Shown piece after piece: positions 1 to 64,000 of a DNA stretch of 64,000 nucleotides. Every line of letters starts with the position of its first letter. The stretch's first letter is position 1. Source of the DNA: an uncultured Lachnospiraceae bacterium (GTDB lineage Bacteria > Bacillota > Clostridia > Lachnospirales > Lachnospiraceae); assembly GCA_902793335.1 (NCBI GenBank), contig CADBCZ010000004.1:55414-119413 (forward strand). The letters are read 5' to 3'. The position numbers and the translations under genes were made by a program. The notes under the pieces are model-generated. The model saw only the letters and a program-made list of their open reading frames with translations. It had not been told where the DNA came from and ran no database searches.

Positions 1-222
1 TTCGGGCATGGTCTTGGACATAGTGTGGGATTATATATTCACGAGGAGCCAAGATTTTCTCCAAAATGCGATACCATAATGAAAGAGAATATGGTGATCA
101 CCGATGAACCGGGAATATATCTACCGGGCAGGTTTGGAGTACGTATCGAAGACCTTGTTGTAGTGAAAGAGAATGGATATGAGGTGCTGTCCCATTCACC
201 AAAGGAGCTTATTATTGTGTAG
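1..222 (+). CDS. Xaa-Pro aminopeptidase (M24B), C-terminal fragment
   Basis: The reading frame is open from the first base and ends in TAG at 220-222, so this is the last 73 residues of a gene that starts outside the window. The visible part holds the M24 'pita-bread' metallopeptidase signatures: an [10 protein letters not shown] stretch with the metal-ligand histidine, a [10 protein letters not shown] stretch with a glutamate ligand, and GVRIED with the final glutamate ligand. The family removes N-terminal residues before proline in the cytosol using two metal ions. The exact subfamily cannot be fixed from this fragment. Confidence 0.85.
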
Positions 223-282
223 TTACGTATGTTTGGTATAATGATTATAATATATAAGGTGTTGAATTATATGGTCTCAGCA

Positions 283-1305
283 TTAAGTTTGAATGACAGA
301 ATCAAGGAATTTTTTTGCTGTCTGACTGATGCTTTTTTCATTATATACGAAACCGATGGTACGCGGAGCGATTTCATAATCCATAGGTATCTCTATGACC
401 TGTGCTGTATCAATATAATCTGTTATGAATTCTTTGACTACACATGCAACGCCCATTCCTATAGCGGCAAAGTCGATAAGAAGATCCATGTTGTTGATCT
501 CAAATACCTGACTTGGTTGTATGTTATTGTCTTTCATATATTTGTCTATATAGATTCTGGAAATATTGCCCTGATCGAGAAGCATCAGGCTGCATTTTTC
601 CAGAATTTCTTTTTCTGACATACTGCTATATATACGTTTGTCATCCATATAATCTGAAAACATAATAAGGCCGGTCATATTTATTTCAGGGATATTATTA
701 TCCGGTGTTGAAATGTTAAAAGCTGTAGTTGTATTATTGATCGAAGAATTATGGTCTTCACGCACAATAAGATTATCAAGGTATGTTCTTGTTGCAACAA
801 AGGTATCGTGTATTGAGCATATTGGCATGAAATTGTAGCCCTTTTCAAGCTCGGTTTCACATATAAGTCCGATATCCACCTTGTCATTTTTTAACTGCTT
901 TAAGGTTTCAAATGTTGGTTTACAGTCTATGGAAATTTTCACATGTGGGTATAACTCTATATAATCCTGAAGATATGGTAAGAGTATATGCTTGCAGAGG
1001 GAGGTAGAAGCTCCGATTCGTATCTGACCTATTCCTAACTCATCCATACGTCTAAGTTTCTTTTCTGCGCGTTCTATATTTTCAAATGCAATCTCAAGCG
1101 ATTCATATAAAGTACGGCCCTCGTCGGTAAGTTTGACACCGCGTTTGCTGCGTATAAAAAGGGACGTCGAGAGAGCAGTTTCAAGATTACTAATTGATTT
1201 CGAAACAGCAGGCTGACTGATAAACAGACTTTCGGCTGCCTTACTTATGTTGCCGCAGCGGGCAACCTCATAGAATATTTTATATTGATTTAAGTTTTGT
1301 TCCAT
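283..1305 (-). CDS. LysR-family transcriptional regulator
   Basis: A 340-residue protein with an N-terminal winged helix-turn-helix (about residues 18-41, AAESLFISQPAVSKSISNLE) followed by a periplasmic-binding-protein-like effector domain, the LysR layout. It is somewhat longer than the usual 300 residues. It is transcribed divergently from leuC across a 228-base intergenic region that carries a perfect 16-bp palindrome and a good leuC promoter. Control of the leucine/isoleucine/valine genes, plus autoregulation, is therefore the likely role. The inducer is unknown; an isopropylmalate-like metabolite would be the analogy to LeuO/IlvY-type regulators, but this is inference. Confidence 0.88.
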   Translation of the reverse strand: MEQNLNQYKIFYEVARCGNISKAAESLFISQPAVSKSISNLETALSTSLFIRSKRGVKLTDEGRTLYESLEIAFENIERAEKKLRRMDELGIGQIRIGASTSLCKHILLPYLQDYIELYPHVKISIDCKPTFETLKQLKNDKVDIGLICETELEKGYNFMPICSIHDTFVATRTYLDNLIVREDHNSSINNTTTAFNISTPDNNIPEINMTGLIMFSDYMDDKRIYSSMSEKEILEKCSLMLLDQGNISRIYIDKYMKDNNIQPSQVFEINNMDLLIDFAAIGMGVACVVKEFITDYIDTAQVIEIPMDYEIAPRTIGFVYNEKSISQTAKKFLDSVIQT

Positions 1306-1390
1306 AGTATGTCATACCTTTCATGCTGTTTTACGTTATCTTATCAGGTGAAAGTAAAGTCTTCGCTCTACTCGGAAAGTCCGTTCATTC

Positions 1391-1406
1391 GATAAGATAT
1401 CTTATC
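1391..1406. promoter_or_regulatory. Palindromic operator candidate for the LysR regulator
   Basis: GATAAGATATCTTATC is a perfect 16-bp palindrome. Half-site copies recur nearby at 1336-1345 (TTATCTTATC) and just downstream of the leuC -10 (GATAAG at 1501-1506). LysR proteins bind dyads containing T-N11-A between divergent genes, and the position fits. The binding itself is inferred. Confidence 0.5.
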
Positions 1407-1471
1407 AATAGTAATATTAATTGTCAATCTATGATAACCTGTAGTTATAATAATTATTAAAAATATATATA

Positions 1472-1499
1472 TTGTTTATATTTATTATTGTGATATACT
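1472..1499 (+). promoter_or_regulatory. leuC promoter
   Basis: TTGTTT (1472-1477), a 16-base spacer and TATACT (1494-1499), about 35 bases before the leuC start codon. The region is very AT-rich and carries no T-box or attenuator-like hairpin. Confidence 0.55.
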
Positions 1500-1533
1500 A
1501 GATAAGAATTATTATGATAAAGGAGAGATTGTT

Positions 1534-2787
1534 ATGGGAATGACAATGACACAGAAGATTCTGGCTGCTCATGCAGGACTTGAAAGTGTAGAGGCAGGAC
1601 AGCTTATTGAGGCAGATTTGGATCTTGTATTAGGTAATGATGTAACTACACCGGTAGCCATTCATGAGATGGATAAGTTCAACACTAAGGAAGTCTTTGA
1701 TAAGGATAAGATTGCAATGGTGCTTGATCATTTTACGCCTAATAAAGATATCAAGAGTGCTGAGCATTGTAAATGTGTAAGAGAATACGCGTACGAGCAC
1801 AACATCACTAATTTCTTTGATGTTGGGGAGATGGGAATAGAGCATGCACTTCTTCCGGAAAAAGGACTTATAGTTGCCGGAGAGACCTGTATCGGAGCTG
1901 ATTCCCATACATGTACATATGGAGCACTTGGTGCGTTCTCGACAGGAGTTGGTTCTACTGATATGGCAGCGGGAATGGCAACAGGTAAAGCATGGTTTAA
2001 AGTACCTTCAGCAATTAAGTTTGTACTTACAGGCAAGCCTGCAAAATGGATCAGCGGGAAGGATGTAATTCTTCACATCATCGGTCTTATAGGTGTAGAC
2101 GGGGCTTTGTATAAGTCTATGGAGTTTGTTGGTGACGGAATACAGTATCTCTCAATGGATGACAGATTCTCAATGGCTAATATGGCTATTGAGGCAGGAG
2201 CCAAGAATGGAATCTTCCCTGTTGATGAGAAGACTATTGAATATATGAAAGAACACTCAGCTAAGGAATATAAAGTATATGAGGCTGATGAGGATGCTGT
2301 ATATGATGAGACATACACTATCGAGCTTGATAAATTAAAACCTACAGTTGCCTTCCCTCATTTACCGGAAAATACTAAGCCGATAGATGAGGTTGGAGAT
2401 ATTAAGATCGACCAGGTTGTGATAGGTTCTTGTACCAATGGACGTATTGAGGATCTTAGAATTGCAGCTAAGGTTATGGAAGGACATAAATGTGCAAAGG
2501 GACTTAGAGTTATCGTAATCCCTGCAACACAGGCTATATATCTTCAGGCAATGAAAGAGGGACTGCTTAAGACATTCATCGAAGCCGGAGCAGTTGTTTC
2601 AACTCCTACCTGCGGACCGTGCCTTGGAGGACATATGGGAATATTGGCAGAGGGAGAGAAGGCAGTTGCTACAACTAACCGAAACTTCGTAGGACGCATG
2701 GGACACGTTGATTCAGAGATTTATCTTGCCTCCCCTGCGGTTGCTGCAGCTTCAGCGATTACAGGTAAGATTTCATGTCCTTGCTAG
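1534..2787 (+). CDS. leuC: 3-isopropylmalate dehydratase large subunit
   Basis: A 417-residue aconitase-family protein that interconverts 2- and 3-isopropylmalate in leucine synthesis as a complex with LeuD. The 4Fe-4S ligands are visible: the cysteine in GSCTNGR and the pair in TCGPCLGG near the C-terminus. Its length matches the shorter HacA/archaeal-type LeuC group (about 420 residues) rather than the 465-residue E. coli type. The start has an AAAGGAGAG ribosome-binding site 8 bases upstream. It is the first gene of the leu/ilv cluster, with leuD 47 bases downstream. Homoaconitase is an alternative for this subfamily, but the neighbours favour leucine. Confidence 0.95.
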
Positions 2788-2834
2788 GCATAGGCAGAGA
2801 ACTTAATGAGTAATTGAAAGGAGATTAAAAATAT

Positions 2835-3323
2835 ATGAAAGCACATGGAACAGTACATAAATATGGCGATAACGTTGATACAGACGTAATCATTCCAGCA
2901 AGATATTTGAACTCATCAGATCCCAATGAGCTTGCAAAGAATTGTATGGAGGATATCGATCCTGATTTTGTTAACAGAGTTAAAGAAGGAGATATAATGG
3001 TAGCGAACAAGAACTTCGGCTGCGGTTCATCTAGAGAGCATGCACCGATTGCTATCAAGGCGAGCGGAATAAGTTGTGTTATAGCTGAGACCTTTGCAAG
3101 AATCTTCTATAGAAATGCAATCAATATAGGACTTCCAATCATAGAGTGCCCGGAAGCTGCAAAGGAGATTGAAGCAGGTGATGATGTAGAGATAGATTTT
3201 GATACAGGTATGATATATGACAGAACCAAAGGTACCGAGTACAAGGGTCAGGCGTTCCCTCCATTTATGCAGAATATAATCACAAGCGGCGGACTTATCA
3301 ATTCTATTAATGCCAAGAATTAA
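2835..3323 (+). CDS. leuD: 3-isopropylmalate dehydratase small subunit
   Basis: A 162-residue swivel-domain subunit that completes the active site of LeuC. It shows the [12 protein letters not shown] substrate-binding signature at about residue 57 and the conserved IPARYLN segment near the start. The length is that of the short archaeal-type LeuD, matching the partner upstream. An AAAGGAG site precedes the ATG. The 109-base gap before the Fic gene shows no obvious terminator. Confidence 0.95.
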
Positions 3324-3432
3324 TATAGTTGATATTGCTGTTATGCTAATGTATGGTTTCCGATTATAATGATATGGTCATTCAAGACTCATTGATGTTA
3401 GTATGATTAAGCTTTAAGAGTGGAGGTCTTTC

Positions 3433-4197
3433 ATGGATTATGAGAAAGTTGTTGAAAAATGGAGAAGCAAAAACATCAAGGATGAAGCAGACCTTTCGAT
3501 AGCATTAGATGATTTCAGGGTTATGTTTGCCTACAATTCTAATAAGATTGAAAACAGCGAGACAACTATTCATGACACCAGAGAAATATTCAATAATGGA
3601 AAGGTTATCAACTATACAGGTAATTTGAGGACGTTGTTTGAACTTAACAATCAAAAGAAATCATTTGAATATCTTAAACAGCATATCATTGCTAAAGATA
3701 GTATTAATGTTTCATTTATTAAGGAATTACATGAAGTTATGATGAATGGCTGTTATGATGAAATGAGATATTCAAAAGGTGAGAGACCGGGAAGCTTCAA
3801 GCTTCATGACTATGGTGTCGGTGATGATGTGGGCGTTCTTCCGGAGGATGTTGAAGATGAGATAGTATTTCTTTGTAACGAATTGGATAATAATAGAGAT
3901 ACTGATGTTCTAACCTGTGCAGCATACTTTCATCTTTATTTTGAAAGTATTCATCCATTTGCTGACGGCAATGGCAGGGTAGGAAGAACGTTGCTTAATT
4001 ATTATCTTATGATAAATGATTATCCTCCTACAGTTATATATGATGAGGATAAGGATGTATATTATCAGGCATTGACTGTTTTTGACAAAACGGAAAAACT
4101 TGATGGATTCGTAGCATTTATAAAAGAACAGACATGTAAGACATGGTCAAGAAAAACGCCTAACCTGTCTAAGGGAATAAAAAGCATTATATTATGA
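3433..4197 (+). CDS. Fic-family AMP-transferase with N-terminal inhibitory helix (class II)
   Basis: A 254-residue Fic-domain protein. The catalytic motif HPFADGNGRVGR spans residues 174-185 and matches HxFx(D/E)GNGRxxR exactly, with the catalytic His174. The segment S36-N-K-I-E40-N41 near the N-terminus fits the (S/T)xxxE(G/N) inhibitory helix of class II Fic proteins, whose glutamate blocks productive ATP binding. The enzyme should therefore AMPylate hydroxyl side chains, auto-inhibited and possibly reversible. The target is unknown. It lies between leuD and leuB on the same strand with its own GGAGG site. The isolated context, with no antitoxin gene, argues against a FicT/FicA toxin pair. 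Confidence 0.92.
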   Translation: MDYEKVVEKWRSKNIKDEADLSIALDDFRVMFAYNSNKIENSETTIHDTREIFNNGKVINYTGNLRTLFELNNQKKSFEYLKQHIIAKDSINVSFIKELHEVMMNGCYDEMRYSKGERPGSFKLHDYGVGDDVGVLPEDVEDEIVFLCNELDNNRDTDVLTCAAYFHLYFESIHPFADGNGRVGRTLLNYYLMINDYPPTVIYDEDKDVYYQALTVFDKTEKLDGFVAFIKEQTCKTWSRKTPNLSKGIKSIIL

Positions 4198-4282
4198 AAA
4201 GTTGTATTATTGTTAAATTAATATGATAGTCCAATACACAAATATAAATAATACAAAAAATAGTAGAAAAGAGGTTAAGAAA

Positions 4283-5365
4283 ATGGAATGTAATTTGGCG
4301 GTCATCAAAGGTGATGGCATAGGTCCGGAGATTGTAACCGAAGCAATGAAGGTGCTGGATGCTGTTGGCGCAAAATACGGACACACATTTAATTATGAGC
4401 ATATCCTTATGGGAGGATGCTCGATTGATGCAACAGGAGAACCGCTTACAGATGAGGCGGTAGAGGTTGCAAAGTCAAAGGATGCTGTTTTACTTGGTTC
4501 TATAGGGGGCAACACACAGACCTCTCCGTGGTATAAGCTTCCGCCGGAGAAACGTCCGGAAGCAGGTCTTCTTAAGATCCGTAAGGAATTAGGTTTATTT
4601 GCAAATTTACGTCCTGCATATCTGTATCCTGAATTAAAGGATGCATGTCCTTTAAAGGCGGAGGTTGCAGAGCGTGGATTTGATATGATGATGATGAGAG
4701 AACTCACAGGCGGTCTTTATTTCGGTGAGAGATATACCAAAGAGATTGATGGTGTAATGACAGCAGTTGATACACTTACTTATAATGAGAATGAGATAAG
4801 AAGAATTGCAATTAAAGGTTTTGATATTGCTATGAAGCGCCGCAAGAAAGTAACTCTTATAGACAAGGCCAACGTCCTTGATTCTTCAAGACTTTGGAGA
4901 AAGGTTGTTGAAGAAGTCGCTAAGGATTATCCTGAAGTTGAGTATGGAGTAATGCTCGTTGATAACTGTGCAATGCAGCTTGTAAAGGATCCTGCACAGT
5001 TTGATGTGGTACTTACTGAGAATATGTTCGGAGATATCTTATCTGATGAGGCTTCACAGATCACAGGTTCTATCGGAATGCTTCCGTCTGCATCATTAAA
5101 TGAAACAAAGTTTGGTATGTATGAGCCTTCAGGCGGTTCCGCACCAGATATTGCAGGAAAGAATATAGCCAACCCGATTGCAACGATTCTTAGTGCAGCC
5201 ATGATGCTTCGTTACACCTTTGACCTCGATAAAGAGGCGGATGCAATCGAAGATGCAGTTAAGAAAGTCCTTGCGGAAGGATATCGCACGATCGACCTTG
5301 CAAAAGAAGGTGAACCACAGGTTAAATGTGACGAGATGGGAACCCTTATAGCGGAGAGAGTGTAA
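4283..5365 (+). CDS. leuB: 3-isopropylmalate dehydrogenase
   Basis: A 360-residue NAD-dependent dehydrogenase that oxidatively decarboxylates 3-isopropylmalate in the third step of leucine synthesis. Visible signatures are KGDGIGPEI at the N-terminus, the LTENMFGDILSDEASQ metal/substrate stretch, and EPSGGSAPDIAGK near the C-terminus. An in-frame ATG exists 60 bases upstream, but the chosen ATG follows a GAGGTTAAG ribosome-binding site and gives the family's usual N-terminus. ilvD follows 69 bases later. Confidence 0.96.
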   Translation: MECNLAVIKGDGIGPEIVTEAMKVLDAVGAKYGHTFNYEHILMGGCSIDATGEPLTDEAVEVAKSKDAVLLGSIGGNTQTSPWYKLPPEKRPEAGLLKIRKELGLFANLRPAYLYPELKDACPLKAEVAERGFDMMMMRELTGGLYFGERYTKEIDGVMTAVDTLTYNENEIRRIAIKGFDIAMKRRKKVTLIDKANVLDSSRLWRKVVEEVAKDYPEVEYGVMLVDNCAMQLVKDPAQFDVVLTENMFGDILSDEASQITGSIGMLPSASLNETKFGMYEPSGGSAPDIAGKNIANPIATILSAAMMLRYTFDLDKEADAIEDAVKKVLAEGYRTIDLAKEGEPQVKCDEMGTLIAERV

Positions 5366-5434
5366 TAATCATGTTGAATATAGTTAAATAGAGTATTGCA
5401 ATCATGAGGAAAATGTAGAATAGGAGTGACAATT

Positions 5435-7099
5435 ATGAAAAGTGATAATGTTAAAGCCGGCATGCAGCAGGCACCTCATCGTTCACTGTTTAATGCACTT
5501 GGAATGACAGATGAGGAAATGAAGAAACCTATGGTAGGTATCGTATGTTCATATAACGAGATTGTACCGGGACATATGAACCTTGATAAGATAGCACAGG
5601 CTGTAAAGCTTGGTGTTGCAGAGGCAGGAGGTGTTCCTGTAATGTTCCCTGCAATTGCTGTTTGTGATGGTATTGCGATGGGACATATCGGAATGAAGTA
5701 TTCTCTTGTTACAAGAGATCTTATTGCGGATTCTACAGAGTGTATGGCAATTGCTCATCAGTTTGATGCACTCGTTATGATACCTAACTGTGATAAGAAT
5801 GTTCCGGGGCTTTTGATGGCAGCAGCAAGAGTAAATGTTCCTACAGTATTTGTTTCCGGTGGCCCGATGCTTGCAGGTCACGTAAAAGGACATAAGACTT
5901 CGCTTTCATCAATGTTTGAGGCGGTAGGTTCTTATGCTGCCGGAACAATGTCGGAAGAGGATGTATACGAATATGAATGCAAGACATGTCCTACATGTGG
6001 CTCATGTTCGGGAATGTATACCGCAAACTCTATGAATTGTCTTACAGAGGCACTTGGTATGGGACTTCCTGGTAACGGAACAATCCCTGCTGTGTACTCT
6101 GAGAGACTTAAGCTTGCAAAGCGTGCAGGTTATGCAGTAATGGATATGTTAAAGAAGGATATCCGTCCGAGAGATATCATTACAAAGGATGCTATCATGA
6201 ATGCGCTTACAGTTGATATGGCACTTGGTTGTTCGACAAACTCAATGCTTCATATTCCTGCTATCGCTCATGAGATTGGATTTGACTTTGATATAGCACT
6301 TGCCAATGAAGTGAGTGCAAAGACTCCTAACCTTTGTCATCTTGCACCTGCAGGTCCTACTTATATGGAGGATTTAAATGAAGCAGGTGGTGTATATGCG
6401 GTAATCAATCAGCTTAAGAGTCTCGGACTTATCAATGAGAACTGTATGACAGTTACAGGTAAGACTATCGGTGAGGCTGTTGAAGGTCATGTAAATAAGA
6501 ATCCTGAGGTTATAAGACCACTTGATAATCCATATTCAACAACAGGAGGACTTGCGGTTCTTAAAGGAAATCTTGCACCTGACGGATCGGTTGTTAAGCG
6601 TTCGGCAGTTGTTCCTGAAATGTTAAAGCATGAAGGCCCTGCAAGAGTATTCGACTGTGAGGAAGATGCGATTGAAGCAATCAAGGGTGGCAAGATTGTT
6701 GAAGGTGATGTGGTTGTCATCAGATATGAAGGACCTAAGGGAGGTCCCGGTATGAGAGAGATGTTAAATCCAACATCTGCTATCGCAGGAATGGGACTTG
6801 GCTCATCTGTTGCACTTATCACAGACGGACGTTTCTCGGGTGCAAGCCGTGGAGCTTCTATCGGACATGTATCACCTGAGGCGGCAGTTGGCGGACCTAT
6901 CGCATTTGTTGAGGAAGGCGATATTATCAAGATTGATATTGACAATCACAGCTTAGAGCTTGACGTTTCAGAGGAAGAACTTGCCAAGAGAAAGGCTGCA
7001 TGGACACCTAGAGAGCCAAAGGTTACAAGCGGATATCTTGCAAGATACGCAAAAATGGTAACATCAGGCAATCGTGGCGCAGTACTTGAGTTAAAATGA
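5435..7099 (+). CDS. ilvD: Dihydroxy-acid dehydratase
   Basis: A 554-residue iron-sulfur enzyme that makes the 2-keto acids of isoleucine and valine synthesis. Cluster-ligand regions NCDKNVPG and [16 protein letters not shown] are both present, as is the C-terminal [21 protein letters not shown] signature region. The start used follows TAGGAG at a normal distance; a GTG nine bases earlier overlaps that ribosome-binding site and is unlikely. It is cotranscribed with or closely follows leuB. ilvB follows after 197 bases that hold a separate promoter. Confidence 0.96.
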
Positions 7100-7155
7100 T
7101 AAATATTCGTAAGAGTATAACGGCTTAATTAGGTAGAAAAACTATTAAAATATAC

Positions 7156-7184
7156 TTTACAAATTATTTATAAAATTATATGAT
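7156..7184 (+). promoter_or_regulatory. ilvB promoter with about 105-base leader
   Basis: TTTACA (7156-7161), 17-base spacer, TATGAT (7179-7184). The leader that follows contains a small hairpin (7218-7244, TTTACA pairing with TGTAAA around an inner CAGT/ACTG stem) but no clear terminator and no leucine/valine-rich leader peptide. Confidence 0.55.
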
Positions 7185-7296
7185 GATACAAGTGTCATAA
7201 AGTCAATATGCTTTGTGTTTACAAGCAGTTTGACTGAGTGTAAAAATCATATAATTGCACATAACCAATTACGTTGAATTAAGGAGTTTGATAAGA

Positions 7297-8976
7297 ATGA
7301 AACAATTAACAGGTTCAGAAATTGTAATTGAATGTCTGAAGGAACAGGGCGTTGATACCGTATTTGGATATCCGGGAGGAACTATTCTTAACGTGTATGA
7401 TGCACTTTATAAGCATCAGGATGAGATTAAGCATATTCTTACATCTCATGAGCAGGGTGCCAGCCATGCTGCGGATGGATATGCAAGAGCAACAGGTAAG
7501 GTTGGCGTATGTATGGCAACTTCAGGTCCGGGAGCAACTAACCTGGTAACAGGTATTGCGACAGCTTACATGGATTCGATTCCGCTTGTTGCGATTACTG
7601 CTAATGTTGGTGTATCAATGCTTGGTAGAGATTCTTTCCAGGAAGTTGATATTGCCGGAGTTGTTATGCCGGTGACAAAGCACAGTTTTATCGTTAAGAA
7701 CGTTCACGAACTTGCTGATACACTCCGTCGTGCATTTAAGATTGCACAGAGTGGAAGGCCGGGTCCGGTTCTTGTAGATATAACTAAGGATGTTACAGCT
7801 AATCTTGCAGATTATGAATATAAGAAACCTGAGAAGATAGAGCCTATAACCAAGACTATCAAGGACAGTGATATTGAGAAGGTTATTAAGCTCATTGATA
7901 AATCTAAGAAACCATTTATCATGGTAGGTGGCGGTGTGGTAGCTTCGGGTGCTTATAAGGAATTTAGAAAGTTTGCTAAGCTTATGGATGCTCCTGTATG
8001 TGACACTTTGATGGGTAAGGGTGTATTTGACGGTAGCGATCCTCACTACACAGGAATGGTCGGAATGCATGGAACAAAGACATCTAACTTCGGTGTTACC
8101 GAGTCTGACCTTCTTATCGTTGTAGGCGGACGTTTCTCAGATCGAGTTATCGGTAATGCCAAGAAATTTGCCAATAACGCTAAGATCGTACAGATAGATG
8201 TCGATGCAGCTGAGATTAACAAGAACATTGTTGTTGACGCAAGTATCGTAGGCGATGCTAAGGAAGTATTAAAGAAGTTAAATGCAGTAATAAGCCAGAA
8301 GAACAATAAGGAATGGCTTGCTGAGATCGAAGAGCTTAAGGCAAAATATCCATCAACATATCCGACAGATATTCTTACAGGACCTACTGCTATATCTAAG
8401 ATATATGAGCTTACAAAGGGTGATGCAATAATTACAACAGACGTTGGTCAGCATCAGATGTGGGCAGCTCAGATGTACAACTACAAGGAGCCAAGACAGT
8501 TCCTTTCATCAGGCGGACTTGGTACAATGGGATACGGACTTGGTGCTGCGATAGGTGCTAAGGTAGGTAGAACAGATAAGGTGGTTGTTAACATTGCAGG
8601 AGACGGATGCTTCCGTATGAATATGAACGAGCTTATGACTGCATCACGTTATAATATACCGATTATTCAGGTTGTAATTAACAATCATGTTCTTGGTATG
8701 GTTAGACAGTGGCAGACATTGTTCTACGGAGAGAGATATTCTAACACTGTACTTGATGACAGCGTTGATTTTGTCAAGATTTCAGAGGGTATGGGAGCAC
8801 TTGCATTTAAGGCGACAACTATTGACGAGTTTGAGAAAGCATTTGATGAGGCATTAAAGTCAGGTAAGCCATGTGTGATAGACGCTCAGATTGAGAAGGA
8901 TGACAAGGTATGGCCTATGGTAGCAGCAGGACAGCCGATATCAACATGTTTCTCAGAGGAAGATCTTGATAAATAA
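7297..8976 (+). CDS. ilvB: Acetolactate synthase, catalytic subunit
   Basis: A 559-residue thiamine-diphosphate enzyme that condenses pyruvate with pyruvate or 2-ketobutyrate, the first shared step of valine and isoleucine synthesis. It has the N-terminal catalytic glutamate in SHEQGASHAADGYAR, a central FAD-binding domain, and the C-terminal ThDP motif beginning GDGCFRM and ending INN. The start follows AAGGAG; an upstream in-frame ATG at 7255 lacks such a site. No regulatory subunit gene (ilvN) follows, so that subunit must lie elsewhere if present. A catabolic AlsS is less likely given the biosynthetic neighbours. Confidence 0.92.
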   Translation: MKQLTGSEIVIECLKEQGVDTVFGYPGGTILNVYDALYKHQDEIKHILTSHEQGASHAADGYARATGKVGVCMATSGPGATNLVTGIATAYMDSIPLVAITANVGVSMLGRDSFQEVDIAGVVMPVTKHSFIVKNVHELADTLRRAFKIAQSGRPGPVLVDITKDVTANLADYEYKKPEKIEPITKTIKDSDIEKVIKLIDKSKKPFIMVGGGVVASGAYKEFRKFAKLMDAPVCDTLMGKGVFDGSDPHYTGMVGMHGTKTSNFGVTESDLLIVVGGRFSDRVIGNAKKFANNAKIVQIDVDAAEINKNIVVDASIVGDAKEVLKKLNAVISQKNNKEWLAEIEELKAKYPSTYPTDILTGPTAISKIYELTKGDAIITTDVGQHQMWAAQMYNYKEPRQFLSSGGLGTMGYGLGAAIGAKVGRTDKVVVNIAGDGCFRMNMNELMTASRYNIPIIQVVINNHVLGMVRQWQTLFYGERYSNTVLDDSVDFVKISEGMGALAFKATTIDEFEKAFDEALKSGKPCVIDAQIEKDDKVWPMVAAGQPISTCFSEEDLDK

Positions 8977-9089
8977 TAAATGACAGAAACACATTTAGTT
9001 TTGATATAGCCATAATATAAGGCACAATAAATATGTATTAAAAAAATCAATATATAACACCACATAAAGAAAGGAAATGGTATATAAAA

Positions 9090-10172
9090 ATGGAAAGAGT
9101 GTACAATTTTTCGGCAGGACCATCAATTTTACCTGAGGTAGTATTAAAGCAGGCAGCAGAAGAGATGCTCAACTACAATGGTACAGGAATGAGCGTAATG
9201 GAGATGAGCCATCGTTCAAAAGCATTTGAGGAAATCATTCAGACAGCAGAGAAGGATCTTCGTGATCTCATGAACATTCCTGATAATTATAAGGTTCTCT
9301 TCTTACAGGGCGGTGCTTCACAGCAGTTTGCAGCAATCCCTATGAATCTTATGAAGAACGGTGTTGCTGACTACATCATCACAGGTCAGTGGGCTAAGAA
9401 GGCTTATGAAGAAGCTCAGAAATATGGAAAGGTTAAAGCAGTTGCTTCATCTGCAGATAAGACTTTCTCATACATTCCTGACTGTTCAGATCTTGATATA
9501 GATGATGATGCAGATTATGTATATATTTGTCATAACAACACAATTTACGGAACAACATTTAAGAAACTTCCTAACACAAAAGGTAAGATTCTTGTAGCTG
9601 ATATGTCTTCAGACATTCTTTCACAGCCTGTAAATGTTGAAGATTATGGTCTCATTTACTTTGGTGTTCAGAAAAATGTTGGACCGGCAGGTGTTGTAGT
9701 TGTTATTATTCGTGAGGACCTCATCCGTGATGACGTTATGGAAGGAACTCCAACAATGCTCAAATACAAGACTCAGGCTGATGCTGATTCTTTATATAAT
9801 ACACCACCATGCTACGGTATCTATATCTGCGGTAAGGTGTTTAAATGGGTTAAGGAAATGGGCGGCTTAGAGGCTATGAAGGCTCACAACGAGAAGAAGG
9901 CTGCAATCCTTTATGATTTCCTTGACTCTTCAAAGCTTTTCAAGGGTACAGTTGTTAAGGAAGACCGTTCACTTATGAACGTACCTTTCGTAACAGGTGA
10001 CGAAGAGCTTGATGCTAAGTTCGTTAAAGAAGCTACAGCAGCCGGATTTGTTAACCTTAAGGGACACAGATCAGTAGGTGGTATGCGTGCATCTATCTAC
10101 AACGCTATGCCAATCGAGGGTGTAGAGAAGCTCGTTGAGTTCATGAAGGACTTTGAGGCAAATAACGCCTAA
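9090..10172 (+). CDS. serC: Phosphoserine aminotransferase
   Basis: A 360-residue class V aminotransferase that converts 3-phosphohydroxypyruvate and glutamate to phosphoserine. The family opening FSAGPSILP, the QGGASQQFAA phosphate-binding region and the PLP lysine in YFGVQKNVGPAG are all visible, and the length is typical. A GAAAGGAAATG site precedes the ATG. It is followed by serA, which supplies its substrate, with a palindromic repeat element between the two. Confidence 0.96.
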   Translation: MERVYNFSAGPSILPEVVLKQAAEEMLNYNGTGMSVMEMSHRSKAFEEIIQTAEKDLRDLMNIPDNYKVLFLQGGASQQFAAIPMNLMKNGVADYIITGQWAKKAYEEAQKYGKVKAVASSADKTFSYIPDCSDLDIDDDADYVYICHNNTIYGTTFKKLPNTKGKILVADMSSDILSQPVNVEDYGLIYFGVQKNVGPAGVVVVIIREDLIRDDVMEGTPTMLKYKTQADADSLYNTPPCYGIYICGKVFKWVKEMGGLEAMKAHNEKKAAILYDFLDSSKLFKGTVVKEDRSLMNVPFVTGDEELDAKFVKEATAAGFVNLKGHRSVGGMRASIYNAMPIEGVEKLVEFMKDFEANNA

Positions 10173-10207
10173 TATTATATATAATAGAATATTTCGAAAA
10201 CTATAAT

Positions 10208-10397
10208 GCGAAACTCTCAGTAAAGTATAATGAGTTGTGAAAGATAATACATATTCCATAAGCAGACCGTTTGTGTACGCTGGTACTTAGCGAATGTAAT
10301 GAGCTTAGTATCCGTTGCGTATACAACAGAGCGCAAGCGAGTCTGCGGTGGAAATGTATTATCTTGAACAACGATTAACAACGTATAAGAGTTTCGC
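10208..10397 (+). repeat. Palindromic repeat element, copy 1 (serA leader)
   Basis: A 190-base element bounded by the inverted pair GCGAAACTCT (10208-10217) and AGAGTTTCGC (10388-10397). Nested inside are an 11-bp perfect pair (10242-10252 with 10354-10364) and GCAGAC/GTCTGC (10262-10267 with 10341-10346). The centre, GGTACTTAGCGAAT followed by CTTAGTATCCGTTGCG, is shared with copies at 34333-34493 and 53536-53740. It ends only four bases before the serA ribosome-binding region, so it would be part of the serA leader in a serC-serA transcript. Confidence 0.85.
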
Positions 10398-10419
10398 TCA
10401 AAAAAGGAGATTATATAAG

Positions 10420-11580
10420 ATGACTAAAGTAAAATGTTTAAATCCAATCGCAGCATGCGGTCTTGATCTTTTCTCAGATAACTATCAGATGACTGATAAT
10501 GTTGAAGAAGCAGAAGCAGTCCTTGTTCGTTCGGCATCTATGCATGATATGGATCTTCCTGAAAGTCTTATTGCAGTTGCAAGAGCAGGTGCAGGCGTTA
10601 ATAACATTCCTTTAGAGGATTGTGCAAATAAAGGTATTGTTGTATTTAATACACCGGGTGCTAACGCTAACGGTGTTAAGGAGCTTGTAGTTGCAGGTCT
10701 TTTACTTGCATCACGCGACCTTATGGGTGGATACAATTGGGTTAAAGCTAATGCTTCTGATGAAGATATCGCTAAGAAGGTTGAGAAGCAGAAGAAGGAA
10801 TATGCAGGTAACGAGATTGCCGGTAAGAAGTTAGGTGTCATCGGACTTGGTGCTATCGGTGCTAAGGTTGCTAACATTGCTTTCCGTCTCGGTATGGAAG
10901 TATACGGATACGATCCTTATGTTTCAATTGATGCTGCATGGTCACTTTCACGTCATATTAAACATATCAAAAACGTTGAGGACATTTATAAAGAGTGTGA
11001 TTATATCACAATTCATGTTCCTGCACTTGACAGCACAAAGGGAATGCTTAACAAGGATGCATTTGCTATGATGAAGGACGGAGTAAGAATCCTTAACTTC
11101 TCAAGAGATGTTCTTGTAAATGACGAGGATATCAAGGCTGCTCTTGGATCAGGCAAAGTTAAGAAGTATGTAACAGATTTCCCTAATCCTGTAATCGCAG
11201 GAGTTGATAATGTTATAACACTTCCTCATCTTGGAGCTTCAACTGATGAGTCTGAGGATAACTGTGCTATTATGGCGGTTAAGCAGATTGCTGATTACAT
11301 TGAAAACGGTAATATTAAGAACTCTGTTAATTATCCAGCATGTGATGCCGGTAAATGCGAGACAGTAGCACGTGTATGTGTATGTCATAAGAATATACCT
11401 GATATGCTTACAAGATTTACAGGAGTATTCTCTAAGCATGCTATCAATATCTCTAACATGGTTAGTAAATCAAAGGGAGATTGGGCATATACTATTCTTG
11501 ATGTAGAATCAGAGGTTTCTGAGGATGATCAGAAGGACATCGAGGCTGTTGAAGGCGTTGTTAAAGTACGTGTAATCTAA
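10420..11580 (+). CDS. serA: D-3-phosphoglycerate dehydrogenase
   Basis: A 386-residue NAD-dependent 2-hydroxyacid dehydrogenase, the first step of serine synthesis. The Rossmann motif GLGAIGAKVANIAF is near residue 145, the catalytic arginine is in NFSRDVLVND, and the catalytic histidine is in LPHLGASTDESEDN. A C-terminal ACT domain (about residues 318-386) suggests allosteric control by serine. The chosen ATG follows AAAAAGGAG; in-frame upstream starts fall inside the repeat element and are rejected. A strong terminator follows. Confidence 0.94.
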   Translation: MTKVKCLNPIAACGLDLFSDNYQMTDNVEEAEAVLVRSASMHDMDLPESLIAVARAGAGVNNIPLEDCANKGIVVFNTPGANANGVKELVVAGLLLASRDLMGGYNWVKANASDEDIAKKVEKQKKEYAGNEIAGKKLGVIGLGAIGAKVANIAFRLGMEVYGYDPYVSIDAAWSLSRHIKHIKNVEDIYKECDYITIHVPALDSTKGMLNKDAFAMMKDGVRILNFSRDVLVNDEDIKAALGSGKVKKYVTDFPNPVIAGVDNVITLPHLGASTDESEDNCAIMAVKQIADYIENGNIKNSVNYPACDAGKCETVARVCVCHKNIPDMLTRFTGVFSKHAINISNMVSKSKGDWAYTILDVESEVSEDDQKDIEAVEGVVKVRVI

Positions 11581-11615
11581 TTTTTTGTTGAATTTTAAAT
11601 AAAGCTACGTATTTT

Positions 11616-11648
11616 TATAGGGTGCAGGAAATAATCTTGCACCCTATA
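11616..11648 (+). terminator. serA terminator
   Basis: An 11-bp perfect stem (TATAGGGTGCA with TGCACCCTATA) around an 11-base loop. The downstream T content is moderate rather than a pure T-tract. Confidence 0.75.
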
Positions 11649-11752
11649 TGTCTTATAAGAATTTTTCTTAAATATTACACAAATATTTACTATTATAAAT
11701 ATATTAGGAATTGGATAGGGGTTCATTTACATAAACCCTAAGGAGGTGTAAT

Positions 11753-12439
11753 ATGCCAATAAGCATTCTATTAGCAGATGATGACGACCTTCTAAGAGAT
11801 CTTGTGAAGGATGTTCTAGAGGAAGAAGGATACATTGTTTATGATACAGGGGATGGAGATAAAGCAATTGATTTATTCTGGTCTCATCCTGAAATATCAC
11901 TGGCGGTTCTTGATATAATGATGCCGGGAAGTGATGGGATGGAGGTGTTAAAAGAGATAAGAAACAAGTCAAATATCCCTGTACTTATGTTAACTGCACT
12001 TGGTGATTCGAGTAGTGAACTACAAGCGTTGAGAAGTGGTGCTAATGATTATGTTAACAAACCTTTTCACTATGATATCTTAGTTGAAAGAATCAAAAAT
12101 CTTTTAAAGCTGACCAAATCAGATAATTTGAATATAATAGAATTTGATTTGTTAAGGGTTGATCTTTTGGGACATAAGGTATTTGTCAATAATGAAGAGA
12201 TTGCATTAAACAATAAGGAGTATCAGCTACTTGATCTGTTGATACACAATGAAAAAATAGTATTGTCGAGAGAAACCATATTAGACAGAATATGGGGATA
12301 TGATTATGAGGGTGATATCAGAACTATTGATACGCATATTAAGATGTTAAGGGCAAAACTTTCAGATGCAGGCAATTATATCAGAACTGTTCGTGGTACC
12401 GGATATTGTTTTGAAGCAGAATGTGTGGAGGGTTTATAA
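11753..12439 (+). CDS. OmpR/PhoB-family response regulator
   Basis: A 228-residue two-domain regulator. The receiver carries the acidic cluster at residues 9-12, the phospho-acceptor Asp54 in VLDIMMPG, Thr81 and Lys103 in NKPF. The C-terminal half (about 130-225) is a winged-helix DNA-binding domain ending in the typical RTVRGTGYCF. AAGGAGG precedes the ATG. It is paired with the histidine kinase 36 bases downstream. The target genes cannot be read from the sequence. Confidence 0.95.
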   Translation: MPISILLADDDDLLRDLVKDVLEEEGYIVYDTGDGDKAIDLFWSHPEISLAVLDIMMPGSDGMEVLKEIRNKSNIPVLMLTALGDSSSELQALRSGANDYVNKPFHYDILVERIKNLLKLTKSDNLNIIEFDLLRVDLLGHKVFVNNEEIALNNKEYQLLDLLIHNEKIVLSRETILDRIWGYDYEGDIRTIDTHIKMLRAKLSDAGNYIRTVRGTGYCFEAECVEGL

Positions 12440-12475
12440 CATTTTTTAGTTTGTAAATGAAAGACGGGTTTCTAC

Positions 12476-13930
12476 ATGAAAAAATCAATCAAAAAGAAAT
12501 TTAAATTAATCGGAGCAGTAACGATCATAGGTTTTATAATTACTAATATTGTATTTACATATCTTTTTATGATTCCGTTTTCGGTAAGTATAAGCAAGAA
12601 TCAACTTAGAAATCTGGCTATGCAGATAGAAGAACAGGATATGGATGATACCGAACAATTTCAGAAATATATTGAACACCTGGGAGAAGAACTAAATGTC
12701 AGGATTACAATAGTTGATGATGTAGGAGCTATTCTTTTCACGACCTGGGCTGGCAACAATTATAACGGTAAGATTGGCGATGACTCTATGGTGGGACGTC
12801 TGTTTTATGATAACAGAGATTCGCTTGATGAAGGAAAGGTTGTTTCTACAAGCGGTAGAAGTGATGAAAATCCAAACAGTCCTATCAGAATTATTATATT
12901 AAAACGTATGGAACAAGACAGGCATCTTCTCATTTCCAGGTCATACCGTAGTTTGCAATATACGATGAAATATTCAATTTTTTTTGAATTGGTTTCGGGA
13001 TGTATAATTTTAATACTTGGACTTATATTGCTAGGTAAATGGAGCAATTACTTTGTTTCCCCCATAGAACAGATAACACATGCTGCTGAACATATTGCGG
13101 ATCTTGAATTTGATAATAAAGTCGAGGTAAATACCGATGATGAAATGGGGCAACTTGCAAAGTCCATAAATCGAATGTCCGATCATCTTGAGGCAAATGT
13201 GGAGCAATTGCAGAATGATATAGAAAACCGTAAAAAACTGGTTCGGAATATTTCTCACGAGATTAAGTCGCCTATAGCGGTTATTATGGGTTATTCGGAT
13301 CGAATGAAAGCAATAATATCACAAAATCCCGAAAAGGCTGTCGGTTATTGTGAAATAATATCCGATGAGAGTGCAAGGGTTGATATTTTAGTAAAAGAGA
13401 TGCTGGAGTTTGCTAAGTTTGAGAGGGATTACGGAGAACCGACCAAGGAAAAGATATATGTGAAAAATCTTTTTGAAGGTATAAGAAAACGCTTTTATCA
13501 GGAAAATTTGACCAGAGATGAAATTGATTCTGACAACGAAAAGCCGGACATAGTATATGAAGATGATTATGACAGCAGTGATGTGATTTACGCTGATTAT
13601 GTCATGATGGAGCGTGCAGTTTATAACCTGATAAGAAATGCCGTGACTTACGTGACGGGTAATCCACCCGTAATACGTGTTTTGGGAAAAAGAAATGGCG
13701 ACTATTACGAGGTGTCGGTTTTTAATTCAGGAAGCAGTATACCCGAAGAGGACAGAAAATCTATATGGGAGCCGTTTAGTAAGGTCGATAAAGTAAGGGG
13801 AAGATCGAAAAAAGGCTATGGATTAGGGCTTTCGATAGTTAGGGAAATTGTTGAGAAACATAATGGATATTATAGTGTAAATAATATTGATAATGGAGTG
13901 AAGTTTGTAATTTCAATATATTCTGTGTAA
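12476..13930 (+). CDS. Membrane sensor histidine kinase
   Basis: A 484-residue kinase with two membrane segments (about residues 11-35 and 167-187) enclosing a 130-residue extracellular sensor domain, then a HAMP linker (188-241), a HisKA domain with the phospho-acceptor His261 in RNISHEIKSP, and an ATPase domain with N box (NLIRNAVTY) and G2 box (GYGLGLSIV). It phosphorylates the response regulator encoded immediately upstream. The signal is unknown; the arrangement resembles VanS/PhoR-like kinases. Confidence 0.94.
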   Translation: MKKSIKKKFKLIGAVTIIGFIITNIVFTYLFMIPFSVSISKNQLRNLAMQIEEQDMDDTEQFQKYIEHLGEELNVRITIVDDVGAILFTTWAGNNYNGKIGDDSMVGRLFYDNRDSLDEGKVVSTSGRSDENPNSPIRIIILKRMEQDRHLLISRSYRSLQYTMKYSIFFELVSGCIILILGLILLGKWSNYFVSPIEQITHAAEHIADLEFDNKVEVNTDDEMGQLAKSINRMSDHLEANVEQLQNDIENRKKLVRNISHEIKSPIAVIMGYSDRMKAIISQNPEKAVGYCEIISDESARVDILVKEMLEFAKFERDYGEPTKEKIYVKNLFEGIRKRFYQENLTRDEIDSDNEKPDIVYEDDYDSSDVIYADYVMMERAVYNLIRNAVTYVTGNPPVIRVLGKRNGDYYEVSVFNSGSSIPEEDRKSIWEPFSKVDKVRGRSKKGYGLGLSIVREIVEKHNGYYSVNNIDNGVKFVISIYSV

Positions 13931-13936
13931 AAAAAC

Positions 13937-13965
13937 TTGATAAAATATAAAGATTAGAGTATTAT
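13937..13965 (+). promoter_or_regulatory. asd promoter
   Basis: TTGATA (13937-13942), 17-base spacer, TATTAT (13960-13965), 37 bases before the asd start codon. Confidence 0.65.
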
Positions 13966-14002
13966 ATTTTCTGAAAATCACTAATTAGAGGAGAGTAGGA
14001 TC

Positions 14003-15094
14003 ATGAGTGAAAAGTTAAAAGTAGGAATTTTAGGTGGAACAGGTATGGTTGGTCAGAGATTTATCTCATTATTGGAGAACCATCCATGGTTTGAGGTTGT
14101 TACAATTGCGGCAAGTCCAAGAAGTGCTGGCAAGACTTACGCAGAGGCAGTTGGAGACCGTTGGAAGATGGACACACCTATGCCTGAAGCTGTTAAAAAT
14201 ATAATTGTTCGTAATGTTAATGAGGTTGAAGAAGTAGCAAGCACAGTAGATTTTGTATTTTCTGCTGTTGATATGACAAAGGATGAGATTAAGGCTATTG
14301 AGGAGGCTTATGCAAAGACAGAGACTCCTGTTGTATCTAATAACTCAGCTCATCGTTGGACACCTGATGTACCGATGGTTGTTCCTGAGATCAATCCTGA
14401 ACATATGAAGGTTATTGATTTCCAGAAGAAGCGCCTTGGTACAACAAGAGGTTTCGTTGCAGTTAAGCCCAACTGCTCAATCCAGAGTTATGCTCCTGTA
14501 CTTACAGCATGGAAAGAGTTTGAACCTTATGAGGTTGTGGCAACTACTTATCAGGCTATATCAGGTGCCGGTAAGACATTTAAGGATTGGCCTGAGATGG
14601 TTGGTAATATAATTCCATTCATCGGCGGTGAGGAAGAGAAGTCTGAGAAGGAACCTCTTAGAATCTGGGGACACATTGATGAGGAGAAGGGTGAGATTGT
14701 ACCTGCAACAAGTCCTGTCATCACATGCCAGTGTATAAGAGTTCCTGTGCTTAACGGACATACTGCTGCAGTATTTGTTAAGTTTAAGAAGCAGCCTACT
14801 AAGGAACAGCTTATCCAGAAGCTTGTAGAGTTCAAGGGTGTTCCTCAGGAGTTAGAGCTTCCTTCAGCACCTAAGCAGTTTATTCAGTATATGGAAGAGG
14901 ACAATCGCCCACAGGTTGCTCTTGATGTTGATTTTGAGCATGGTATGGGTGTATCTGTTGGTCGTATCCGTGAGGATTCGGTATATGACTGGAAGTTTGT
15001 AGGACTTTCACATAACACGGTTCGTGGTGCAGCAGGTGGTGCAGTACTTTGTGCTGAGCTTCTTACAAAGCAGGGATATATATCTAAGAAATAA
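14003..15094 (+). CDS. asd: Aspartate-semialdehyde dehydrogenase (fungal/archaeal type)
   Basis: A 363-residue NADP-dependent enzyme that reduces aspartyl phosphate to aspartate semialdehyde, the branch point to lysine/diaminopimelate, threonine and methionine. The nucleotide-binding loop GGTGMVGQ is at residues 11-18, the catalytic Cys158 is in VKPNCSIQSY, and a histidine follows in VLNGHTAAV. The sequence belongs to the shorter archaeal/fungal-type group rather than the E. coli type. It stands alone with its own promoter and terminator. Confidence 0.94.
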   Translation: MSEKLKVGILGGTGMVGQRFISLLENHPWFEVVTIAASPRSAGKTYAEAVGDRWKMDTPMPEAVKNIIVRNVNEVEEVASTVDFVFSAVDMTKDEIKAIEEAYAKTETPVVSNNSAHRWTPDVPMVVPEINPEHMKVIDFQKKRLGTTRGFVAVKPNCSIQSYAPVLTAWKEFEPYEVVATTYQAISGAGKTFKDWPEMVGNIIPFIGGEEEKSEKEPLRIWGHIDEEKGEIVPATSPVITCQCIRVPVLNGHTAAVFVKFKKQPTKEQLIQKLVEFKGVPQELELPSAPKQFIQYMEEDNRPQVALDVDFEHGMGVSVGRIREDSVYDWKFVGLSHNTVRGAAGGAVLCAELLTKQGYISKK

Positions 15095-15153
15095 TGCTTT
15101 TTGATGGATTCAGATAATGGATGATTGTAAAGTAACATAGTTACTTATATATT

Positions 15154-15180
15154 GGGTGTCAAAAGTTTCTTTTGACACCC
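15154..15180 (+). terminator. asd terminator
   Basis: An 11-bp perfect stem GGGTGTCAAAA with TTTTGACACCC and a 5-base loop. No T-run follows, so efficiency is uncertain. Confidence 0.6.
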
Positions 15181-15212
15181 ATATCACAATATTAAAGTAG
15201 GAGATGGGATTC

Positions 15213-15857
15213 GTGAGTAAGAAAGAATTGGTTGTTCAGACAGAGGGTGTAGTGGCAATACCAAGAACAGGACTATCCGTCAAAGGTGTAGTGACAATTC
15301 CGAGAACGGGATTGTCTGTAAAGGGAGAGCTTGCTGTAAAGGGAGAGCTTGCCAAGATTGAGGAGTTGGCTACAAGAGACGAGCTGTCTGTTATTGGAGA
15401 GCTTACCAAAAACAGTACTGGTGAAAGAATAATAATTGTTGAAAGCATTAAAGATGCTGTGGAGTATCTTAAGGATACAGAAGGCAATGTATTAACTACT
15501 ACAGGTGGAATGGAGTTATATGAATATACAAAGCTACCTGATTTTGAGAATAGAATATATTCAAGAGTTATGGCAAACAGCGAACTTCTTAGAGCGTGTG
15601 AGGATATGGGCATAAAGGGAAGGCATCTTATCGGAATGTATGGTCCTTTCAGCAAAGAGATGAATTGTGCCATGATTAAGGATTTCAATATCAAGTATAT
15701 TGTTACCAAAGACTATGGAATATCCACAGGCTTTGTTGAGAAAATGGAAGCTTCGCTTATGACGGATACAACGCTTATAGTTGTAGCCAGTCAGTTTAAT
15801 GAACATCCGGGAGATGAAGAGGATGTTGTTAAGCAAATACGTGATGAAATGGCATAA
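15213..15857 (+). CDS. Orphan precorrin-6A reductase (CobK/CbiJ)-like C-terminal domain with N-terminal repeats
   Basis: A 214-residue protein. Residues from about 85 to the end match the C-terminal half of CobK/CbiJ: TTTGGMELYEY, then MANSELLRACEDMGI, IGMYGPFSKEMNCAMIKDF, IVTKDYG and GFVEKMEA. The NADPH-binding first half of the enzyme is missing. In its place is a 13-residue unit GVV(A/T)IPRTGLSVK repeated twice, then shorter GELAVK/GELAK units. No cobalamin genes are nearby, so precorrin reduction is doubtful. GTG at 15213 is chosen because TAGGAG lies nine bases before it; the ATG at 15204 touches that site. It could be a degenerate remnant or a repurposed domain. Confidence 0.7.
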   Translation: MSKKELVVQTEGVVAIPRTGLSVKGVVTIPRTGLSVKGELAVKGELAKIEELATRDELSVIGELTKNSTGERIIIVESIKDAVEYLKDTEGNVLTTTGGMELYEYTKLPDFENRIYSRVMANSELLRACEDMGIKGRHLIGMYGPFSKEMNCAMIKDFNIKYIVTKDYGISTGFVEKMEASLMTDTTLIVVASQFNEHPGDEEDVVKQIRDEMA

Positions 15858-15881
15858 TAATTGACATTAATAAATTTTTTG

Positions 15882-15910
15882 TTGAAAAAACCAGAAGCAT
15901 AATGTATAAT
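15882..15910 (+). promoter_or_regulatory. efp promoter
   Basis: TTGAAA (15882-15887), 17-base spacer, TATAAT (15905-15910). The leader contains a hairpin at 15926-15950 (CCAATATG with CATATTGG) before the AGGAGG site. Confidence 0.75.
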
Positions 15911-15989
15911 GGCGATATGTGAGCGCCAATATGACAAGCTTACATATTGGTAAATGTGTTTTGATTCATTTAAGGAGGAATATTTAGTA

Positions 15990-16553
15990 ATGGCAACAAT
16001 TTCAGCAGGTGATTTTAGAAATGGTGTAACTATTGAGTTTGAAGGTAATATTTATCAGATTATTGAATTCCAGCATGTTAAGCCTGGTAAAGGTGCAGCT
16101 TTCGTTCGTACAAAGCTTAAGAATATTGTAAGTGGTGGTGTTGTTGAGAAGACTTTCCGTCCTACTGAGAAGTGCGAGACAGCTCATATCGACCGCAAGA
16201 ATATGCAGTACTTATATGAAGATGGTGATCTTTACTACTTCATGGACAATGAGACTTATGATCAGATAGCTCTTGGCTCAGATGTTGTTGGAGATTCATT
16301 AAAGTTCGTTAAAGAGAATGAGAATGTTAAGGTTGTTTCTCATGCAGGTAACGTATTTGCAATCGAGCCTGAAATTACAGCAATCCTTGAGGTTACTGAG
16401 TGTGAGCCTGGAGTTAAGGGTAATACTGCAACAGGTGCTACTAAGCCTTGTACAGTTGAGACAGGTGCTACACTTAATGTACCGCTTTTCGTTAATCAGG
16501 GTGATAAGATCACAATTGATACAAGAACAGGCGAGTATCTTTCAAGAGCGTAA
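15990..16553 (+). CDS. efp: Translation elongation factor P
   Basis: A 187-residue three-domain tRNA-shaped factor that relieves ribosome stalling at consecutive prolines by binding between the P and E sites. The tip loop [15 protein letters not shown] has the lysine that is modified or contacts the peptidyl-transferase centre, and the C-terminus ends with the typical [11 protein letters not shown]. The start follows AAGGAGG; an upstream in-frame ATG would add 12 residues not usual in the family. It has its own promoter and terminator and precedes the SpoIIIA operon, a common clostridial arrangement. Confidence 0.97.
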
Positions 16554-16583
16554 TTATTTAGCTTAATATATGTATTACACAAG

Positions 16584-16614
16584 ACGCAGAGGCATTAGCT
16601 TCTGCGTTTTTTTA
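16584..16614 (+). terminator. efp terminator
   Basis: Stem ACGCAGA with TCTGCGT followed by a run of seven T. Confidence 0.85.
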
Positions 16615-16715
16615 ATATATAAAATATGCGAGGAATAAAAAATTACTTTAAACATATATTTAACTATGGGTAAATTATATAGATCATAAAAATCATTCTC
16701 GGTTGGGAGGTCAGC

Positions 16716-17675
16716 ATGGAAAAAAGACAGGAAATCCTTAAGATTTTGTCAGCTACCTTAAGAGGAATTGTAAGCAGAATGACAATGGATTTTGATAAGC
16801 TAAGAGAGCTTCGGCTTAGAGTTAACGGACCATTTATAGTACTTGTTGGCAGTAAAGAGTATTTTGTGTCGGAGAAGGGGGCTTTTGTTGGACAGGCAGA
16901 GGATGCGTATCTGGTAAAAGCCAGAGATATTAAGGAAACGTTGGAATACATAAGCAGCTTTTCACTGTATGCATATGAGGATGAGATAAGACAGGGGTAT
17001 ATAACCATTGCTGGCGGTCACAGAGTTGGACTTGCCGGTAAAGTGGTTCTTGACCGGGGAAAGGTCCGTAGCGTCAAGCATATTTCATTTATTAATATAC
17101 GAATGTCTCATGAGAGGAAGGGCTGTGGGAATGTGTTGTTACCCTATATTTATGATGATAAGAGCATTTATCATACTTTGATTATTTCGCCGCCGGGCTG
17201 TGGGAAAACGACTCTTTTGCGTGATGTGGTAAGGCTTATATCGGACGGTGATGAAGGACATCCGGGTGTAAATGTCGGAGTGGTGGATGAGAGATCAGAG
17301 ATAGGAGCATCTTATATGGGTGTACCTCAGAATGATGTTGGAATAAGAACGGATGTTCTTGACTGTTGTCCTAAAGCGTTGGGAATGCTGATGATGATAA
17401 GAAGTATGTCACCTCAGGTGGTTGCAGTAGATGAGATAGGTAAACATGAGGATATAGATGCACTTGCTTATGCAATGAACTGTGGTTGCAAAATGATAGC
17501 TACCGTTCATGGTGATTCTATTGAGGATATTAAAAATAAACCTGTTTTGAGGAAATTGATAGAGGAAAAATTATTCAGGCGTTTTGTGGTTTTAAACGGT
17601 AGCGGAATGCCGGGAAGAGTGGAGAAGATATTTGATGAGAGAGGAAGCGTTCTCTATGGTGGAGAAGAGGGCTAG
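16716..17675 (+). CDS. spoIIIAA: Stage III sporulation protein AA, ATPase
   Basis: A 319-residue secretion-type ATPase that powers the SpoIIIA-SpoIIQ channel between mother cell and forespore. The Walker A motif PPGCGKT lies at about residues 159-165 and VVAVDEIGKHED provides the acidic Walker B-like region. It is the first gene of a complete, tightly packed spoIIIAA-AH operon, normally transcribed by sigma-E in the mother cell; I could not identify a convincing sigma-E promoter by eye. Confidence 0.95.
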   Translation: MEKRQEILKILSATLRGIVSRMTMDFDKLRELRLRVNGPFIVLVGSKEYFVSEKGAFVGQAEDAYLVKARDIKETLEYISSFSLYAYEDEIRQGYITIAGGHRVGLAGKVVLDRGKVRSVKHISFINIRMSHERKGCGNVLLPYIYDDKSIYHTLIISPPGCGKTTLLRDVVRLISDGDEGHPGVNVGVVDERSEIGASYMGVPQNDVGIRTDVLDCCPKALGMLMMIRSMSPQVVAVDEIGKHEDIDALAYAMNCGCKMIATVHGDSIEDIKNKPVLRKLIEEKLFRRFVVLNGSGMPGRVEKIFDERGSVLYGGEEG

Positions 17676-17678
17676 ATT

Positions 17679-18212
17679 GTGTATATTGGAATATTGATAA
17701 AAATAATCGGAACTGCAGCGGTTATTATGGCATCATTAACTTTTGCTAAAGAAACCAATTGCCAGATGAAAGAAAGAATAGATCAGCTTATTGGGTTGTA
17801 CGGCATATTTAATAAATTAGAGAGTGAGCTTAAATACTTAAACCGGACGTTACCTGAATGTTTTTCGGATTTTGCTGAGGACGCAGAGTATCCGTTTAAA
17901 AGCTGGTTTTTAAATATGGCGGATAAAATGAATGTCGAGCCTGATAACGATTTTTCTTTTATATGGTCAAATGGGATTGAATATCTGATTGACAATTCTG
18001 CATTGACACATAGTGATATAGATATATTGTCAGGATTAAAGGACAAGCTTGGCAGCTATGATGTGGATGTGGCGATAAAGTCAATTGACTATGCGCTGTT
18101 ACAGCTTGAAGAGAGAAGGCAGGAGCTTTTGACAAAAGCAGGTGAAAGGCAGAAGGTGACTGTAAGTATGTGTCTGTTTATTGGATTGATGACTGTGATA
18201 CTGCTGATTTAG
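17679..18212 (+). CDS. spoIIIAB: Stage III sporulation protein AB
   Basis: A 177-residue protein with an N-terminal membrane segment (about 3-22), a helical middle and a hydrophobic C-terminal segment (about 163-177). This layout resembles GspF-like components of secretion machines. The GTG start lies three bases after the spoIIIAA stop codon, indicating translational coupling. Identification rests on size, hydropathy and exact operon position. Confidence 0.88.
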   Translation: MYIGILIKIIGTAAVIMASLTFAKETNCQMKERIDQLIGLYGIFNKLESELKYLNRTLPECFSDFAEDAEYPFKSWFLNMADKMNVEPDNDFSFIWSNGIEYLIDNSALTHSDIDILSGLKDKLGSYDVDVAIKSIDYALLQLEERRQELLTKAGERQKVTVSMCLFIGLMTVILLI

Positions 18213-18272
18213 AAGTAAGTTGCCTGTATATGTTTTTTAGATTTTATTTATGGGAACTTTGGGAGATAGTCT

Positions 18273-18467
18273 ATGTCGGTAGAAATAATAATCAAAATTG
18301 CTGCATTGGGCGTTGTTGTGGCGTTACTTAATCAGGTACTTAAACATGCGGGAAGAGATGATCAGGCTTTTTTTGTAACTATGGCAGGTATAATAGTTGT
18401 TCTTACTTGGATTCTTCCTTACCTGGTGGAATTGTTTTCATCAATGCAGGAGCTGTTTGGATTGTGA
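18273..18467 (+). CDS. spoIIIAC: Stage III sporulation protein AC
   Basis: A 64-residue, two-helix membrane protein (about residues 5-22 and 33-55) with the family's conserved LNQVLKHAGRDDQAFF loop. It is a small integral component of the mother cell-to-forespore channel. GGGAG precedes the ATG, and spoIIIAD starts eight bases after its stop. Confidence 0.93.
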   Translation: MSVEIIIKIAALGVVVALLNQVLKHAGRDDQAFFVTMAGIIVVLTWILPYLVELFSSMQELFGL

Positions 18468-18474
18468 GGCGTAT

Positions 18475-18858
18475 ATGAATATTATTAAAATAATAAGCGG
18501 GGTTATTTTAGGTGTGTTACTGATAATAAAACTGCGGGGAGAAGGAAGTTGTGTCGGAACATACCTATCTATAGCGCTCTCTTTGTTTGTTGTTTTCTAT
18601 TGCTTAGATAAAATGTCATATGTAATTGATTTTTTCAGAAGTGTAACATCAAAAATAGGAATTGAATCAGGATATCTTGAGATTTTGTTGAAGATAGTAG
18701 GTATATCATATCTATGTGAATTTACATCAAATATATGCAAGGAAACCGGATGTCAGGCTGTTGCCGGGCAGGTAGAGATTTCAGGAAAGCTTACTATGAT
18801 GGTTATAAGTATGCCGATATTGGTTGCTATTGTAGATACCATAACGGAGGTGCTGTAA
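18475..18858 (+). CDS. spoIIIAD: Stage III sporulation protein AD
   Basis: A 127-residue polytopic membrane protein with about four hydrophobic segments and the conserved stretch KIVGISYLCEFTSNICKE, typical of SpoIIIAD. The ATG at 18475 is preferred over an upstream in-frame ATG that would overlap spoIIIAC by 71 bases. Its stop codon abuts the TTG start of spoIIIAE. Confidence 0.93.
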   Translation: MNIIKIISGVILGVLLIIKLRGEGSCVGTYLSIALSLFVVFYCLDKMSYVIDFFRSVTSKIGIESGYLEILLKIVGISYLCEFTSNICKETGCQAVAGQVEISGKLTMMVISMPILVAIVDTITEVL

Positions 18859-18859
18859 A

Positions 18860-20023
18860 TTGTCTTATAAAAAAGCAATCATAGGGGTATTGGTCATTGC
18901 AGCGGTTATTAATCAGTTCTGTTTTTTTAAAATAACAGCCTACGCAAAAATGAAGGATGTTTACGATGAACATGTTGATATGGATGAGATTGATAATGAT
19001 ATGGAAAACATTGGTGATAGGCATGGTGAAAAATTAGATATATCATTTGGGGATGTATATAACCTTTTGATGGAGGGAGATATTGAGAGCGCAATAGGTC
19101 TTTGTGCCAAAGGCGTAGCTGACAGTCTTACAAAAGAAGTGTTAGAGAACAGAAGTCTTATGCTTAAACTTCTGATGCTCATAATAATCGCTGCTGTTTT
19201 TAACAATTATTCATCGGTGCTTAAGCACAGCTATGTAGGGGAACAGGGCTTTTTTATTACCTATCTGATGTTATGCACGATTCTATTCAATTCTTTTTTC
19301 ATAATATATGATATGTCTGAGGAAGCTATCATTTATATCAGTGAGGCAATGGAGTGTATGATACCTGCATTTTCTTTGTCGATTGTGATGTGTGGTGGAT
19401 TGTTAACATCACAGATGACGGGCCAGATATTGGTTTTTGTTATGACTTATATGGAGAAACTGCTGATATATATAGTGTTGCCACTAGTCAGAGCATACTT
19501 TCTGATAATCTTATTAAATCAGTTAAATGCAAAAGACAGGTTTTCAAAACTTGCGGAACTGGTAAAACAGATATCTGAATGGATTCTCAAGGGTTTTATA
19601 ACAGTAGTGATTGGTATAAATGCCGTTAAAAGCATGCTTGTTCCTGTGTATGAGAATACAAGCTATAATATGTTGATAAAAGGAATATCCATTCTTCCGG
19701 GCGGGAGCAGTCTGACTGACCTGTCTGGAATAATGCTTGGAGCAGGTGTGCTTATCAAAAACTGTGTGGGTATTACTGCGGTAATCATTTTGTTTTCTGT
19801 ATTTTGTATTCCATTTGTGAAACTTACATACTTTTACATTTGTTATCGCTTAGTGCTCGCGGCGGCTCAGCCTATAAGTGATAAAAGAATTCTTATGGGC
19901 ATTGAAGGCGTCTGCAATGCTGCTTTGGTTCTGATCAAAGCTGTAATGACAGCTTTGGCTTTGTGTGTGATTTCTATATCTATCATAATTATTTCAACTA
20001 ATGTAAAACTCTATAACAGCTAA
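18860..20023 (+). CDS. spoIIIAE: Stage III sporulation protein AE
   Basis: A 387-residue polytopic membrane protein with an N-terminal signal-like segment, an extracytoplasmic region of about 60 residues, then many hydrophobic helices. In the family it is the large permease-like part of the SpoIIIA channel. The start is a TTG one base after the spoIIIAD stop, with GGAGGTG 9 bases before it. Confidence 0.93.
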   Translation: MSYKKAIIGVLVIAAVINQFCFFKITAYAKMKDVYDEHVDMDEIDNDMENIGDRHGEKLDISFGDVYNLLMEGDIESAIGLCAKGVADSLTKEVLENRSLMLKLLMLIIIAAVFNNYSSVLKHSYVGEQGFFITYLMLCTILFNSFFIIYDMSEEAIIYISEAMECMIPAFSLSIVMCGGLLTSQMTGQILVFVMTYMEKLLIYIVLPLVRAYFLIILLNQLNAKDRFSKLAELVKQISEWILKGFITVVIGINAVKSMLVPVYENTSYNMLIKGISILPGGSSLTDLSGIMLGAGVLIKNCVGITAVIILFSVFCIPFVKLTYFYICYRLVLAAAQPISDKRILMGIEGVCNAALVLIKAVMTALALCVISISIIIISTNVKLYNS

Positions 20024-20065
20024 ATGAGATGAGGATCGTTCAATTTTGGATGAAGGGAGGGGCAC

Positions 20066-20524
20066 ATGGAACAGATTTTGACCTGGGTTAAAAATGGTCT
20101 TTTGTTCGGAGTGATTTCGTCGCTGATACTTTTGTTAAGTCCTAATAAGAGTTACGAGAAGCATATGAATCTGGTGGTGGGACTTCTGTTTATACTTGTG
20201 ATGATACATCCTATAATCAGTTTTTTTGATTTGGATTCGAAAACGTATGTATCATTTATACAGAATTATATAGGTGCTTCGGGAAATGGAGATTATCTGT
20301 CTGAAGAAGAGCTGTCGCTTTATACAGACACCATAGGTATTGAGATTTTGAGCGTATTAGAGGATGCAGGTTACAGCGTTGATAATGTGACACCTTATGT
20401 TGATGAAAAAGGCACTGTGTATAAAATAGAGATTTCTGTTGATGGTGGTGAGAGGACATTGTATGCACTTGAGAGATACATAAGAAATGTTTTTGGGGAG
20501 GAGGTAGAGATAATATATGAATGA
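20066..20524 (+). CDS. spoIIIAF: Stage III sporulation protein AF
   Basis: A 152-residue protein with two N-terminal membrane segments (about 10-27 and 37-55) and a soluble domain of about 95 residues ending VFGEEVEIIYE, the ring-building-motif-like fold known for SpoIIIAF. GGGAGGGG precedes the ATG. Its end overlaps spoIIIAG by 8 bases. Confidence 0.92.
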   Translation: MEQILTWVKNGLLFGVISSLILLLSPNKSYEKHMNLVVGLLFILVMIHPIISFFDLDSKTYVSFIQNYIGASGNGDYLSEEELSLYTDTIGIEILSVLEDAGYSVDNVTPYVDEKGTVYKIEISVDGGERTLYALERYIRNVFGEEVEIIYE

Positions 20525-21134
20525 TGAAAAGGAAGAAAATATTTTTTCATTTATCAATATGGGCTCGTTTACAAAAGAAAAGAAGGAAAAAATATTGATA
20601 GTTTTTCTTGTTGGTGTTTTTTGTCTGTTGGCGGCAACCCCGTTTTCAAATATTACAAACAGGCCGGAAAAAAAACGGGTAAAGAATGATGATACAACCA
20701 TTATCTCTCAACCTGACACAAAAAATATTTCAAATGATGAATATATTTCATATCTTGAGAATAGATTAGAACAAACAATTGGAGGAATGGATGGTGCGGG
20801 AAGGGTCATGGTGATGATAACCTTGAAGGATGGAGGAGAAAAGATATTAGACAAGAATCGTCCGTATGAAAGCGCTACCGATACCAGTAAGGAGGAAGGA
20901 AAGGAAGAGGTTAGTGAAAGAGTCAAGAGTATGCAGGAAACTGTACTTGTAAAGAAAGAGGGGGATACAGGTCCGATAATTGTAAAGGAACAATATCCGG
21001 AAGTTGAAGGTGTAGTGGTATTATGCGAGGGTGGAGACAATAAGGAATTATCACTACAGATAAAAGAGATGGCTGGTGCATTGTTTTCGATTGAAGCACA
21101 TAAGATTGTGATAGGAAAACTAAAAGTTGATTAA
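20517..21134 (+). CDS. spoIIIAG: Stage III sporulation protein AG
   Basis: A 205-residue protein with a short cytoplasmic N-terminus, one membrane segment (about residues 23-41) and an extracytoplasmic ring-building domain containing YLENRLEQTIGGMDGAGRV. In B. subtilis SpoIIIAG forms a large ring in the intermembrane space. It overlaps spoIIIAF, so the two are translationally coupled. Confidence 0.94.
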   Translation: MNDEKEENIFSFINMGSFTKEKKEKILIVFLVGVFCLLAATPFSNITNRPEKKRVKNDDTTIISQPDTKNISNDEYISYLENRLEQTIGGMDGAGRVMVMITLKDGGEKILDKNRPYESATDTSKEEGKEEVSERVKSMQETVLVKKEGDTGPIIVKEQYPEVEGVVVLCEGGDNKELSLQIKEMAGALFSIEAHKIVIGKLKVD

Positions 21135-21159
21135 ATATAAAATAAAAAAGGAGTAAAGA

Positions 21160-21891
21160 ATGAAAAAAGTCTGGAAGAAAAATCAGGTTATAATAACAGC
21201 ATTGGCTATAATGATTGCTGTAGCGGGTTATCTCAATTTCACAAGTGATAAACAGGTGTTGAATACATCGGTTGAAAATATGGAAAGTGAAGGTGCAAGT
21301 GGAAATTCGGACGACGAGGCGGTCAGTGCTTCTGTGCAGGATTTTGTGGTGAGTGATGATTGCGCAAGTGTAGAAGGAAACGATGCTGCTGTTGGGCAGG
21401 ACGACACGGCTGAAAATGAGGATTTGTCAAATGAGGATGCAACCGAAAATGAAGAAGGGCTTGATGTTGCATCTGTAAGTCTTGATGAAAATGGTGATCC
21501 GATTGATTCGGACTCTGTTGGTGAAGCAGTGCTTACAAGCGGAACAGTGACTCTTTCTCAGGCTAAACTTTCAAGGGAACAGACCAGATCAAAGGCTAAG
21601 GAGACTTTGCTTGAGATAATCAATAATGAGAGCCTCACTGAAGATGCTAAGAAAGAAGCTGTTGCCAAAATGCTTACTATGACTGAACGCATGGAAAAAG
21701 AGACAGCTGCTGAAAATCAGTTGGCTTCAAAAGGATTTAATGACACAGTTGTAAGTATTTCAGATGACAGTGTGGATGTCTCTGTGCCGGTAAAAGAGCT
21801 TACCGACAAACAGCGAACACAGATTGAAGACGTTATCACAAGAAAAACGGGATGCGAATTGAATCAGGTGGTTATAACTACAGTACAGTAA
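21160..21891 (+). CDS. spoIIIAH: Stage III sporulation protein AH
   Basis: A 243-residue single-pass membrane protein (segment about residues 8-24) with a C-terminal YscJ/FliF-like domain, here containing LSREQTRSKAKETLLEI and ending LNQVVITTVQ. It is the mother-cell partner of SpoIIQ in the channel. Between membrane and domain is a roughly 90-residue linker rich in Asp, Glu, Ser and Ala (about residues 40-130), longer and more acidic than in B. subtilis. It is the last gene of the operon. Confidence 0.93.
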   Translation: MKKVWKKNQVIITALAIMIAVAGYLNFTSDKQVLNTSVENMESEGASGNSDDEAVSASVQDFVVSDDCASVEGNDAAVGQDDTAENEDLSNEDATENEEGLDVASVSLDENGDPIDSDSVGEAVLTSGTVTLSQAKLSREQTRSKAKETLLEIINNESLTEDAKKEAVAKMLTMTERMEKETAAENQLASKGFNDTVVSISDDSVDVSVPVKELTDKQRTQIEDVITRKTGCELNQVVITTVQ

Positions 21892-21919
21892 CATTTTTTA
21901 TAAAAGAACTGTAAAATGA

Positions 21920-21949
21920 TTGCAAAATGCATATGATGTTTGGTATACT
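21920..21949 (+). promoter_or_regulatory. Promoter of the Asp23-nusB transcription unit
   Basis: TTGCAA (21920-21925), 18-base spacer and an extended -10, TGGTATACT, ending at 21949. Confidence 0.6.
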
Positions 21950-22001
21950 ATACTACATATGAATAGTGCTTAAGTTGATACTTGGCAAAGGAGGAACTAA
22001 T

Positions 22002-22403
22002 ATGGCAACAGAAAGCGGAAAGAGTGATTACAGCTACAAAGAGGCAGGAATGCTTGGAGATATTCAGATTGCAGATGATGTTATTGCAATTATTGCAGGT
22101 TTGGCAGCTACAGAGGTAGACGGTGTTGCTAAGATGTATGGCAATATTACTAACGAACTTATCGGGAAACTCGGAATGAAGAATCTTTCAAAAGGTGTTA
22201 AGGTTTTAGTTACACCTGATGAGGTCAAGGTTGACCTTTCGTTGGAGCTTAAGTATGGATACAGTGTACTTGAGGTATCTAAGAAGGTTCAGGAGAAAGT
22301 CAAACAGGCACTTGAAACAATGACCGGTCTTGATGTAAAGAGCGTCAGAGTCAGAATCGCTGGAGTTGTTTTTGACAAAGAAGAGGGTAAATCAAAAGCA
22401 TAA
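22002..22403 (+). CDS. Asp23/Gls24-family envelope stress protein
   Basis: A 133-residue cytosolic protein of the Asp23/YloU family, with LGDIQIADDVIAIIAGLAA at the N-terminus, VDLSLELKYGYSV in the middle and SVRVRIAGVVF near the end. In Firmicutes this protein is usually encoded beside nusB; members associate with the membrane or cell envelope and influence stress tolerance, but the biochemical role is unclear. The chosen start follows AAAGGAGG. Confidence 0.93.
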   Translation: MATESGKSDYSYKEAGMLGDIQIADDVIAIIAGLAATEVDGVAKMYGNITNELIGKLGMKNLSKGVKVLVTPDEVKVDLSLELKYGYSVLEVSKKVQEKVKQALETMTGLDVKSVRVRIAGVVFDKEEGKSKA

Positions 22404-22427
22404 TAGTGATTATTTTATAGATTTTTG

Positions 22428-22454
22428 GGCTGCTTCTTAGGGAGCAGCCTTATT
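22428..22454 (+). terminator. Weak terminator after the Asp23 gene
   Basis: Stem GGCTGCT with AGCAGCC (22428-22434 with 22443-22449) and a short T-containing tail. Read-through into nusB is likely. Confidence 0.45.
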
Positions 22455-22514
22455 ATCGTATTGATTATTATACAGGTTGTTCATATTACTTATGATAACA
22501 GGAAAGGGATTAGT

Positions 22515-22925
22515 ATGCTAAGAAGTCAGGTAAGAGAAGAAATATTCAAGATATTATTCAGATATCCGTTTAATTCCACAGAGGAGATGAACGAACAGAT
22601 TGAGTTTTCGGTCGAGGAATTAGAGGGAAAGAGTGATAAGAATATCAATTATATCCGTAATAAGACAGGAGATATTATCAGTAGAATAGATAAGATTGAC
22701 AGTTGTATTTCTGATTGCTGTGAGGGATGGAGTATCGGCAGAATCGGAAAGGCAGAACTTGCTATTATGCGCATTGCGGTTTATGAGATTATGTTCGAGG
22801 AGGATATTCCAAGCAGCGTTGCGGTTAATGAGGCGGTAGAACTCACTAAGGTATACTGCGATGAGGATGCAAAGGGATTTGTCAATGCGGTACTTGCAAA
22901 GGTAGTTAAGAGTGTAGAGGGATAA
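22515..22925 (+). CDS. nusB: Transcription antitermination factor NusB
   Basis: A 136-residue all-helical protein that binds boxA RNA with NusE (S10) in rRNA antitermination. The family end region LAIMRIAVYEIMFEEDIPSS and AVELTKVYCDEDAKGFVNAVL is clear. The ATG at 22515 follows AGGAAAGGG; an upstream in-frame start would add 30 hydrophobic residues coming from the terminator region and is rejected. ispA follows after 15 bases. Confidence 0.95.
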   Translation: MLRSQVREEIFKILFRYPFNSTEEMNEQIEFSVEELEGKSDKNINYIRNKTGDIISRIDKIDSCISDCCEGWSIGRIGKAELAIMRIAVYEIMFEEDIPSSVAVNEAVELTKVYCDEDAKGFVNAVLAKVVKSVEG

Positions 22926-22940
22926 TAAGGGAGAAGATAT

Positions 22941-23873
22941 ATGGATTTTCAACAGGAACTGAAAGAAAAGGTCAAAGAAGCTGAGAAAACAATATACAGT
23001 TACATGCCCGGTGAAAGACAATTACAGGCTACGGTCATAGATGCAATGGATTATACAATGTCGGCAGGTGGTAAGAGAATAAGACCGGTTATCATGAGAG
23101 CAGTGTATGATATGTTGGGCGGAGGCGATAAGCTTATTGAGCCGTTTATGGCAGCGATTGAAATGATCCATACATATTCTCTTATACATGATGATCTTCC
23201 GGCACTTGATAATGATGACTACAGGAGAGGAAGAAAGACTGCTCATGTAGTATATGGAGAGGCTATGGCGATACTTGCCGGTGACGGATTGTTAAATTAC
23301 GCATATGAAACGGCAGCAAAAGCATTTGATTTGATAGAAAATGCCGATAAAGACGATGTTTCCGCTATATCAAAAGAGCTTGAAACACGTAAGAGAGTTG
23401 AAAAATCCCTGACTATACTTGCAAGAAATCCGGGTATTTATGGTATGATAGGCGGACAGGTTGCGGATGTGGAGCTTACAGGTAAAACTTTGACGAAGGA
23501 ACAATTAGAGTACATATATATCAATAAGACAGGAGCTTTAATTGAGGCAGCTATGACAATAGGAGCTGTGCTTTCAGGTGCATCGGATAGCGTGGTTGAT
23601 AAAATAAGTCAAACTGCATATAATATTGGAATGGCTTTTCAGATTCAGGATGATATACTTGATGAGACAGCTACATTTGAGGAACTTGGCAAACCTATTC
23701 ACAGCGATAAAGATTGTGGTAAGGTAACATATGTAACCATTCATGGTTTGGATGATGCCTGTGAGAAAGTAAAAAGTCTGTCTGAACAGGCGATAGAAAC
23801 GATAAATGAATTGTCGTGTGATGGAGAATTTCTTAAGGAACTGGTAAGATACTTAATTAGCAGAAAAAATTAA
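22941..23873 (+). CDS. ispA: Polyprenyl (farnesyl/geranyl) diphosphate synthase
   Basis: A 310-residue prenyl elongase. The first aspartate-rich motif is in HDDLPALDNDDYRRGRKT and the second in FQIQDDILDETAT, with the GGKRIRPV substrate-binding region near residue 40. It condenses IPP with allylic diphosphates, here alongside dxs for the methylerythritol phosphate pathway. The usual xseA/xseB genes between nusB and ispA are absent. Product chain length, probably C15, is inferred from family and context. Confidence 0.93.
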   Translation: MDFQQELKEKVKEAEKTIYSYMPGERQLQATVIDAMDYTMSAGGKRIRPVIMRAVYDMLGGGDKLIEPFMAAIEMIHTYSLIHDDLPALDNDDYRRGRKTAHVVYGEAMAILAGDGLLNYAYETAAKAFDLIENADKDDVSAISKELETRKRVEKSLTILARNPGIYGMIGGQVADVELTGKTLTKEQLEYIYINKTGALIEAAMTIGAVLSGASDSVVDKISQTAYNIGMAFQIQDDILDETATFEELGKPIHSDKDCGKVTYVTIHGLDDACEKVKSLSEQAIETINELSCDGEFLKELVRYLISRKN

Positions 23874-23902
23874 TGCTATAAACAGCAAATGAGGATGTAA
23901 CT

Positions 23903-25765
23903 ATGGGACTAATTGATAATATTAAGATGCCAAATGATATAAAACAGTATGATGAGGAAGATTGGGAGCCTCTGGCGAATGAAATAAGGAATTTTTTGTT
24001 GGAACATGTGTCTAAGACAGGAGGACATTTAGCATCAAATCTTGGGTGTGTTGAGCTGACTATGGCACTCCATTTGGTTCTCAATTTTCCGCAGGATAAG
24101 ATAATTTGGGATGTTGGTCATCAGAGCTACACTCACAAGATATTGACAGGACGTCAGGAGGGGTTTGACAGTCTGAGGCAATTTGGAGGGATGAGCGGTT
24201 TTCCTAAGAGTATCGAGAGTGAAACAGATGTATTTGATACGGGACATAGTTCGACATCTATATCAGCGGCAATAGGAATGGCAAAAGCCAAGGAGTTAAA
24301 GGGTGAGAAAGGGGCGGTTGTCGCTGTCATAGGCGACGGCTCATTTACCGGTGGACTTACTTATGAGGCTCTTAACAATCTTGGAAGACTCAAAAGCAGT
24401 TGCATGATAGTGCTTAATGACAATGATATGTCGATTGATGAGAATGTTGGTGGTATGTCGAATTACCTTAATAAAATCCGTGTTGGTCAGGCATATAATG
24501 AAGTGAAATCCGGCGTTGAGAAAGGATTGCTTGGAATACCGGGTATTGGTGAGCCGATAGCTAAGTTTGTTAAACGTGGTAAGGATAGTATCAAAGGTTT
24601 TCTTGTGCCGGGAATGTTTTTTGAAGATCTTGGAATAACATATATTGGTCCTATTGATGGTCATGATATCGGAAAGCTTGTTGATACATTTACTTCTGCA
24701 ATAAAGCTAAAAAGACCGGTGGTAGTTCATGTAAAGACGGTCAAGGGAAAAGGTTATAAATACGCTGAGAAATATCCTAAGTATTTCCATGGTGTTAAAC
24801 CTTTTGATATCAAGACAGGTAAAGTTTTGGAGAAACAGAGTAAAATGACTAATACCGGAGTATTTGGCAGAAAGCTGTTGGCACTCGGTGAGGAATATAC
24901 GAAATTAATCGCCATAACTGCAGCTATGGCTTCGGGTACAGGACTTGACAAATTTGCAAATGTATATCCGAAAAGATTTTTCGATGTGGGAATTGCAGAA
25001 CAACATGCTGTTACATTTGCGGCAGGACTTGCAAAGGAAGGTATGATTCCTGTCGTTGCGGTCTACTCATCATTTTTGCAGAGAGCGTATGATCAGATTT
25101 TGCACGATGTCTGTCTTCAAAACCTTCATGTTATATTTGCTATAGACCGTTCCGGACTGGTGGGAGAGGATGGCTCTACTCACCAGGGAATATTTGATAC
25201 GGCATATCTGTCCGGAATTCCGAATATGACGATAATAGCTCCGAAAAACAGATACGAACTTACAAAATCGCTTGAGTTTGCAGTAAAGTTTAACGGTCCC
25301 ATAGCGGTGAAATACAGTAAGGGTGATGCCTACTATGGTCTTAAGGAACACCTTGCAGATATCGAATACGGTAAAAGCGAGATTATCTTTAGAGGTAGTC
25401 GTATAGCATTAATAGTTGTAGGTAATATGATGGAAGAGGCATACGAGGTGTATGAGACTTTGAAAGAGGAAGGTGTTGAGATTACGCTTGTCAACGCCAG
25501 ATTTATCAAGCCGCTTGATAAGGAAATGCTCAATGAGCTTGCTTCTACACATGAAGTTGTAGTTACTTTGGAAGAGCATGTGTACAGTGGTGGATATGGT
25601 CAGGCTGTTTCAGCATATTATGCCAATAAGGGTATGAAGGATTTAATGGTTAAAAATATAGCCATTGACGATGTTTTTGTTGAACATGGTTCGGTTTCAC
25701 AACTTAGAAAAATGCTGGGGATTGATAAAGACGGAGTGCTTGAAACTATAAGAGATTTGATGTAG
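23903..25765 (+). CDS. dxs: 1-deoxy-D-xylulose-5-phosphate synthase
   Basis: A 620-residue thiamine-diphosphate transketolase-like enzyme that makes DXP from pyruvate and glyceraldehyde 3-phosphate, the entry to the non-mevalonate isoprenoid pathway. It shows GDGSFTGGLTYEALNN for ThDP/Mg binding, the DVGIAEQHAVTFAAG catalytic glutamate region and DRSGLVGEDGSTHQG. Length is normal. It lies between ispA and tlyA. Confidence 0.96.
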   Translation: MGLIDNIKMPNDIKQYDEEDWEPLANEIRNFLLEHVSKTGGHLASNLGCVELTMALHLVLNFPQDKIIWDVGHQSYTHKILTGRQEGFDSLRQFGGMSGFPKSIESETDVFDTGHSSTSISAAIGMAKAKELKGEKGAVVAVIGDGSFTGGLTYEALNNLGRLKSSCMIVLNDNDMSIDENVGGMSNYLNKIRVGQAYNEVKSGVEKGLLGIPGIGEPIAKFVKRGKDSIKGFLVPGMFFEDLGITYIGPIDGHDIGKLVDTFTSAIKLKRPVVVHVKTVKGKGYKYAEKYPKYFHGVKPFDIKTGKVLEKQSKMTNTGVFGRKLLALGEEYTKLIAITAAMASGTGLDKFANVYPKRFFDVGIAEQHAVTFAAGLAKEGMIPVVAVYSSFLQRAYDQILHDVCLQNLHVIFAIDRSGLVGEDGSTHQGIFDTAYLSGIPNMTIIAPKNRYELTKSLEFAVKFNGPIAVKYSKGDAYYGLKEHLADIEYGKSEIIFRGSRIALIVVGNMMEEAYEVYETLKEEGVEITLVNARFIKPLDKEMLNELASTHEVVVTLEEHVYSGGYGQAVSAYYANKGMKDLMVKNIAIDDVFVEHGSVSQLRKMLGIDKDGVLETIRDLM

Positions 25766-25795
25766 ATACAGTTTTAGTGGATTGAGGTTGTATAG

Positions 25796-26593
25796 GTGAA
25801 AAAGAGATTAGATATACTGATAACTGAAAGAGGGTTGGCACCCTCAAGAGAGAAAGCAAAAGCTATAATCATGTCCGGTGTGGTGTTCGTTGATGGACAG
25901 CGTGAGGATAAGGCCGGCTCTTCCTTTGATGAGAATATACCGATAGAAATCAAAGGTAACACATTGAAATATGTTAGTCGTGGCGGTCTTAAGCTTGAAA
26001 AGGCTATGAAGAATTTTGACATTGAACTTAATGGTAAGATATGTATGGATGTCGGATCTTCAACAGGTGGTTTTACCGACTGTATGTTGCAAAACGGCGC
26101 GGTTAAGGTATATGCGGTTGATGTAGGAAACGGTCAGCTCGACTGGAAGCTGAGACAGGATGAGAGAGTTGTCTGCATGGAAAAAACCAATATCAGATAT
26201 GTAACTCCCGATCAGATCGATGATAAAATAGATTTTTCATCTATTGATGTATCATTTATATCACTTACAAAAGTACTTGGACCCGTAAAAGAGCTGTTAG
26301 ACGATGAAGGGGAGATAGTGTGTCTTATCAAGCCACAGTTTGAGGCAGGCAGAGAAAAGGTAGGAAAAAAGGGTGTTGTAAGAGATATCAAAGTTCACAA
26401 AGAAGTTATTGAAATGGTTGTTTCCTATGCTAAGGAGATTGGGTTTACTATACTTAATCTTGATTATTCCCCGATTAAAGGTCCTGAGGGAAATATAGAA
26501 TATCTTCTGCATTTATATAAAGGTGCTGACAGACAAGAGGTAGAGGTTGATATCGATAAGGTTGTCGAGGCGTCTCATAATGAGCTATCGTGA
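25796..26593 (+). CDS. tlyA: TlyA-family rRNA (cytidine-2'-O)-methyltransferase
   Basis: A 265-residue protein with an N-terminal S4 RNA-binding domain (about 1-60, KKRLDILITERGLAPSREKA) and an FtsJ-like methyltransferase domain with the SAM loop DVGSSTGGFTDC at about residue 84. In mycobacteria TlyA methylates 16S and 23S rRNA, and capreomycin sensitivity depends on it. The GTG start at 25796 gives the usual family N-terminus. It sits in the conserved dxs-tlyA-nadK-argR-recN string. Confidence 0.93.
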   Translation: MKKRLDILITERGLAPSREKAKAIIMSGVVFVDGQREDKAGSSFDENIPIEIKGNTLKYVSRGGLKLEKAMKNFDIELNGKICMDVGSSTGGFTDCMLQNGAVKVYAVDVGNGQLDWKLRQDERVVCMEKTNIRYVTPDQIDDKIDFSSIDVSFISLTKVLGPVKELLDDEGEIVCLIKPQFEAGREKVGKKGVVRDIKVHKEVIEMVVSYAKEIGFTILNLDYSPIKGPEGNIEYLLHLYKGADRQEVEVDIDKVVEASHNELS

Positions 26594-26612
26594 TAATTAT
26601 TGGGAGATTTGT

Positions 26613-27470
26613 ATGAAGAATTTTTTGATCGCTACTAATTATATTAAAGACAGTAATTTGGTTCTCACAACTTTGATAGAGGATTATCTCAAGGAGAGGG
26701 GCTGCAGTTATAAACGCGTACTTGGAAATTTCAATAATTCAGAGGCGGATAACGATGTATCTTTTTCCATCTGTGAAAATGATTCTTATGATTGTGCGAT
26801 TGCTCTTGGCGGTGATGGTACGATACTTCAGGTGAGTCGGGATTTGAGGAATACGGATATTCCTATAGTTGGAGTTAATCTTGGAACAATCGGTTTTCTC
26901 ACTGAGGTTGAACCGAATCAGATCGAGGCTGTTTTAGACAGACTTATAGATGATGATTACAGTATAGAGGAGAGAATGAATATAGAGGGATGCGTAGTTA
27001 AAGGTGGCAAATCGCAGGGGGATGATATAGCACTTAATGACATTGTAATAACAAGAGCAGGTTTCTCCAGAGTTATCGGACTTAAAGTATATGTTAACGG
27101 TAAGGTTATGGAGATATATGAAGCTGATGGTGTCATAGTGAGCACACCGACTGGTTCTACGGGATATAATCTTTCTGCGGGAGGTCCGATAGTATCTCCA
27201 AAGACGGATATTATTATAATCACTCCTATATCCTCGCATTCGCTTACTTCAAAAAGTATTGTGTTGTCAGGTTCCGACGAGATAGAGATTGAAGTCTTGA
27301 AAATGCGAAAGGCACAAAAAGAAGAGGCTATATTAAGCTTTGACGGACAACCGGGTACGCAGCTTTCTCCCGGTGACAGGGTGAAGATAGTTCGTTCGGA
27401 TAAGACAACTAAGATGATTAAATTGTTTGATGTAAGCTTTTATAAGGTATTAAGGGATAAGATAAGATAG
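26613..27470 (+). CDS. nadK: NAD kinase
   Basis: A 285-residue ATP-NAD kinase that makes NADP. The GGDG motif is at residues 66-69, followed by NLGTIGFLTEVEP and the STPTGSTGYNLSAGGPI catalytic region. An upstream in-frame start at 26547 would overlap tlyA; the ATG used follows GGGAG. Confidence 0.95.
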   Translation: MKNFLIATNYIKDSNLVLTTLIEDYLKERGCSYKRVLGNFNNSEADNDVSFSICENDSYDCAIALGGDGTILQVSRDLRNTDIPIVGVNLGTIGFLTEVEPNQIEAVLDRLIDDDYSIEERMNIEGCVVKGGKSQGDDIALNDIVITRAGFSRVIGLKVYVNGKVMEIYEADGVIVSTPTGSTGYNLSAGGPIVSPKTDIIIITPISSHSLTSKSIVLSGSDEIEIEVLKMRKAQKEEAILSFDGQPGTQLSPGDRVKIVRSDKTTKMIKLFDVSFYKVLRDKIR

Positions 27471-27512
27471 TACAGAATGTAATTGATAATCTGATGATTT
27501 ACTGGTAGGTGG

Positions 27513-27971
27513 ATGATGAAAGAGCAAAGACAAAACAGGATAAAAGAGATAATTGAGTCTAAGGATATAGAGACTCAGGATGAACTTTTGGAAGAATTGA
27601 AAAAAGAAGGTTTCAAGATCACTCAGGCAACGATTTCGAGAGATATGAGGGAGATGAAACTCACAAAGGTTTTGGGTGAATCCGGAAAACAGAAATATGC
27701 AATGCTTAAAAATTTTGATACCGGTGTTGAACAGAAATACAAAAAGGTGTTAAGTGCAGGAATTGTAAGCATTGATCATAGTGATAATCTTATAGTTATA
27801 AAAACAGTATCCGGTATGGCTATGGCAGTAGCTGCCGCTCTTGATAATATGGATATACCGGGACTTATGGGATGTATTGCCGGAGATGATACTATATTTG
27901 CGGCGGTCAGAAACAAGGATTTTTGTAAACAGATAATTAACGGGATTGACAAGCTTGCTTCCGATGAGTAA
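27513..27971 (+). CDS. argR: Arginine repressor
   Basis: A 152-residue regulator with an N-terminal winged helix (ATISRDMREMKLTKV, about 37-51) and a C-terminal oligomerization/arginine-binding domain (GCIAGDDTIFAAVRN). It represses arginine synthesis and activates catabolism as an arginine-bound hexamer. Two consecutive ATG codons begin the gene after a GTAGGTGG site; either may be used. Its place before recN is conserved in Firmicutes. Confidence 0.95.
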   Translation: MMKEQRQNRIKEIIESKDIETQDELLEELKKEGFKITQATISRDMREMKLTKVLGESGKQKYAMLKNFDTGVEQKYKKVLSAGIVSIDHSDNLIVIKTVSGMAMAVAAALDNMDIPGLMGCIAGDDTIFAAVRNKDFCKQIINGIDKLASDE

Positions 27972-27985
27972 GACGGAGGATTAGG

Positions 27986-29659
27986 ATGCTATTAAATATA
28001 CACATTAAGAACATGGCGTTGATTGATGAGATTGATATTAATTTTTCTGATAATCTTAATATTTTGACCGGAGAGACCGGTGCGGGAAAATCAATACTAA
28101 TCGATTCGGTTATGCTTGCACTTGGTGGTAAAACACCAAAAGACTTTGTAAGAAAAGATGCCGAATATGGTCTGGTTGAGCTTTTGTTTTCCGTAGATCA
28201 GGAAGATATCAGAGAGCAGCTTGTAAAAATGGATGTTCCTGATATCGAAGAAGGACAGTTGATTCTTTCAAGAAAGATAATGGGAAATCGCAGTATTGTT
28301 AAAGTTAACGGAGAGAGTGTTACACTCGCAAAACTTAAAAGTATTGCAGCATTATTATTGGATCTACATGCACAGCACGAGAACCAGTCGCTTCTTGTTG
28401 AGAGCAATCATTTAAAACTGCTTGATGAATACGGGCAGAGTGAGATTTATCCAATAAAAGAAGAGATAAGTGGCGAATATAAGAATTATCTGTTAATAAA
28501 AAATGAACTGGATGATTATACTATTGATGAGGAAGAGAAGAAAAGGAAAATCGATCTGATAGTATTTGAAAAGAATGAAATAGAGAATGCGAGACTTAAA
28601 CCCGGTGAAGACACCGAGATTGAGGAATTGTACGAGAAAGCGTTGCATGGTAAGAAGATTTCGGAAAGCTTAAGTTATGTTTTAGGACTGATAGATGGAG
28701 AAGTTAGCGACTCTGTTGACAGGTCTATTAGAGAATTGGGAAGTGTTTCCGAATATGATTCTGCCATAGCTTCTATGGGAGATACGTTGTCAACGGTGTC
28801 TGATTTATTGTCGGATACATACAGAAATATAAGGGATTATCTTGGTGATAACACATTTTCTGAGGAGGAATTCCACAATATAGAGAATCGTCTTAATGAA
28901 ATAAATCACTTAAAAGCCAAATACGGGAAGACTATCGAAGAAGTGTTAAACTATGGAGAAAAGTTAGAAGAAGAATATGATAAGCTGGTCAATCAGGAGC
29001 ATTATATAGAAGAATTGAGAGCAAAGCTTGAATTAAGCGTGGGCAAACTTGACAAGTTATGTGAAAAGTTAAGTGTATTGAGAAAACAAAAGTCTGAGAT
29101 ATTGACTGATAACATTGTCAAAGCATTAAATGACCTTAATTTCTTAGATGTAAGGTTTGATATGGTCTTTGAAAGACTTAAGGATTTTACTGAAAATGGA
29201 TATGACAGAGCTTATTTTATCATTTCTACCAATGTTGGAGAAGATATGAAACCGCTCAGTATGGTAGCGTCGGGCGGTGAGCTTTCACGTATAATGCTTG
29301 CCATCAAATCATGTCTTGCGGATGTTGATAATATACCGACGTTGGTGTTTGATGAGATTGATGTGGGTATAAGCGGAAGAACAGCTCAGATGGTCGCTAT
29401 GAAAATATGTACCATAAGCAGAAAGCATCAGGTAATATGTATTACCCATTTGCCACAGATAGCGGCTATGGCGGATCATCATTATCTCATAGAAAAAAGA
29501 GTTAATGATGAAAAGACTATTACCGAGATAGAAAAACTTGGCAGTGATCGAGAAATTGACGAGCTTGCACGACTCATAGGCGGTGCCAAGATTACGGAAA
29601 CAGTAATATCAAGTGCAAAAGAAATGAAAGAATTGGCAAGTAAGGCAAAGGTTTCATGA
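27986..29659 (+). CDS. recN: DNA repair protein RecN
   Basis: A 557-residue SMC-like ATPase acting early in double-strand-break repair. Walker A GETGAGKS is at residues 29-36, the middle is predicted coiled coil with many Glu/Lys heptads, and the C-terminus has the ABC signature ASGGELSR and Walker B LVFDEIDVGISG. It starts 14 bases after argR and ends with a strong terminator. Confidence 0.96.
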   Translation: MLLNIHIKNMALIDEIDINFSDNLNILTGETGAGKSILIDSVMLALGGKTPKDFVRKDAEYGLVELLFSVDQEDIREQLVKMDVPDIEEGQLILSRKIMGNRSIVKVNGESVTLAKLKSIAALLLDLHAQHENQSLLVESNHLKLLDEYGQSEIYPIKEEISGEYKNYLLIKNELDDYTIDEEEKKRKIDLIVFEKNEIENARLKPGEDTEIEELYEKALHGKKISESLSYVLGLIDGEVSDSVDRSIRELGSVSEYDSAIASMGDTLSTVSDLLSDTYRNIRDYLGDNTFSEEEFHNIENRLNEINHLKAKYGKTIEEVLNYGEKLEEEYDKLVNQEHYIEELRAKLELSVGKLDKLCEKLSVLRKQKSEILTDNIVKALNDLNFLDVRFDMVFERLKDFTENGYDRAYFIISTNVGEDMKPLSMVASGGELSRIMLAIKSCLADVDNIPTLVFDEIDVGISGRTAQMVAMKICTISRKHQVICITHLPQIAAMADHHYLIEKRVNDEKTITEIEKLGSDREIDELARLIGGAKITETVISSAKEMKELASKAKVS

Positions 29660-29677
29660 CTAAATATGCATAGTAAC

Positions 29678-29715
29678 GACTCATACTAAAAGTAACATTT
29701 AGTATGAGTCTTTTT
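29678..29715 (+). terminator. recN terminator
   Basis: A 13-bp perfect stem GACTCATACTAAA with TTTAGTATGAGTC, a 7-base loop, then TTTTT. Confidence 0.92.
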
Positions 29716-29742
29716 AATTTGTAGAATAAGGGGTGCGATTAA

Positions 29743-30792
29743 ATGAAAAAATATAGAAAGATATTGAGATTATTACTTGCGTTTAATATAGCATTTATTA
29801 TTATTGTGGCGGGTCTTGGATATAAGAGTTCTAAAGAGGAGAAGCCAGTTTCCTCTGTTTTGGCAGATGTGGAGAAAACAGTGATTCCAGTCGGAAAGAC
29901 AGTAGGAATATATGTCAACACGAAAGGTATACTTGTTATTGATACGGGAGAGGTTACAGATCTTTTCGGCAATACTTCTGAACCTGCGAAAAATAAGCTT
30001 ATAAAAGGTGATTATATAATTGAATTAAACGGTGAAAAGATTAAAACAAAAAAGCAGCTGATAGATGAAATAACTGACTGTGGAGGAGAAAACCTTGATT
30101 TTGTTGTAAAGAGAAATAATGAAAAAGTTAAGGTTGAGGTTGAACCGGTGGAAACCGGTGTGGATACGTACAAGATAGGCATATGGGTAAGAGATGATCT
30201 TCAGGGACTTGGTACGGTCACGTATGTAAAGGGGGACGAGTTCGGGGCTCTTGGACACAGCATAACGGATACCGATACAGGAGATCTTTTGAAGGTGGCC
30301 GGTGGCAAGCTTTATCAGGCAGACATTTATGGTGTCGAAAAAGGAATATCGGGAACTCCCGGAGAGATAGAAGGGATGATAACATATGATACGGATAATG
30401 TTGTCGGAGATGTTACGGGGAATAGGACGTATGGAATTTTCGGAAATGTGACAGCGGATTTCAAAGAAAGCTTATCTGGGGATGAGGCGATGCCGATTTT
30501 GGCAAATGATGAGGTGGAAGCAGGGAAAGCCCAGATAAAGACTTATGTAAGCGGAGAGAAGAAATATTACGATATTGAGATAGTAAATATTCACAGGAAT
30601 TCCAATGGTGATAAGGAGATGGAGATTAAGGTTACGGATGATGAGCTTATAAAGCTTACAGGGGGAATAGTTCAGGGTATGAGTGGATCACCGATTATTC
30701 AAAACGGTAAACTGGTCGGTGCGGTAACGCATGTTTTTGTAAATGATCCGACAAGAGGATACGGAATTTTCATCGATAAGATGCTTGGGTGA
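29743..30792 (+). CDS. spoIVB: SpoIVB peptidase (S55)
   Basis: A 349-residue secreted or membrane-anchored serine protease with an N-terminal membrane segment (about 10-26), a PDZ domain (about 60-130) and an S55 peptidase domain. The catalytic histidine is in FGALGHSITD and the nucleophile serine in QGMSGSPIIQ. In B. subtilis it is made in the forespore and cleaves SpoIVFA to trigger sigma-K activation. The spoIVB-spo0A order is conserved in endospore formers. Confidence 0.95.
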   Translation: MKKYRKILRLLLAFNIAFIIIVAGLGYKSSKEEKPVSSVLADVEKTVIPVGKTVGIYVNTKGILVIDTGEVTDLFGNTSEPAKNKLIKGDYIIELNGEKIKTKKQLIDEITDCGGENLDFVVKRNNEKVKVEVEPVETGVDTYKIGIWVRDDLQGLGTVTYVKGDEFGALGHSITDTDTGDLLKVAGGKLYQADIYGVEKGISGTPGEIEGMITYDTDNVVGDVTGNRTYGIFGNVTADFKESLSGDEAMPILANDEVEAGKAQIKTYVSGEKKYYDIEIVNIHRNSNGDKEMEIKVTDDELIKLTGGIVQGMSGSPIIQNGKLVGAVTHVFVNDPTRGYGIFIDKMLG

Positions 30793-31115
30793 TTGTAAAT
30801 CGCAGTCGAAGAGAGGTAAAATTTGTCAGATATGCATATTTATGTAAAAAAAAATTGGTCGAATTATGAAAATTGCAATTCAATTCTGCGGGTGTACTTT
30901 ATAAAAAACCAGTAAAATCAAGGGTTTTATTAAAATTAGTAAAAATTTATTGTGATACAAGACACTAAATTTAAGAGATTTGTTGATTTAAATTGTCTTA
31001 CGACAACTTTCATGACAATATTTGGTTTGTTATAGTCTCATTTGGTCGATGGGGCGGTAATCCGGTCAAAGGATATGCCCCAATGACGAAAAATCTATAA
31101 ATGGGAGGAAGAACA
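30793..31115 (+). other. Intergenic region between spoIVB and the first spo0A paralogue
   Basis: 323 bases without a gene. It holds a weak stem (ATAAAAAACC with GGGTTTTAT, 30901-30930), two sequences one or two bases from the Spo0A box TTTGTCGAA (TTGGTCGAA at 30855-30863 and TTGGTCGAT at 31042-31050), the dyad TTGTCTTACGACAA, and a bulged hairpin closed by TGGGGC/GCCCCA (31050-31055 with 31077-31082) with an inner ATCC/GGAT pair. This last hairpin ends shortly before the ribosome-binding site. Autoregulation by Spo0A is plausible but not shown. Confidence 0.5.
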
Positions 31116-31907
31116 GTGGTTCGCGTTATGATTGGTAACCATGATGGATTAATGCGTAAGAAGATGGAAGAGATTGTAAGAAAGCAATCTGGATGCCGGG
31201 TTATAGGTACATATGAGAATGGTGAAACACTTTTATCCAATATCAAGGAACAGATCCCGGATATTGTTTTGTTATATCCGGTACTTCCGGTCATGGATGG
31301 GATAGAGGTAATTGAGCGCGTTTTAGCAGATGCAAATCTTCAAGCTATACGCTTCATACTAATTGGGACAGATAATCTTACCAAGTCATTGAATGTATTG
31401 CAACTTAGAAAAAATGTAAGATTTTTTCCTTGGGATAATGATGAGGAGACATTGGGCAGGTATATTACGGAAATATCATCAAAATCTCCAAGTATGCTTC
31501 AGTCGTCTTATAATGATGATATAGTTGTGAAACAGGGAACGTATGAAAAGGATTTAAACCTTTTAGTGACTTCAATGATACATGAGATAGGAGTGCCGGC
31601 ACATATCAAGGGATATCTTTATTTAAGGACTGCGATTTTAATGGCGGTAGACAATATGGATGTTTTAAATGCTGTTACCAAACAACTGTATCCGGATATT
31701 GCAAAGGAACACGGAACTACCGATACGCGGGTAGAGAGAGCTATACGCCATGCGATTGAAGTTGCATGGGAACGTGGAAATATAGACATGATCCATGATC
31801 TTTTTGGATATACGATTCAGGCTGATAAAGGAAAGCCTACTAATTCAGAATTTATAGCTTTAATGGCTGACAGAATCCGACTCGACAAAATGAAAAATGC
31901 TAGTTAA
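31116..31907 (+). CDS. Spo0A paralogue 1 with degenerate receiver
   Basis: A 263-residue Spo0A homologue. The C-terminal DNA-binding domain is well preserved: [37 protein letters not shown] (recognition helix) and [17 protein letters not shown]. The receiver has lost every phosphorylation residue: the N-terminal acidic pair is Asn-His, the phospho-acceptor position is Tyr54 ([12 protein letters not shown]), and the conserved Lys of KPF is Trp. It cannot be a classical phosphorelay output and may act constitutively or by another signal. GTG at 31116 is preferred because GGGAGGA precedes it at normal spacing; the ATG at 31101 overlaps that site. Confidence 0.9.
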
Positions 31908-31921
31908 AAGGAGAATGATAA

Positions 31922-32752
31922 ATGCATGACAGTGTGAAGATAATGATTGTATCCTCAAGAGAAAGAACTATATATGGAGAGATTCTTTCCTATATGAAGC
32001 AGTTTGAATATATAGTTAAGGAGAATTACGGGACATATGTTGATATTTTAAACAATGCAAAACATATAAAACCGGATATGATAATAACGGATGTATGTTT
32101 AGAGGAAGGTGATGGTCTTACATTGGTTTCTGAATGTAAGGCGTGTGAGGAACTGAAAAATACAAAATATATTTTTCTTACAAGTGCCATGAGTCCGTCA
32201 ATTATTGACCTTGCATATGAACATGGGGCTGATTACTATTTCCTGCTTAGCCAGAATCCAAGATATATAGCAAGGATTTTAGAAAGAATATTGGATGCAC
32301 ATGAGAAAATGAAGATTGAGCTTAAATCTTTAGAGGGTATGACGAAAGAACAGAAAAGATATATCTTTGATTCTACCATTGAAAATGATGTTACCAACAT
32401 GATGAGGGGAATTGGGATTCCGGCACATATTAAGGGATACCAGTATATTAGGGAGGGGATAATAATGGCGATAAAGGATCCTGATATTTTAAATTACATA
32501 ACAAAGTTTCTTTATCCTGCCATTGCAAAGAAATATAAAACAACTACAAGTTCTGTTGAACGTGCCATACGTCATGCAATAGAAGTTGCCTGGAACAGAG
32601 GAAAACTTGATGCTATGGAATCACTGTTTGGATATAGTGTAAATTCAGGAAAAGGAAAGCCGACAAATTCAGAATTTATAGCTTTGATCGCCGATAAATT
32701 CAGGTTGGATTACAGGATGAGAGGATATGACAGAGATCAGTACAGCGCATAA
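31922..32752 (+). CDS. Spo0A paralogue 2 with atypical receiver
   Basis: A 276-residue Spo0A homologue starting 14 bases after the first. Its DNA-binding domain is intact ([51 protein letters not shown]). The receiver keeps the phospho-acceptor-like Asp57 ([13 protein letters not shown]) and the switch Thr in FLTSA. However, the Mg-binding acidic pair is Ser-Ser (IMIVSSRER) and the conserved Lys is Leu (YYFLLSQ). Phosphorylation would thus be impaired or different. The two genes share recognition helices and probably bind the same 0A boxes, perhaps as heterodimers. Confidence 0.9.
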
Positions 32753-32831
32753 AAAATGATTATTTAATCTTTCTTTGTTTCTATATATGTGGTATATTAT
32801 ACATATAAATTATTCAAGGAGAGGTATATAC

Positions 32832-34262
32832 ATGAAGAAAGTTGCTTACATTGCTTCCGAGTGCGTTCCATTTATCAAAACGGGTGGATTGGCGGATGTT
32901 GTGGGGACACTGCCTAAGATATTTGATAAAAAGAAATATGATGTAAGAATCATTATTCCTAATTATATGTGTATTCCGCACAGATTCAAACAGAATATGA
33001 AGTATATTACTAATTTCCAGATGGATATAGGAGATCATTATCAGTATGTTGGAATCTTCTATATGGAATACGAAGGTGTTCCGGTATATTTCATTGACAA
33101 CGAATACTTTTTCAGTGGACAGACCCCTTATGGCGATACCAAATGGGACATAGAGAAGTTTTGTTATTTTTCAAAAGCAGCGCTTTCGATATTGCCGGTT
33201 ATAGGCTTTCGCCCTGATATTGTACACTGTCATGATTGGCAGGCGGGAATGGTACCTGTTTATCTTAAGACTTTATTTGCCGGTAATCCGTTCTTTTCAG
33301 GAATGAAATCTATTATGACGATACATAATCTTCAGTTTCAGGGTAGATGGGATATAGAACATGTAAGATATCACTCGGGTCTTCCGGATTATCTCTTTAC
33401 CTCGGATAAGCTTGAGATGAACAGAGATGCATCAATGCTTAAAGGTGGTCTGGTGTATGCCGATCTGATTACAACGGTAAGCAATACATATGCATATGAG
33501 ATTCAAACTCCGTACTATGGAGAGGGCTTGGACGGTCTTTTGCAGGCGAGAAATCAATCACTTATTGGTATAGTCAATGGTATTGATTACGATACATATA
33601 ATCCTGAAAAGGACAAGAAATTATACAAGACTTATAATACAAAGAATTTCAAGAAGAATAAGGTTGCTAACAAGCTTGGATTACAGAAACAGCTTGGTCT
33701 TCCTGTTGATAAGAATCAGTTTGTGCTTGGTATTATTTCAAGACTTACCGATCAGAAAGGTCTTGACCTGGTAGATGCTGTTATGAATGATATATGCCAG
33801 GATGGTGTACAGTTTGTAGTACTTGGAACAGGTGACCCTCACTATGAAGAGATGTTTAAGTATTATCAGAATTTCCATCCGGCAAAGGTATCCGCCAACA
33901 TTTATTTTTCTGATGAATTATCTCATAAGATGTATGGAGGTTGCGATGCGATATTAGTTCCTTCGAGATTCGAACCGTGCGGGCTTACTCAGCTTATGGC
34001 ACTCAGATATGGTTCTCTTCCAATAGTAAGGGAAACAGGTGGACTTAAAGATACCGTAATTCCATATAATGAATATGAACAGACCGGAACCGGTTTCTCA
34101 TTTGCAAATTATGATCCTAACGAATTGCTAAAGACCATTAATTATGCTAAAGAAGTATTCTATAATCAGAAGAAGAGCTGGGAAAATATGCAGGTTCGTG
34201 CAATGAATGAGGATTACTCATGGAAAACCTCAGCTAAGAGGTATGAGGAGATATATCAGTAG
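32832..34262 (+). CDS. glgA: Glycogen synthase (ADP-glucose type)
   Basis: A 476-residue GT5 glycosyltransferase that extends alpha-1,4-glucan from ADP-glucose. The KTGGLADVVGTLPK sugar-nucleotide motif lies near the N-terminus, HCHDWQAGMVPVYLK follows, and the C-terminal PSRFEPCGLTQLMALRYGSLPIVRETGGL carries the catalytic-site residues. The chosen ATG follows AAGGAGAGG; the upstream in-frame ATG adds 19 residues without family support. No other glycogen gene is in the window. Confidence 0.94.
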   Translation: MKKVAYIASECVPFIKTGGLADVVGTLPKIFDKKKYDVRIIIPNYMCIPHRFKQNMKYITNFQMDIGDHYQYVGIFYMEYEGVPVYFIDNEYFFSGQTPYGDTKWDIEKFCYFSKAALSILPVIGFRPDIVHCHDWQAGMVPVYLKTLFAGNPFFSGMKSIMTIHNLQFQGRWDIEHVRYHSGLPDYLFTSDKLEMNRDASMLKGGLVYADLITTVSNTYAYEIQTPYYGEGLDGLLQARNQSLIGIVNGIDYDTYNPEKDKKLYKTYNTKNFKKNKVANKLGLQKQLGLPVDKNQFVLGIISRLTDQKGLDLVDAVMNDICQDGVQFVVLGTGDPHYEEMFKYYQNFHPAKVSANIYFSDELSHKMYGGCDAILVPSRFEPCGLTQLMALRYGSLPIVRETGGLKDTVIPYNEYEQTGTGFSFANYDPNELLKTINYAKEVFYNQKKSWENMQVRAMNEDYSWKTSAKRYEEIYQ

Positions 34263-34285
34263 TGGATGTTATAAATGAAAAAATG

Positions 34286-34312
34286 CCGCGAGTTTTGCAC
34301 TCGCGGTGTTTA
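34286..34312 (+). terminator. glgA terminator
   Basis: Stem CCGCGAG with CTCGCGG and a 7-base loop, followed by TGTTTAT. Confidence 0.75.
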
Positions 34313-34332
34313 TATGTATAGGTTTAATAGGT

Positions 34333-34493
34333 AATTGCGAAATGCTATTTCTTTGTTTTGCTTTTGTGCATGTTATACAATCCAACGCAGGCACGCTCTC
34401 GCTGCTCGTCGCACGCAGCGGTACTAAGCACCGTGCTTATGGAATTTGTATAACATGCACAACGCAATTCACAATTCATAAAGTTTCGCAATT
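34333..34493 (-). repeat. Palindromic repeat element, copy 2
   Basis: A 161-base element bounded by AATTGCGAAA (34333-34342) and TTTCGCAATT (34484-34493). Inside is a perfect 17-bp inverted pair (34364-34380 with 34446-34462, TTGTGCATGTTATACAA). Read on the minus strand, its core CTTAGTACCGCTGCGTGCG and following AGCAGCGAGAGCGTGCCTGC align with copy 3 at 53641-53682. It lies between the glgA terminator and rqcH, ending 36 bases before the rqcH start. Confidence 0.85.
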
Positions 34494-34529
34494 GCATAAA
34501 AATAGGTTTAAGTGTGAAAGGAGCAGATC

Positions 34530-36272
34530 ATGGCATTTGACGGAGTGGTTATATCTAATATAGTTAGGGATATGAGAGAACGCCTTATAGGTGGAAGAAT
34601 ATACAAGATATATCAGCCTGAGGCGGATGAACTGAATATTGTTGTTAAAAATCAGGGGACAACATTCCGCGTTATGCTCAATTCCAGTGCATCGCTTCCT
34701 CTGGTATATTTTCTGGATGAGAATAAATCTAATCCAATGAAAGCACCAAGTTTTTGCATGCTTCTTAGGAAACATGTAGGCAACGGACGCATCACAGATG
34801 TAAGACAGCCTGATTTTGAACGAATAATAGAGCTTACAATTGAACATCTTGATGATATGGGTGATGTATGTCAGAAGAAATTAGTCATCGAGCTTATGGG
34901 TAAATACAGCAATATTATTTTTACGGATTCTGAAGGAAAGATAATAGATTCAATCAAGAGAATAGGCAGTAATATCAGTTCAGTAAGAGAGGTGCTGCCC
35001 GGAAGAGAATATGTTCTCCCGCCAAATGATAAGTATAATCCGTTATTATTGACGGAGGATATATTTAAAAATGAGGTGCTTGAAAAACCTTTAAGTATTG
35101 TAAAGGCAATATTCTCATCTATTACAGGCATATCTAAGGAGATGGCAGAGGAGATATGTTATGAGGCAGGAGTTGACGGTAATTTCAGTACTGACAGTCT
35201 GGCTGAAAATAACAAGGATGTTTTGTGGAAGGTTTTTTCATCATTTGTAGAGAAGATAAATTCAGGCAGATATGAGCCGTGTATTGTATATAACAAGGAT
35301 ATACCTATTGCATTTTCTGCAATGTATCTGCGTATGTATGAAGATTTATCCGTGGTCAAATTTGATGATGTTTCAGAGGTGTTGTCAAATTTTTATGCCC
35401 AGAAAGATGTATATAGCAGAATGCATCAGAAATCAACTGATTTGAGAAAGGTTTTATCTTCTTTGGTTGAAAGGACTTCTAAGAAATATGATATACTTTT
35501 AAAGCAGTTAAAGGATGTAGAGAAACGTGACAAGTATAGACTTTACGGTGAACTGCTTCAGGCTTATGGACATGAGATTAAAGAGGGAGATGAAAGTATT
35601 ACTGTCATCAATTATTATGATGGCAATGAGATAACCATACCCTTGGATGGAATGTTAACTGCGGCTAATAATGCCAATAAGTATTTTGATAAATATAATA
35701 AAATGAAACGTACTTATGAAGCATCGCTTACTCTGGTGAAGGAGTGTAAACAGACGTTGGATCAGTTGCTTCTTCTACAGAATAGTATTGAGATTGCAGG
35801 CTCTGAAGCAGATATTAATGAGATAAGACAGGAGATGACACTCGCAGGCTTCTTAAAGGAGAAAAAAAGTGACAATAAAGGAAAGCAGGAAAAGAGTAAT
35901 CCGCTACACTTTGTGTCTTCTGATGGTTTTCACATGTATGTCGGGAAGAACAACCTGCAAAATGACAGACTGACATTTAAAACCGCAGGGCCTAAGGATT
36001 TATGGTTTCACGCCAAGGAAATGCCGGGTTCACATGTCATAGTTAAGCTTGAGGGAGCAGATGATGTTCCTGACAATACATATGAGGAGGCAGCAAGACT
36101 TGCCGCATACTATTCGACAGGTAAGACAAGTCCTAAGGTCGAGATAGACTATACAAGAAGAGGTAATCTTAAGAAACCGCCTGAGTCTAATCCGGGATAT
36201 GTCATATATCATACTAATTATTCAATGGTGGCATTGCCTGATATTTCAGGTATTGAGATGATAAAGGATTAA
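34530..36272 (+). CDS. rqcH: NFACT protein, ribosome quality control factor RqcH
   Basis: A 580-residue NFACT/fibronectin-binding-family protein. The N-terminal NFACT-N domain begins MAFDGVVISNIVRDM, a long coiled-coil middle spans about residues 290-430, and the NFACT-R domain near the C-terminus has LWFHAKEMPGSHVI. In B. subtilis RqcH binds obstructed 50S subunits and recruits tRNA-Ala to add alanine tails; older annotations call it fibronectin-binding. GAAAGGAGC precedes the ATG. Confidence 0.93.
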   Translation: MAFDGVVISNIVRDMRERLIGGRIYKIYQPEADELNIVVKNQGTTFRVMLNSSASLPLVYFLDENKSNPMKAPSFCMLLRKHVGNGRITDVRQPDFERIIELTIEHLDDMGDVCQKKLVIELMGKYSNIIFTDSEGKIIDSIKRIGSNISSVREVLPGREYVLPPNDKYNPLLLTEDIFKNEVLEKPLSIVKAIFSSITGISKEMAEEICYEAGVDGNFSTDSLAENNKDVLWKVFSSFVEKINSGRYEPCIVYNKDIPIAFSAMYLRMYEDLSVVKFDDVSEVLSNFYAQKDVYSRMHQKSTDLRKVLSSLVERTSKKYDILLKQLKDVEKRDKYRLYGELLQAYGHEIKEGDESITVINYYDGNEITIPLDGMLTAANNANKYFDKYNKMKRTYEASLTLVKECKQTLDQLLLLQNSIEIAGSEADINEIRQEMTLAGFLKEKKSDNKGKQEKSNPLHFVSSDGFHMYVGKNNLQNDRLTFKTAGPKDLWFHAKEMPGSHVIVKLEGADDVPDNTYEEAARLAAYYSTGKTSPKVEIDYTRRGNLKKPPESNPGYVIYHTNYSMVALPDISGIEMIKD

Positions 36273-36281
36273 AATGACATC

Positions 36282-36310
36282 TTGCATTTGATTGACATGT
36301 TTGATATAAT
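36282..36310 (+). promoter_or_regulatory. yicC-gmk-rpoZ promoter
   Basis: TTGCAT (36282-36287), 17-base spacer, TATAAT (36305-36310), close to consensus and about 50 bases before the yicC start. Confidence 0.75.
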
Positions 36311-36361
36311 AGCTTGAAGTGTTTTTACGGACAATATTAATTGAAAAAAGTAGGTGAAGTG

Positions 36362-37240
36362 TTGTTAAAGAGTATGACAGGCTTTGGACATGCAGAGAGC
36401 ATAACCAAAGAGCGTAAGATAGTTATTGAGATGAAGTCTGTTAATCACAGATATTGTGATCTTAATATCAAAATGCCTAAGAAGTTCAATGCTTTTGAAG
36501 CAGATATGAGAAATCATCTGAAGAAGTATATTGGAAGAGGCAAGGTTGATATATTTGTTACTTATGAAGACTATACTAAGAATAATGTTTTTGTTAAGTA
36601 TAATGCAGAGGTTGCAGAAGAATATTATAATTATTTGAAGAAGATGGGAGAAGATTTCTCTATTCCATCAGATATAAATGCCCCGATGCTTTCAAGATAT
36701 CCTGAAGTTTTTACACTGGAAGAGAATTCAGAGGTTGATGATGAGCTTTGGAAGGAATTTGTAGGAGTACTCGATGAGGCTGCAACGCTTTTTGTTGAAG
36801 CAAGAGTAAGGGAAGGTGAGGCTCTTAAGAAGGATCTTACCAATAAGCTTAACGGAATGCTGGATATGGTAGATTATATTGAGAATATCTCGCCGTCGTT
36901 GACTGAGAATTACAGAGCCAAGTTAGAAAGTAAAGTGAAAGAGCTTTTAGAGGGGAATGCTATTGATGAGAGCCGTATTGCAGCGGAAGTAGTCATTTAT
37001 GCAGATAAGATATGTGTGGATGAAGAGACTGTCCGTTTGAGAAGTCATATTGAGAATACACTCTCAATTCTTGAACAGGGTGATAATGTCGGACGCAAAC
37101 TTGATTTTATCGCTCAGGAGATGAACAGAGAAGCTAATACTATTCTTTCAAAAGCAGATAGTCTTGATATATCTAACAAAGCTATCGATCTCAAAACTGA
37201 GATTGAGAAAGTTAGAGAGCAGATTCAGAATATAGAATAA
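36362..37240 (+). CDS. yicC: YicC-family endoribonuclease
   Basis: A 292-residue member of the YicC/YloC family, with the hallmark opening LKSMTGFGHAE and the C-terminal DUF1732 region ending EIEKVREQIQNIE. In E. coli YicC is an endoribonuclease linked to sRNA decay; it is usually encoded beside gmk, as here. TTG at 36362 is chosen because AGGTG lies five bases before it and it yields the family's M-x-K-S-M-T-G-F-G start. A further in-frame TTG at 36341 lacks a clear ribosome-binding site. Confidence 0.9.
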   Translation: MLKSMTGFGHAESITKERKIVIEMKSVNHRYCDLNIKMPKKFNAFEADMRNHLKKYIGRGKVDIFVTYEDYTKNNVFVKYNAEVAEEYYNYLKKMGEDFSIPSDINAPMLSRYPEVFTLEENSEVDDELWKEFVGVLDEAATLFVEARVREGEALKKDLTNKLNGMLDMVDYIENISPSLTENYRAKLESKVKELLEGNAIDESRIAAEVVIYADKICVDEETVRLRSHIENTLSILEQGDNVGRKLDFIAQEMNREANTILSKADSLDISNKAIDLKTEIEKVREQIQNIE

Positions 37241-37293
37241 TTGTAGCTATGAAGGAATTGAATAGTTACGAATAATTTCCGGAAGGTGAACAT

Positions 37294-37923
37294 ATGAATA
37301 AAAAAGGTTTGTTAATAGTAATCTCTGGGTTCTCCGGTGTAGGAAAGGGAACCGCTGTTAAAAAACTGGTTGAGAAATATGGATACAGTCTTTCAGTTTC
37401 TGCAACCACAAGAGCTCCTAGAACCGGAGAAGTTGATGGGGTTGATTATCACTTCAAGACGGTTGAAGAATTTGAGCAGTTGATTGATTATAACGGATTT
37501 ATTGAGTGGGCTCAGTATGTTGAGAATTATTACGGAACTCCTAAGAAGTTTGTTGAAGATGAACTTTCGAAGGGAAATAATGTTATTCTTGAGATAGAAG
37601 TCCAGGGAGCGATGCATATTAAGGAACAATATCCGGATGCGGTACTTATATTTATAACTGCACCTGATGCACAGACGCTTAAGAACCGTCTTGAGGGCAG
37701 AGGTACAGAGGATGAGAAGGTGATTGCCAAGAGACTTAAGCGTGCATTTGAGGAAACAGATGACATGGTAGCATATGATTATCTGGTGGTTAATGATGAC
37801 TTGGATGTATGTGTGGATGATATTCATTCTGTTATATGTGCAGAGGGCTTTAAGTCTTCACGCAATAGGGAATATATGCAGAATATGAAGTCTGAATTAG
37901 AGGTAATAAGAAATAATAAGTAA
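37294..37923 (+). CDS. gmk: Guanylate kinase
   Basis: A 209-residue kinase that converts GMP to GDP. The P-loop is SGFSGVGKGT near residue 11, followed by SVSATTRAPRTGEVDGVDYHF, the GMP-binding region. GGAAGGTG precedes the ATG. It is followed by rpoZ in the standard gmk-rpoZ order. Confidence 0.96.
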   Translation: MNKKGLLIVISGFSGVGKGTAVKKLVEKYGYSLSVSATTRAPRTGEVDGVDYHFKTVEEFEQLIDYNGFIEWAQYVENYYGTPKKFVEDELSKGNNVILEIEVQGAMHIKEQYPDAVLIFITAPDAQTLKNRLEGRGTEDEKVIAKRLKRAFEETDDMVAYDYLVVNDDLDVCVDDIHSVICAEGFKSSRNREYMQNMKSELEVIRNNK

Positions 37924-37959
37924 GAAGTAATAAGAGCAAATGAAAGGAGCATATACATT

Positions 37960-38199
37960 ATGATACATCCGTCTTATACAGATTTGATGGCAGTAGTTAA
38001 CAGTGAGGTAGAACCGGGAGAACAGCCGGTAGTACAGAGCAGATATTCAATCGTTCTTGCAACAGCTAAGCGTGCAAGACAGATAATTGCCGGAGAACAG
38101 CCGCATGTTCCTGCAGCAGGCAAGAAGCCTTTATCTGTTGCTGTTGATGAATTATATCAGGGTAAAGTTAAGATTGTCGGTGACGATGAGGAGGAATAA
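37960..38199 (+). CDS. rpoZ: RNA polymerase omega subunit
   Basis: A 79-residue omega subunit that helps assemble beta-prime. The SRYSIVLATAKRARQI core is clear, followed by KKPLSVAVDELYQGKV. It follows gmk closely, with GAAAGGAGC upstream, and ends with a good terminator. Confidence 0.95.
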   Translation: MIHPSYTDLMAVVNSEVEPGEQPVVQSRYSIVLATAKRARQIIAGEQPHVPAAGKKPLSVAVDELYQGKVKIVGDDEEE

Positions 38200-38208
38200 T
38201 AACGAATT

Positions 38209-38234
38209 GGGCTGTCTTTTTGACAGCTCTTTTT
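38209..38234 (+). terminator. rpoZ terminator
   Basis: An 8-bp stem GGGCTGTC with GACAGCTC, including one G-U pair, and a 5-base loop, then TTTTT. Confidence 0.85.
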
Positions 38235-38291
38235 GGTGATATATATGTACTGTGAATAGCAACATATGTAAATATATGAGGAGAGTGTAAA

Positions 38292-39797
38292 ATGAAGCTT
38301 GAACAATTGTTAAATGATATTGATTATACACTTATAAGGGGGAGTCTTGACAAGGAGATTACTGAGGTTGAGAATGACTCCAGAAAGATTACGGAAGGAA
38401 CTCTTTTTTTCTGTATTAAGGGAGCAAATTTTGACGGACATAATTTTGCAGAACAGGTTGTGAGCGATGGTGCAAATACATTAATTGTTGAAGATGATGT
38501 AGAACTTGATGATGCTTTAGATGTGGCTGTTATCAAGGTTGACAGCACGCGTTATGCAATGGGTGTAATAAGCGCTGCTTTTTACGGCAATCCTGCTGAT
38601 AAGTTAAATGTTATCGGTATTACCGGAACTAAGGGTAAAACTACGACAACATATATGATCAAGTCTATGCTTGAGAAAGCAGGAAAAAAGACAGGTCTTA
38701 TCGGAACTATTGAAGTGATAAACGGGGACAAGGTGACCCCTGCAAAAAACACAACTCCTGAATCATTGGTTATCCAGAGATACTTAAAGGAAATGGTCGA
38801 TAACGGCATGGACAGTGTTGTTATGGAGGTGTCTTCGCAGGGACTTATGTTAGACAGAGTTGCAGGTATTTCTTTTGACTACGGAATATTTACCAATCTT
38901 TCAGAAGACCATATCGGACCTAATGAGCACAAAAGTTTTGAAGAGTATATGGGATGGAAGTCTAAGCTGTTTACTCTTTGTAAGAAAGGCATTTTTAATA
39001 TAGATGATGAGTATGCAAAAGAGATGATGAAAACTGCTACCTGCGAAATGATTACATTTGGTATGAAAGATGGTGCAGATTATCAGGCGAAAAATGTTGA
39101 CCTTTATGAAAAGGATGGAGAGCTTGGTATAACCTATGACCTCGATGGCAGGTTTAACGGTAAGGTGAGAGTGAGCCTGCCGGGCGATTTCTCTGTACAT
39201 AACTCTTTGTCAGCAATAGCAATAGCTTGTGAGATGGGTGTTGATATGAATATAATCCTTGAGATTTTAGGAGATATCCATGTTAAGGGAAGAGTAGAAA
39301 TGATTCCTATATCTGATTCATTTACCCTTATGATAGACTATGCACACAATGCCATGAGCTTAGAGAGTATATTAAAGACTTTAAGAGCTTACTCTCCTAA
39401 ACGATTGGTGAGCTTGTTCGGATGCGGCGGTAACAGATCAAAGACAAGAAGATTTGAGATGGGTGAGGTTTCAGGTAATATGGCTGACCTTACGATAATA
39501 ACCTCCGATAACCCAAGAGATGAAGAGCCTCAGGCTATCATAGATGATATCAAAGTGGGTATAGGTAAAACAGCCGGAAAGTATGTTGAGATAATTGACA
39601 GAAAAGAAGCCATCAGATATGCGATAATGAATGCGAAAGAGGGCGACGTGATAATCCTTGCAGGTAAAGGCCATGAGGATTATCAGGAAATTAAAGGAAA
39701 GAAATACCATATGGATGAGCGTGACCTTATTAAAGAGGTCTTAGAGGAAGAGGATGTCACAAAGATTTGCGGATATAATAATAGATATTTCTCATGA
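38292..39797 (+). CDS. murE: UDP-N-acetylmuramoyl-tripeptide synthetase (MurE)
   Basis: A 501-residue Mur ligase that adds the third amino acid to UDP-MurNAc-dipeptide. The ATP loop GITGTKGKTTT is near residue 113, the catalytic region TNLSEDHIGPNEH follows, and SDNPRDEEP matches the DNPR motif of meso-diaminopimelate-specific enzymes. It is encoded in the rpoZ-priA cluster rather than in a cell-division cluster; coaBC, usual at this spot, is absent. Its end overlaps priA by 44 bases. Confidence 0.94.
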   Translation: MKLEQLLNDIDYTLIRGSLDKEITEVENDSRKITEGTLFFCIKGANFDGHNFAEQVVSDGANTLIVEDDVELDDALDVAVIKVDSTRYAMGVISAAFYGNPADKLNVIGITGTKGKTTTTYMIKSMLEKAGKKTGLIGTIEVINGDKVTPAKNTTPESLVIQRYLKEMVDNGMDSVVMEVSSQGLMLDRVAGISFDYGIFTNLSEDHIGPNEHKSFEEYMGWKSKLFTLCKKGIFNIDDEYAKEMMKTATCEMITFGMKDGADYQAKNVDLYEKDGELGITYDLDGRFNGKVRVSLPGDFSVHNSLSAIAIACEMGVDMNIILEILGDIHVKGRVEMIPISDSFTLMIDYAHNAMSLESILKTLRAYSPKRLVSLFGCGGNRSKTRRFEMGEVSGNMADLTIITSDNPRDEEPQAIIDDIKVGIGKTAGKYVEIIDRKEAIRYAIMNAKEGDVIILAGKGHEDYQEIKGKKYHMDERDLIKEVLEEEDVTKICGYNNRYFS

Positions 39798-42006
39798 AGC
39801 AATAGACAGAACATTTCAATATATAATACCTGAAGAATTAGAGGGACAGATACACATCGGTATGTGTGTATCTATCCCTTTTGGTCGTGGTAACAGTGTC
39901 AGAAAAGGATATGTTATCGGACTTTCTGATAAAGCAGAAATAGATGAGAGTAAGCTTAAAAGTATATTGGGTGTTAACGAGAAAGATGTTGAGGTGTCGG
40001 GTTCTCTTATTGAGCTTGCGGCATTTATCAAGGAGACCTACGGCTCAACCATGATAAATGCTCTAAGTACCGTTATGCCGATAAGGCAGAAGGTTAAAGG
40101 CCTTGTTAAAAAGGAAGTCAGACTGCTGATAGACAGTGAAGCGGTTTTTGAATATATAGCAAGATATGAGAAGAAGAGAGCGAAGGCTAAGATAAGACTT
40201 TTGAATGAACTGGCAGAAGAGCTGGTGATTCCGTATGAACTGGTTACAGGTAAGTTAAATATTTCATCCGCAACGATAAAGGCTATGGAGAAGGAAGGTG
40301 TCCTTGCCGTTGAAGAAGAAGGCTATTATCGAAATGTACTCGGTTGCGGTAGTGGTGAAAGCACAAAGGTTAGTAAAGAGATACCAAATGATGAACAGAG
40401 ACAGGTAATAGACACAGTTGTTGATGATTTTGATAAGGGTGATAACAGGACGTATCTGTTAAAGGGAATAACGGGTAGCGGAAAGACTTTAGTGTATATC
40501 GAGATAATTGAGCATGTGATAAGACAGGGCAAACAGGCTATTGTGCTTATACCGGAGATAGCACTTACCTATCAGACTGTGAAAAGATTCAGAAACAGAT
40601 TTGGTGATAAAGTAACCATAATGAATTCAAGACTCTCAAAGGGAGAGAGATATGATCAGTTTGAAAGGGCAAAAAATGGCGATGTATCGGTGATGATAGG
40701 ACCGAGGTCAGCTCTGTTTGCTCCGTTTAAGAATCTTGGGATTATTGTTATAGATGAGGAACATGAGACAACTTACAAGAGTGATCAGCCTCCGAAATAC
40801 CATGCCAGAGAGGTGGCCATACATCGTGCAAAAATGTGCGGTGCAACAGTGCTTTTGGGTTCTGCGACACCTTCGGTTGAGTCTTACCGGAAGGCAAAAG
40901 ACGGTGAATATAAGATGCTTTGTCTTAACAAGCGAGCAAGAGATAATGCAACACTTTCAAGGGTTTCCGTTATAGATATGCGAAGGGAACTAGAGCTTGG
41001 CAACAAGAGTATGTTCAGTAACAGATTAAAGGAGCAGATTTCGGACAGACTAAAGAAGGGCGAACAGACTATGCTGTTCATCAACAGAAGAGGTTATGCC
41101 GGTTTTGTATCCTGCAGAAGTTGTGGACATGTATTTATATGTCCGCATTGCGATGTGTCACTCACTATTCATGACAGTAAAACGGCAAATGAGAGACTGG
41201 TATGTCATTACTGTGGATACGAACAGAAAAAGCCGGCAAAGTGCCCTGAGTGTGGTTCGGCATTTATTGCAGGCTTTGGAGTGGGAACCCAGAAGGTTGA
41301 GGAGGGTGTAAAAGAATTATTCCCTCAGGCTAAAGTTTTGAGAATGGATGCGGATACAACTAAAAAGAAGGATTCGCATGAAAAGATATTGTCTGCATTT
41401 GCATGTGGAGAGGCGGATATTTTAATAGGTACACAGATGATCGTTAAGGGACATGATTTTCCGCAGGTTACGCTGGTGGGAGTTATAGCGGCTGACACTA
41501 CGCTCTTTGAGAGCGATTACAGGGCTAGTGAAAAGACCTTTGATCTTCTTACGCAGGCAGCGGGACGGGCAGGTCGTGGAGACAAGGCCGGTGAAGTTGT
41601 TGTTCAGACTTATAAGCCCGATCACTACTGCATCACATCTGCTGCCAAACAGGACTATGATATGTTCTTTGAAGAGGAGAGCGCTTACAGAAAAATGTTA
41701 TCCTATCCTCCATTTTCACATATGCTGGCGATATTTATGGAGTCTCCAACAGATTCAATGTCTGTTGAACTGGCAGATTTTATCGAGGGGATGATAAATG
41801 ATAATTTTAAGATTAGAAAGATTGGCCCTTGTGAAGCCGGAATATATAAGCTTGGAGATAAATACAGAAGGGTGATATATATAAAGGATAAGGATGTATC
41901 AAATTTAACTGCGGTCAAAGATTATCTTGAAGAACAGTTAGAGAAAACAGAAAAGTTTGGTGATTGCTACATAAGTTTCGATCTTGATCCGATGAGAAGT
42001 TATTGA
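39754..42006 (+). CDS. priA: Primosomal protein N' (replication restart helicase)
   Basis: A 750-residue superfamily 2 DNA helicase that reloads the replisome at stalled forks. It has Walker A GITGSGKT, the DEEH box VIDEEHETTYKS, a zinc-binding region with eight cysteines (CRSCGHVFICPHC to CPECGS) inserted in the helicase core, and the QAAGRAGR motif. The ATG lies within the end of murE, with a GAGGAAGAGG site in that coding sequence. Confidence 0.95.
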   Translation: MSQRFADIIIDISHEAIDRTFQYIIPEELEGQIHIGMCVSIPFGRGNSVRKGYVIGLSDKAEIDESKLKSILGVNEKDVEVSGSLIELAAFIKETYGSTMINALSTVMPIRQKVKGLVKKEVRLLIDSEAVFEYIARYEKKRAKAKIRLLNELAEELVIPYELVTGKLNISSATIKAMEKEGVLAVEEEGYYRNVLGCGSGESTKVSKEIPNDEQRQVIDTVVDDFDKGDNRTYLLKGITGSGKTLVYIEIIEHVIRQGKQAIVLIPEIALTYQTVKRFRNRFGDKVTIMNSRLSKGERYDQFERAKNGDVSVMIGPRSALFAPFKNLGIIVIDEEHETTYKSDQPPKYHAREVAIHRAKMCGATVLLGSATPSVESYRKAKDGEYKMLCLNKRARDNATLSRVSVIDMRRELELGNKSMFSNRLKEQISDRLKKGEQTMLFINRRGYAGFVSCRSCGHVFICPHCDVSLTIHDSKTANERLVCHYCGYEQKKPAKCPECGSAFIAGFGVGTQKVEEGVKELFPQAKVLRMDADTTKKKDSHEKILSAFACGEADILIGTQMIVKGHDFPQVTLVGVIAADTTLFESDYRASEKTFDLLTQAAGRAGRGDKAGEVVVQTYKPDHYCITSAAKQDYDMFFEEESAYRKMLSYPPFSHMLAIFMESPTDSMSVELADFIEGMINDNFKIRKIGPCEAGIYKLGDKYRRVIYIKDKDVSNLTAVKDYLEEQLEKTEKFGDCYISFDLDPMRSY

Positions 42007-42111
42007 TATAAGGAGATGTGTTTACAGTTTTTTGATTTCAAGGATAGCGTATTTATTAAGTTTGTGTTATATTATTATCTAAGTGTCAAAATTAAGAAGT
42101 AATGTAGCGAC

Positions 42112-42140
42112 TTGTATATTACTGATAAGGATAATTTAAT
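42112..42140 (+). promoter_or_regulatory. Possible def promoter
   Basis: TTGTAT (42112-42117), 17-base spacer, TTTAAT (42135-42140), 24 bases before the def start, in an AT-rich 157-base gap after priA. The -10 is weak. Confidence 0.35.
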
Positions 42141-42163
42141 TACAGAAAACAGGAGATATAATA

Positions 42164-42673
42164 ATGGCTTTAAGACAGATAAGAGTAGATGGCGATGATA
42201 TTTTAAGAAAAAAATGCAAGGAAGTTAAGGAGATGAATGAGAGAACAGAAACTCTCATAGACGATATGTTGGAAACCATGTATGATGCGGCAGGTGTAGG
42301 ACTTGCAGCACCACAGGTCGGAGTTCTTAAACGTATTGTCGTAATTGATGTGGATTATGAGAATCCGTATGACAATCCTTATGTAATGATCAATCCCGTA
42401 ATTTTAGAGAGCGATGGAGAGCAGTGCGGTGATGAGGGATGTTTGAGTATTCCGGGAAAAGTTGCAGAAGTTACCAGACCTAACAGGGTAGTAGTGAAGT
42501 TTTTGGACAGAGATATGAAAGAGGTGACTTTAGAGGCAACTGAGTTGTTTGCAAGAGCTATTTGCCATGAGTTGGATCATTTAGATGGCGTACTATATAA
42601 AGATGTTGCAGAAGGTCCTTTGCGTGATGTTGAAGCAGAGGAAGCTATGTATGAAGAGGAAGATGAATTTTAG
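42164..42673 (+). CDS. def: Peptide deformylase
   Basis: A 169-residue metalloenzyme that removes the formyl group from nascent proteins. All three motifs are present: GVGLAAPQVG, EGCLSIPG with the metal-ligand cysteine, and ICHELDHLDG with the HExxH ligands. It is followed 12 bases later by fmt, which adds the formyl group to initiator tRNA. Confidence 0.96.
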   Translation: MALRQIRVDGDDILRKKCKEVKEMNERTETLIDDMLETMYDAAGVGLAAPQVGVLKRIVVIDVDYENPYDNPYVMINPVILESDGEQCGDEGCLSIPGKVAEVTRPNRVVVKFLDRDMKEVTLEATELFARAICHELDHLDGVLYKDVAEGPLRDVEAEEAMYEEEDEF

Positions 42674-42685
42674 TAGGGAGATTAT

Positions 42686-43621
42686 ATGAAGATAGTATTT
42701 ATGGGTACACCGGATTTTGCGGTAAATACCTTGGAATCATTGATAGAAGCAGGACATGAGATAGCACTTGTAGTGACTCAGTCGGATAAGGCAAAAGGAC
42801 GAGGTAAGAAACTTGTTTTTCCTCCGGTTAAAGAGACGGCATTAGTGCACGGCCTTGAAGTTGCACAGCCTGACAGAGTAAGAGATAGTGAATTCGTTGA
42901 AAGACTTACAAAGATAGCTCCTGATGTTATTGTAGTTGTCGCATTTGGACAGATTCTTCCGGAAAGTATTCTTTCACTGCCGAGACTTGGATGTGTTAAT
43001 GTTCATGCATCACTTTTGCCTGAGTACAGAGGTGCTGCACCAATTCAGTGGGCTGTTATAGACGGGCTAAAAAAGACCGGAGTGACAACCATGTATATGG
43101 ATAAAGGACTTGATACAGGAGATATTATCGATCAACGTATTATAGATATCTCATCTGACGAGACCGGTGGGTCGTTATTTGACAAGCTTGCGGTTCTGGG
43201 CGGAGAGATAATTGTTGATACTCTTGATAAGCTTGATAAGGGAACTGCAAACAGAACAAAACAGGATGATAGCAAATCCAGCTATGCCAAGATGTTGAGT
43301 AAGGAAATGGGACTTATAGACTTTAGTGAGGATGCGGTTGTAATAGAACGTCTAATAAGAGGACTTAATCCATGGCCTTCTGCATATACAAAACTGGATG
43401 GAAAAATATTAAAGATTTATAATGCTTTAGTTGTTGATGAAAATGATTCTGCAAAAGAGAAACCCGGTACGGTCATAGCAGTTGATAAGAAAAGCTTTAC
43501 GGTAAGCTGCGGTGTTGGTGCTCTTCGCGTTTTAAATCTGCAGCTTGAAGGAAAAAAGAGAATGGATGCCGACGCATTTCTTCGTGGATATGAGATTAAT
43601 GTAGGAACGGTGCTTAATTAA
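42686..43621 (+). CDS. fmt: Methionyl-tRNA formyltransferase
   Basis: A 311-residue enzyme that formylates Met-tRNAfMet with 10-formyl-THF. The start MKIVFMGTPDFAVNTLESL and the active-site stretch VNVHASLLPEYRGAAPIQWA, with the catalytic Asn-His, are typical. TAGGGAG precedes the ATG. It belongs to the def-fmt-rsmB string. Confidence 0.96.
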   Translation: MKIVFMGTPDFAVNTLESLIEAGHEIALVVTQSDKAKGRGKKLVFPPVKETALVHGLEVAQPDRVRDSEFVERLTKIAPDVIVVVAFGQILPESILSLPRLGCVNVHASLLPEYRGAAPIQWAVIDGLKKTGVTTMYMDKGLDTGDIIDQRIIDISSDETGGSLFDKLAVLGGEIIVDTLDKLDKGTANRTKQDDSKSSYAKMLSKEMGLIDFSEDAVVIERLIRGLNPWPSAYTKLDGKILKIYNALVVDENDSAKEKPGTVIAVDKKSFTVSCGVGALRVLNLQLEGKKRMDADAFLRGYEINVGTVLN

Positions 43622-43647
43622 TATTTTTGCACGGAGGAGCATACGAC

Positions 43648-45027
43648 GTGAAAAAAGAGGAAAATATCAGAGAACTCGCCTTGGATGTATTGTTAGAGGC
43701 AGAGAAAAACAATGTATTTATAAAGGATGCCTTAAACAGACAGCTCTTCGCTCACCAGTTTTTGAGTAAGCAGGATAGGGCTTTTTTGTCGCGCTTAGTG
43801 GAAGGTGTTACAGAGTATACCATTAAGTTGGATTATATCGTTAATTGTTATAGTAAGACTAAGATTAACAAATGCAAACCTCTAATAAGAGTTTTGCTCC
43901 GTATGGGCGTATATCAGATGTTTTATATGGACAGTGTTCCTGACCAGGCAGCGGTTAATGAGTGTGTTAAGCTTGCAAAAAAGAGAGGCTTTGCTAATCT
44001 GTCAGGATTTTTAAACGGGGTGTTAAGACAGATAGGCAGAAATAAAGATAAGGTAGTGTTTCCTACGAAAGAGGAGGATGAGGTTAATTACTTTTCTATT
44101 AAATATTCAATGCCTGCATGGATAGTTGAAGAATATATTGAGTGGTTTAAAAAAGATAAGGCTGTTAAAATCCTGAAAGCATCACTTGATGAGAAGAAGC
44201 TTACCATAAGGGTAAACAACAGAAAGATATCTAAGGGTGAACTGATCAAAAAGATAGAAGATTTTGGAATCAGCGTTGAAAATGGGTTGTATGTTGAGGA
44301 TGCTCTACGCCTGTCCGATGTCAACTATGTTAATCGTATACCCGGATTTAAAGAGGGGGAATTCTTCATACAGGATGAGAGTTCTATGCTTGTATACGGC
44401 ATTTCCGGGGCTTCTGAAATGGCGAAAGACGATTTGGAAGAGCCACTTAAGATTCTTGACCTCTGTGCAGCTCCCGGAGGAAAGTCCACTCATTTTGCTG
44501 AAAAGCTGCAGGGCAAAGCGTTCGTTGAAGCCAGAGATCTGACTGATAGCAAGATTGATAAGATAAATGAAAATATTGAACGATTAGAGCTTGATAATAT
44601 CAGAGCCTTAAAATATGATGCTCTTGTTCCGGATGAGGACAGGAAAGAATATGCTGATATAGTGTTAGCGGATCTTCCATGCTCCGGACTTGGTGTTCTT
44701 TCCGGGAAAAATGATGTCAAATATCATATTAGAAAAAGTCAATTGCTTGAACTTACTAATCTTCAGAGAAATATATTGAGTAATGCTGCGGAGTATGTTA
44801 AACCGGGCGGAATTCTTATATACAGTACATGCACTATCAATCCTTCTGAGAATGATGAAAATTCAGAATGGTTTCTCTCGCATTTTCCTTTTGAGGGTGA
44901 AGACATTGGCGGATTGGTTCCGGAGGATTTGAAAGAGTATATGGAGAAGCCTTACAGTCTGCAATTACTTCCGGGTTTTGTAAAATGCGATGGCTTCTAT
45001 ATAGCCAAATTCAGAAAGAAATTATAA
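43648..45027 (+). CDS. rsmB: 16S rRNA (cytosine-967-C5)-methyltransferase
   Basis: A 459-residue protein with an N-terminal NusB-like RNA-binding domain (about 1-135) and a C-terminal Rossmann methyltransferase. SAM and catalytic motifs are CAAPGGKSTH, LADLPCSGLGVLSGK (catalytic cysteine) and YSTCTINPSEN (second cysteine). The GTG at 43648 is preferred, as GGAGGA lies nine bases upstream; a TTG at 43627 precedes that site and is unlikely. Confidence 0.93.
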   Translation: MKKEENIRELALDVLLEAEKNNVFIKDALNRQLFAHQFLSKQDRAFLSRLVEGVTEYTIKLDYIVNCYSKTKINKCKPLIRVLLRMGVYQMFYMDSVPDQAAVNECVKLAKKRGFANLSGFLNGVLRQIGRNKDKVVFPTKEEDEVNYFSIKYSMPAWIVEEYIEWFKKDKAVKILKASLDEKKLTIRVNNRKISKGELIKKIEDFGISVENGLYVEDALRLSDVNYVNRIPGFKEGEFFIQDESSMLVYGISGASEMAKDDLEEPLKILDLCAAPGGKSTHFAEKLQGKAFVEARDLTDSKIDKINENIERLELDNIRALKYDALVPDEDRKEYADIVLADLPCSGLGVLSGKNDVKYHIRKSQLLELTNLQRNILSNAAEYVKPGGILIYSTCTINPSENDENSEWFLSHFPFEGEDIGGLVPEDLKEYMEKPYSLQLLPGFVKCDGFYIAKFRKKL

Positions 45028-45055
45028 TATATACTATTATGCTATGGAGAGAGAG

Positions 45056-46084
45056 ATGGATATTAAATCTTTAACACTTCCTGAACTTACTGATTATATT
45101 GTGGGTAAGGGATATCCGAAATTTCGCGCGAAACAGATATATGAATGGTGTCATGTCAAACTGGTAAGAAGTGTTGACGAGATGACTAATCTGCCGGCAA
45201 CACTTAGAGATGATATAAGAGATGAATTCACTGTTGTTTCAGCTTCTGACAGGTTTGAATCACAGGTTGACGGCACTATTAAATATGTGTTTTGTTTAGA
45301 GGATGGCAATGTTATTGAAAGTGTATTCATGCCGTACAAACATGGCAATTCTGTGTGCATATCTTCACAGGCCGGTTGTAGAATGGGATGTTCGTTTTGT
45401 GCATCTACACTTCTGGGTCTTTCAAGAAATCTCAAAGCTTCTGAAATGCTCGATCAGATTTATTATATAGAGAAAGATACTGATGAACGTGTATCAAATG
45501 TTGTGGTTATGGGAACGGGAGAGCCGTTAGATAACTACGATAATCTGTGCAGTTTTATCAGGATTTTGTCTGACCCTAATGGTCTTAACATAAGCCAGAG
45601 AAATATCACTGTTTCAAGTTGCGGACTTGTGCCTGAGATAAAACGGCTTGCTGATGAGCATTTTTCAATAACTTTTGCATTATCACTGCATGCAGCCGTT
45701 GATGAGAAGAGACAGAAATTAATGCCGATTGCAAAAAAATATTCTATCAGTGAAGTTCTTGATGCGTGTAGGTATTATTTTAATCAGACAGGAAGAAGAA
45801 TCACGTTTGAATATTCTTTAGTTGCAGGAGAAAATGATTCCGTAGATGATGCAAATAAGCTCTCGGATTTATTAAGAGGATTTCCGTGTCATGTCAATCT
45901 TATACCTGTCAATCAGATTAAAGAACGGAATTATAAAAGATCAGACAGAAACAGAGTGGCGCGGTTCAAAGAACATTTGGAAAAACATGGAATCAATGCG
46001 ACAGTTAGAAGAAGTATGGGAAAAGATATAGATGCTGCCTGTGGACAGCTTAGAAAAGCATATATTGAAATGAAACAAAGCTGA
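45056..46084 (+). CDS. rlmN: 23S rRNA (A2503-C2)/tRNA (A37-C2) methyltransferase
   Basis: A 342-residue radical-SAM enzyme. The CxxxCxxC cluster motif is in SSQAGCRMGCSFCAST and the catalytic C-terminal cysteine is in DAACGQL. It methylates adenosine 2503 of 23S rRNA and A37 of some tRNAs. The second ATG (45056) follows GGAGAG; the first, at 45044, overlaps that site. Confidence 0.94.
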   Translation: MDIKSLTLPELTDYIVGKGYPKFRAKQIYEWCHVKLVRSVDEMTNLPATLRDDIRDEFTVVSASDRFESQVDGTIKYVFCLEDGNVIESVFMPYKHGNSVCISSQAGCRMGCSFCASTLLGLSRNLKASEMLDQIYYIEKDTDERVSNVVVMGTGEPLDNYDNLCSFIRILSDPNGLNISQRNITVSSCGLVPEIKRLADEHFSITFALSLHAAVDEKRQKLMPIAKKYSISEVLDACRYYFNQTGRRITFEYSLVAGENDSVDDANKLSDLLRGFPCHVNLIPVNQIKERNYKRSDRNRVARFKEHLEKHGINATVRRSMGKDIDAACGQLRKAYIEMKQS

Positions 46085-46113
46085 ATGGGTACGTGATGTA
46101 GTTGTCAGTAATC

Positions 46114-46142
46114 TTGCTTTTTGGTAATATCTGTGATATGAT
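46114..46142 (+). promoter_or_regulatory. prpC-prkC promoter
   Basis: TTGCTT (46114-46119), 17-base spacer, TATGAT (46137-46142), 43 bases before the prpC start. Confidence 0.65.
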
Positions 46143-46185
46143 TTGAAATTGAGTTTGTATTATTGTGAGTAAAAGGAGGTTTTCG

Positions 46186-46920
46186 ATGGTATCATACGGA
46201 AAAACTGATATCGGAATGTGCAGAGTCATGAATCAGGACTGCATATATTTTTCGGATAAGAGCATCGGTAATCTCCCGAATTTATATATTGTAGCTGATG
46301 GAATGGGTGGTCACAAAGCAGGAGATTATGCATCTGCGCATGCGGTATCATGGTTTGTTGATTATGTAAAAGAATGTGATTATGTGAATCCAATAACGAT
46401 TATAAAGACAGGGATTTCCAAAGTTAATGACCGCCTCTTTCAAATGTCGGCAGACCATGCTGAACTGCGTGGGATGGGAACGACATTTGTTGCAGCAGTA
46501 ATAGTTGAAAACAAATTATATGTAGCCAATATAGGAGACAGCAGGTTATATATCGTAGGAGAAGAGATAAGACAGATAACATTGGATCATTCTCTTGTAG
46601 AGGAACTGATTCGTACAGGACAGCTTGAAAGAAGAAAAGTAAGATTCCACCCTGAAAAGAATATAATAACCAGGGCTTTGGGAACAGCGAGAGAAGCGGT
46701 GCCGGATTTTTTTGAGCTCGAGCTTGAGTCTACAGATAAGATTTTGTTATGTTCGGATGGTCTTACTAATATGGTTGAAGATGATGAGATTGAGATGATA
46801 ATAAAAAGACAGCCGCATATGGACAGATGCTGTGATGAATTGATAGAAAGAGCCAATTATTATGGCGGTAAAGATAATATAGGCGTTGTAGTTATTGAAC
46901 AGACAGTGAATGAGGTGTGA
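46186..46920 (+). CDS. prpC: PP2C-type Ser/Thr protein phosphatase
   Basis: A 244-residue metal-dependent phosphatase with VADGMGGHKAGDYAS (metal aspartate), NIGDSRLY and LLCSDGLTNMV motifs. It reverses phosphorylation by the PASTA kinase encoded next; the two overlap or abut. The ATG follows AAAGGAGG; the GTG at 46165 lies upstream of that site. Confidence 0.95.
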   Translation: MVSYGKTDIGMCRVMNQDCIYFSDKSIGNLPNLYIVADGMGGHKAGDYASAHAVSWFVDYVKECDYVNPITIIKTGISKVNDRLFQMSADHAELRGMGTTFVAAVIVENKLYVANIGDSRLYIVGEEIRQITLDHSLVEELIRTGQLERRKVRFHPEKNIITRALGTAREAVPDFFELELESTDKILLCSDGLTNMVEDDEIEMIIKRQPHMDRCCDELIERANYYGGKDNIGVVVIEQTVNEV

Positions 46921-46922
46921 TT

Positions 46923-49085
46923 ATGTTTGAACCAGGAATGATAATACAGAGTCGCTATGAAATAGCAGAGGAAATTGGATCGGGAGGCATGTCCGTTGTA
47001 TATAAGGCAATGGATCATGTGCTTAACAGATATATTGCAATGAAGGTGTTAAAACCTGAGTTTTCTGATGATAAGAGCTTTGTCAGCAAGTTCAGAATGG
47101 AGGCTCAGTCAGCTGCAGGTCTTTCACACCCTAATATTGTGAATGTTTTTGATGTTGGGGAAGAAAGTGGATATTACTATATTGTAATGGAGCTTGTTGA
47201 GGGTATTACCCTGAAAGAATATATCCAGCAGAACGGCAGATTAAATTATGCAACAGCATTGGATTTCATTATCCAGATCTGTTCCGGTATCGAGGTTGCA
47301 CATGAACATCACACCATTCATCGTGATATTAAACCTCAGAATATAATTGTATCCAAGAACGGAACACTCAAAGTAACTGATTTTGGTATTGCCAAAGCGG
47401 CAACGTCTAATACTATAGCTTCAACAGCAATGGGCAGCGTCCACTATATTTCACCTGAGCAGGCAAGAGGTGGGTTTTCTGACGAGCGCTCTGACATCTA
47501 TTCGCTTGGTATAACTCTTTATGAGATGCTTACCGGAAGAGTTCCTTTTGAGGGCGAGAACAATGTTACGGTTGCATTGATGCATATTCAGAGTGAGATA
47601 ATACCTCCGAGAGAGTATTATCCTGATATTCCGGTTGGTTTGGAAAGAATAGTGTTGAAAGCTACACAGAAGAGACCTGAGCAGAGATATCTTACCACTA
47701 ATGCGATGTTGGCGGATCTTAGAAAGATAACAATGGATCCTAACGCAGAGGTTGGAATTTCAAGCTCAATGATACCGTCAAATGCACCTACTATTCAGAT
47801 ATCATCAGAGGAACTTAACGCTATCAAGAGTGCATCTGAAAATGTTGGACCAACTGTATTTCCGGTTAATCATAACAGATCTGAGTTAGAAGAGGCTAAG
47901 GCTGCGCTTAACAGTCTGTATGATGAAGATTTTGAATATGATGATGATGAGAAGGATGACGGTAAGCCTTTATTTGAAGAAAAAGATGAAGATGATGATG
48001 AGATCGATTCTAAGGTTGAGAAAATGATCACAATAGGAGCGATAGTTGCTACTGTTATTATCGGAATTATTATTATTGTTGCTCTTATATCGATATTTGG
48101 AGTTTTCAAGAAGGATAAAAAACCGACAACTGCAACAGAAACAGAAGTTACAACTACAGAAGCTGAAAATAATAAAATGCCTGATCTTGTCGGTTATGAT
48201 GAAGAAGAGGCTATCAAACAGTTAGAAGATATGAATATCTCATATGTAATTGAGAGAGATTATACTGATAAGTTTGAAGAGGGTAAGGTTGCCAGCCAGA
48301 GTATAGAGTCAGGAACAGAGCTTAAAGAAGATGACAGGGTAACACTTGTTATCAGTAAGGGACAGAAGAAAGCGGCAGTACCTGATGTTGTAGGTAAAAC
48401 TTTAGAAGAGGCTAAATCAATCCTAGAGGCTGCCGGTTTTGAAGTTGTAGACGATGATGATTACAGTGATGAGGTTGAGGAAAACCATGTAATCAGTCAG
48501 ACACCTGAGGCGGGAGAACAGGCTGGCGAAGGAACGCAGGTTAAGATTGTAGTCAGCAAGGGTAAAGAGGTTAAGGTAGCAAAAGTACCGGATCTTAAAA
48601 AGAAGACCGTTACAGAAGCAGAAACTGCCCTTTCAGATGTAAAACTTAAGCTTGGTAATGTCACACAGGAATACAGTGACAGTGTTGATGAAGGAAAAGT
48701 TATTTCACAGAGTATTGCAGCAGGAACGGAAGTTAAGGAAGATACTAAGATAGATATCACAATAAGTAAAGGCAAGAAGCCTGTTAAGACATCTTATTCA
48801 GCGTCATTTTCTGGTTATATAAGTAACAGCGGATATGAATTTCCTGAAGGAAAACTTGTTAAGATTTCAGTAACACTTAAGGTAGGTGATACCACATATC
48901 CTATAATTAATGACTGGTATGATGAAGCAAGTCTTCCGCTTGATGGTTCAGGTATTGCATCATGTGAACTTTCAAGCAAGGATAATATAAGTTTGTTATA
49001 CAGCGTACAGGATGATGCAGGAGCAGATATTACATCTATGTTCACATCTACTCTGCAGGCAAAATTAAAAACTGTGGAGCAGTAA
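46923..49085 (+). CDS. prkC: PASTA-domain Ser/Thr protein kinase
   Basis: A 720-residue membrane kinase. The cytosolic kinase domain (about 10-270) has GSGGMSVVYKA, HRDIKPQN (Asp135) and DFG. An acidic juxtamembrane stretch precedes one membrane helix (about 369-395). Three extracellular PASTA repeats follow (about 410-620), then an extra domain of about 95 residues at the C-terminus that is not PASTA-like. It senses muropeptides or lipid II and controls wall growth, translation GTPases and spore germination in relatives. The ATG at 46923 lies just past the prpC stop, suggesting coupling. Confidence 0.95.
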   Translation: MFEPGMIIQSRYEIAEEIGSGGMSVVYKAMDHVLNRYIAMKVLKPEFSDDKSFVSKFRMEAQSAAGLSHPNIVNVFDVGEESGYYYIVMELVEGITLKEYIQQNGRLNYATALDFIIQICSGIEVAHEHHTIHRDIKPQNIIVSKNGTLKVTDFGIAKAATSNTIASTAMGSVHYISPEQARGGFSDERSDIYSLGITLYEMLTGRVPFEGENNVTVALMHIQSEIIPPREYYPDIPVGLERIVLKATQKRPEQRYLTTNAMLADLRKITMDPNAEVGISSSMIPSNAPTIQISSEELNAIKSASENVGPTVFPVNHNRSELEEAKAALNSLYDEDFEYDDDEKDDGKPLFEEKDEDDDEIDSKVEKMITIGAIVATVIIGIIIIVALISIFGVFKKDKKPTTATETEVTTTEAENNKMPDLVGYDEEEAIKQLEDMNISYVIERDYTDKFEEGKVASQSIESGTELKEDDRVTLVISKGQKKAAVPDVVGKTLEEAKSILEAAGFEVVDDDDYSDEVEENHVISQTPEAGEQAGEGTQVKIVVSKGKEVKVAKVPDLKKKTVTEAETALSDVKLKLGNVTQEYSDSVDEGKVISQSIAAGTEVKEDTKIDITISKGKKPVKTSYSASFSGYISNSGYEFPEGKLVKISVTLKVGDTTYPIINDWYDEASLPLDGSGIASCELSSKDNISLLYSVQDDAGADITSMFTSTLQAKLKTVEQ

Positions 49086-49088
49086 GCT

Positions 49089-49973
49089 ATGGATTTGATC
49101 ACAGGCAAGATTATTAAGGGAATAGGCGGATTCTACTATGTGTACTCAGATGATGTTATATACGAGTGCAGGGCAAAAGGTATTTTTAGAAATCTTAAAG
49201 TCAAGCCGTTAGTCGGTGATGATGTTAAAATGCGCATAGTAGATAAGGATAATCATATCGGAAATATTGAGGGTATAAGAGAACGACGAAGTGAACTGAT
49301 AAGACCGGCGGTAGCTAATGTTGATCAGGCGCTTGTTGTGTTTGCCATGCTTAGTCCGGCACCGAATTTTAATCTGTTGGATCGATTTCTGATAATGATG
49401 AAGAAACAGAGCATACCTACAGTTATATGCTTTAACAAGTCGGATTTAGGCAATGATGAATTGTGTGACAAGTATAAAGGCATGTATATAAATGCAGGAT
49501 ATGATGTCATATTTTCAAGTACAAAAGAACAACATGGTCTTGATAAATTACATGAGTGTCTCAAAGGGAAGATAACAACCTTGGCGGGTCCTTCCGGTGT
49601 AGGTAAATCATCCATTATGAATATGTTAAGTCCATATGCCAATATGGACACCGGTGAGATAAGTAAAAAGATTGAAAGAGGCAAGCATACTACCCGACAT
49701 TCAGAACTCATACCTATTTCTGAGGACACTTTTCTCATGGATACACCGGGTTTTAGCAATATTGCTTTAGATGATATAGATGCAGAAGAGCTAAAGGATT
49801 ATTATCTTGAGTTTGAGGAATTTGAGCAATACTGCAGATTCAGGGGATGCAATCATATCGGGGAAAGAGAATGCGGCGTTATAGATGCGGTTTTAGATGG
49901 GACGGTTTCCAAAGAACGATATGATAATTACAAGTTGTTTTTCGAAGAGATAAAGGACAGAAGAAAATACTGA
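49089..49973 (+). CDS. rsgA: Small ribosomal subunit biogenesis GTPase RsgA
   Basis: A 294-residue circularly permuted GTPase that checks 30S subunit maturation. It has an N-terminal OB fold, the G4 motif CFNKSDL before the G1 loop GPSGVGKSS, G3 DTPGFS, and a C-terminal zinc region CRFRGCNHIGERECGV. It starts three bases after prkC, in the conserved prpC-prkC-rsgA-rpe-thiN order. Confidence 0.96.
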   Translation: MDLITGKIIKGIGGFYYVYSDDVIYECRAKGIFRNLKVKPLVGDDVKMRIVDKDNHIGNIEGIRERRSELIRPAVANVDQALVVFAMLSPAPNFNLLDRFLIMMKKQSIPTVICFNKSDLGNDELCDKYKGMYINAGYDVIFSSTKEQHGLDKLHECLKGKITTLAGPSGVGKSSIMNMLSPYANMDTGEISKKIERGKHTTRHSELIPISEDTFLMDTPGFSNIALDDIDAEELKDYYLEFEEFEQYCRFRGCNHIGERECGVIDAVLDGTVSKERYDNYKLFFEEIKDRRKY

Positions 49974-50014
49974 ACTTGTCCGTATATTTATTTTTTAAAC
50001 AGGAGAGTAGTGAT

Positions 50015-50668
50015 ATGAATATTTTGGCACCATCGGTACTATCAGCAGATTTTTCAACTTTGGGAAATGATATAAAGGCAGTGGTAGATGCCGGAGCACA
50101 ATGGATTCATTTGGATGTTATGGATGGCATGTTTGTACCGAATATATCATTTGGGATGCCTGTGATTGGTTCTGTTAGAAAGGTTACAGATGCGTTCTTT
50201 GATGTGCATTTAATGATAAATGAACCGATACGATATATTGATGAGTTTGTGGCAAACGGTGCTGATATGATAACAGTTCATTATGAGGCTTGTGAGAATG
50301 TGTCAGAGACACTTGACAAGATACGTGAAAAAGGAGTTAAAGCCGGTCTTGCAATTAGCCCGGATACTGAAGTTTCTTTGATTGAACCGTATGTGAATGA
50401 TGTAGATATGGTCCTTGTCATGAGTGTTTATCCCGGTTTTGGTGGTCAGAAATTTATTGAGGCCTCAATTGACAGATTAAATCTTGTTCGTGAAATTACA
50501 GTTAAAGTTGGTAAGCCTGATATGTATATACAGGTAGATGGTGGAATAGGGCTTAATAATGTTAAAGAGGTTTGCAATGCGGGAGCGAATGTTATCGTTG
50601 CCGGATCTGCTGTATTTAAAGGTAACAAAGAAGAAAATGTCAGAGGATTTCTTCAGGCAATTAGATAG
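50015..50668 (+). CDS. rpe: Ribulose-phosphate 3-epimerase
   Basis: A 217-residue TIM-barrel enzyme of the pentose phosphate pathway that interconverts ribulose 5-phosphate and xylulose 5-phosphate. It shows LAPSVLSADF at the start, HLDVMDGMFVPNISFG, and MSVYPGFGGQKFI. The ATG follows AGGAGAG; an upstream in-frame ATG near the rsgA stop lacks a site. Confidence 0.96.
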   Translation: MNILAPSVLSADFSTLGNDIKAVVDAGAQWIHLDVMDGMFVPNISFGMPVIGSVRKVTDAFFDVHLMINEPIRYIDEFVANGADMITVHYEACENVSETLDKIREKGVKAGLAISPDTEVSLIEPYVNDVDMVLVMSVYPGFGGQKFIEASIDRLNLVREITVKVGKPDMYIQVDGGIGLNNVKEVCNAGANVIVAGSAVFKGNKEENVRGFLQAIR

Positions 50669-50702
50669 TATTATATGAATAATTTAACTGAGGTGAAAAT
50701 TA

Positions 50703-51383
50703 ATGCTTCATATATTGGTGATAACAGGGGGATATCTTGATATTTCCTTTGCTAAAGAATATATTGAGACCTTATCTTATGATAAGGTCTTTGCTGTTGA
50801 TAGAGGTCTTGAATATGCTGATGAACTTGGTGTTGTGCCTGATCTTATTCTGGGTGATTTTGACACCGCCTCGTCTGAAATTCTAAAAAGATACGAACAG
50901 CGAATAGAAAATGAAGAGCTTAATTCTGAAATAGTCAAATATCCAACCAGGAAGGATTTGACAGATTCTGCACTTGCCCTTAATTACGCAAAAGAATACG
51001 GTGCCTCAAAAGTGACCATGATAGGGGCAACAGGTTCAAGAATTGACCATGTGTTATCAAATATTGGACTGCTTATCTATGCTAATGACAATCATATGGA
51101 ATGTATTATAGCAGATGCCAATAACAGGATACAGCTTATTTGTGGGGAAAAAGGTAAAAATGAGTGTGTTATCCGCAAGGTAGAGCAATGGGGAAAATAC
51201 GTTTCTGTAATCCCTGTGTCGCCTTATATTGCACATGTTACATTAGAAGGAGTGGAATACCCGCTTAGTAATGCAACGGTAGCTCAGGGACTTAGTCTCA
51301 CTGTCAGTAATGAAATAAAAGAAGAAGCTGCCCGATTCCATGTGGGAGAGGGGACAGCTTTGATAATAGAAAGTAAGGATTGA
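50703..51383 (+). CDS. thiN: Thiamine pyrophosphokinase
   Basis: A 226-residue enzyme that makes thiamine diphosphate from thiamine and ATP, the cofactor of IlvB and Dxs in this window. The N-terminal VDRGLEYADELGVVPDLILGDFDT motif region and GATGSRIDHVLSN are typical. It follows rpe by 34 bases and ends four bases before the converging Na/Pi transporter gene. Confidence 0.93.
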   Translation: MLHILVITGGYLDISFAKEYIETLSYDKVFAVDRGLEYADELGVVPDLILGDFDTASSEILKRYEQRIENEELNSEIVKYPTRKDLTDSALALNYAKEYGASKVTMIGATGSRIDHVLSNIGLLIYANDNHMECIIADANNRIQLICGEKGKNECVIRKVEQWGKYVSVIPVSPYIAHVTLEGVEYPLSNATVAQGLSLTVSNEIKEEAARFHVGEGTALIIESKD

Positions 51384-51386
51384 TAT

Positions 51387-53363
51387 TTACTTTTGCTTCT
51401 TACTCTTTTCTGTTTTCTTAGTTTTCTGTTTTGAATCCTGCTTGTTAGAAGACTTGGTTGAAGTTTTCTCGCTGGCTTTGCTGGAAGGTTTGGTTTTAAC
51501 ACTATCTGTCTTTTTGTCTATAGTCAAATTGTTTTCCTGCTGTGTTCTGTATTCCATCTCAGCTTTTAATGCCTGTTTTTCGTTTATTACAGGTGAGATA
51601 TAAAGTGATTCATAATAGTGATATAATGCCTTGTATTCTTCGCTGAAACTGTCGCCTACATGACCGTGCATTTCATCGAACCCTTTATCGTTTTCAACAC
51701 GTTTGACAATGTGGAGAGAGATGTTTGCACAGTGAGATGCTATACGCTCAAAACTTGTAACAAGATCGACTAATGATATACCTCCGGCAATTCCGCAATC
51801 GCCTGTCTGAAGTCTTTCGACATGGTGAGTTTTGATTATTTCTTTAAGTCTGTCGATAGTCTCTGCCATAGGTTCAATTCTCTGTGCTGATGAAATGTCA
51901 TCATTTTTAAAGCTTTCAAAGGTTGTTTTCATTATGTTATCAACAGCGTTTATTATAGTATCAACTTCAAAATGCCCGGCAGGAGAGAAGTGGATGTTTT
52001 GTTCATTCTTATCCTGAGCGACATAATATATGTTCATACAATGATCCCCCATACGTTCAAAATCACTTACGGAGTTAAGGATTTCTGCAACTACAAGCCT
52101 ATCGTCTTTAGAAAGTCTTTTGGAATTGATTTTTACGATATAGGAAGAAAGTGCACTTTCACATTTATCAATAAAACTCTCATTTTCCTCAAGCTGCGTA
52201 AATCTTTCGGGATCATAGTTGTATATCAATCTTGTTGAGAGAATGTAGTTTTCGTAAATTGCATCCGCCATGGCAGATATAACGTTCTTACACTGTTCTA
52301 AAGCAATAGTTGGTGTTTTAAGAAGCAAATCATCTAATGTGGCAAGCTGCTTGTCTGTTTTTGACACTTCATCCGTACCGATAATCTTCTCGGTTAAATT
52401 GCTCAATTTCTGAGAGAAGGGAAGCAGGATAATACTAGTAAGGAAGTTAAATAAAAAATGGATATTGGCTATTCCACCGCGGTTGACAAAATTACCGAAA
52501 AAACCGATTCCAACAGTATAATATATTGCATAAGTTAATGTGCCAAATATTAAAGCTCCGAAAAGATTGAACAGGATATAACTTAAAACAAGGCGTTTAG
52601 TTTTCTTGTTTCCGCCTATTCCACCGAGAATAGTAGTCATACATTTACCGATATTGGCACCAATTATTATAGGGAATGCAGAACCGTAGGTAACGCTTCC
52701 ACTTGCAGATAAAGCCTGAAGTATACCGATTGAAGCGCTTGAACTCTGAATTACAGCGGTTACCAAAAGACCTGTTAATATTCCAATAAAAGGATTGTTA
52801 AAAGATACAAAAGCATTCTGAAAAGCAGGTGAATCTTTAAGAGGAGCAAACACATCCTCCATGGTTGTCATTCCATAGAAGAGAACTCCTAATCCGACAA
52901 GTATTCCTGCTATATTTTTGGCTTGTTTCTTTTTGGAAAAAAGTACGATAAATGCTCCTATTCCTACTAGCATTGGAGCAAATGATGCGGGTTTTAACAG
53001 TTGGAGGACAATATTGTTAGAGCCAAGATCTCCAAGACGTAGTATCTGGGCGGTAACAGTGCTACCGACATTGGCACCCATGATTACGGGGATTGCCTGT
53101 GTAAGTTTCATAATACCTGCATTTACAAAACCTATAAGCATTATTGTGGTTGCGGCTGAACTCTGTATTATTGCCGTTACACCGGTACCGAGCCCCCAAC
53201 CCTTTAAGTATCCGGCTGCTTTGTTTTTACCTGTGGTCAATTTCTCAAGGATTCTTTCAAGACCGGAACCGGCTACTTTTTCAAGGGATGAACCCATAAG
53301 ACTCATTCCGTATAAGAAGAGTCCCATACCTCCGAGCAACTGTAGAATTGACAAAATGTCCAT
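51387..53363 (-). CDS. Na/Pi-cotransporter family protein with PhoU-like domain
   Basis: A 658-residue membrane protein. The first 310 residues hold multiple helices with the two inverted repeats of the NptA/YjbB family, marked by QSSAATTIMLIGF and QSSSASIGILQAL. A PhoU-like helical domain follows (about 340-560), and the last 60 residues are a Lys/Ser/Thr-rich basic tail. Such proteins transport phosphate with sodium or export phosphate. It is the only minus-strand gene in a long + strand region and has its own promoter. Confidence 0.9.
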   Translation of the reverse strand: MDILSILQLLGGMGLFLYGMSLMGSSLEKVAGSGLERILEKLTTGKNKAAGYLKGWGLGTGVTAIIQSSAATTIMLIGFVNAGIMKLTQAIPVIMGANVGSTVTAQILRLGDLGSNNIVLQLLKPASFAPMLVGIGAFIVLFSKKKQAKNIAGILVGLGVLFYGMTTMEDVFAPLKDSPAFQNAFVSFNNPFIGILTGLLVTAVIQSSSASIGILQALSASGSVTYGSAFPIIIGANIGKCMTTILGGIGGNKKTKRLVLSYILFNLFGALIFGTLTYAIYYTVGIGFFGNFVNRGGIANIHFLFNFLTSIILLPFSQKLSNLTEKIIGTDEVSKTDKQLATLDDLLLKTPTIALEQCKNVISAMADAIYENYILSTRLIYNYDPERFTQLEENESFIDKCESALSSYIVKINSKRLSKDDRLVVAEILNSVSDFERMGDHCMNIYYVAQDKNEQNIHFSPAGHFEVDTIINAVDNIMKTTFESFKNDDISSAQRIEPMAETIDRLKEIIKTHHVERLQTGDCGIAGGISLVDLVTSFERIASHCANISLHIVKRVENDKGFDEMHGHVGDSFSEEYKALYHYYESLYISPVINEKQALKAEMEYRTQQENNLTIDKKTDSVKTKPSSKASEKTSTKSSNKQDSKQKTKKTEKSKKQK

Positions 53364-53436
53364 GATAATATATATCCTCCGTTATTAAAGATCTGAATAA
53401 AGTGAGATAGCGATGTATTGAATACACACCTTCATA

Positions 53437-53465
53437 ATTATAAGTGCTTTTATACTTTTTGTCAC
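53437..53465 (-). promoter_or_regulatory. Promoter of the Na/Pi-cotransporter gene
   Basis: On the minus strand GTGACA (53460-53465), 17-base spacer, TATAAT (53437-53442), about 75 bases before the start codon. Confidence 0.65.
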
Positions 53466-53487
53466 TAGGATTTTTTAATTCATATTT

Positions 53488-53516
53488 TTGCATTTTAATC
53501 TTCATTGTGATATTAT
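53488..53516 (+). promoter_or_regulatory. Promoter upstream of putP, reading through repeat copy 3
   Basis: TTGCAT (53488-53493), 17-base spacer, TATTAT (53511-53516). Transcription would begin near 53523, so the whole repeat element at 53536-53740 would lie in the 5' untranslated region of putP. Confidence 0.6.
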
Positions 53517-53535
53517 AAATCGGATTATATATTAA

Positions 53536-53740
53536 GTAATTGCGAAACTAATCAATACTGTTGATTGCCTTGTGCATATTGTACAGATTACATACGCAGG
53601 TGCTTTCAAGCCGCCGGTACTTAGCGAATACGAAGTATGAGTTTAGTACCGTTGCGTGCGCCGAGCAGCGAAAGCGTGCCTGCAATGGAACTGTATAATA
53701 TGCACAAAGGCAAATGAAAGAAAAGGAGTTTCGCAATTAC
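53536..53740 (+). repeat. Palindromic repeat element, copy 3 (putP leader)
   Basis: The longest copy, 205 bases, bounded by a perfect 14-bp inverted pair GTAATTGCGAAACT (53536-53549) and AGTTTCGCAATTAC (53727-53740). An inner, nearly perfect pair matches GCCTTGTGCATATTGTACAG to CTGTATAATATGCACAAAGGC. The core GGTACTTAGCGAAT and TTTAGTACCGTTGCGTGCG recur in copies 1 and 2. No open reading frame of note lies inside. It could be a miniature inverted-repeat element or a structured leader RNA. Confidence 0.88.
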
Positions 53741-53775
53741 CTAGAATTATATTTTATCATAAGGAGAATTTAACA

Positions 53776-55353
53776 ATGATTGATTCTATTATCTGGGTTT
53801 TAATCGCTTTTGGCACTTATATGTTATTAATGATTGTTATAGGTGCCAATTACGCAGGTAAAACACAAAATTCAGAAGATTATTTTCTTGGAGGTCGTAA
53901 TCTTAACGGATGGGTGGCGGCACTGTCTGCACAGGCTTCTGATATGAGTGGGTGGCTTTTGATGGGACTTCCGGGAAGTGTTTATGCTTTCGGAACCGGA
54001 CAGGCATGGATTGCAATAGGTTTGTTTATAGGAACTGTATGCAACTGGTTGTTTGTCTCTTCAAGACTTAGAAGATATACTATCGTGGCTAATAATTCAT
54101 TAACGCTTCCGATGTATCTGGAAAACAGATTTCATGATAAAAATAAGATACTATTAACAATTTCATCTGTTGTAATCATTATCTTTTTCCTTGTATATAC
54201 TGCATCATCACTTACTGCGGGAGGTAAGCTTTTTGCATCTGTTTTCGGTATGAACTATAAAGTGGCACTTACAATAGGTGCACTGGTAATACTGATTTAT
54301 ACATTTCTCGGTGGATTTATGGCAGTGTGTACGACAGACTTTATTCAGGGAACATTGATGCTTATAGGAGTGCTTCTTGTACCCATAATTGCGTATGGAA
54401 TAGTTGGACCTGATAATTTGACAGATGTTCTTAACAGCTCAGGAGTTGCCGGCGGAGCAAGTTCTTTCTTAAATATTATGAATGATTCAGGTAAGCGCGT
54501 ATCGGCAACATATATCATTTCACAGCTTGCATGGGGGCTTGGATATTGTGGTATGCCTCATATTCTTGTCAGATTTATGGCTGTATCAAGTGAAAAAGAG
54601 CTTAACAAGTCAAAGGCGATTGCTATAATATGGGTTGCCTTGTCATTAACATTTGCTGTTTTTATAGGTATAGTTGGACGTGCATATTTATTTCCAGATA
54701 TTTTGGGTGAAGGTGATTTTGCAAATATCACTTCGGAAAATGTTTTCATTGAAATGATCAAGCAGCTTTTTGTCGAGCATTTTAATCTTGATTTTATTGG
54801 TGGATTATTCCTCTGTGGAATATTGGCAGCAATTATGTCTACGGCTGATTCGCAACTGCTTGTATCGGCATCGGCTGTTGCAGAGGATATGTTTAAAGGA
54901 GTTATCAAAAAAGACGCAAAGGATTCTACGGTTCTTGCGGCAAGCCGTTTTACTGTTGTTATTATTGCTTTGATTGCGTATGTGATTGCACTTAATCCTG
55001 ATAGTTCTGTTATGGGACTTGTGTCAAATGCCTGGGCAGGTTTTGGTGCAGCCTTTGGTCCGACAGTTTTGCTCTCTCTGTATTGGAAGAGAATTAATCT
55101 TCCCGGTGCGGTTGCGGGAATTGTTTCGGGTGCGTTAACAGTAATTGCATGGGATTATATCAAAATTGTTAATTCAGTTGACGAGGCAGGAAGAGCTGTC
55201 AAAGTTACGCTGGGGAAACACACGGGACTTTATTCACTGGCAATAGGATTTTTTGTAAGTCTTTTATGTATAATCATTGTATCACTTATCACGAAAAAGC
55301 CTTCGGAAGAGATGGATTTGGAATTTAACAAAATGCTTAATGAAGAAGTTTAA
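53776..55353 (+). CDS. putP: Sodium:solute symporter, PutP-type (sodium/proline)
   Basis: A 525-residue SSF-family transporter with about 13 membrane helices. Typical features are NYAGKTQNSEDYFLGGRNL after the first helix, LSAQASDMSGWLLMGLPG, and the STADSQLLVSASAVAEDM sodium-site region near residue 360. Substrate is most likely proline from similarity to PutP. The start at 53776 follows AAGGAG; an in-frame extension upstream lies inside the repeat element and is rejected. Two hairpins follow the stop. Confidence 0.93.
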   Translation: MIDSIIWVLIAFGTYMLLMIVIGANYAGKTQNSEDYFLGGRNLNGWVAALSAQASDMSGWLLMGLPGSVYAFGTGQAWIAIGLFIGTVCNWLFVSSRLRRYTIVANNSLTLPMYLENRFHDKNKILLTISSVVIIIFFLVYTASSLTAGGKLFASVFGMNYKVALTIGALVILIYTFLGGFMAVCTTDFIQGTLMLIGVLLVPIIAYGIVGPDNLTDVLNSSGVAGGASSFLNIMNDSGKRVSATYIISQLAWGLGYCGMPHILVRFMAVSSEKELNKSKAIAIIWVALSLTFAVFIGIVGRAYLFPDILGEGDFANITSENVFIEMIKQLFVEHFNLDFIGGLFLCGILAAIMSTADSQLLVSASAVAEDMFKGVIKKDAKDSTVLAASRFTVVIIALIAYVIALNPDSSVMGLVSNAWAGFGAAFGPTVLLSLYWKRINLPGAVAGIVSGALTVIAWDYIKIVNSVDEAGRAVKVTLGKHTGLYSLAIGFFVSLLCIIIVSLITKKPSEEMDLEFNKMLNEEV

Positions 55354-55377
55354 AAAATTAACCGGAGCGTTTTTACT

Positions 55378-55433
55378 TTATAAGAATCGCAATTTCTTAT
55401 AAAAAAGAGACCCGATGTTACATGGGTCTCTTT
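55378..55433 (+). terminator. putP terminator region, two hairpins
   Basis: A 9-bp stem TTATAAGAA/TTCTTATAA (55378-55386 with 55394-55402) followed by a 10-bp perfect stem AAAGAGACCC/GGGTCTCTTT (55404-55413 with 55424-55433). The second is the stronger terminator. Confidence 0.8.
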
Positions 55434-55613
55434 CCGTATAAGTATAAGGGAGAATTAATGAAAAAATTATAAAAAGGTTACTGTCATTAATATAAAATAT
55501 AAATATGAACAAATTATGACATTAAATAAAACAAATTGAAAACAATATATGTGTAAATTTCGAATTTTAAGGAAGAAGTTTTAATTGATATTGTTAGTAT
55601 TTGGAAGGTTTGT

Positions 55614-56063
55614 ATGAAATATAAAATAATATGTATAGGTAAGATAAAAGAACAATTTTATAGAGATGAAGTGGATGAACTTCTAAAATCCATCAGAAGA
55701 AAAAATGATGAGATAGATATAATAGAACTGCAGGATGCTAATATTCCGGACAAATTAAAAGCCTCTTCTATAGAGAAATTTCTTGAAAAAGAGTGTAAAC
55801 CCATCTATGGAAAGATCGAAAAAAACAATTTTGTCATTGCTCTGTGTATTGAGGGAAAGGAGATTACTTCGGATAAACATAGGGAAATTGTTCATAATGC
55901 TTTTGATTTTGGGAAAAATTGTATAACTTATTTGATAGGGGGTTCATTGGGACTTCCTGAAAATGTCAAAAAATTAGCTGATGTCAAAATGTCTTTTTCG
56001 AAGATGACATTTCCACACCAGCTTATGAGGATCATATTATTAGAGGAAATACTTCATTTGTGA
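55614..56063 (+). CDS. rlmH: RlmH-type 23S rRNA methyltransferase lacking the C-terminal tail
   Basis: A 149-residue SPOUT-class protein of the RlmH family, which methylates N3 of pseudouridine 1915 in 23S rRNA. The SAM-binding stretch YLIGGSLGLPENV (about 106-118) and FSKMTFPHQLMRIILLEE (128-145) are intact. It ends LLEEILHL, where the family continues with a tail of the form YRAxxIxxGxxYHK that reaches the active site. The N-terminal EYxKRL segment is also lost. Its last 10 bases overlap the opposing gene, whose product keeps both missing parts. It is probably functional only with that partner. Confidence 0.88.
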   Translation: MKYKIICIGKIKEQFYRDEVDELLKSIRRKNDEIDIIELQDANIPDKLKASSIEKFLEKECKPIYGKIEKNNFVIALCIEGKEITSDKHREIVHNAFDFGKNCITYLIGGSLGLPENVKKLADVKMSFSKMTFPHQLMRIILLEEILHL

Positions 56064-56458
56064 TAAGTTTTTCCTGTGATTATAGTATAACCTCTGTATA
56101 GTTGTTCCATAAACAGTAAAGCAGAGGTTTCTGCTGACATATCGAAGGCACTGATTGAGAGGATATCCGGATTACTGCTAAAGTCATAGATTCCGATTGC
56201 TACATGTAAGGTAGATATTCCGCTTATCTGTATATGATTAATGTAATCTGCCAGATCGGTGGATGAATGGGTGGATGTTCCTTTTTTTATAATTAAAAGT
56301 CTGTGATCCGGTTTATTTATATCTTTTGGCAGTTCGACTTTATTTTTTGCCGTCACTTTTACTGAACAATATGGTGAAAGACGTTTTGTGTATTCATTGA
56401 TAGCGGCCATATGAGTTTCTGATATTTTTTCTGTGTTAACATATAGAAAACAGTTCAT
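56054..56458 (-). CDS. Degenerate RlmH paralogue that keeps the C-terminal catalytic tail
   Basis: A 134-residue protein recognisable as RlmH by NEYTKRLSPY (21-30) and the tail MEQLYRGYTIITGKTYHK (117-134). The SAM loop is gone: IGIYDFSS stands where IGGSxG is expected, and FDMSAETSALL replaces FSxMTFPHQxxR. It therefore should not bind SAM but could supply the tail to a dimer partner. It converges on and overlaps rlmH. Its ribosome-binding site (AAAGGAG on the minus strand, 56464-56470) is part of a decayed palindromic repeat. Confidence 0.82.
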   Translation of the reverse strand: MNCFLYVNTEKISETHMAAINEYTKRLSPYCSVKVTAKNKVELPKDINKPDHRLLIIKKGTSTHSSTDLADYINHIQISGISTLHVAIGIYDFSSNPDILSISAFDMSAETSALLFMEQLYRGYTIITGKTYHK

Positions 56459-56460
56459 GA

Positions 56461-56500
56461 TTACTCCTTTTTCTTTCTTTTGCCTTTGTGCATATTATAC
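56461..56500 (-). repeat. Decayed half-copy of the palindromic repeat
   Basis: Read on the minus strand, GTATAATATGCACAAAGGCA and the following AAAGAAA..AAGGAG align with 53693-53728, the right arm of copy 3, with only a few differences. The left arm and the core are missing. It lies directly upstream of the RlmH-like minus-strand gene and supplies its ribosome-binding site. Confidence 0.7.
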
Positions 56501-56668
56501 GGCTTCCGTAGATGTTGTGCTTTGCAATACTGGAAATAAAACAGACTTTTACGGTCTTTATCTTGTATCATATTATTGATAAATAGTCAATATTCTAATT
56601 GAAATTTTGAGAATTTTATTATATACTTAAACCATATATACTAGGGGTGAAAAGGGGGTTATGATTAT

Positions 56669-58387
56669 ATGTTAAAAAATATGAGTATACGAGGAAAACT
56701 GTTGTTTAACAGTATCCCGCAGATGGCAATGATAATTATTCTGGCGATAATGCTTGGAATTGGACAGAATAATACACTTAAAGAATCCAGGCATGTTTAT
56801 TATGAACAGATCAAGCAGTTAAGTGATAAGTTGATGACGGTTGATCGTAATTTTCATAAGACCCAGATGGCAATAGACAGATTGCAGCTTCCGGGTACTG
56901 AAGCATACAAGACCGGTAATATGGAGGACTACGAAGAATATCATCAACAGGTACTTGATGGACTCGACGAAATTAATAAAATGATGTCATCAGATCAGTA
57001 TCTATATAAGTCTTTTCGCATTAAGGATCAGGCTGATGGATGTGATGTGATTTTAGACAGAACATTAGGAGATATTAATTCATGGGATTCTATTTATGAT
57101 CCGGTAGCCGGAACGGGAGATTACTATGCTCAGGCAAGTATCTTTGGTGATGCAAGAACCGGTATTAAGAATTTAGAAGAAATTATTGATGAATATGCCA
57201 AGTATCAGGATCAACGTATGAGCAGCCAGATAAGGAAGAAATCAGTTGTAATTCTGATTATATGTTTTACTCTTATAGCAGTAGTTGGAATTTCGTCTTT
57301 CAAGATTATTGCATATATCAAAAACAGTGTCGGACTTGTTGCAGATTCCTTGTCACATCTTGCAGAGGGTGAATTTATAATAATAGATCAGTATACGAAT
57401 CAGAATGATGAAGTGGGTCAGATGATCAGGGATTCTAATAATCTTATTGATAAGTTATCGGAGATTATCATGCATCTTAAAGGAGCAGTTGAGTCGGTTA
57501 ACGCTTCGTCAGAGGAACTTGCAGATACTGCCGATCAGATATCATGTACATCTGATGGCGTTGCTGAAGCGGTTGCGGGAATCGCATCAGGAGCACTTCA
57601 ACAGGCATCGGATATTCAGAATGCCAATGATAACGTTACACGTATAAGTGTAGCAGTTGCCAATGTTATGAGTAGTACCAATTCTCTTGAGAGTACGACT
57701 GACAGTATGAATGAAGAAAGTAAAGGGACGGCTCAGAATCTTGATGAACTTCGTGAAAGTTCAGAGGATATGAGTATGAGGATTACAGAGATTGCAGAGC
57801 GGATTAATGCTACCAGTGATGCTGTAAGCAACATAGGTGCCAAGGTCGCAGCAATCACCTCTATTGCATCCCAGACTAATCTGTTGGCGCTTAATGCTTC
57901 TATAGAAGCAGCAAGAGCAGGAGAAGCCGGCCGAGGATTTGCTGTAGTTGCTGAAGAGATCAGTAATCTTGCTGATGAGTCTGCGGCAGCAGCCAAAGAG
58001 ATTATGAATGAGATGAAAGTTCTTATGGAAGAGTCTCAGGGAGCTGTTGCAACTGCTGAGGATGTCAAGATTACCAATGATAAACAGCATGAGATAATAA
58101 CCAATACGGTTAACAGTATTCAGACTCTGATTGATGCAATAAGTATGACAGTTGACGGAGTATTAAGCATCCGTGGCGATGCAACTCAGAGTGAAGAGGC
58201 TAAACTTTCAGTTGTGGATGCAATGAATTCGCTTTCGGCAATATCTGAAGAAAATGCAGCTTCAACAGAAGAGACTGCAGCATCGATGGAAGAGTTATCA
58301 GCTACTATTATGACATTGGCTCAATCAGCGGATGGACTTAAGGATGTAGCTGGAAAACTTGCACAGGATATTTCGTTCTTTAAGTGA
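56669..58387 (+). CDS. Methyl-accepting chemotaxis protein
   Basis: A 572-residue receptor with two membrane helices (about 12-32 and 191-211) enclosing a helical extracellular sensor domain, then a HAMP linker and a long methyl-accepting coiled coil. The hairpin tip that contacts CheA/CheW is clear: [31 protein letters not shown]. The ligand is unknown. No other chemotaxis gene lies nearby. Two hairpins follow. Confidence 0.94.
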
Positions 58388-58397
58388 TATATACATA

Positions 58398-58438
58398 GTA
58401 TATAAGGTAATCCCCCCCCACTAACACTCCTTATATAC
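58398..58438 (+). terminator. Hairpin with C8 loop after the chemotaxis gene
   Basis: A perfect 10-bp stem GTATATAAGG/CCTTATATAC (58398-58407 with 58429-58438) around a 21-base loop that contains eight consecutive C (58412-58419). No T-run follows directly, so terminator function is uncertain. Confidence 0.45.
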
Positions 58439-58451
58439 GTGATTTGATAGA

Positions 58452-58495
58452 AAAAGAGCTTGAAACCAACGTAGAAACGTTGTTCAAGCTCTTTT
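58452..58495. terminator. Long bidirectional hairpin between the chemotaxis gene and tRNA-Arg
   Basis: A 13-bp perfect stem AAAAGAGCTTGAA/TTCAAGCTCTTTT (58452-58464 with 58483-58495) stacked on CAACGT/ACGTTG around a 4-base loop. A-rich and T-rich flanks let it end both the + strand receptor transcript and the minus-strand tRNA transcript. Confidence 0.85.
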
Positions 58496-58499
58496 CTTA

Positions 58500-58571
58500 T
58501 GCACCAGATAGGAATCGAACCTACGCACCCGGCTCCGGAGGCCAGTGCTCTATCCATTGAGCTACTGGTGC
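58500..58571 (-). tRNA. tRNA-Arg (anticodon CCG)
   Basis: A 72-base cloverleaf on the minus strand. The 7-bp acceptor stem GCACCAG/CTGGTGC is perfect, the D arm is GCTC..GAGC, and the anticodon stem CTGGC/GCCGG encloses the loop CTCCGGA with anticodon CCG, reading the rare CGG codon. The T arm has TTCGATT in its loop. CCA is not encoded. Confidence 0.95.
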
Positions 58572-58584
58572 AATCACAACTGAT

Positions 58585-58613
58585 ATAATACTACATATAT
58601 ACATAAATAGCAA
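58585..58613 (-). promoter_or_regulatory. tRNA-Arg promoter
   Basis: On the minus strand TTGCTA (58608-58613), 17-base spacer, TATTAT (58585-58590), about 14 bases before the tRNA 5' end. Confidence 0.7.
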
Positions 58614-58640
58614 ACAAAAAATAATGAATATAGGTATAGC

Positions 58641-58669
58641 TTGCATTTTATTAACTCTTTTGATAGAAT
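58641..58669 (+). promoter_or_regulatory. Promoter of the NTF2-like membrane protein gene
   Basis: TTGCAT (58641-58646), 17-base spacer, TAGAAT (58664-58669), 25 bases before the start codon. Confidence 0.6.
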
Positions 58670-58694
58670 AGGAATTCGATGAGGAGATGTGAAT

Positions 58695-59459
58695 ATGAAG
58701 AAAAATATATTTGATAAAATATCGGATTCCTACGAGGAATTTCACTTTAAAGATTCGGAATTTAATGTAAAGAATAATACTTTGTATATCAGTCCTAAAC
58801 TTAAACTTATCCTGGGTTGGAGTCTGCTTATATTGTGTGCTGTTTTAGCCTATGTATTTCTTGGTAATCCGTTTGTCAAGAAGAAGAACAAAGGAATAGA
58901 ACATGACAGACGCCAGGAGGTGTTGGAGAAGGAAGTAGATGTTTCACAAGAACATGAGACTATGATTCCTTATGAGAAAGATGATGATGAAGATCTTAAC
59001 AATTTCATAATCGGATATTTTAATGCGGTTACTGCTTGTGATAATGCAAGTTTGCAGGATATGGTTACAGATCCGTCTGAATTTTCAACCGATGAAGTGC
59101 TTAAGAAGAAAGCAGAGTATATAACAGGATATTCGAATCTTACAGTATATACCAAAGAAGGTCTTGATGATGGTAGCGTTGTAGCATTTGTTGTTTCTAA
59201 CCTTACTTTGAACGGAGTTAATTCCTCTCCGTATGATATTGTCACCTTATATATAGTTAACGGTGCTCAGGGATATCGTATCTTTAATGGTGAACTTTCT
59301 GAGGAAACTCAAAGCTACATTGATAAGATAAAAGGAGACAAGGATATACAGAAGGTATTCCAGTCAGTAGAGAAAGAGAATAATAAACTTGTAGAAAAAG
59401 ATACTACATTAAAAGATTTCTATGAAATAATCAGTCGTCGTGATGTTGAAACAAATTAA
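58695..59459 (+). CDS. Single-pass membrane protein with NTF2-like extracytoplasmic domain
   Basis: A 254-residue protein with a cytoplasmic N-terminus, one membrane helix (about residues 37-57), a charged linker and a C-terminal domain. The stretch FIIGYFNAVTACDNASLQDMVTDP has the pattern of NTF2-like/SnoaL domains, which often bind small molecules or partner proteins outside the membrane. Function is unknown. GAGGAG precedes the ATG. Its stop codon overlaps the end of the converging Lrp-type gene. Confidence 0.75.
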   Translation: MKKNIFDKISDSYEEFHFKDSEFNVKNNTLYISPKLKLILGWSLLILCAVLAYVFLGNPFVKKKNKGIEHDRRQEVLEKEVDVSQEHETMIPYEKDDDEDLNNFIIGYFNAVTACDNASLQDMVTDPSEFSTDEVLKKKAEYITGYSNLTVYTKEGLDDGSVVAFVVSNLTLNGVNSSPYDIVTLYIVNGAQGYRIFNGELSEETQSYIDKIKGDKDIQKVFQSVEKENNKLVEKDTTLKDFYEIISRRDVETN

Positions 59460-59887
59460 ATCCGCACCCCCCTGGATTTGACAGGGGTTGAAAAAACAAT
59501 CTGAGTTTCTGTCTTGCCAAATTTCTGGAGTTCGCTGACAAAGGTATCTAACTCCATTGTACTTGGAAAGGCAACCTTAATAAGCATTGAATATACACCT
59601 GTAACACAGTTGCATTCAAGTACGTTAGGACATCCGGATATATAGGGGTAAAATTGAGGTTTTTGTTTTGGATCTAATGACATGTTGATGAACGCCATGA
59701 CATGATAACCAAGGAGTATGGGATCGACTTCAGCATGATATCCCGTTATAATCCCGTCTTTTTCGAGTTTGTCGATTCTGGCTGAAACGGCAGGAGATGA
59801 AAGAAATACTTTGCTGGCCAGAAACTTAAGCGGGTGTCTGGCGTTGTCCTGTAAAAGGTTGATTATCTTTTTATCGATATTATCCAT
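59456..59887 (-). CDS. Lrp/AsnC-family transcriptional regulator
   Basis: A 143-residue regulator with an N-terminal helix-turn-helix (about 16-45, LKFLASKVFLSSPAVSARIDKLEKDG) and a C-terminal RAM ligand-binding domain (VMAFINMSL to CNCVTGVYSMLIKV). The family forms octamers that respond to amino acids. The targets are unknown; the divergent rluF is an unlikely one. An AAGGAG-type site lies before the start on the minus strand. Confidence 0.92.
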   Translation of the reverse strand: MDNIDKKIINLLQDNARHPLKFLASKVFLSSPAVSARIDKLEKDGIITGYHAEVDPILLGYHVMAFINMSLDPKQKPQFYPYISGCPNVLECNCVTGVYSMLIKVAFPSTMELDTFVSELQKFGKTETQIVFSTPVKSRGVRI

Positions 59888-59938
59888 GAAATTAACTCCT
59901 TGTGATGATTATTGTAATGATATAATGTTTATAAAAAT

Positions 59939-59976
59939 AACGAGATGCTCTTTGATATATAGAAGAACACCTCGTT
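59939..59976. other. Imperfect hairpin between the divergent lrp-type and rluF genes
   Basis: AACGAG pairs with CTCGTT (59939-59944 with 59971-59976), extended by a further six pairs with two mismatches and a 10-base loop. T-rich sequence lies on both sides. It sits where no terminator is needed, so it may be an attenuator or a relic. Confidence 0.45.
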
Positions 59977-60011
59977 GTATTCATTTTTATTATATATTAG
60001 GCATTTTAATA

Positions 60012-60043
60012 TTTCAAGTATAATTTCCGGAACATGTTATAAT
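60012..60043 (+). promoter_or_regulatory. rluF-ligA promoter (extended -10)
   Basis: TGTTATAAT (60035-60043) is an extended -10 box, 44 bases before the start codon. The best -35 candidate, TTTCAA at 60012-60017, is 20 bases away, so recognition would depend on the TG extension. Confidence 0.5.
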
Positions 60044-60087
60044 ACATTGTTATTACGGGATAAATTTTTACTTATGAGGATATAATT

Positions 60088-60852
60088 ATGGGAGAAATGG
60101 TAAGACTTAATAAATATATAAGTGAATCGGGAATTGCTTCAAGAAGAAAAGCTGATGAGTGGATAGCTTCCGGAAAGGTGATTGTCAATGGTCAAGTTGC
60201 GGTTATGGGAATGAAGGTTGATGATAGCTGTGAGGTAGTGGCTAATGGTATTTTAGTTCGTGGAAAGAATCCGTTTAGTCTGATAGCATTTAATAAGCCG
60301 AAAGGATACACGTGTACAGCTCATAGAGGTGATTCATCGGGAATATACAGGAATTTTGACTTCGGTCAGGATCTTAAATACATCGGCCGACTTGATAAGG
60401 ATTCAGAGGGGTTATTATTACTTACTAATGACGGAAACCTTTGTAATGAGATATCGAAAGCGCGTAATCAACACGAAAAAGAGTATATTGTGACAGTAAA
60501 CAGAATCATAACGGATGAGTTTCTTAAGAATATGGCGGAGGGAGTTCGAATAATTGATTCTAACAAGGACGCATGGGTGGTTACAAAACCGTGCATAGTA
60601 AAAAAGATAAATGACAGAAAGTTTTCAATTATACTTACACAGGGCTATAACAGGCAGATTCGACGGATGTGTGATGTTTTTGATTACAAGGTGGTAAAAC
60701 TTAAAAGAATACGAGTTGTTAATATCAAACTTGGTGATCTACAAGTTGGTGAGAGTAGAGAAATTACAGAAGAAGAACTGAATGAACTAAAGAAGAGACT
60801 TGCTATTGATAGGAACCCCAAAAAATATAACGATAAGAATAGTAAAAAATAA
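60088..60852 (+). CDS. rluF: 23S rRNA pseudouridine synthase, RluF-type
   Basis: A 254-residue RsuA-family enzyme with an N-terminal S4 domain (about 4-50, VRLNKYISESGIASRRKADE) and the catalytic aspartate in YIGRLDKDSEGLLLLTNDG. The NQHEKEYIVTV and GYNRQIRRMCDVFDYKV stretches are those of RluF, which modifies U2604 in E. coli. The C-terminal tail is Lys/Glu-rich. ligA follows after 27 bases. Confidence 0.9.
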   Translation: MGEMVRLNKYISESGIASRRKADEWIASGKVIVNGQVAVMGMKVDDSCEVVANGILVRGKNPFSLIAFNKPKGYTCTAHRGDSSGIYRNFDFGQDLKYIGRLDKDSEGLLLLTNDGNLCNEISKARNQHEKEYIVTVNRIITDEFLKNMAEGVRIIDSNKDAWVVTKPCIVKKINDRKFSIILTQGYNRQIRRMCDVFDYKVVKLKRIRVVNIKLGDLQVGESREITEEELNELKKRLAIDRNPKKYNDKNSKK

Positions 60853-60879
60853 TAGTTAATAAGAAAAGAGCTGATTATA

Positions 60880-62862
60880 ATGGAAGATTTGAATAAAGGC
60901 AATAGAATAAAGGAACTGGTGGCATTGCTCAATAAAGCCTCAAAGGCTTATTATCAGCAGGATACAGAGATAATGTCAAACCTTGAGTATGACAAATTGT
61001 ATGACGAGTTGGTTTCACTGGAGAAGGATACAGGTATAGTCCTTGCAAACAGTCCGACGGTCAACGTTGGTTATGAGGTTTTAAGTGAGCTTCCCAAACA
61101 GCAACACCCATCACCTATGTTATCACTTGATAAGACCAAGGAAGTAAGTGCTCTTGCGGACTGGCTGGGTGCTCAAGAGGGAGTTCTTTCGTGGAAATTG
61201 GACGGACTGACGGTGGTTCTTACATATGAGGATGGAGAGCTTAAAAATGCAGTGACAAGAGGTAATGGTGAGGTCGGAGAGGTCATTACTAATAACGCAA
61301 AGACATTTGAAAACCTTCCGGGCAAAATACCATTTAAGGGCAGACTTGTAATTCGCGGTGAGGCTGTTATAAAGTATTCTGATTTTAACAGAATGAATGA
61401 AGAGATAGCGCAGTCAGAGGAGAAGTATAAGAATCCGCGTAATCTGTGTTCGGGATCGGTTAGGCAGCTTAATAATGAAATTACTGCTAAGCGTCATGTG
61501 AATTTTTTCGCATTTTCAATGGTTGCGGATATATTGGATGAGGTTCAGATTAAGGAAATGGGCTTTGACAATACAGTTATCGGCAGATTTGATTGGCTTG
61601 CAAAACAGGGCTTTGATGTTGTTGAACACTATACGGTTAGTGCCACAAATATTGCAGATAAAGTTGCTTTCTTTGCAGAGAAGATTACAGATCATGATGT
61701 TCCGTCAGACGGACTGGTGCTTTCATATAATGATATTGCTTATGGAAAGAGTCTTGGAACTACAGCAAAGTTTCCGCGTGATTCCATTGCGTTTAAATGG
61801 GCCGATGAACTGGCCGAGACAACATTGCTGTCAGTTGAATGGTCGCCCTCAAGAACCGGACTTATCAATCCTGTGGCGATATTTGAGCCCGTTGAACTGG
61901 AAGGCACAACGGTAAGCCGCGCAAGCCTTCACAATGTAAGTATTTTAAGAGCACTTCATCTTGGATTAAATGATAGAATAACTGTATATAAAGCGAATAT
62001 GATAATTCCACAGGTTGCGGAGAATCTTACAGGCAGTGATAATCTGGAACTTCCTGACAAGTGTCCGGCATGTAACGGTGATACAACTTTAAAGGATGAG
62101 AATGGTGTACAGGTGCTTTTCTGTATGAATCCGGAGTGCCCTGCAAAACAGATTAAGGGATTTGCTCATTTTGTATCAAGAAATGCGATGAATATAGATG
62201 GGTTGTCGGAGGCGACTCTTGAAAAACTGATAGATATGGGACTTATTAAAAGTCTTCCGGATTTGTTTCATTTAGATGTACACAGGGATGTGATTGTTAA
62301 CATGGAAGGCTTCGGCGAAAAATCATTTGATAATCTTATTGCATCAGTTGATGCTGCACGAAATGTATCCATGGCTAAATTTATATACAGTCTTGGAATT
62401 TCAGGCATTGGTCTTGCCAATGCGAAGGTTATAGTGGCTCATTTCAACAGTGATTTTGACAGCATAGTAAATACAGATGTTAATGAACTGACTGGAATAG
62501 ATGGAATAGGAGAGGTGTTGGCGGCTGCATTTGTGGATTATTTTAAAGATGAGAAGAAATTGTCCATGGTTAAAAAACTCTTGACAGAGATAACATTTGA
62601 AAAAGAAGAGGAAAAGGGAGAACAGACATTAGAGGGCAAGGTATTTGTTATAACAGGAAGTGTGGAACAATTTGCCAATCGTGATGAACTCAAGAATTAT
62701 ATTGAGAGGTTAGGTGGCAAGGTGACGGGCTCTGTTTCAAAGAAGACAAACTATCTTATCAATAATGATGTTACATCTAATTCCTCAAAGAATAAGAAAG
62801 CCAGGGAACTGGATATACCGATTCTTTCGGAAGATGATTTTATAAAGCTTGCAAAAGGATGA
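60880..62862 (+). CDS. ligA: NAD-dependent DNA ligase
   Basis: A 660-residue ligase. The adenylation-site lysine is Lys106 in KLDG. The OB fold is followed by a four-cysteine zinc finger (CPACNGDT to CMNPECPAK), helix-hairpin-helix repeats and a C-terminal BRCT domain (about 580-660). The usual NPRNAAAGSLRQL motif reads NPRNLCSGSVRQL here, and the Ia region is reduced, so it is a divergent LigA but with all catalytic parts. The ATG follows an AAAAGAGC stretch; the overlap of spacing suggests cotranscription with rluF. Confidence 0.93.
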   Translation: MEDLNKGNRIKELVALLNKASKAYYQQDTEIMSNLEYDKLYDELVSLEKDTGIVLANSPTVNVGYEVLSELPKQQHPSPMLSLDKTKEVSALADWLGAQEGVLSWKLDGLTVVLTYEDGELKNAVTRGNGEVGEVITNNAKTFENLPGKIPFKGRLVIRGEAVIKYSDFNRMNEEIAQSEEKYKNPRNLCSGSVRQLNNEITAKRHVNFFAFSMVADILDEVQIKEMGFDNTVIGRFDWLAKQGFDVVEHYTVSATNIADKVAFFAEKITDHDVPSDGLVLSYNDIAYGKSLGTTAKFPRDSIAFKWADELAETTLLSVEWSPSRTGLINPVAIFEPVELEGTTVSRASLHNVSILRALHLGLNDRITVYKANMIIPQVAENLTGSDNLELPDKCPACNGDTTLKDENGVQVLFCMNPECPAKQIKGFAHFVSRNAMNIDGLSEATLEKLIDMGLIKSLPDLFHLDVHRDVIVNMEGFGEKSFDNLIASVDAARNVSMAKFIYSLGISGIGLANAKVIVAHFNSDFDSIVNTDVNELTGIDGIGEVLAAAFVDYFKDEKKLSMVKKLLTEITFEKEEEKGEQTLEGKVFVITGSVEQFANRDELKNYIERLGGKVTGSVSKKTNYLINNDVTSNSSKNKKARELDIPILSEDDFIKLAKG

Positions 62863-62910
62863 AAATGATTTCTAATGTTATAAAAAAATATGCATACTAA
62901 TACAGTGGTG

Positions 62911-62919
62911 TGGTATAAT
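62911..62919 (+). promoter_or_regulatory. metA promoter -10 (extended)
   Basis: TGGTATAAT is a perfect extended -10 box, 35 bases before the start. No good -35 is seen, and the 92-base gap is too short for a SAM riboswitch. Confidence 0.55.
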
Positions 62920-62954
62920 AGGTTTGTTTAATACTAAAAAGTGGGGTGACATCA

Positions 62955-63860
62955 ATGCCAATCAGGATTGCTAATGATCTTCCGGTTAAAAAAATATTGG
63001 AAGAAGAGAATATATTTGTTATGGATGAGGACAGGGCTATGAGTCAGGATATAAGACCGTTAGAGGTAGTTATCCTTAATCTAATGCCACTTAAGGAGGA
63101 TACAGAGCTTCAGCTATTCAGAAGTCTTGCAAATACTCCGTTACAGGTTAATCTTCATCTGATAAGAACCGGTACATATGAACCGAAGAATGTTGCAAGA
63201 AAACACCTAGAGAAATTCTACACGACATTTGACGAAATCAAAAATAATCGCTTTGACGGAATGATAATTACGGGTGCGCCTGTTGAAAAGCTTGATTTTG
63301 AGGAAGTGGAGTACTGGGATGAACTTAAGAAGATAATGGACTGGTCCGAGAAGAATGTTACTTCAACACTTCATATTTGCTGGGGTGCACAGGCAGGACT
63401 TTACTACAGATATGGCGTACGTAAGTATGAACTGCCTAAGAAGTTTTCGGGTATATATAAGCATTATACATTCCATAAAAGGACTGAGCTTGTACGTGGA
63501 TTTGACGACTCATTTCTTGTTCCGCAATCGCGTTATACAGGTGTGAGAAAAGAGGATATTGTTGCCAATGACAGGTTGGAAATTGTATCGGAGAGTGATA
63601 TAACAGGACCTTATCTTATAATCGGAGACGGTGGCAAAAATATATTTGTTACTGGTCATCCGGAGTATGACACACTTACACTTGATCAGGAATATAAGAG
63701 AGATCTTGATAAGGGAATCAATCCGGATATTCCATGTAATTATTATCCTGATGATGATCCTACAAAGAAACCGATCAAATCATGGAGATGTCATGCCAAT
63801 ACATTGTATTTTAACTGGCTTAATTATTACGTATATCAGGTTACACCGTATATACTTTGA
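62955..63860 (+). CDS. metA: Homoserine O-acyltransferase (MetA-type), probably acetyl-CoA specific
   Basis: A 301-residue enzyme of the MetA/HTS family that activates homoserine for methionine synthesis. The catalytic Cys142 is in HICWGAQAG, and GHPEYDTLTLDQEY holds further active-site residues. Position 111 is Glu (TGAPVEKLDF); in characterised MetA enzymes Gly111 gives succinyl-CoA use and Glu111 acetyl-CoA use. The product is therefore probably O-acetylhomoserine. The ATG follows GGGGTGA; a GTG at 62946 overlaps that site. Confidence 0.93.
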   Translation: MPIRIANDLPVKKILEEENIFVMDEDRAMSQDIRPLEVVILNLMPLKEDTELQLFRSLANTPLQVNLHLIRTGTYEPKNVARKHLEKFYTTFDEIKNNRFDGMIITGAPVEKLDFEEVEYWDELKKIMDWSEKNVTSTLHICWGAQAGLYYRYGVRKYELPKKFSGIYKHYTFHKRTELVRGFDDSFLVPQSRYTGVRKEDIVANDRLEIVSESDITGPYLIIGDGGKNIFVTGHPEYDTLTLDQEYKRDLDKGINPDIPCNYYPDDDPTKKPIKSWRCHANTLYFNWLNYYVYQVTPYIL

Positions 63861-63869
63861 GTTAAAAAT

Positions 63870-63908
63870 ACCACTATTTGTACAAATTGTATAAATAGTG
63901 GTTTTTTT
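63870..63908 (+). terminator. metA terminator
   Basis: A 10-bp perfect stem ACCACTATTT/AAATAGTGGT (63870-63879 with 63893-63902) followed by a run of T. Confidence 0.92.
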
Positions 63909-63929
63909 GTATCAGCAAGAAAAATAAAC

Positions 63930-63946
63930 CACCTGCTATGCAGGTG
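63930..63946. other. Short palindrome at the window edge
   Basis: CACCTGC-TAT-GCAGGTG forms a 7-bp perfect stem with a 3-base loop. On the minus strand it is followed by a T-rich stretch, as in a terminator. Upstream on that strand are AGGAGG (63979-63984) and an 11-codon reading frame, TTG to TAG (63936-63971). Terminator of a tiny minus-strand gene, or a subterminal palindrome of an IS200/IS605-type element cut by the window edge, are both possible. Confidence 0.4.
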
Positions 63947-64000
63947 TGTTCCCAAATAGCTTTAGCTTCAAGCAAAAACCTCCTGTGTTATAATTAGTGC

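Follow-up and report, generated by a model that had tools for sequence, protein, structure and literature searches.

The closest described system is RlmH (also known as YbeA, OrfX or YydA; PF02590), the N3-methyltransferase of psi1915 in 23S rRNA. The E. coli enzyme is a small protein dimer with a functionally asymmetric active site built from two equal chains, whereby the SAM pocket comes from one monomer and the tail from the other (PMC5430550). Its second SAM site is described as empty below 500 µM, and activity was undetectable in the variants Y152F, H153F, R154A and E138A/Q (PMC5430550).

The window, i.e., the whole 64,000-nucleotide stretch of DNA analysed here from an uncultured member of the Lachnospiraceae, carries two convergent genes (alpha and beta), the products of which resemble RlmH by both profile and predicted fold. 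The features of the locus are as follows:

55614-56063, + strand: alpha gene, 149 aa; RlmH-like SPOUT protein with the SAM pocket kept and the C-terminal catalytic tail lost
55935-55952, + strand: SAM loop IGGSLG of alpha, corresponding to E. coli bight 2 (G103-G107)
56010-56021, + strand: FPHQ motif of alpha, containing E. coli H129
56054-56063: tail-to-tail overlap of alpha and beta, 10 bases
56054-56458, - strand: beta gene, 134 aa; RlmH-like protein with a complete catalytic tail and without the SAM pocket
56057-56065, - strand: C-terminal YHK of beta, corresponding to E. coli Y152-H153-R154
56378-56386, - strand: KRL of beta, with the two basic residues that monomer B contributes in E. 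coli (R25-R26)

The original prediction, made from the letters of the window, described two convergent open reading frames overlapping by 10 bases, which is what the coordinates give, and assigned to each product the motifs that the other had lost; the reading frames and the residue counts below bear this out. Alpha contains IGGSLG and FSKMTFPHQ and ends in ...LLEEILHL without the C-terminal tail. Beta contains EYTKRLSPY and the full tail, ending in YRGYTIITGKTYHK, and its translation has neither a G-loop nor FPHQ. The stop codon of alpha (TGA) lies on the complement of the YHK codons of beta. Read-through into a hidden alpha tail was ruled out, as the roughly 22 codons that follow the alpha stop contained no YHK in any of three frames; this held for 49 of 49 genomes (G008, matched to the locus of another genome, left out). 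Inside the beta gene, a terminator-like stem-loop was noted at 56120-56135 (- strand), one found against a shuffled mean of 0.4 (sd 0.6) and quite possibly a matter of chance; the only tRNA of the window (ARAGORN) is a tRNA-Arg with the anticodon ccg at 58499-58572 (- strand).

Against PF02590, alpha scored 123 bits (model positions 1-141 of 154) and beta 49 bits (10-154 of 154), both above the cut-off of 27. Neither reached the 172 bits of the NCBIfam RlmH equivalog, the best scores being 152.1 (alpha) and 42.8 (beta), and surveys or automatic naming may therefore miscount genomes with a split RlmH. The combination of a Gly-rich SAM loop and a Y-H-K/R tail in one chain, by which a single-gene RlmH is recognised, was found in neither protein, alpha having only the loop and beta only the tail. 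When the two window proteins are summed, the SAM-pocket and the catalytic residues are both present, with the glycines, L72 and H129 supplied by alpha, and R25 (as K), R26, E138, R142, Y152, H153 and R154 (as K) supplied by beta.

The AF2 models of the single chains had a mean pLDDT of 94.9 for alpha and 94.6 for beta. In Foldseek searches, the top 15 hits of the alpha model belonged to the RlmH family, with 1to0, 1vh0, 4fak, 1ns5 and 5twj among the best, and all 15 hits of the beta model with E <= 0.001 were RlmH-family structures. Both predicted folds thus match solved RlmH structures of the SPOUT fold, whereby alpha superposed with TM of about 0.8-0.9 and rmsd of 1.2-2.6 and beta more loosely, with TM of about 0.7-0.8 and rmsd of 4.1-6.9. 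The structure alignments comprised 43 (beta) and 39 (alpha) other rows picked from the retrieved loci. Beta has lost helix alpha-2, with a mean of 2.8 residues in the 46-64 region compared to 19.9 in canonical proteins. The window beta model also has no helix alpha-4, though residues align there (mean 10.8 of 12), and it keeps helices alpha-1, -3 and -5, which lie at the dimer interface in E. coli RlmH (PMC5430550). Among the interface positions, hydrophobic residues occupy 122 in 52/52 betas, 127 in 50/52, 125 in 36/52 and 74 in 3/52.

The active-site residues were counted in an alignment of 50 alphas, 52 betas and 47 canonical proteins at the positions given in PMC5430550 (E. coli numbering). 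Left out were the betas of G023 (a short extracted piece), G331 (outside the retrieved locus) and G1084, both genes of G387 (a near-copy of G444), and G661. The three SAM-loop glycines are present in 44/47 canonical proteins and 48/50 alphas but in 0/52 betas, and the pair Y152 and H153 in 47/47, 0/50 and 52/52, respectively; since betas were recognised partly by their tail and absent G-loop, these two beta counts arise partly by selection, the others less so. In the same order (canonical, alpha, beta), H129 was found in 47/47, 50/50 and 4/52, L72 (as L or M) in 47/47, 50/50 and 5/52, and R133, which was chosen here by its conservation and is not named in the available text of PMC5430550, in 45/47, 50/50 and 0/52. 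The opposite trend was seen for the basic pair R25-R26 (44/47, 1/50 and 52/52), R142 (47/47, 11/50 and 52/52) and a basic residue at 154 (46/47, 0/50 and 52/52). K42 of monomer A was present in 39/47, 35/50 and 7/52, while K11 and R43 of the same monomer occur in 1/47 canonical rows each and are uninformative here.

As far as these counts can tell, the kept and lost residues largely match the published division of the E. coli active site between monomers A and B, and the complementary losses expected along the composite site indeed fall mostly on its two sides. The division is not clean. The predicted catalytic loss in alpha holds for R142 (gone in 39/50) and the tail (gone in 50/50) but not for the glutamate E138 of the catalytic helix, which is retained in 48/50 alphas, as well as in 47/47 canonical proteins and 52/52 betas. 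Moreover, part of the N-terminal motif is still visible in the alphas of G325, G358 and G397.

Of the four residues Y152, H153, R154 and E138, each essential in E. coli, alpha lacks three, and beta is devoid of the SAM pocket; the simplest mechanism would therefore be a one-site alpha-beta dimer. With the halves divided between the chains in this way, a complete composite site could form only once per dimer. We consider it very probable that alpha and beta would act as the subunits of an obligate heterodimeric RlmH with one composite active site, so that the heterodimer proposed in the original prediction is supported. In such an enzyme, alpha would bind SAM, and beta, as a pseudo-methyltransferase in which the known SAM pocket is gone, would complement the pocket of alpha with the catalytic E138-R142-Y152-H153-K154 set and the basic R25-R26 pair. 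The dimer would possess one composite site compared to two in the homodimer and presumably work by single-site catalysis; its product, like that of RlmH, would be m3-pseudouridine 1915 in 23S rRNA helix 69. Exact matches to helix 69 of E. coli occur in the split single-contig genomes G358 (7 copies), G343 (3 copies) and G444 (5 copies) and in G060, a genome with canonical RlmH (4 copies), whereas none was found in the draft genome of the window. An RluA/RluD-family synthase scored above the cut-off in four of four split genomes searched, namely the window's own (G000), G358, G343 and G444.

In the whole genome from which the window derives (98.5% complete, 157 contigs), no third PF02590 match was detected at E <= 0.001. 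A search for a full-length RlmH elsewhere had been proposed beforehand as a check, and none turned up either in this genome or in the 51 genomes with both genes. Co-occurrence of the pair without canonical RlmH, also anticipated, was seen in 22/26 genomes of the genus, in 8 other genera of the family and in nine other families. The 22 genus genomes have exactly two PF02590 matches, one alpha-like and one beta-like, adjacent and convergent, and 4/26 have no match at all (completeness 77 to 91%). In total, at least 56 genomes carry beta, 51 of which also have alpha and no canonical RlmH. These at least 51 split genomes comprise 22 from the genus, 8 from other genera of the family, 11 from the order sample (four other families), 6 from the phylum sample (five more families) and 4 named records, so that the pair extends over the family and nine others plus four unclassified named genomes. 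The named records are a Lachnospiraceae MAG (SIG297), an Eubacteriales MAG (S2A_St_35), Youngiibacter fragilis and Eubacterium sp. An11, the beta of the latter carrying an insertion and being matched in two pieces.

Beyond the genus, the beta profile was run on 392 genomes of the order, 398 of the phylum and the named genome collection, and candidates were chosen by eye from the matches listed, after which their whole genomes were scanned with PF02590. Such searches cannot reveal alpha without beta, and the counts beyond the genus are lower bounds. In one set of 23 candidate genomes scanned in this way, 7 had one full-length canonical gene, 12 had alpha and beta (among them G661, the same genome as G376), 3 had beta alone, and 1 had a canonical gene and beta. 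For the family, 299 genomes from 298 genera were sampled, and the matches listed comprise 262 genomes with a single PF02590 match, 10 with alpha and beta (including 2 that belong to the genus of the window), 25 with none and 2 with a contig-edge duplicate of part of the canonical gene. The duplicates explain G279 and G120, which were rejected as split because the second match is an identical copy. None of the 262 single-match genomes has a second PF02590 match, and only G088 and G291 among them scored in the alpha range. Neither is a lone alpha, the match in G088 being a fragment at a contig edge that has the full tail, and that in G291 a single diverged gene of full length. In the diverged RlmH of G291 (L064), the usual motifs are replaced by IAGSLG and FTHL. 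In G208 and G267, the extra PF02590 matches lie only below the family cut-off. Among the 25 genomes without a match at E <= 0.001, some are 98 to 100% complete.

The genes are convergent within 200 bases in 36/51 pairs, and an overlap of exactly 10 bases recurs in G002, G006, G011, G012, G013, G021, G023 and G131. Convergent but distant genes were found in G156 (2.5 kb) and G331 (about 14 kb), and genes on the same strand, 0.05 to 8 kb apart, in G208, G267, G283, G662, G704 and G1051. On single contigs, the pair is separated by 410 kb in G358 and by 2.3 Mb in G343 (or about 0.9 Mb in the other direction should the contig be circular), and it lies on different contigs in G187, G397, G376, G467 and G660. 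The suggestion that the overlap ties the two genes together did not survive this comparison, as 15/51 pairs are tandem, distant or on different contigs with both genes kept; the overlap was rejected as a functional link, and the retention of the pair is explained more simply if both proteins are needed.

In the closest of nine gene pairs compared, dN/dS was 0.03/0.24 for alpha and 0.05/0.26 for beta, and dS was saturated in most of the remaining pairs. The dN of beta exceeded that of alpha in 9/9 pairs and was low against dS wherever the latter was measurable. From these substitution patterns, both genes look to be under purifying selection, and since the same two-gene pattern also recurs in 22/26 genus genomes, a pseudogene pair, plain decay or chance was rejected as its origin.

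The betas form one clade with SH-aLRT of 100, or 99 with the trait columns left out. The alphas do not form one clade on the trees, which imply 2 to 3 changes with canonical rows among the alphas, but the forks are weak, and monophyly of the alphas is not rejected (p-AU 0.479). Nor do the trees place alpha and beta as sister groups. The trees kept 8 (in one, 5) members of the genus, and one tree dropped 10 of the 47 canonical rows. For 48 pairs, the alpha and beta trees have 15/45 splits in common (shuffle mean 0.29, maximum 3), and the distances correlate with a Mantel r of 0.78 (shuffle maximum 0.20); such congruence is expected for any co-inherited pair. The history is in line with an old pair, of one or more origins, whose members were jointly inherited, lost or transferred. 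The pair would be old, would have replaced the canonical gene and would be passed on jointly, in most cases with the genes convergent and adjacent but in others without linkage.

Alpha is missing from five of the 56 genomes in which beta was found. Three are drafts from the order sample with neither alpha nor canonical RlmH, namely G388 (98% complete), G416 (78%) and G454 (88%), whereby G358, from the same genus as G388, has a nearly identical beta and alpha is present. The other two, Paenibacillus alkaliterrae and G1084 (2/51 genomes searched in that genus), have beta together with canonical RlmH, and their solitary betas lie in the following surroundings:

L093:3974-4375, Paenibacillus alkaliterrae: beta near a type I restriction subunit R and a YgjP-like peptidase
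L272:3995-4396, G1084: beta near a type III methyltransferase and restriction enzyme, helicases and an HNH protein

The expected strict pairing therefore stood in 51/56 genomes and failed in the three drafts and the two Paenibacillus-group genomes, although these counter-examples are not decisive. The solitary betas of the Paenibacillus group may represent a mobile form, pair with the canonical protein or have another role. It is quite likely, if slightly less so than the heterodimer itself, that the pair represents an old obligate heterodimeric class of RlmH in at least 10 families of the phylum, in which a pseudo-methyltransferase would provide the tail in trans and one composite site would suffice, with beta also travelling alone beside restriction genes in relatives of Paenibacillus.

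An important question is whether alpha could be a working homodimer on its own, with another residue replacing the tail and beta being a separate ribosome-binding or regulatory protein. The retention of E138 in 48/50 and of R142 in 11/50 alphas is in line with such independence, as are the five genomes with beta but no alpha and the existence of RlmH homologues that end at H153 without R154 (PMC5430550). However, 50/50 alphas have none of Y152, H153 and R154, 39/50 have no R142 and 49/50 no R25-R26 pair, and single changes at each of the three tail positions abolish activity in E. coli (PMC5430550). A self-sufficient alpha also leaves unexplained why beta has the residues of monomer B and why both genes jointly replaced the canonical one, which makes it improbable.

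Slightly more improbable still is the loss of the modification, with alpha as a relic and beta kept, e.g., for ribosome assembly or for occupying the inter-subunit face. The 25/299 family genomes without a PF02590 match, to which incomplete assemblies contribute, suggest that RlmH may be dispensable there; four of the five inactive E. coli mutants still bind ribosomes (PMC5430550), and three drafts have beta without alpha. A relic is at odds with SAM pocket residues conserved over 50 alphas, with the apparent purifying selection on both genes and with the presence of alpha beside beta in 51/56 genomes, unlinked cases included. A single canonical gene, broken and partly inverted by assembly or inversion, might at first sight account for a plus-strand gene lacking the tail that adjoins it on the opposite strand, but beta is a full RlmH-like domain rather than an inverted end. 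Moreover, the pair occurs in 51 genomes in several gene orders, three of them single-contig (G343, G358 and G444), and this recurrence refutes an artefact, the chance of which we regard as negligible. The one-site alpha-beta heterodimer is thus the reading that we prefer.

Heteromeric RNA-modifying enzymes that combine a SAM-binding subunit with a related partner without SAM are known, Trm6-Trm61 being one of them, although it is not a SPOUT protein and differs from RlmH in fold and target. Among SPOUT proteins, the duplicated yeast paralogues Upa1-Upa2 (YGR283C/YMR310C) co-purify and are assumed to form a heterodimer (PMC8994135), of which Ymr310c was named as a candidate inactive subunit (PMC1829167). 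They differ in being eukaryotic and of the SPOUT family COG2106, and the available parts of these papers describe neither a reciprocal split of a composite site nor a demonstrated rRNA target. In the mitoribosome of Trypanosoma brucei, mt-LAF5/mt-LAF6 is termed a SPOUT heterodimer in a large-subunit assembly intermediate; this mitochondrial pair is discussed there, as far as the available text goes, together with A-loop SPOUT enzymes and not with RlmH (PMC12123411). No description of a two-gene RlmH appeared among the matches listed in a literature search of titles and abstract openings (few subscription journals, no preprints). If true, the heterodimer would be natural evidence that the RlmH dimer needs only one of its two composite sites. 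Known RlmH is a homodimer with both halves in every chain, whereas in alpha and beta there is one half per chain, apparently encoded by separate genes in at least 10 families; since mutations can be placed in either half while the other stays intact, the half-of-the-sites question becomes directly testable.
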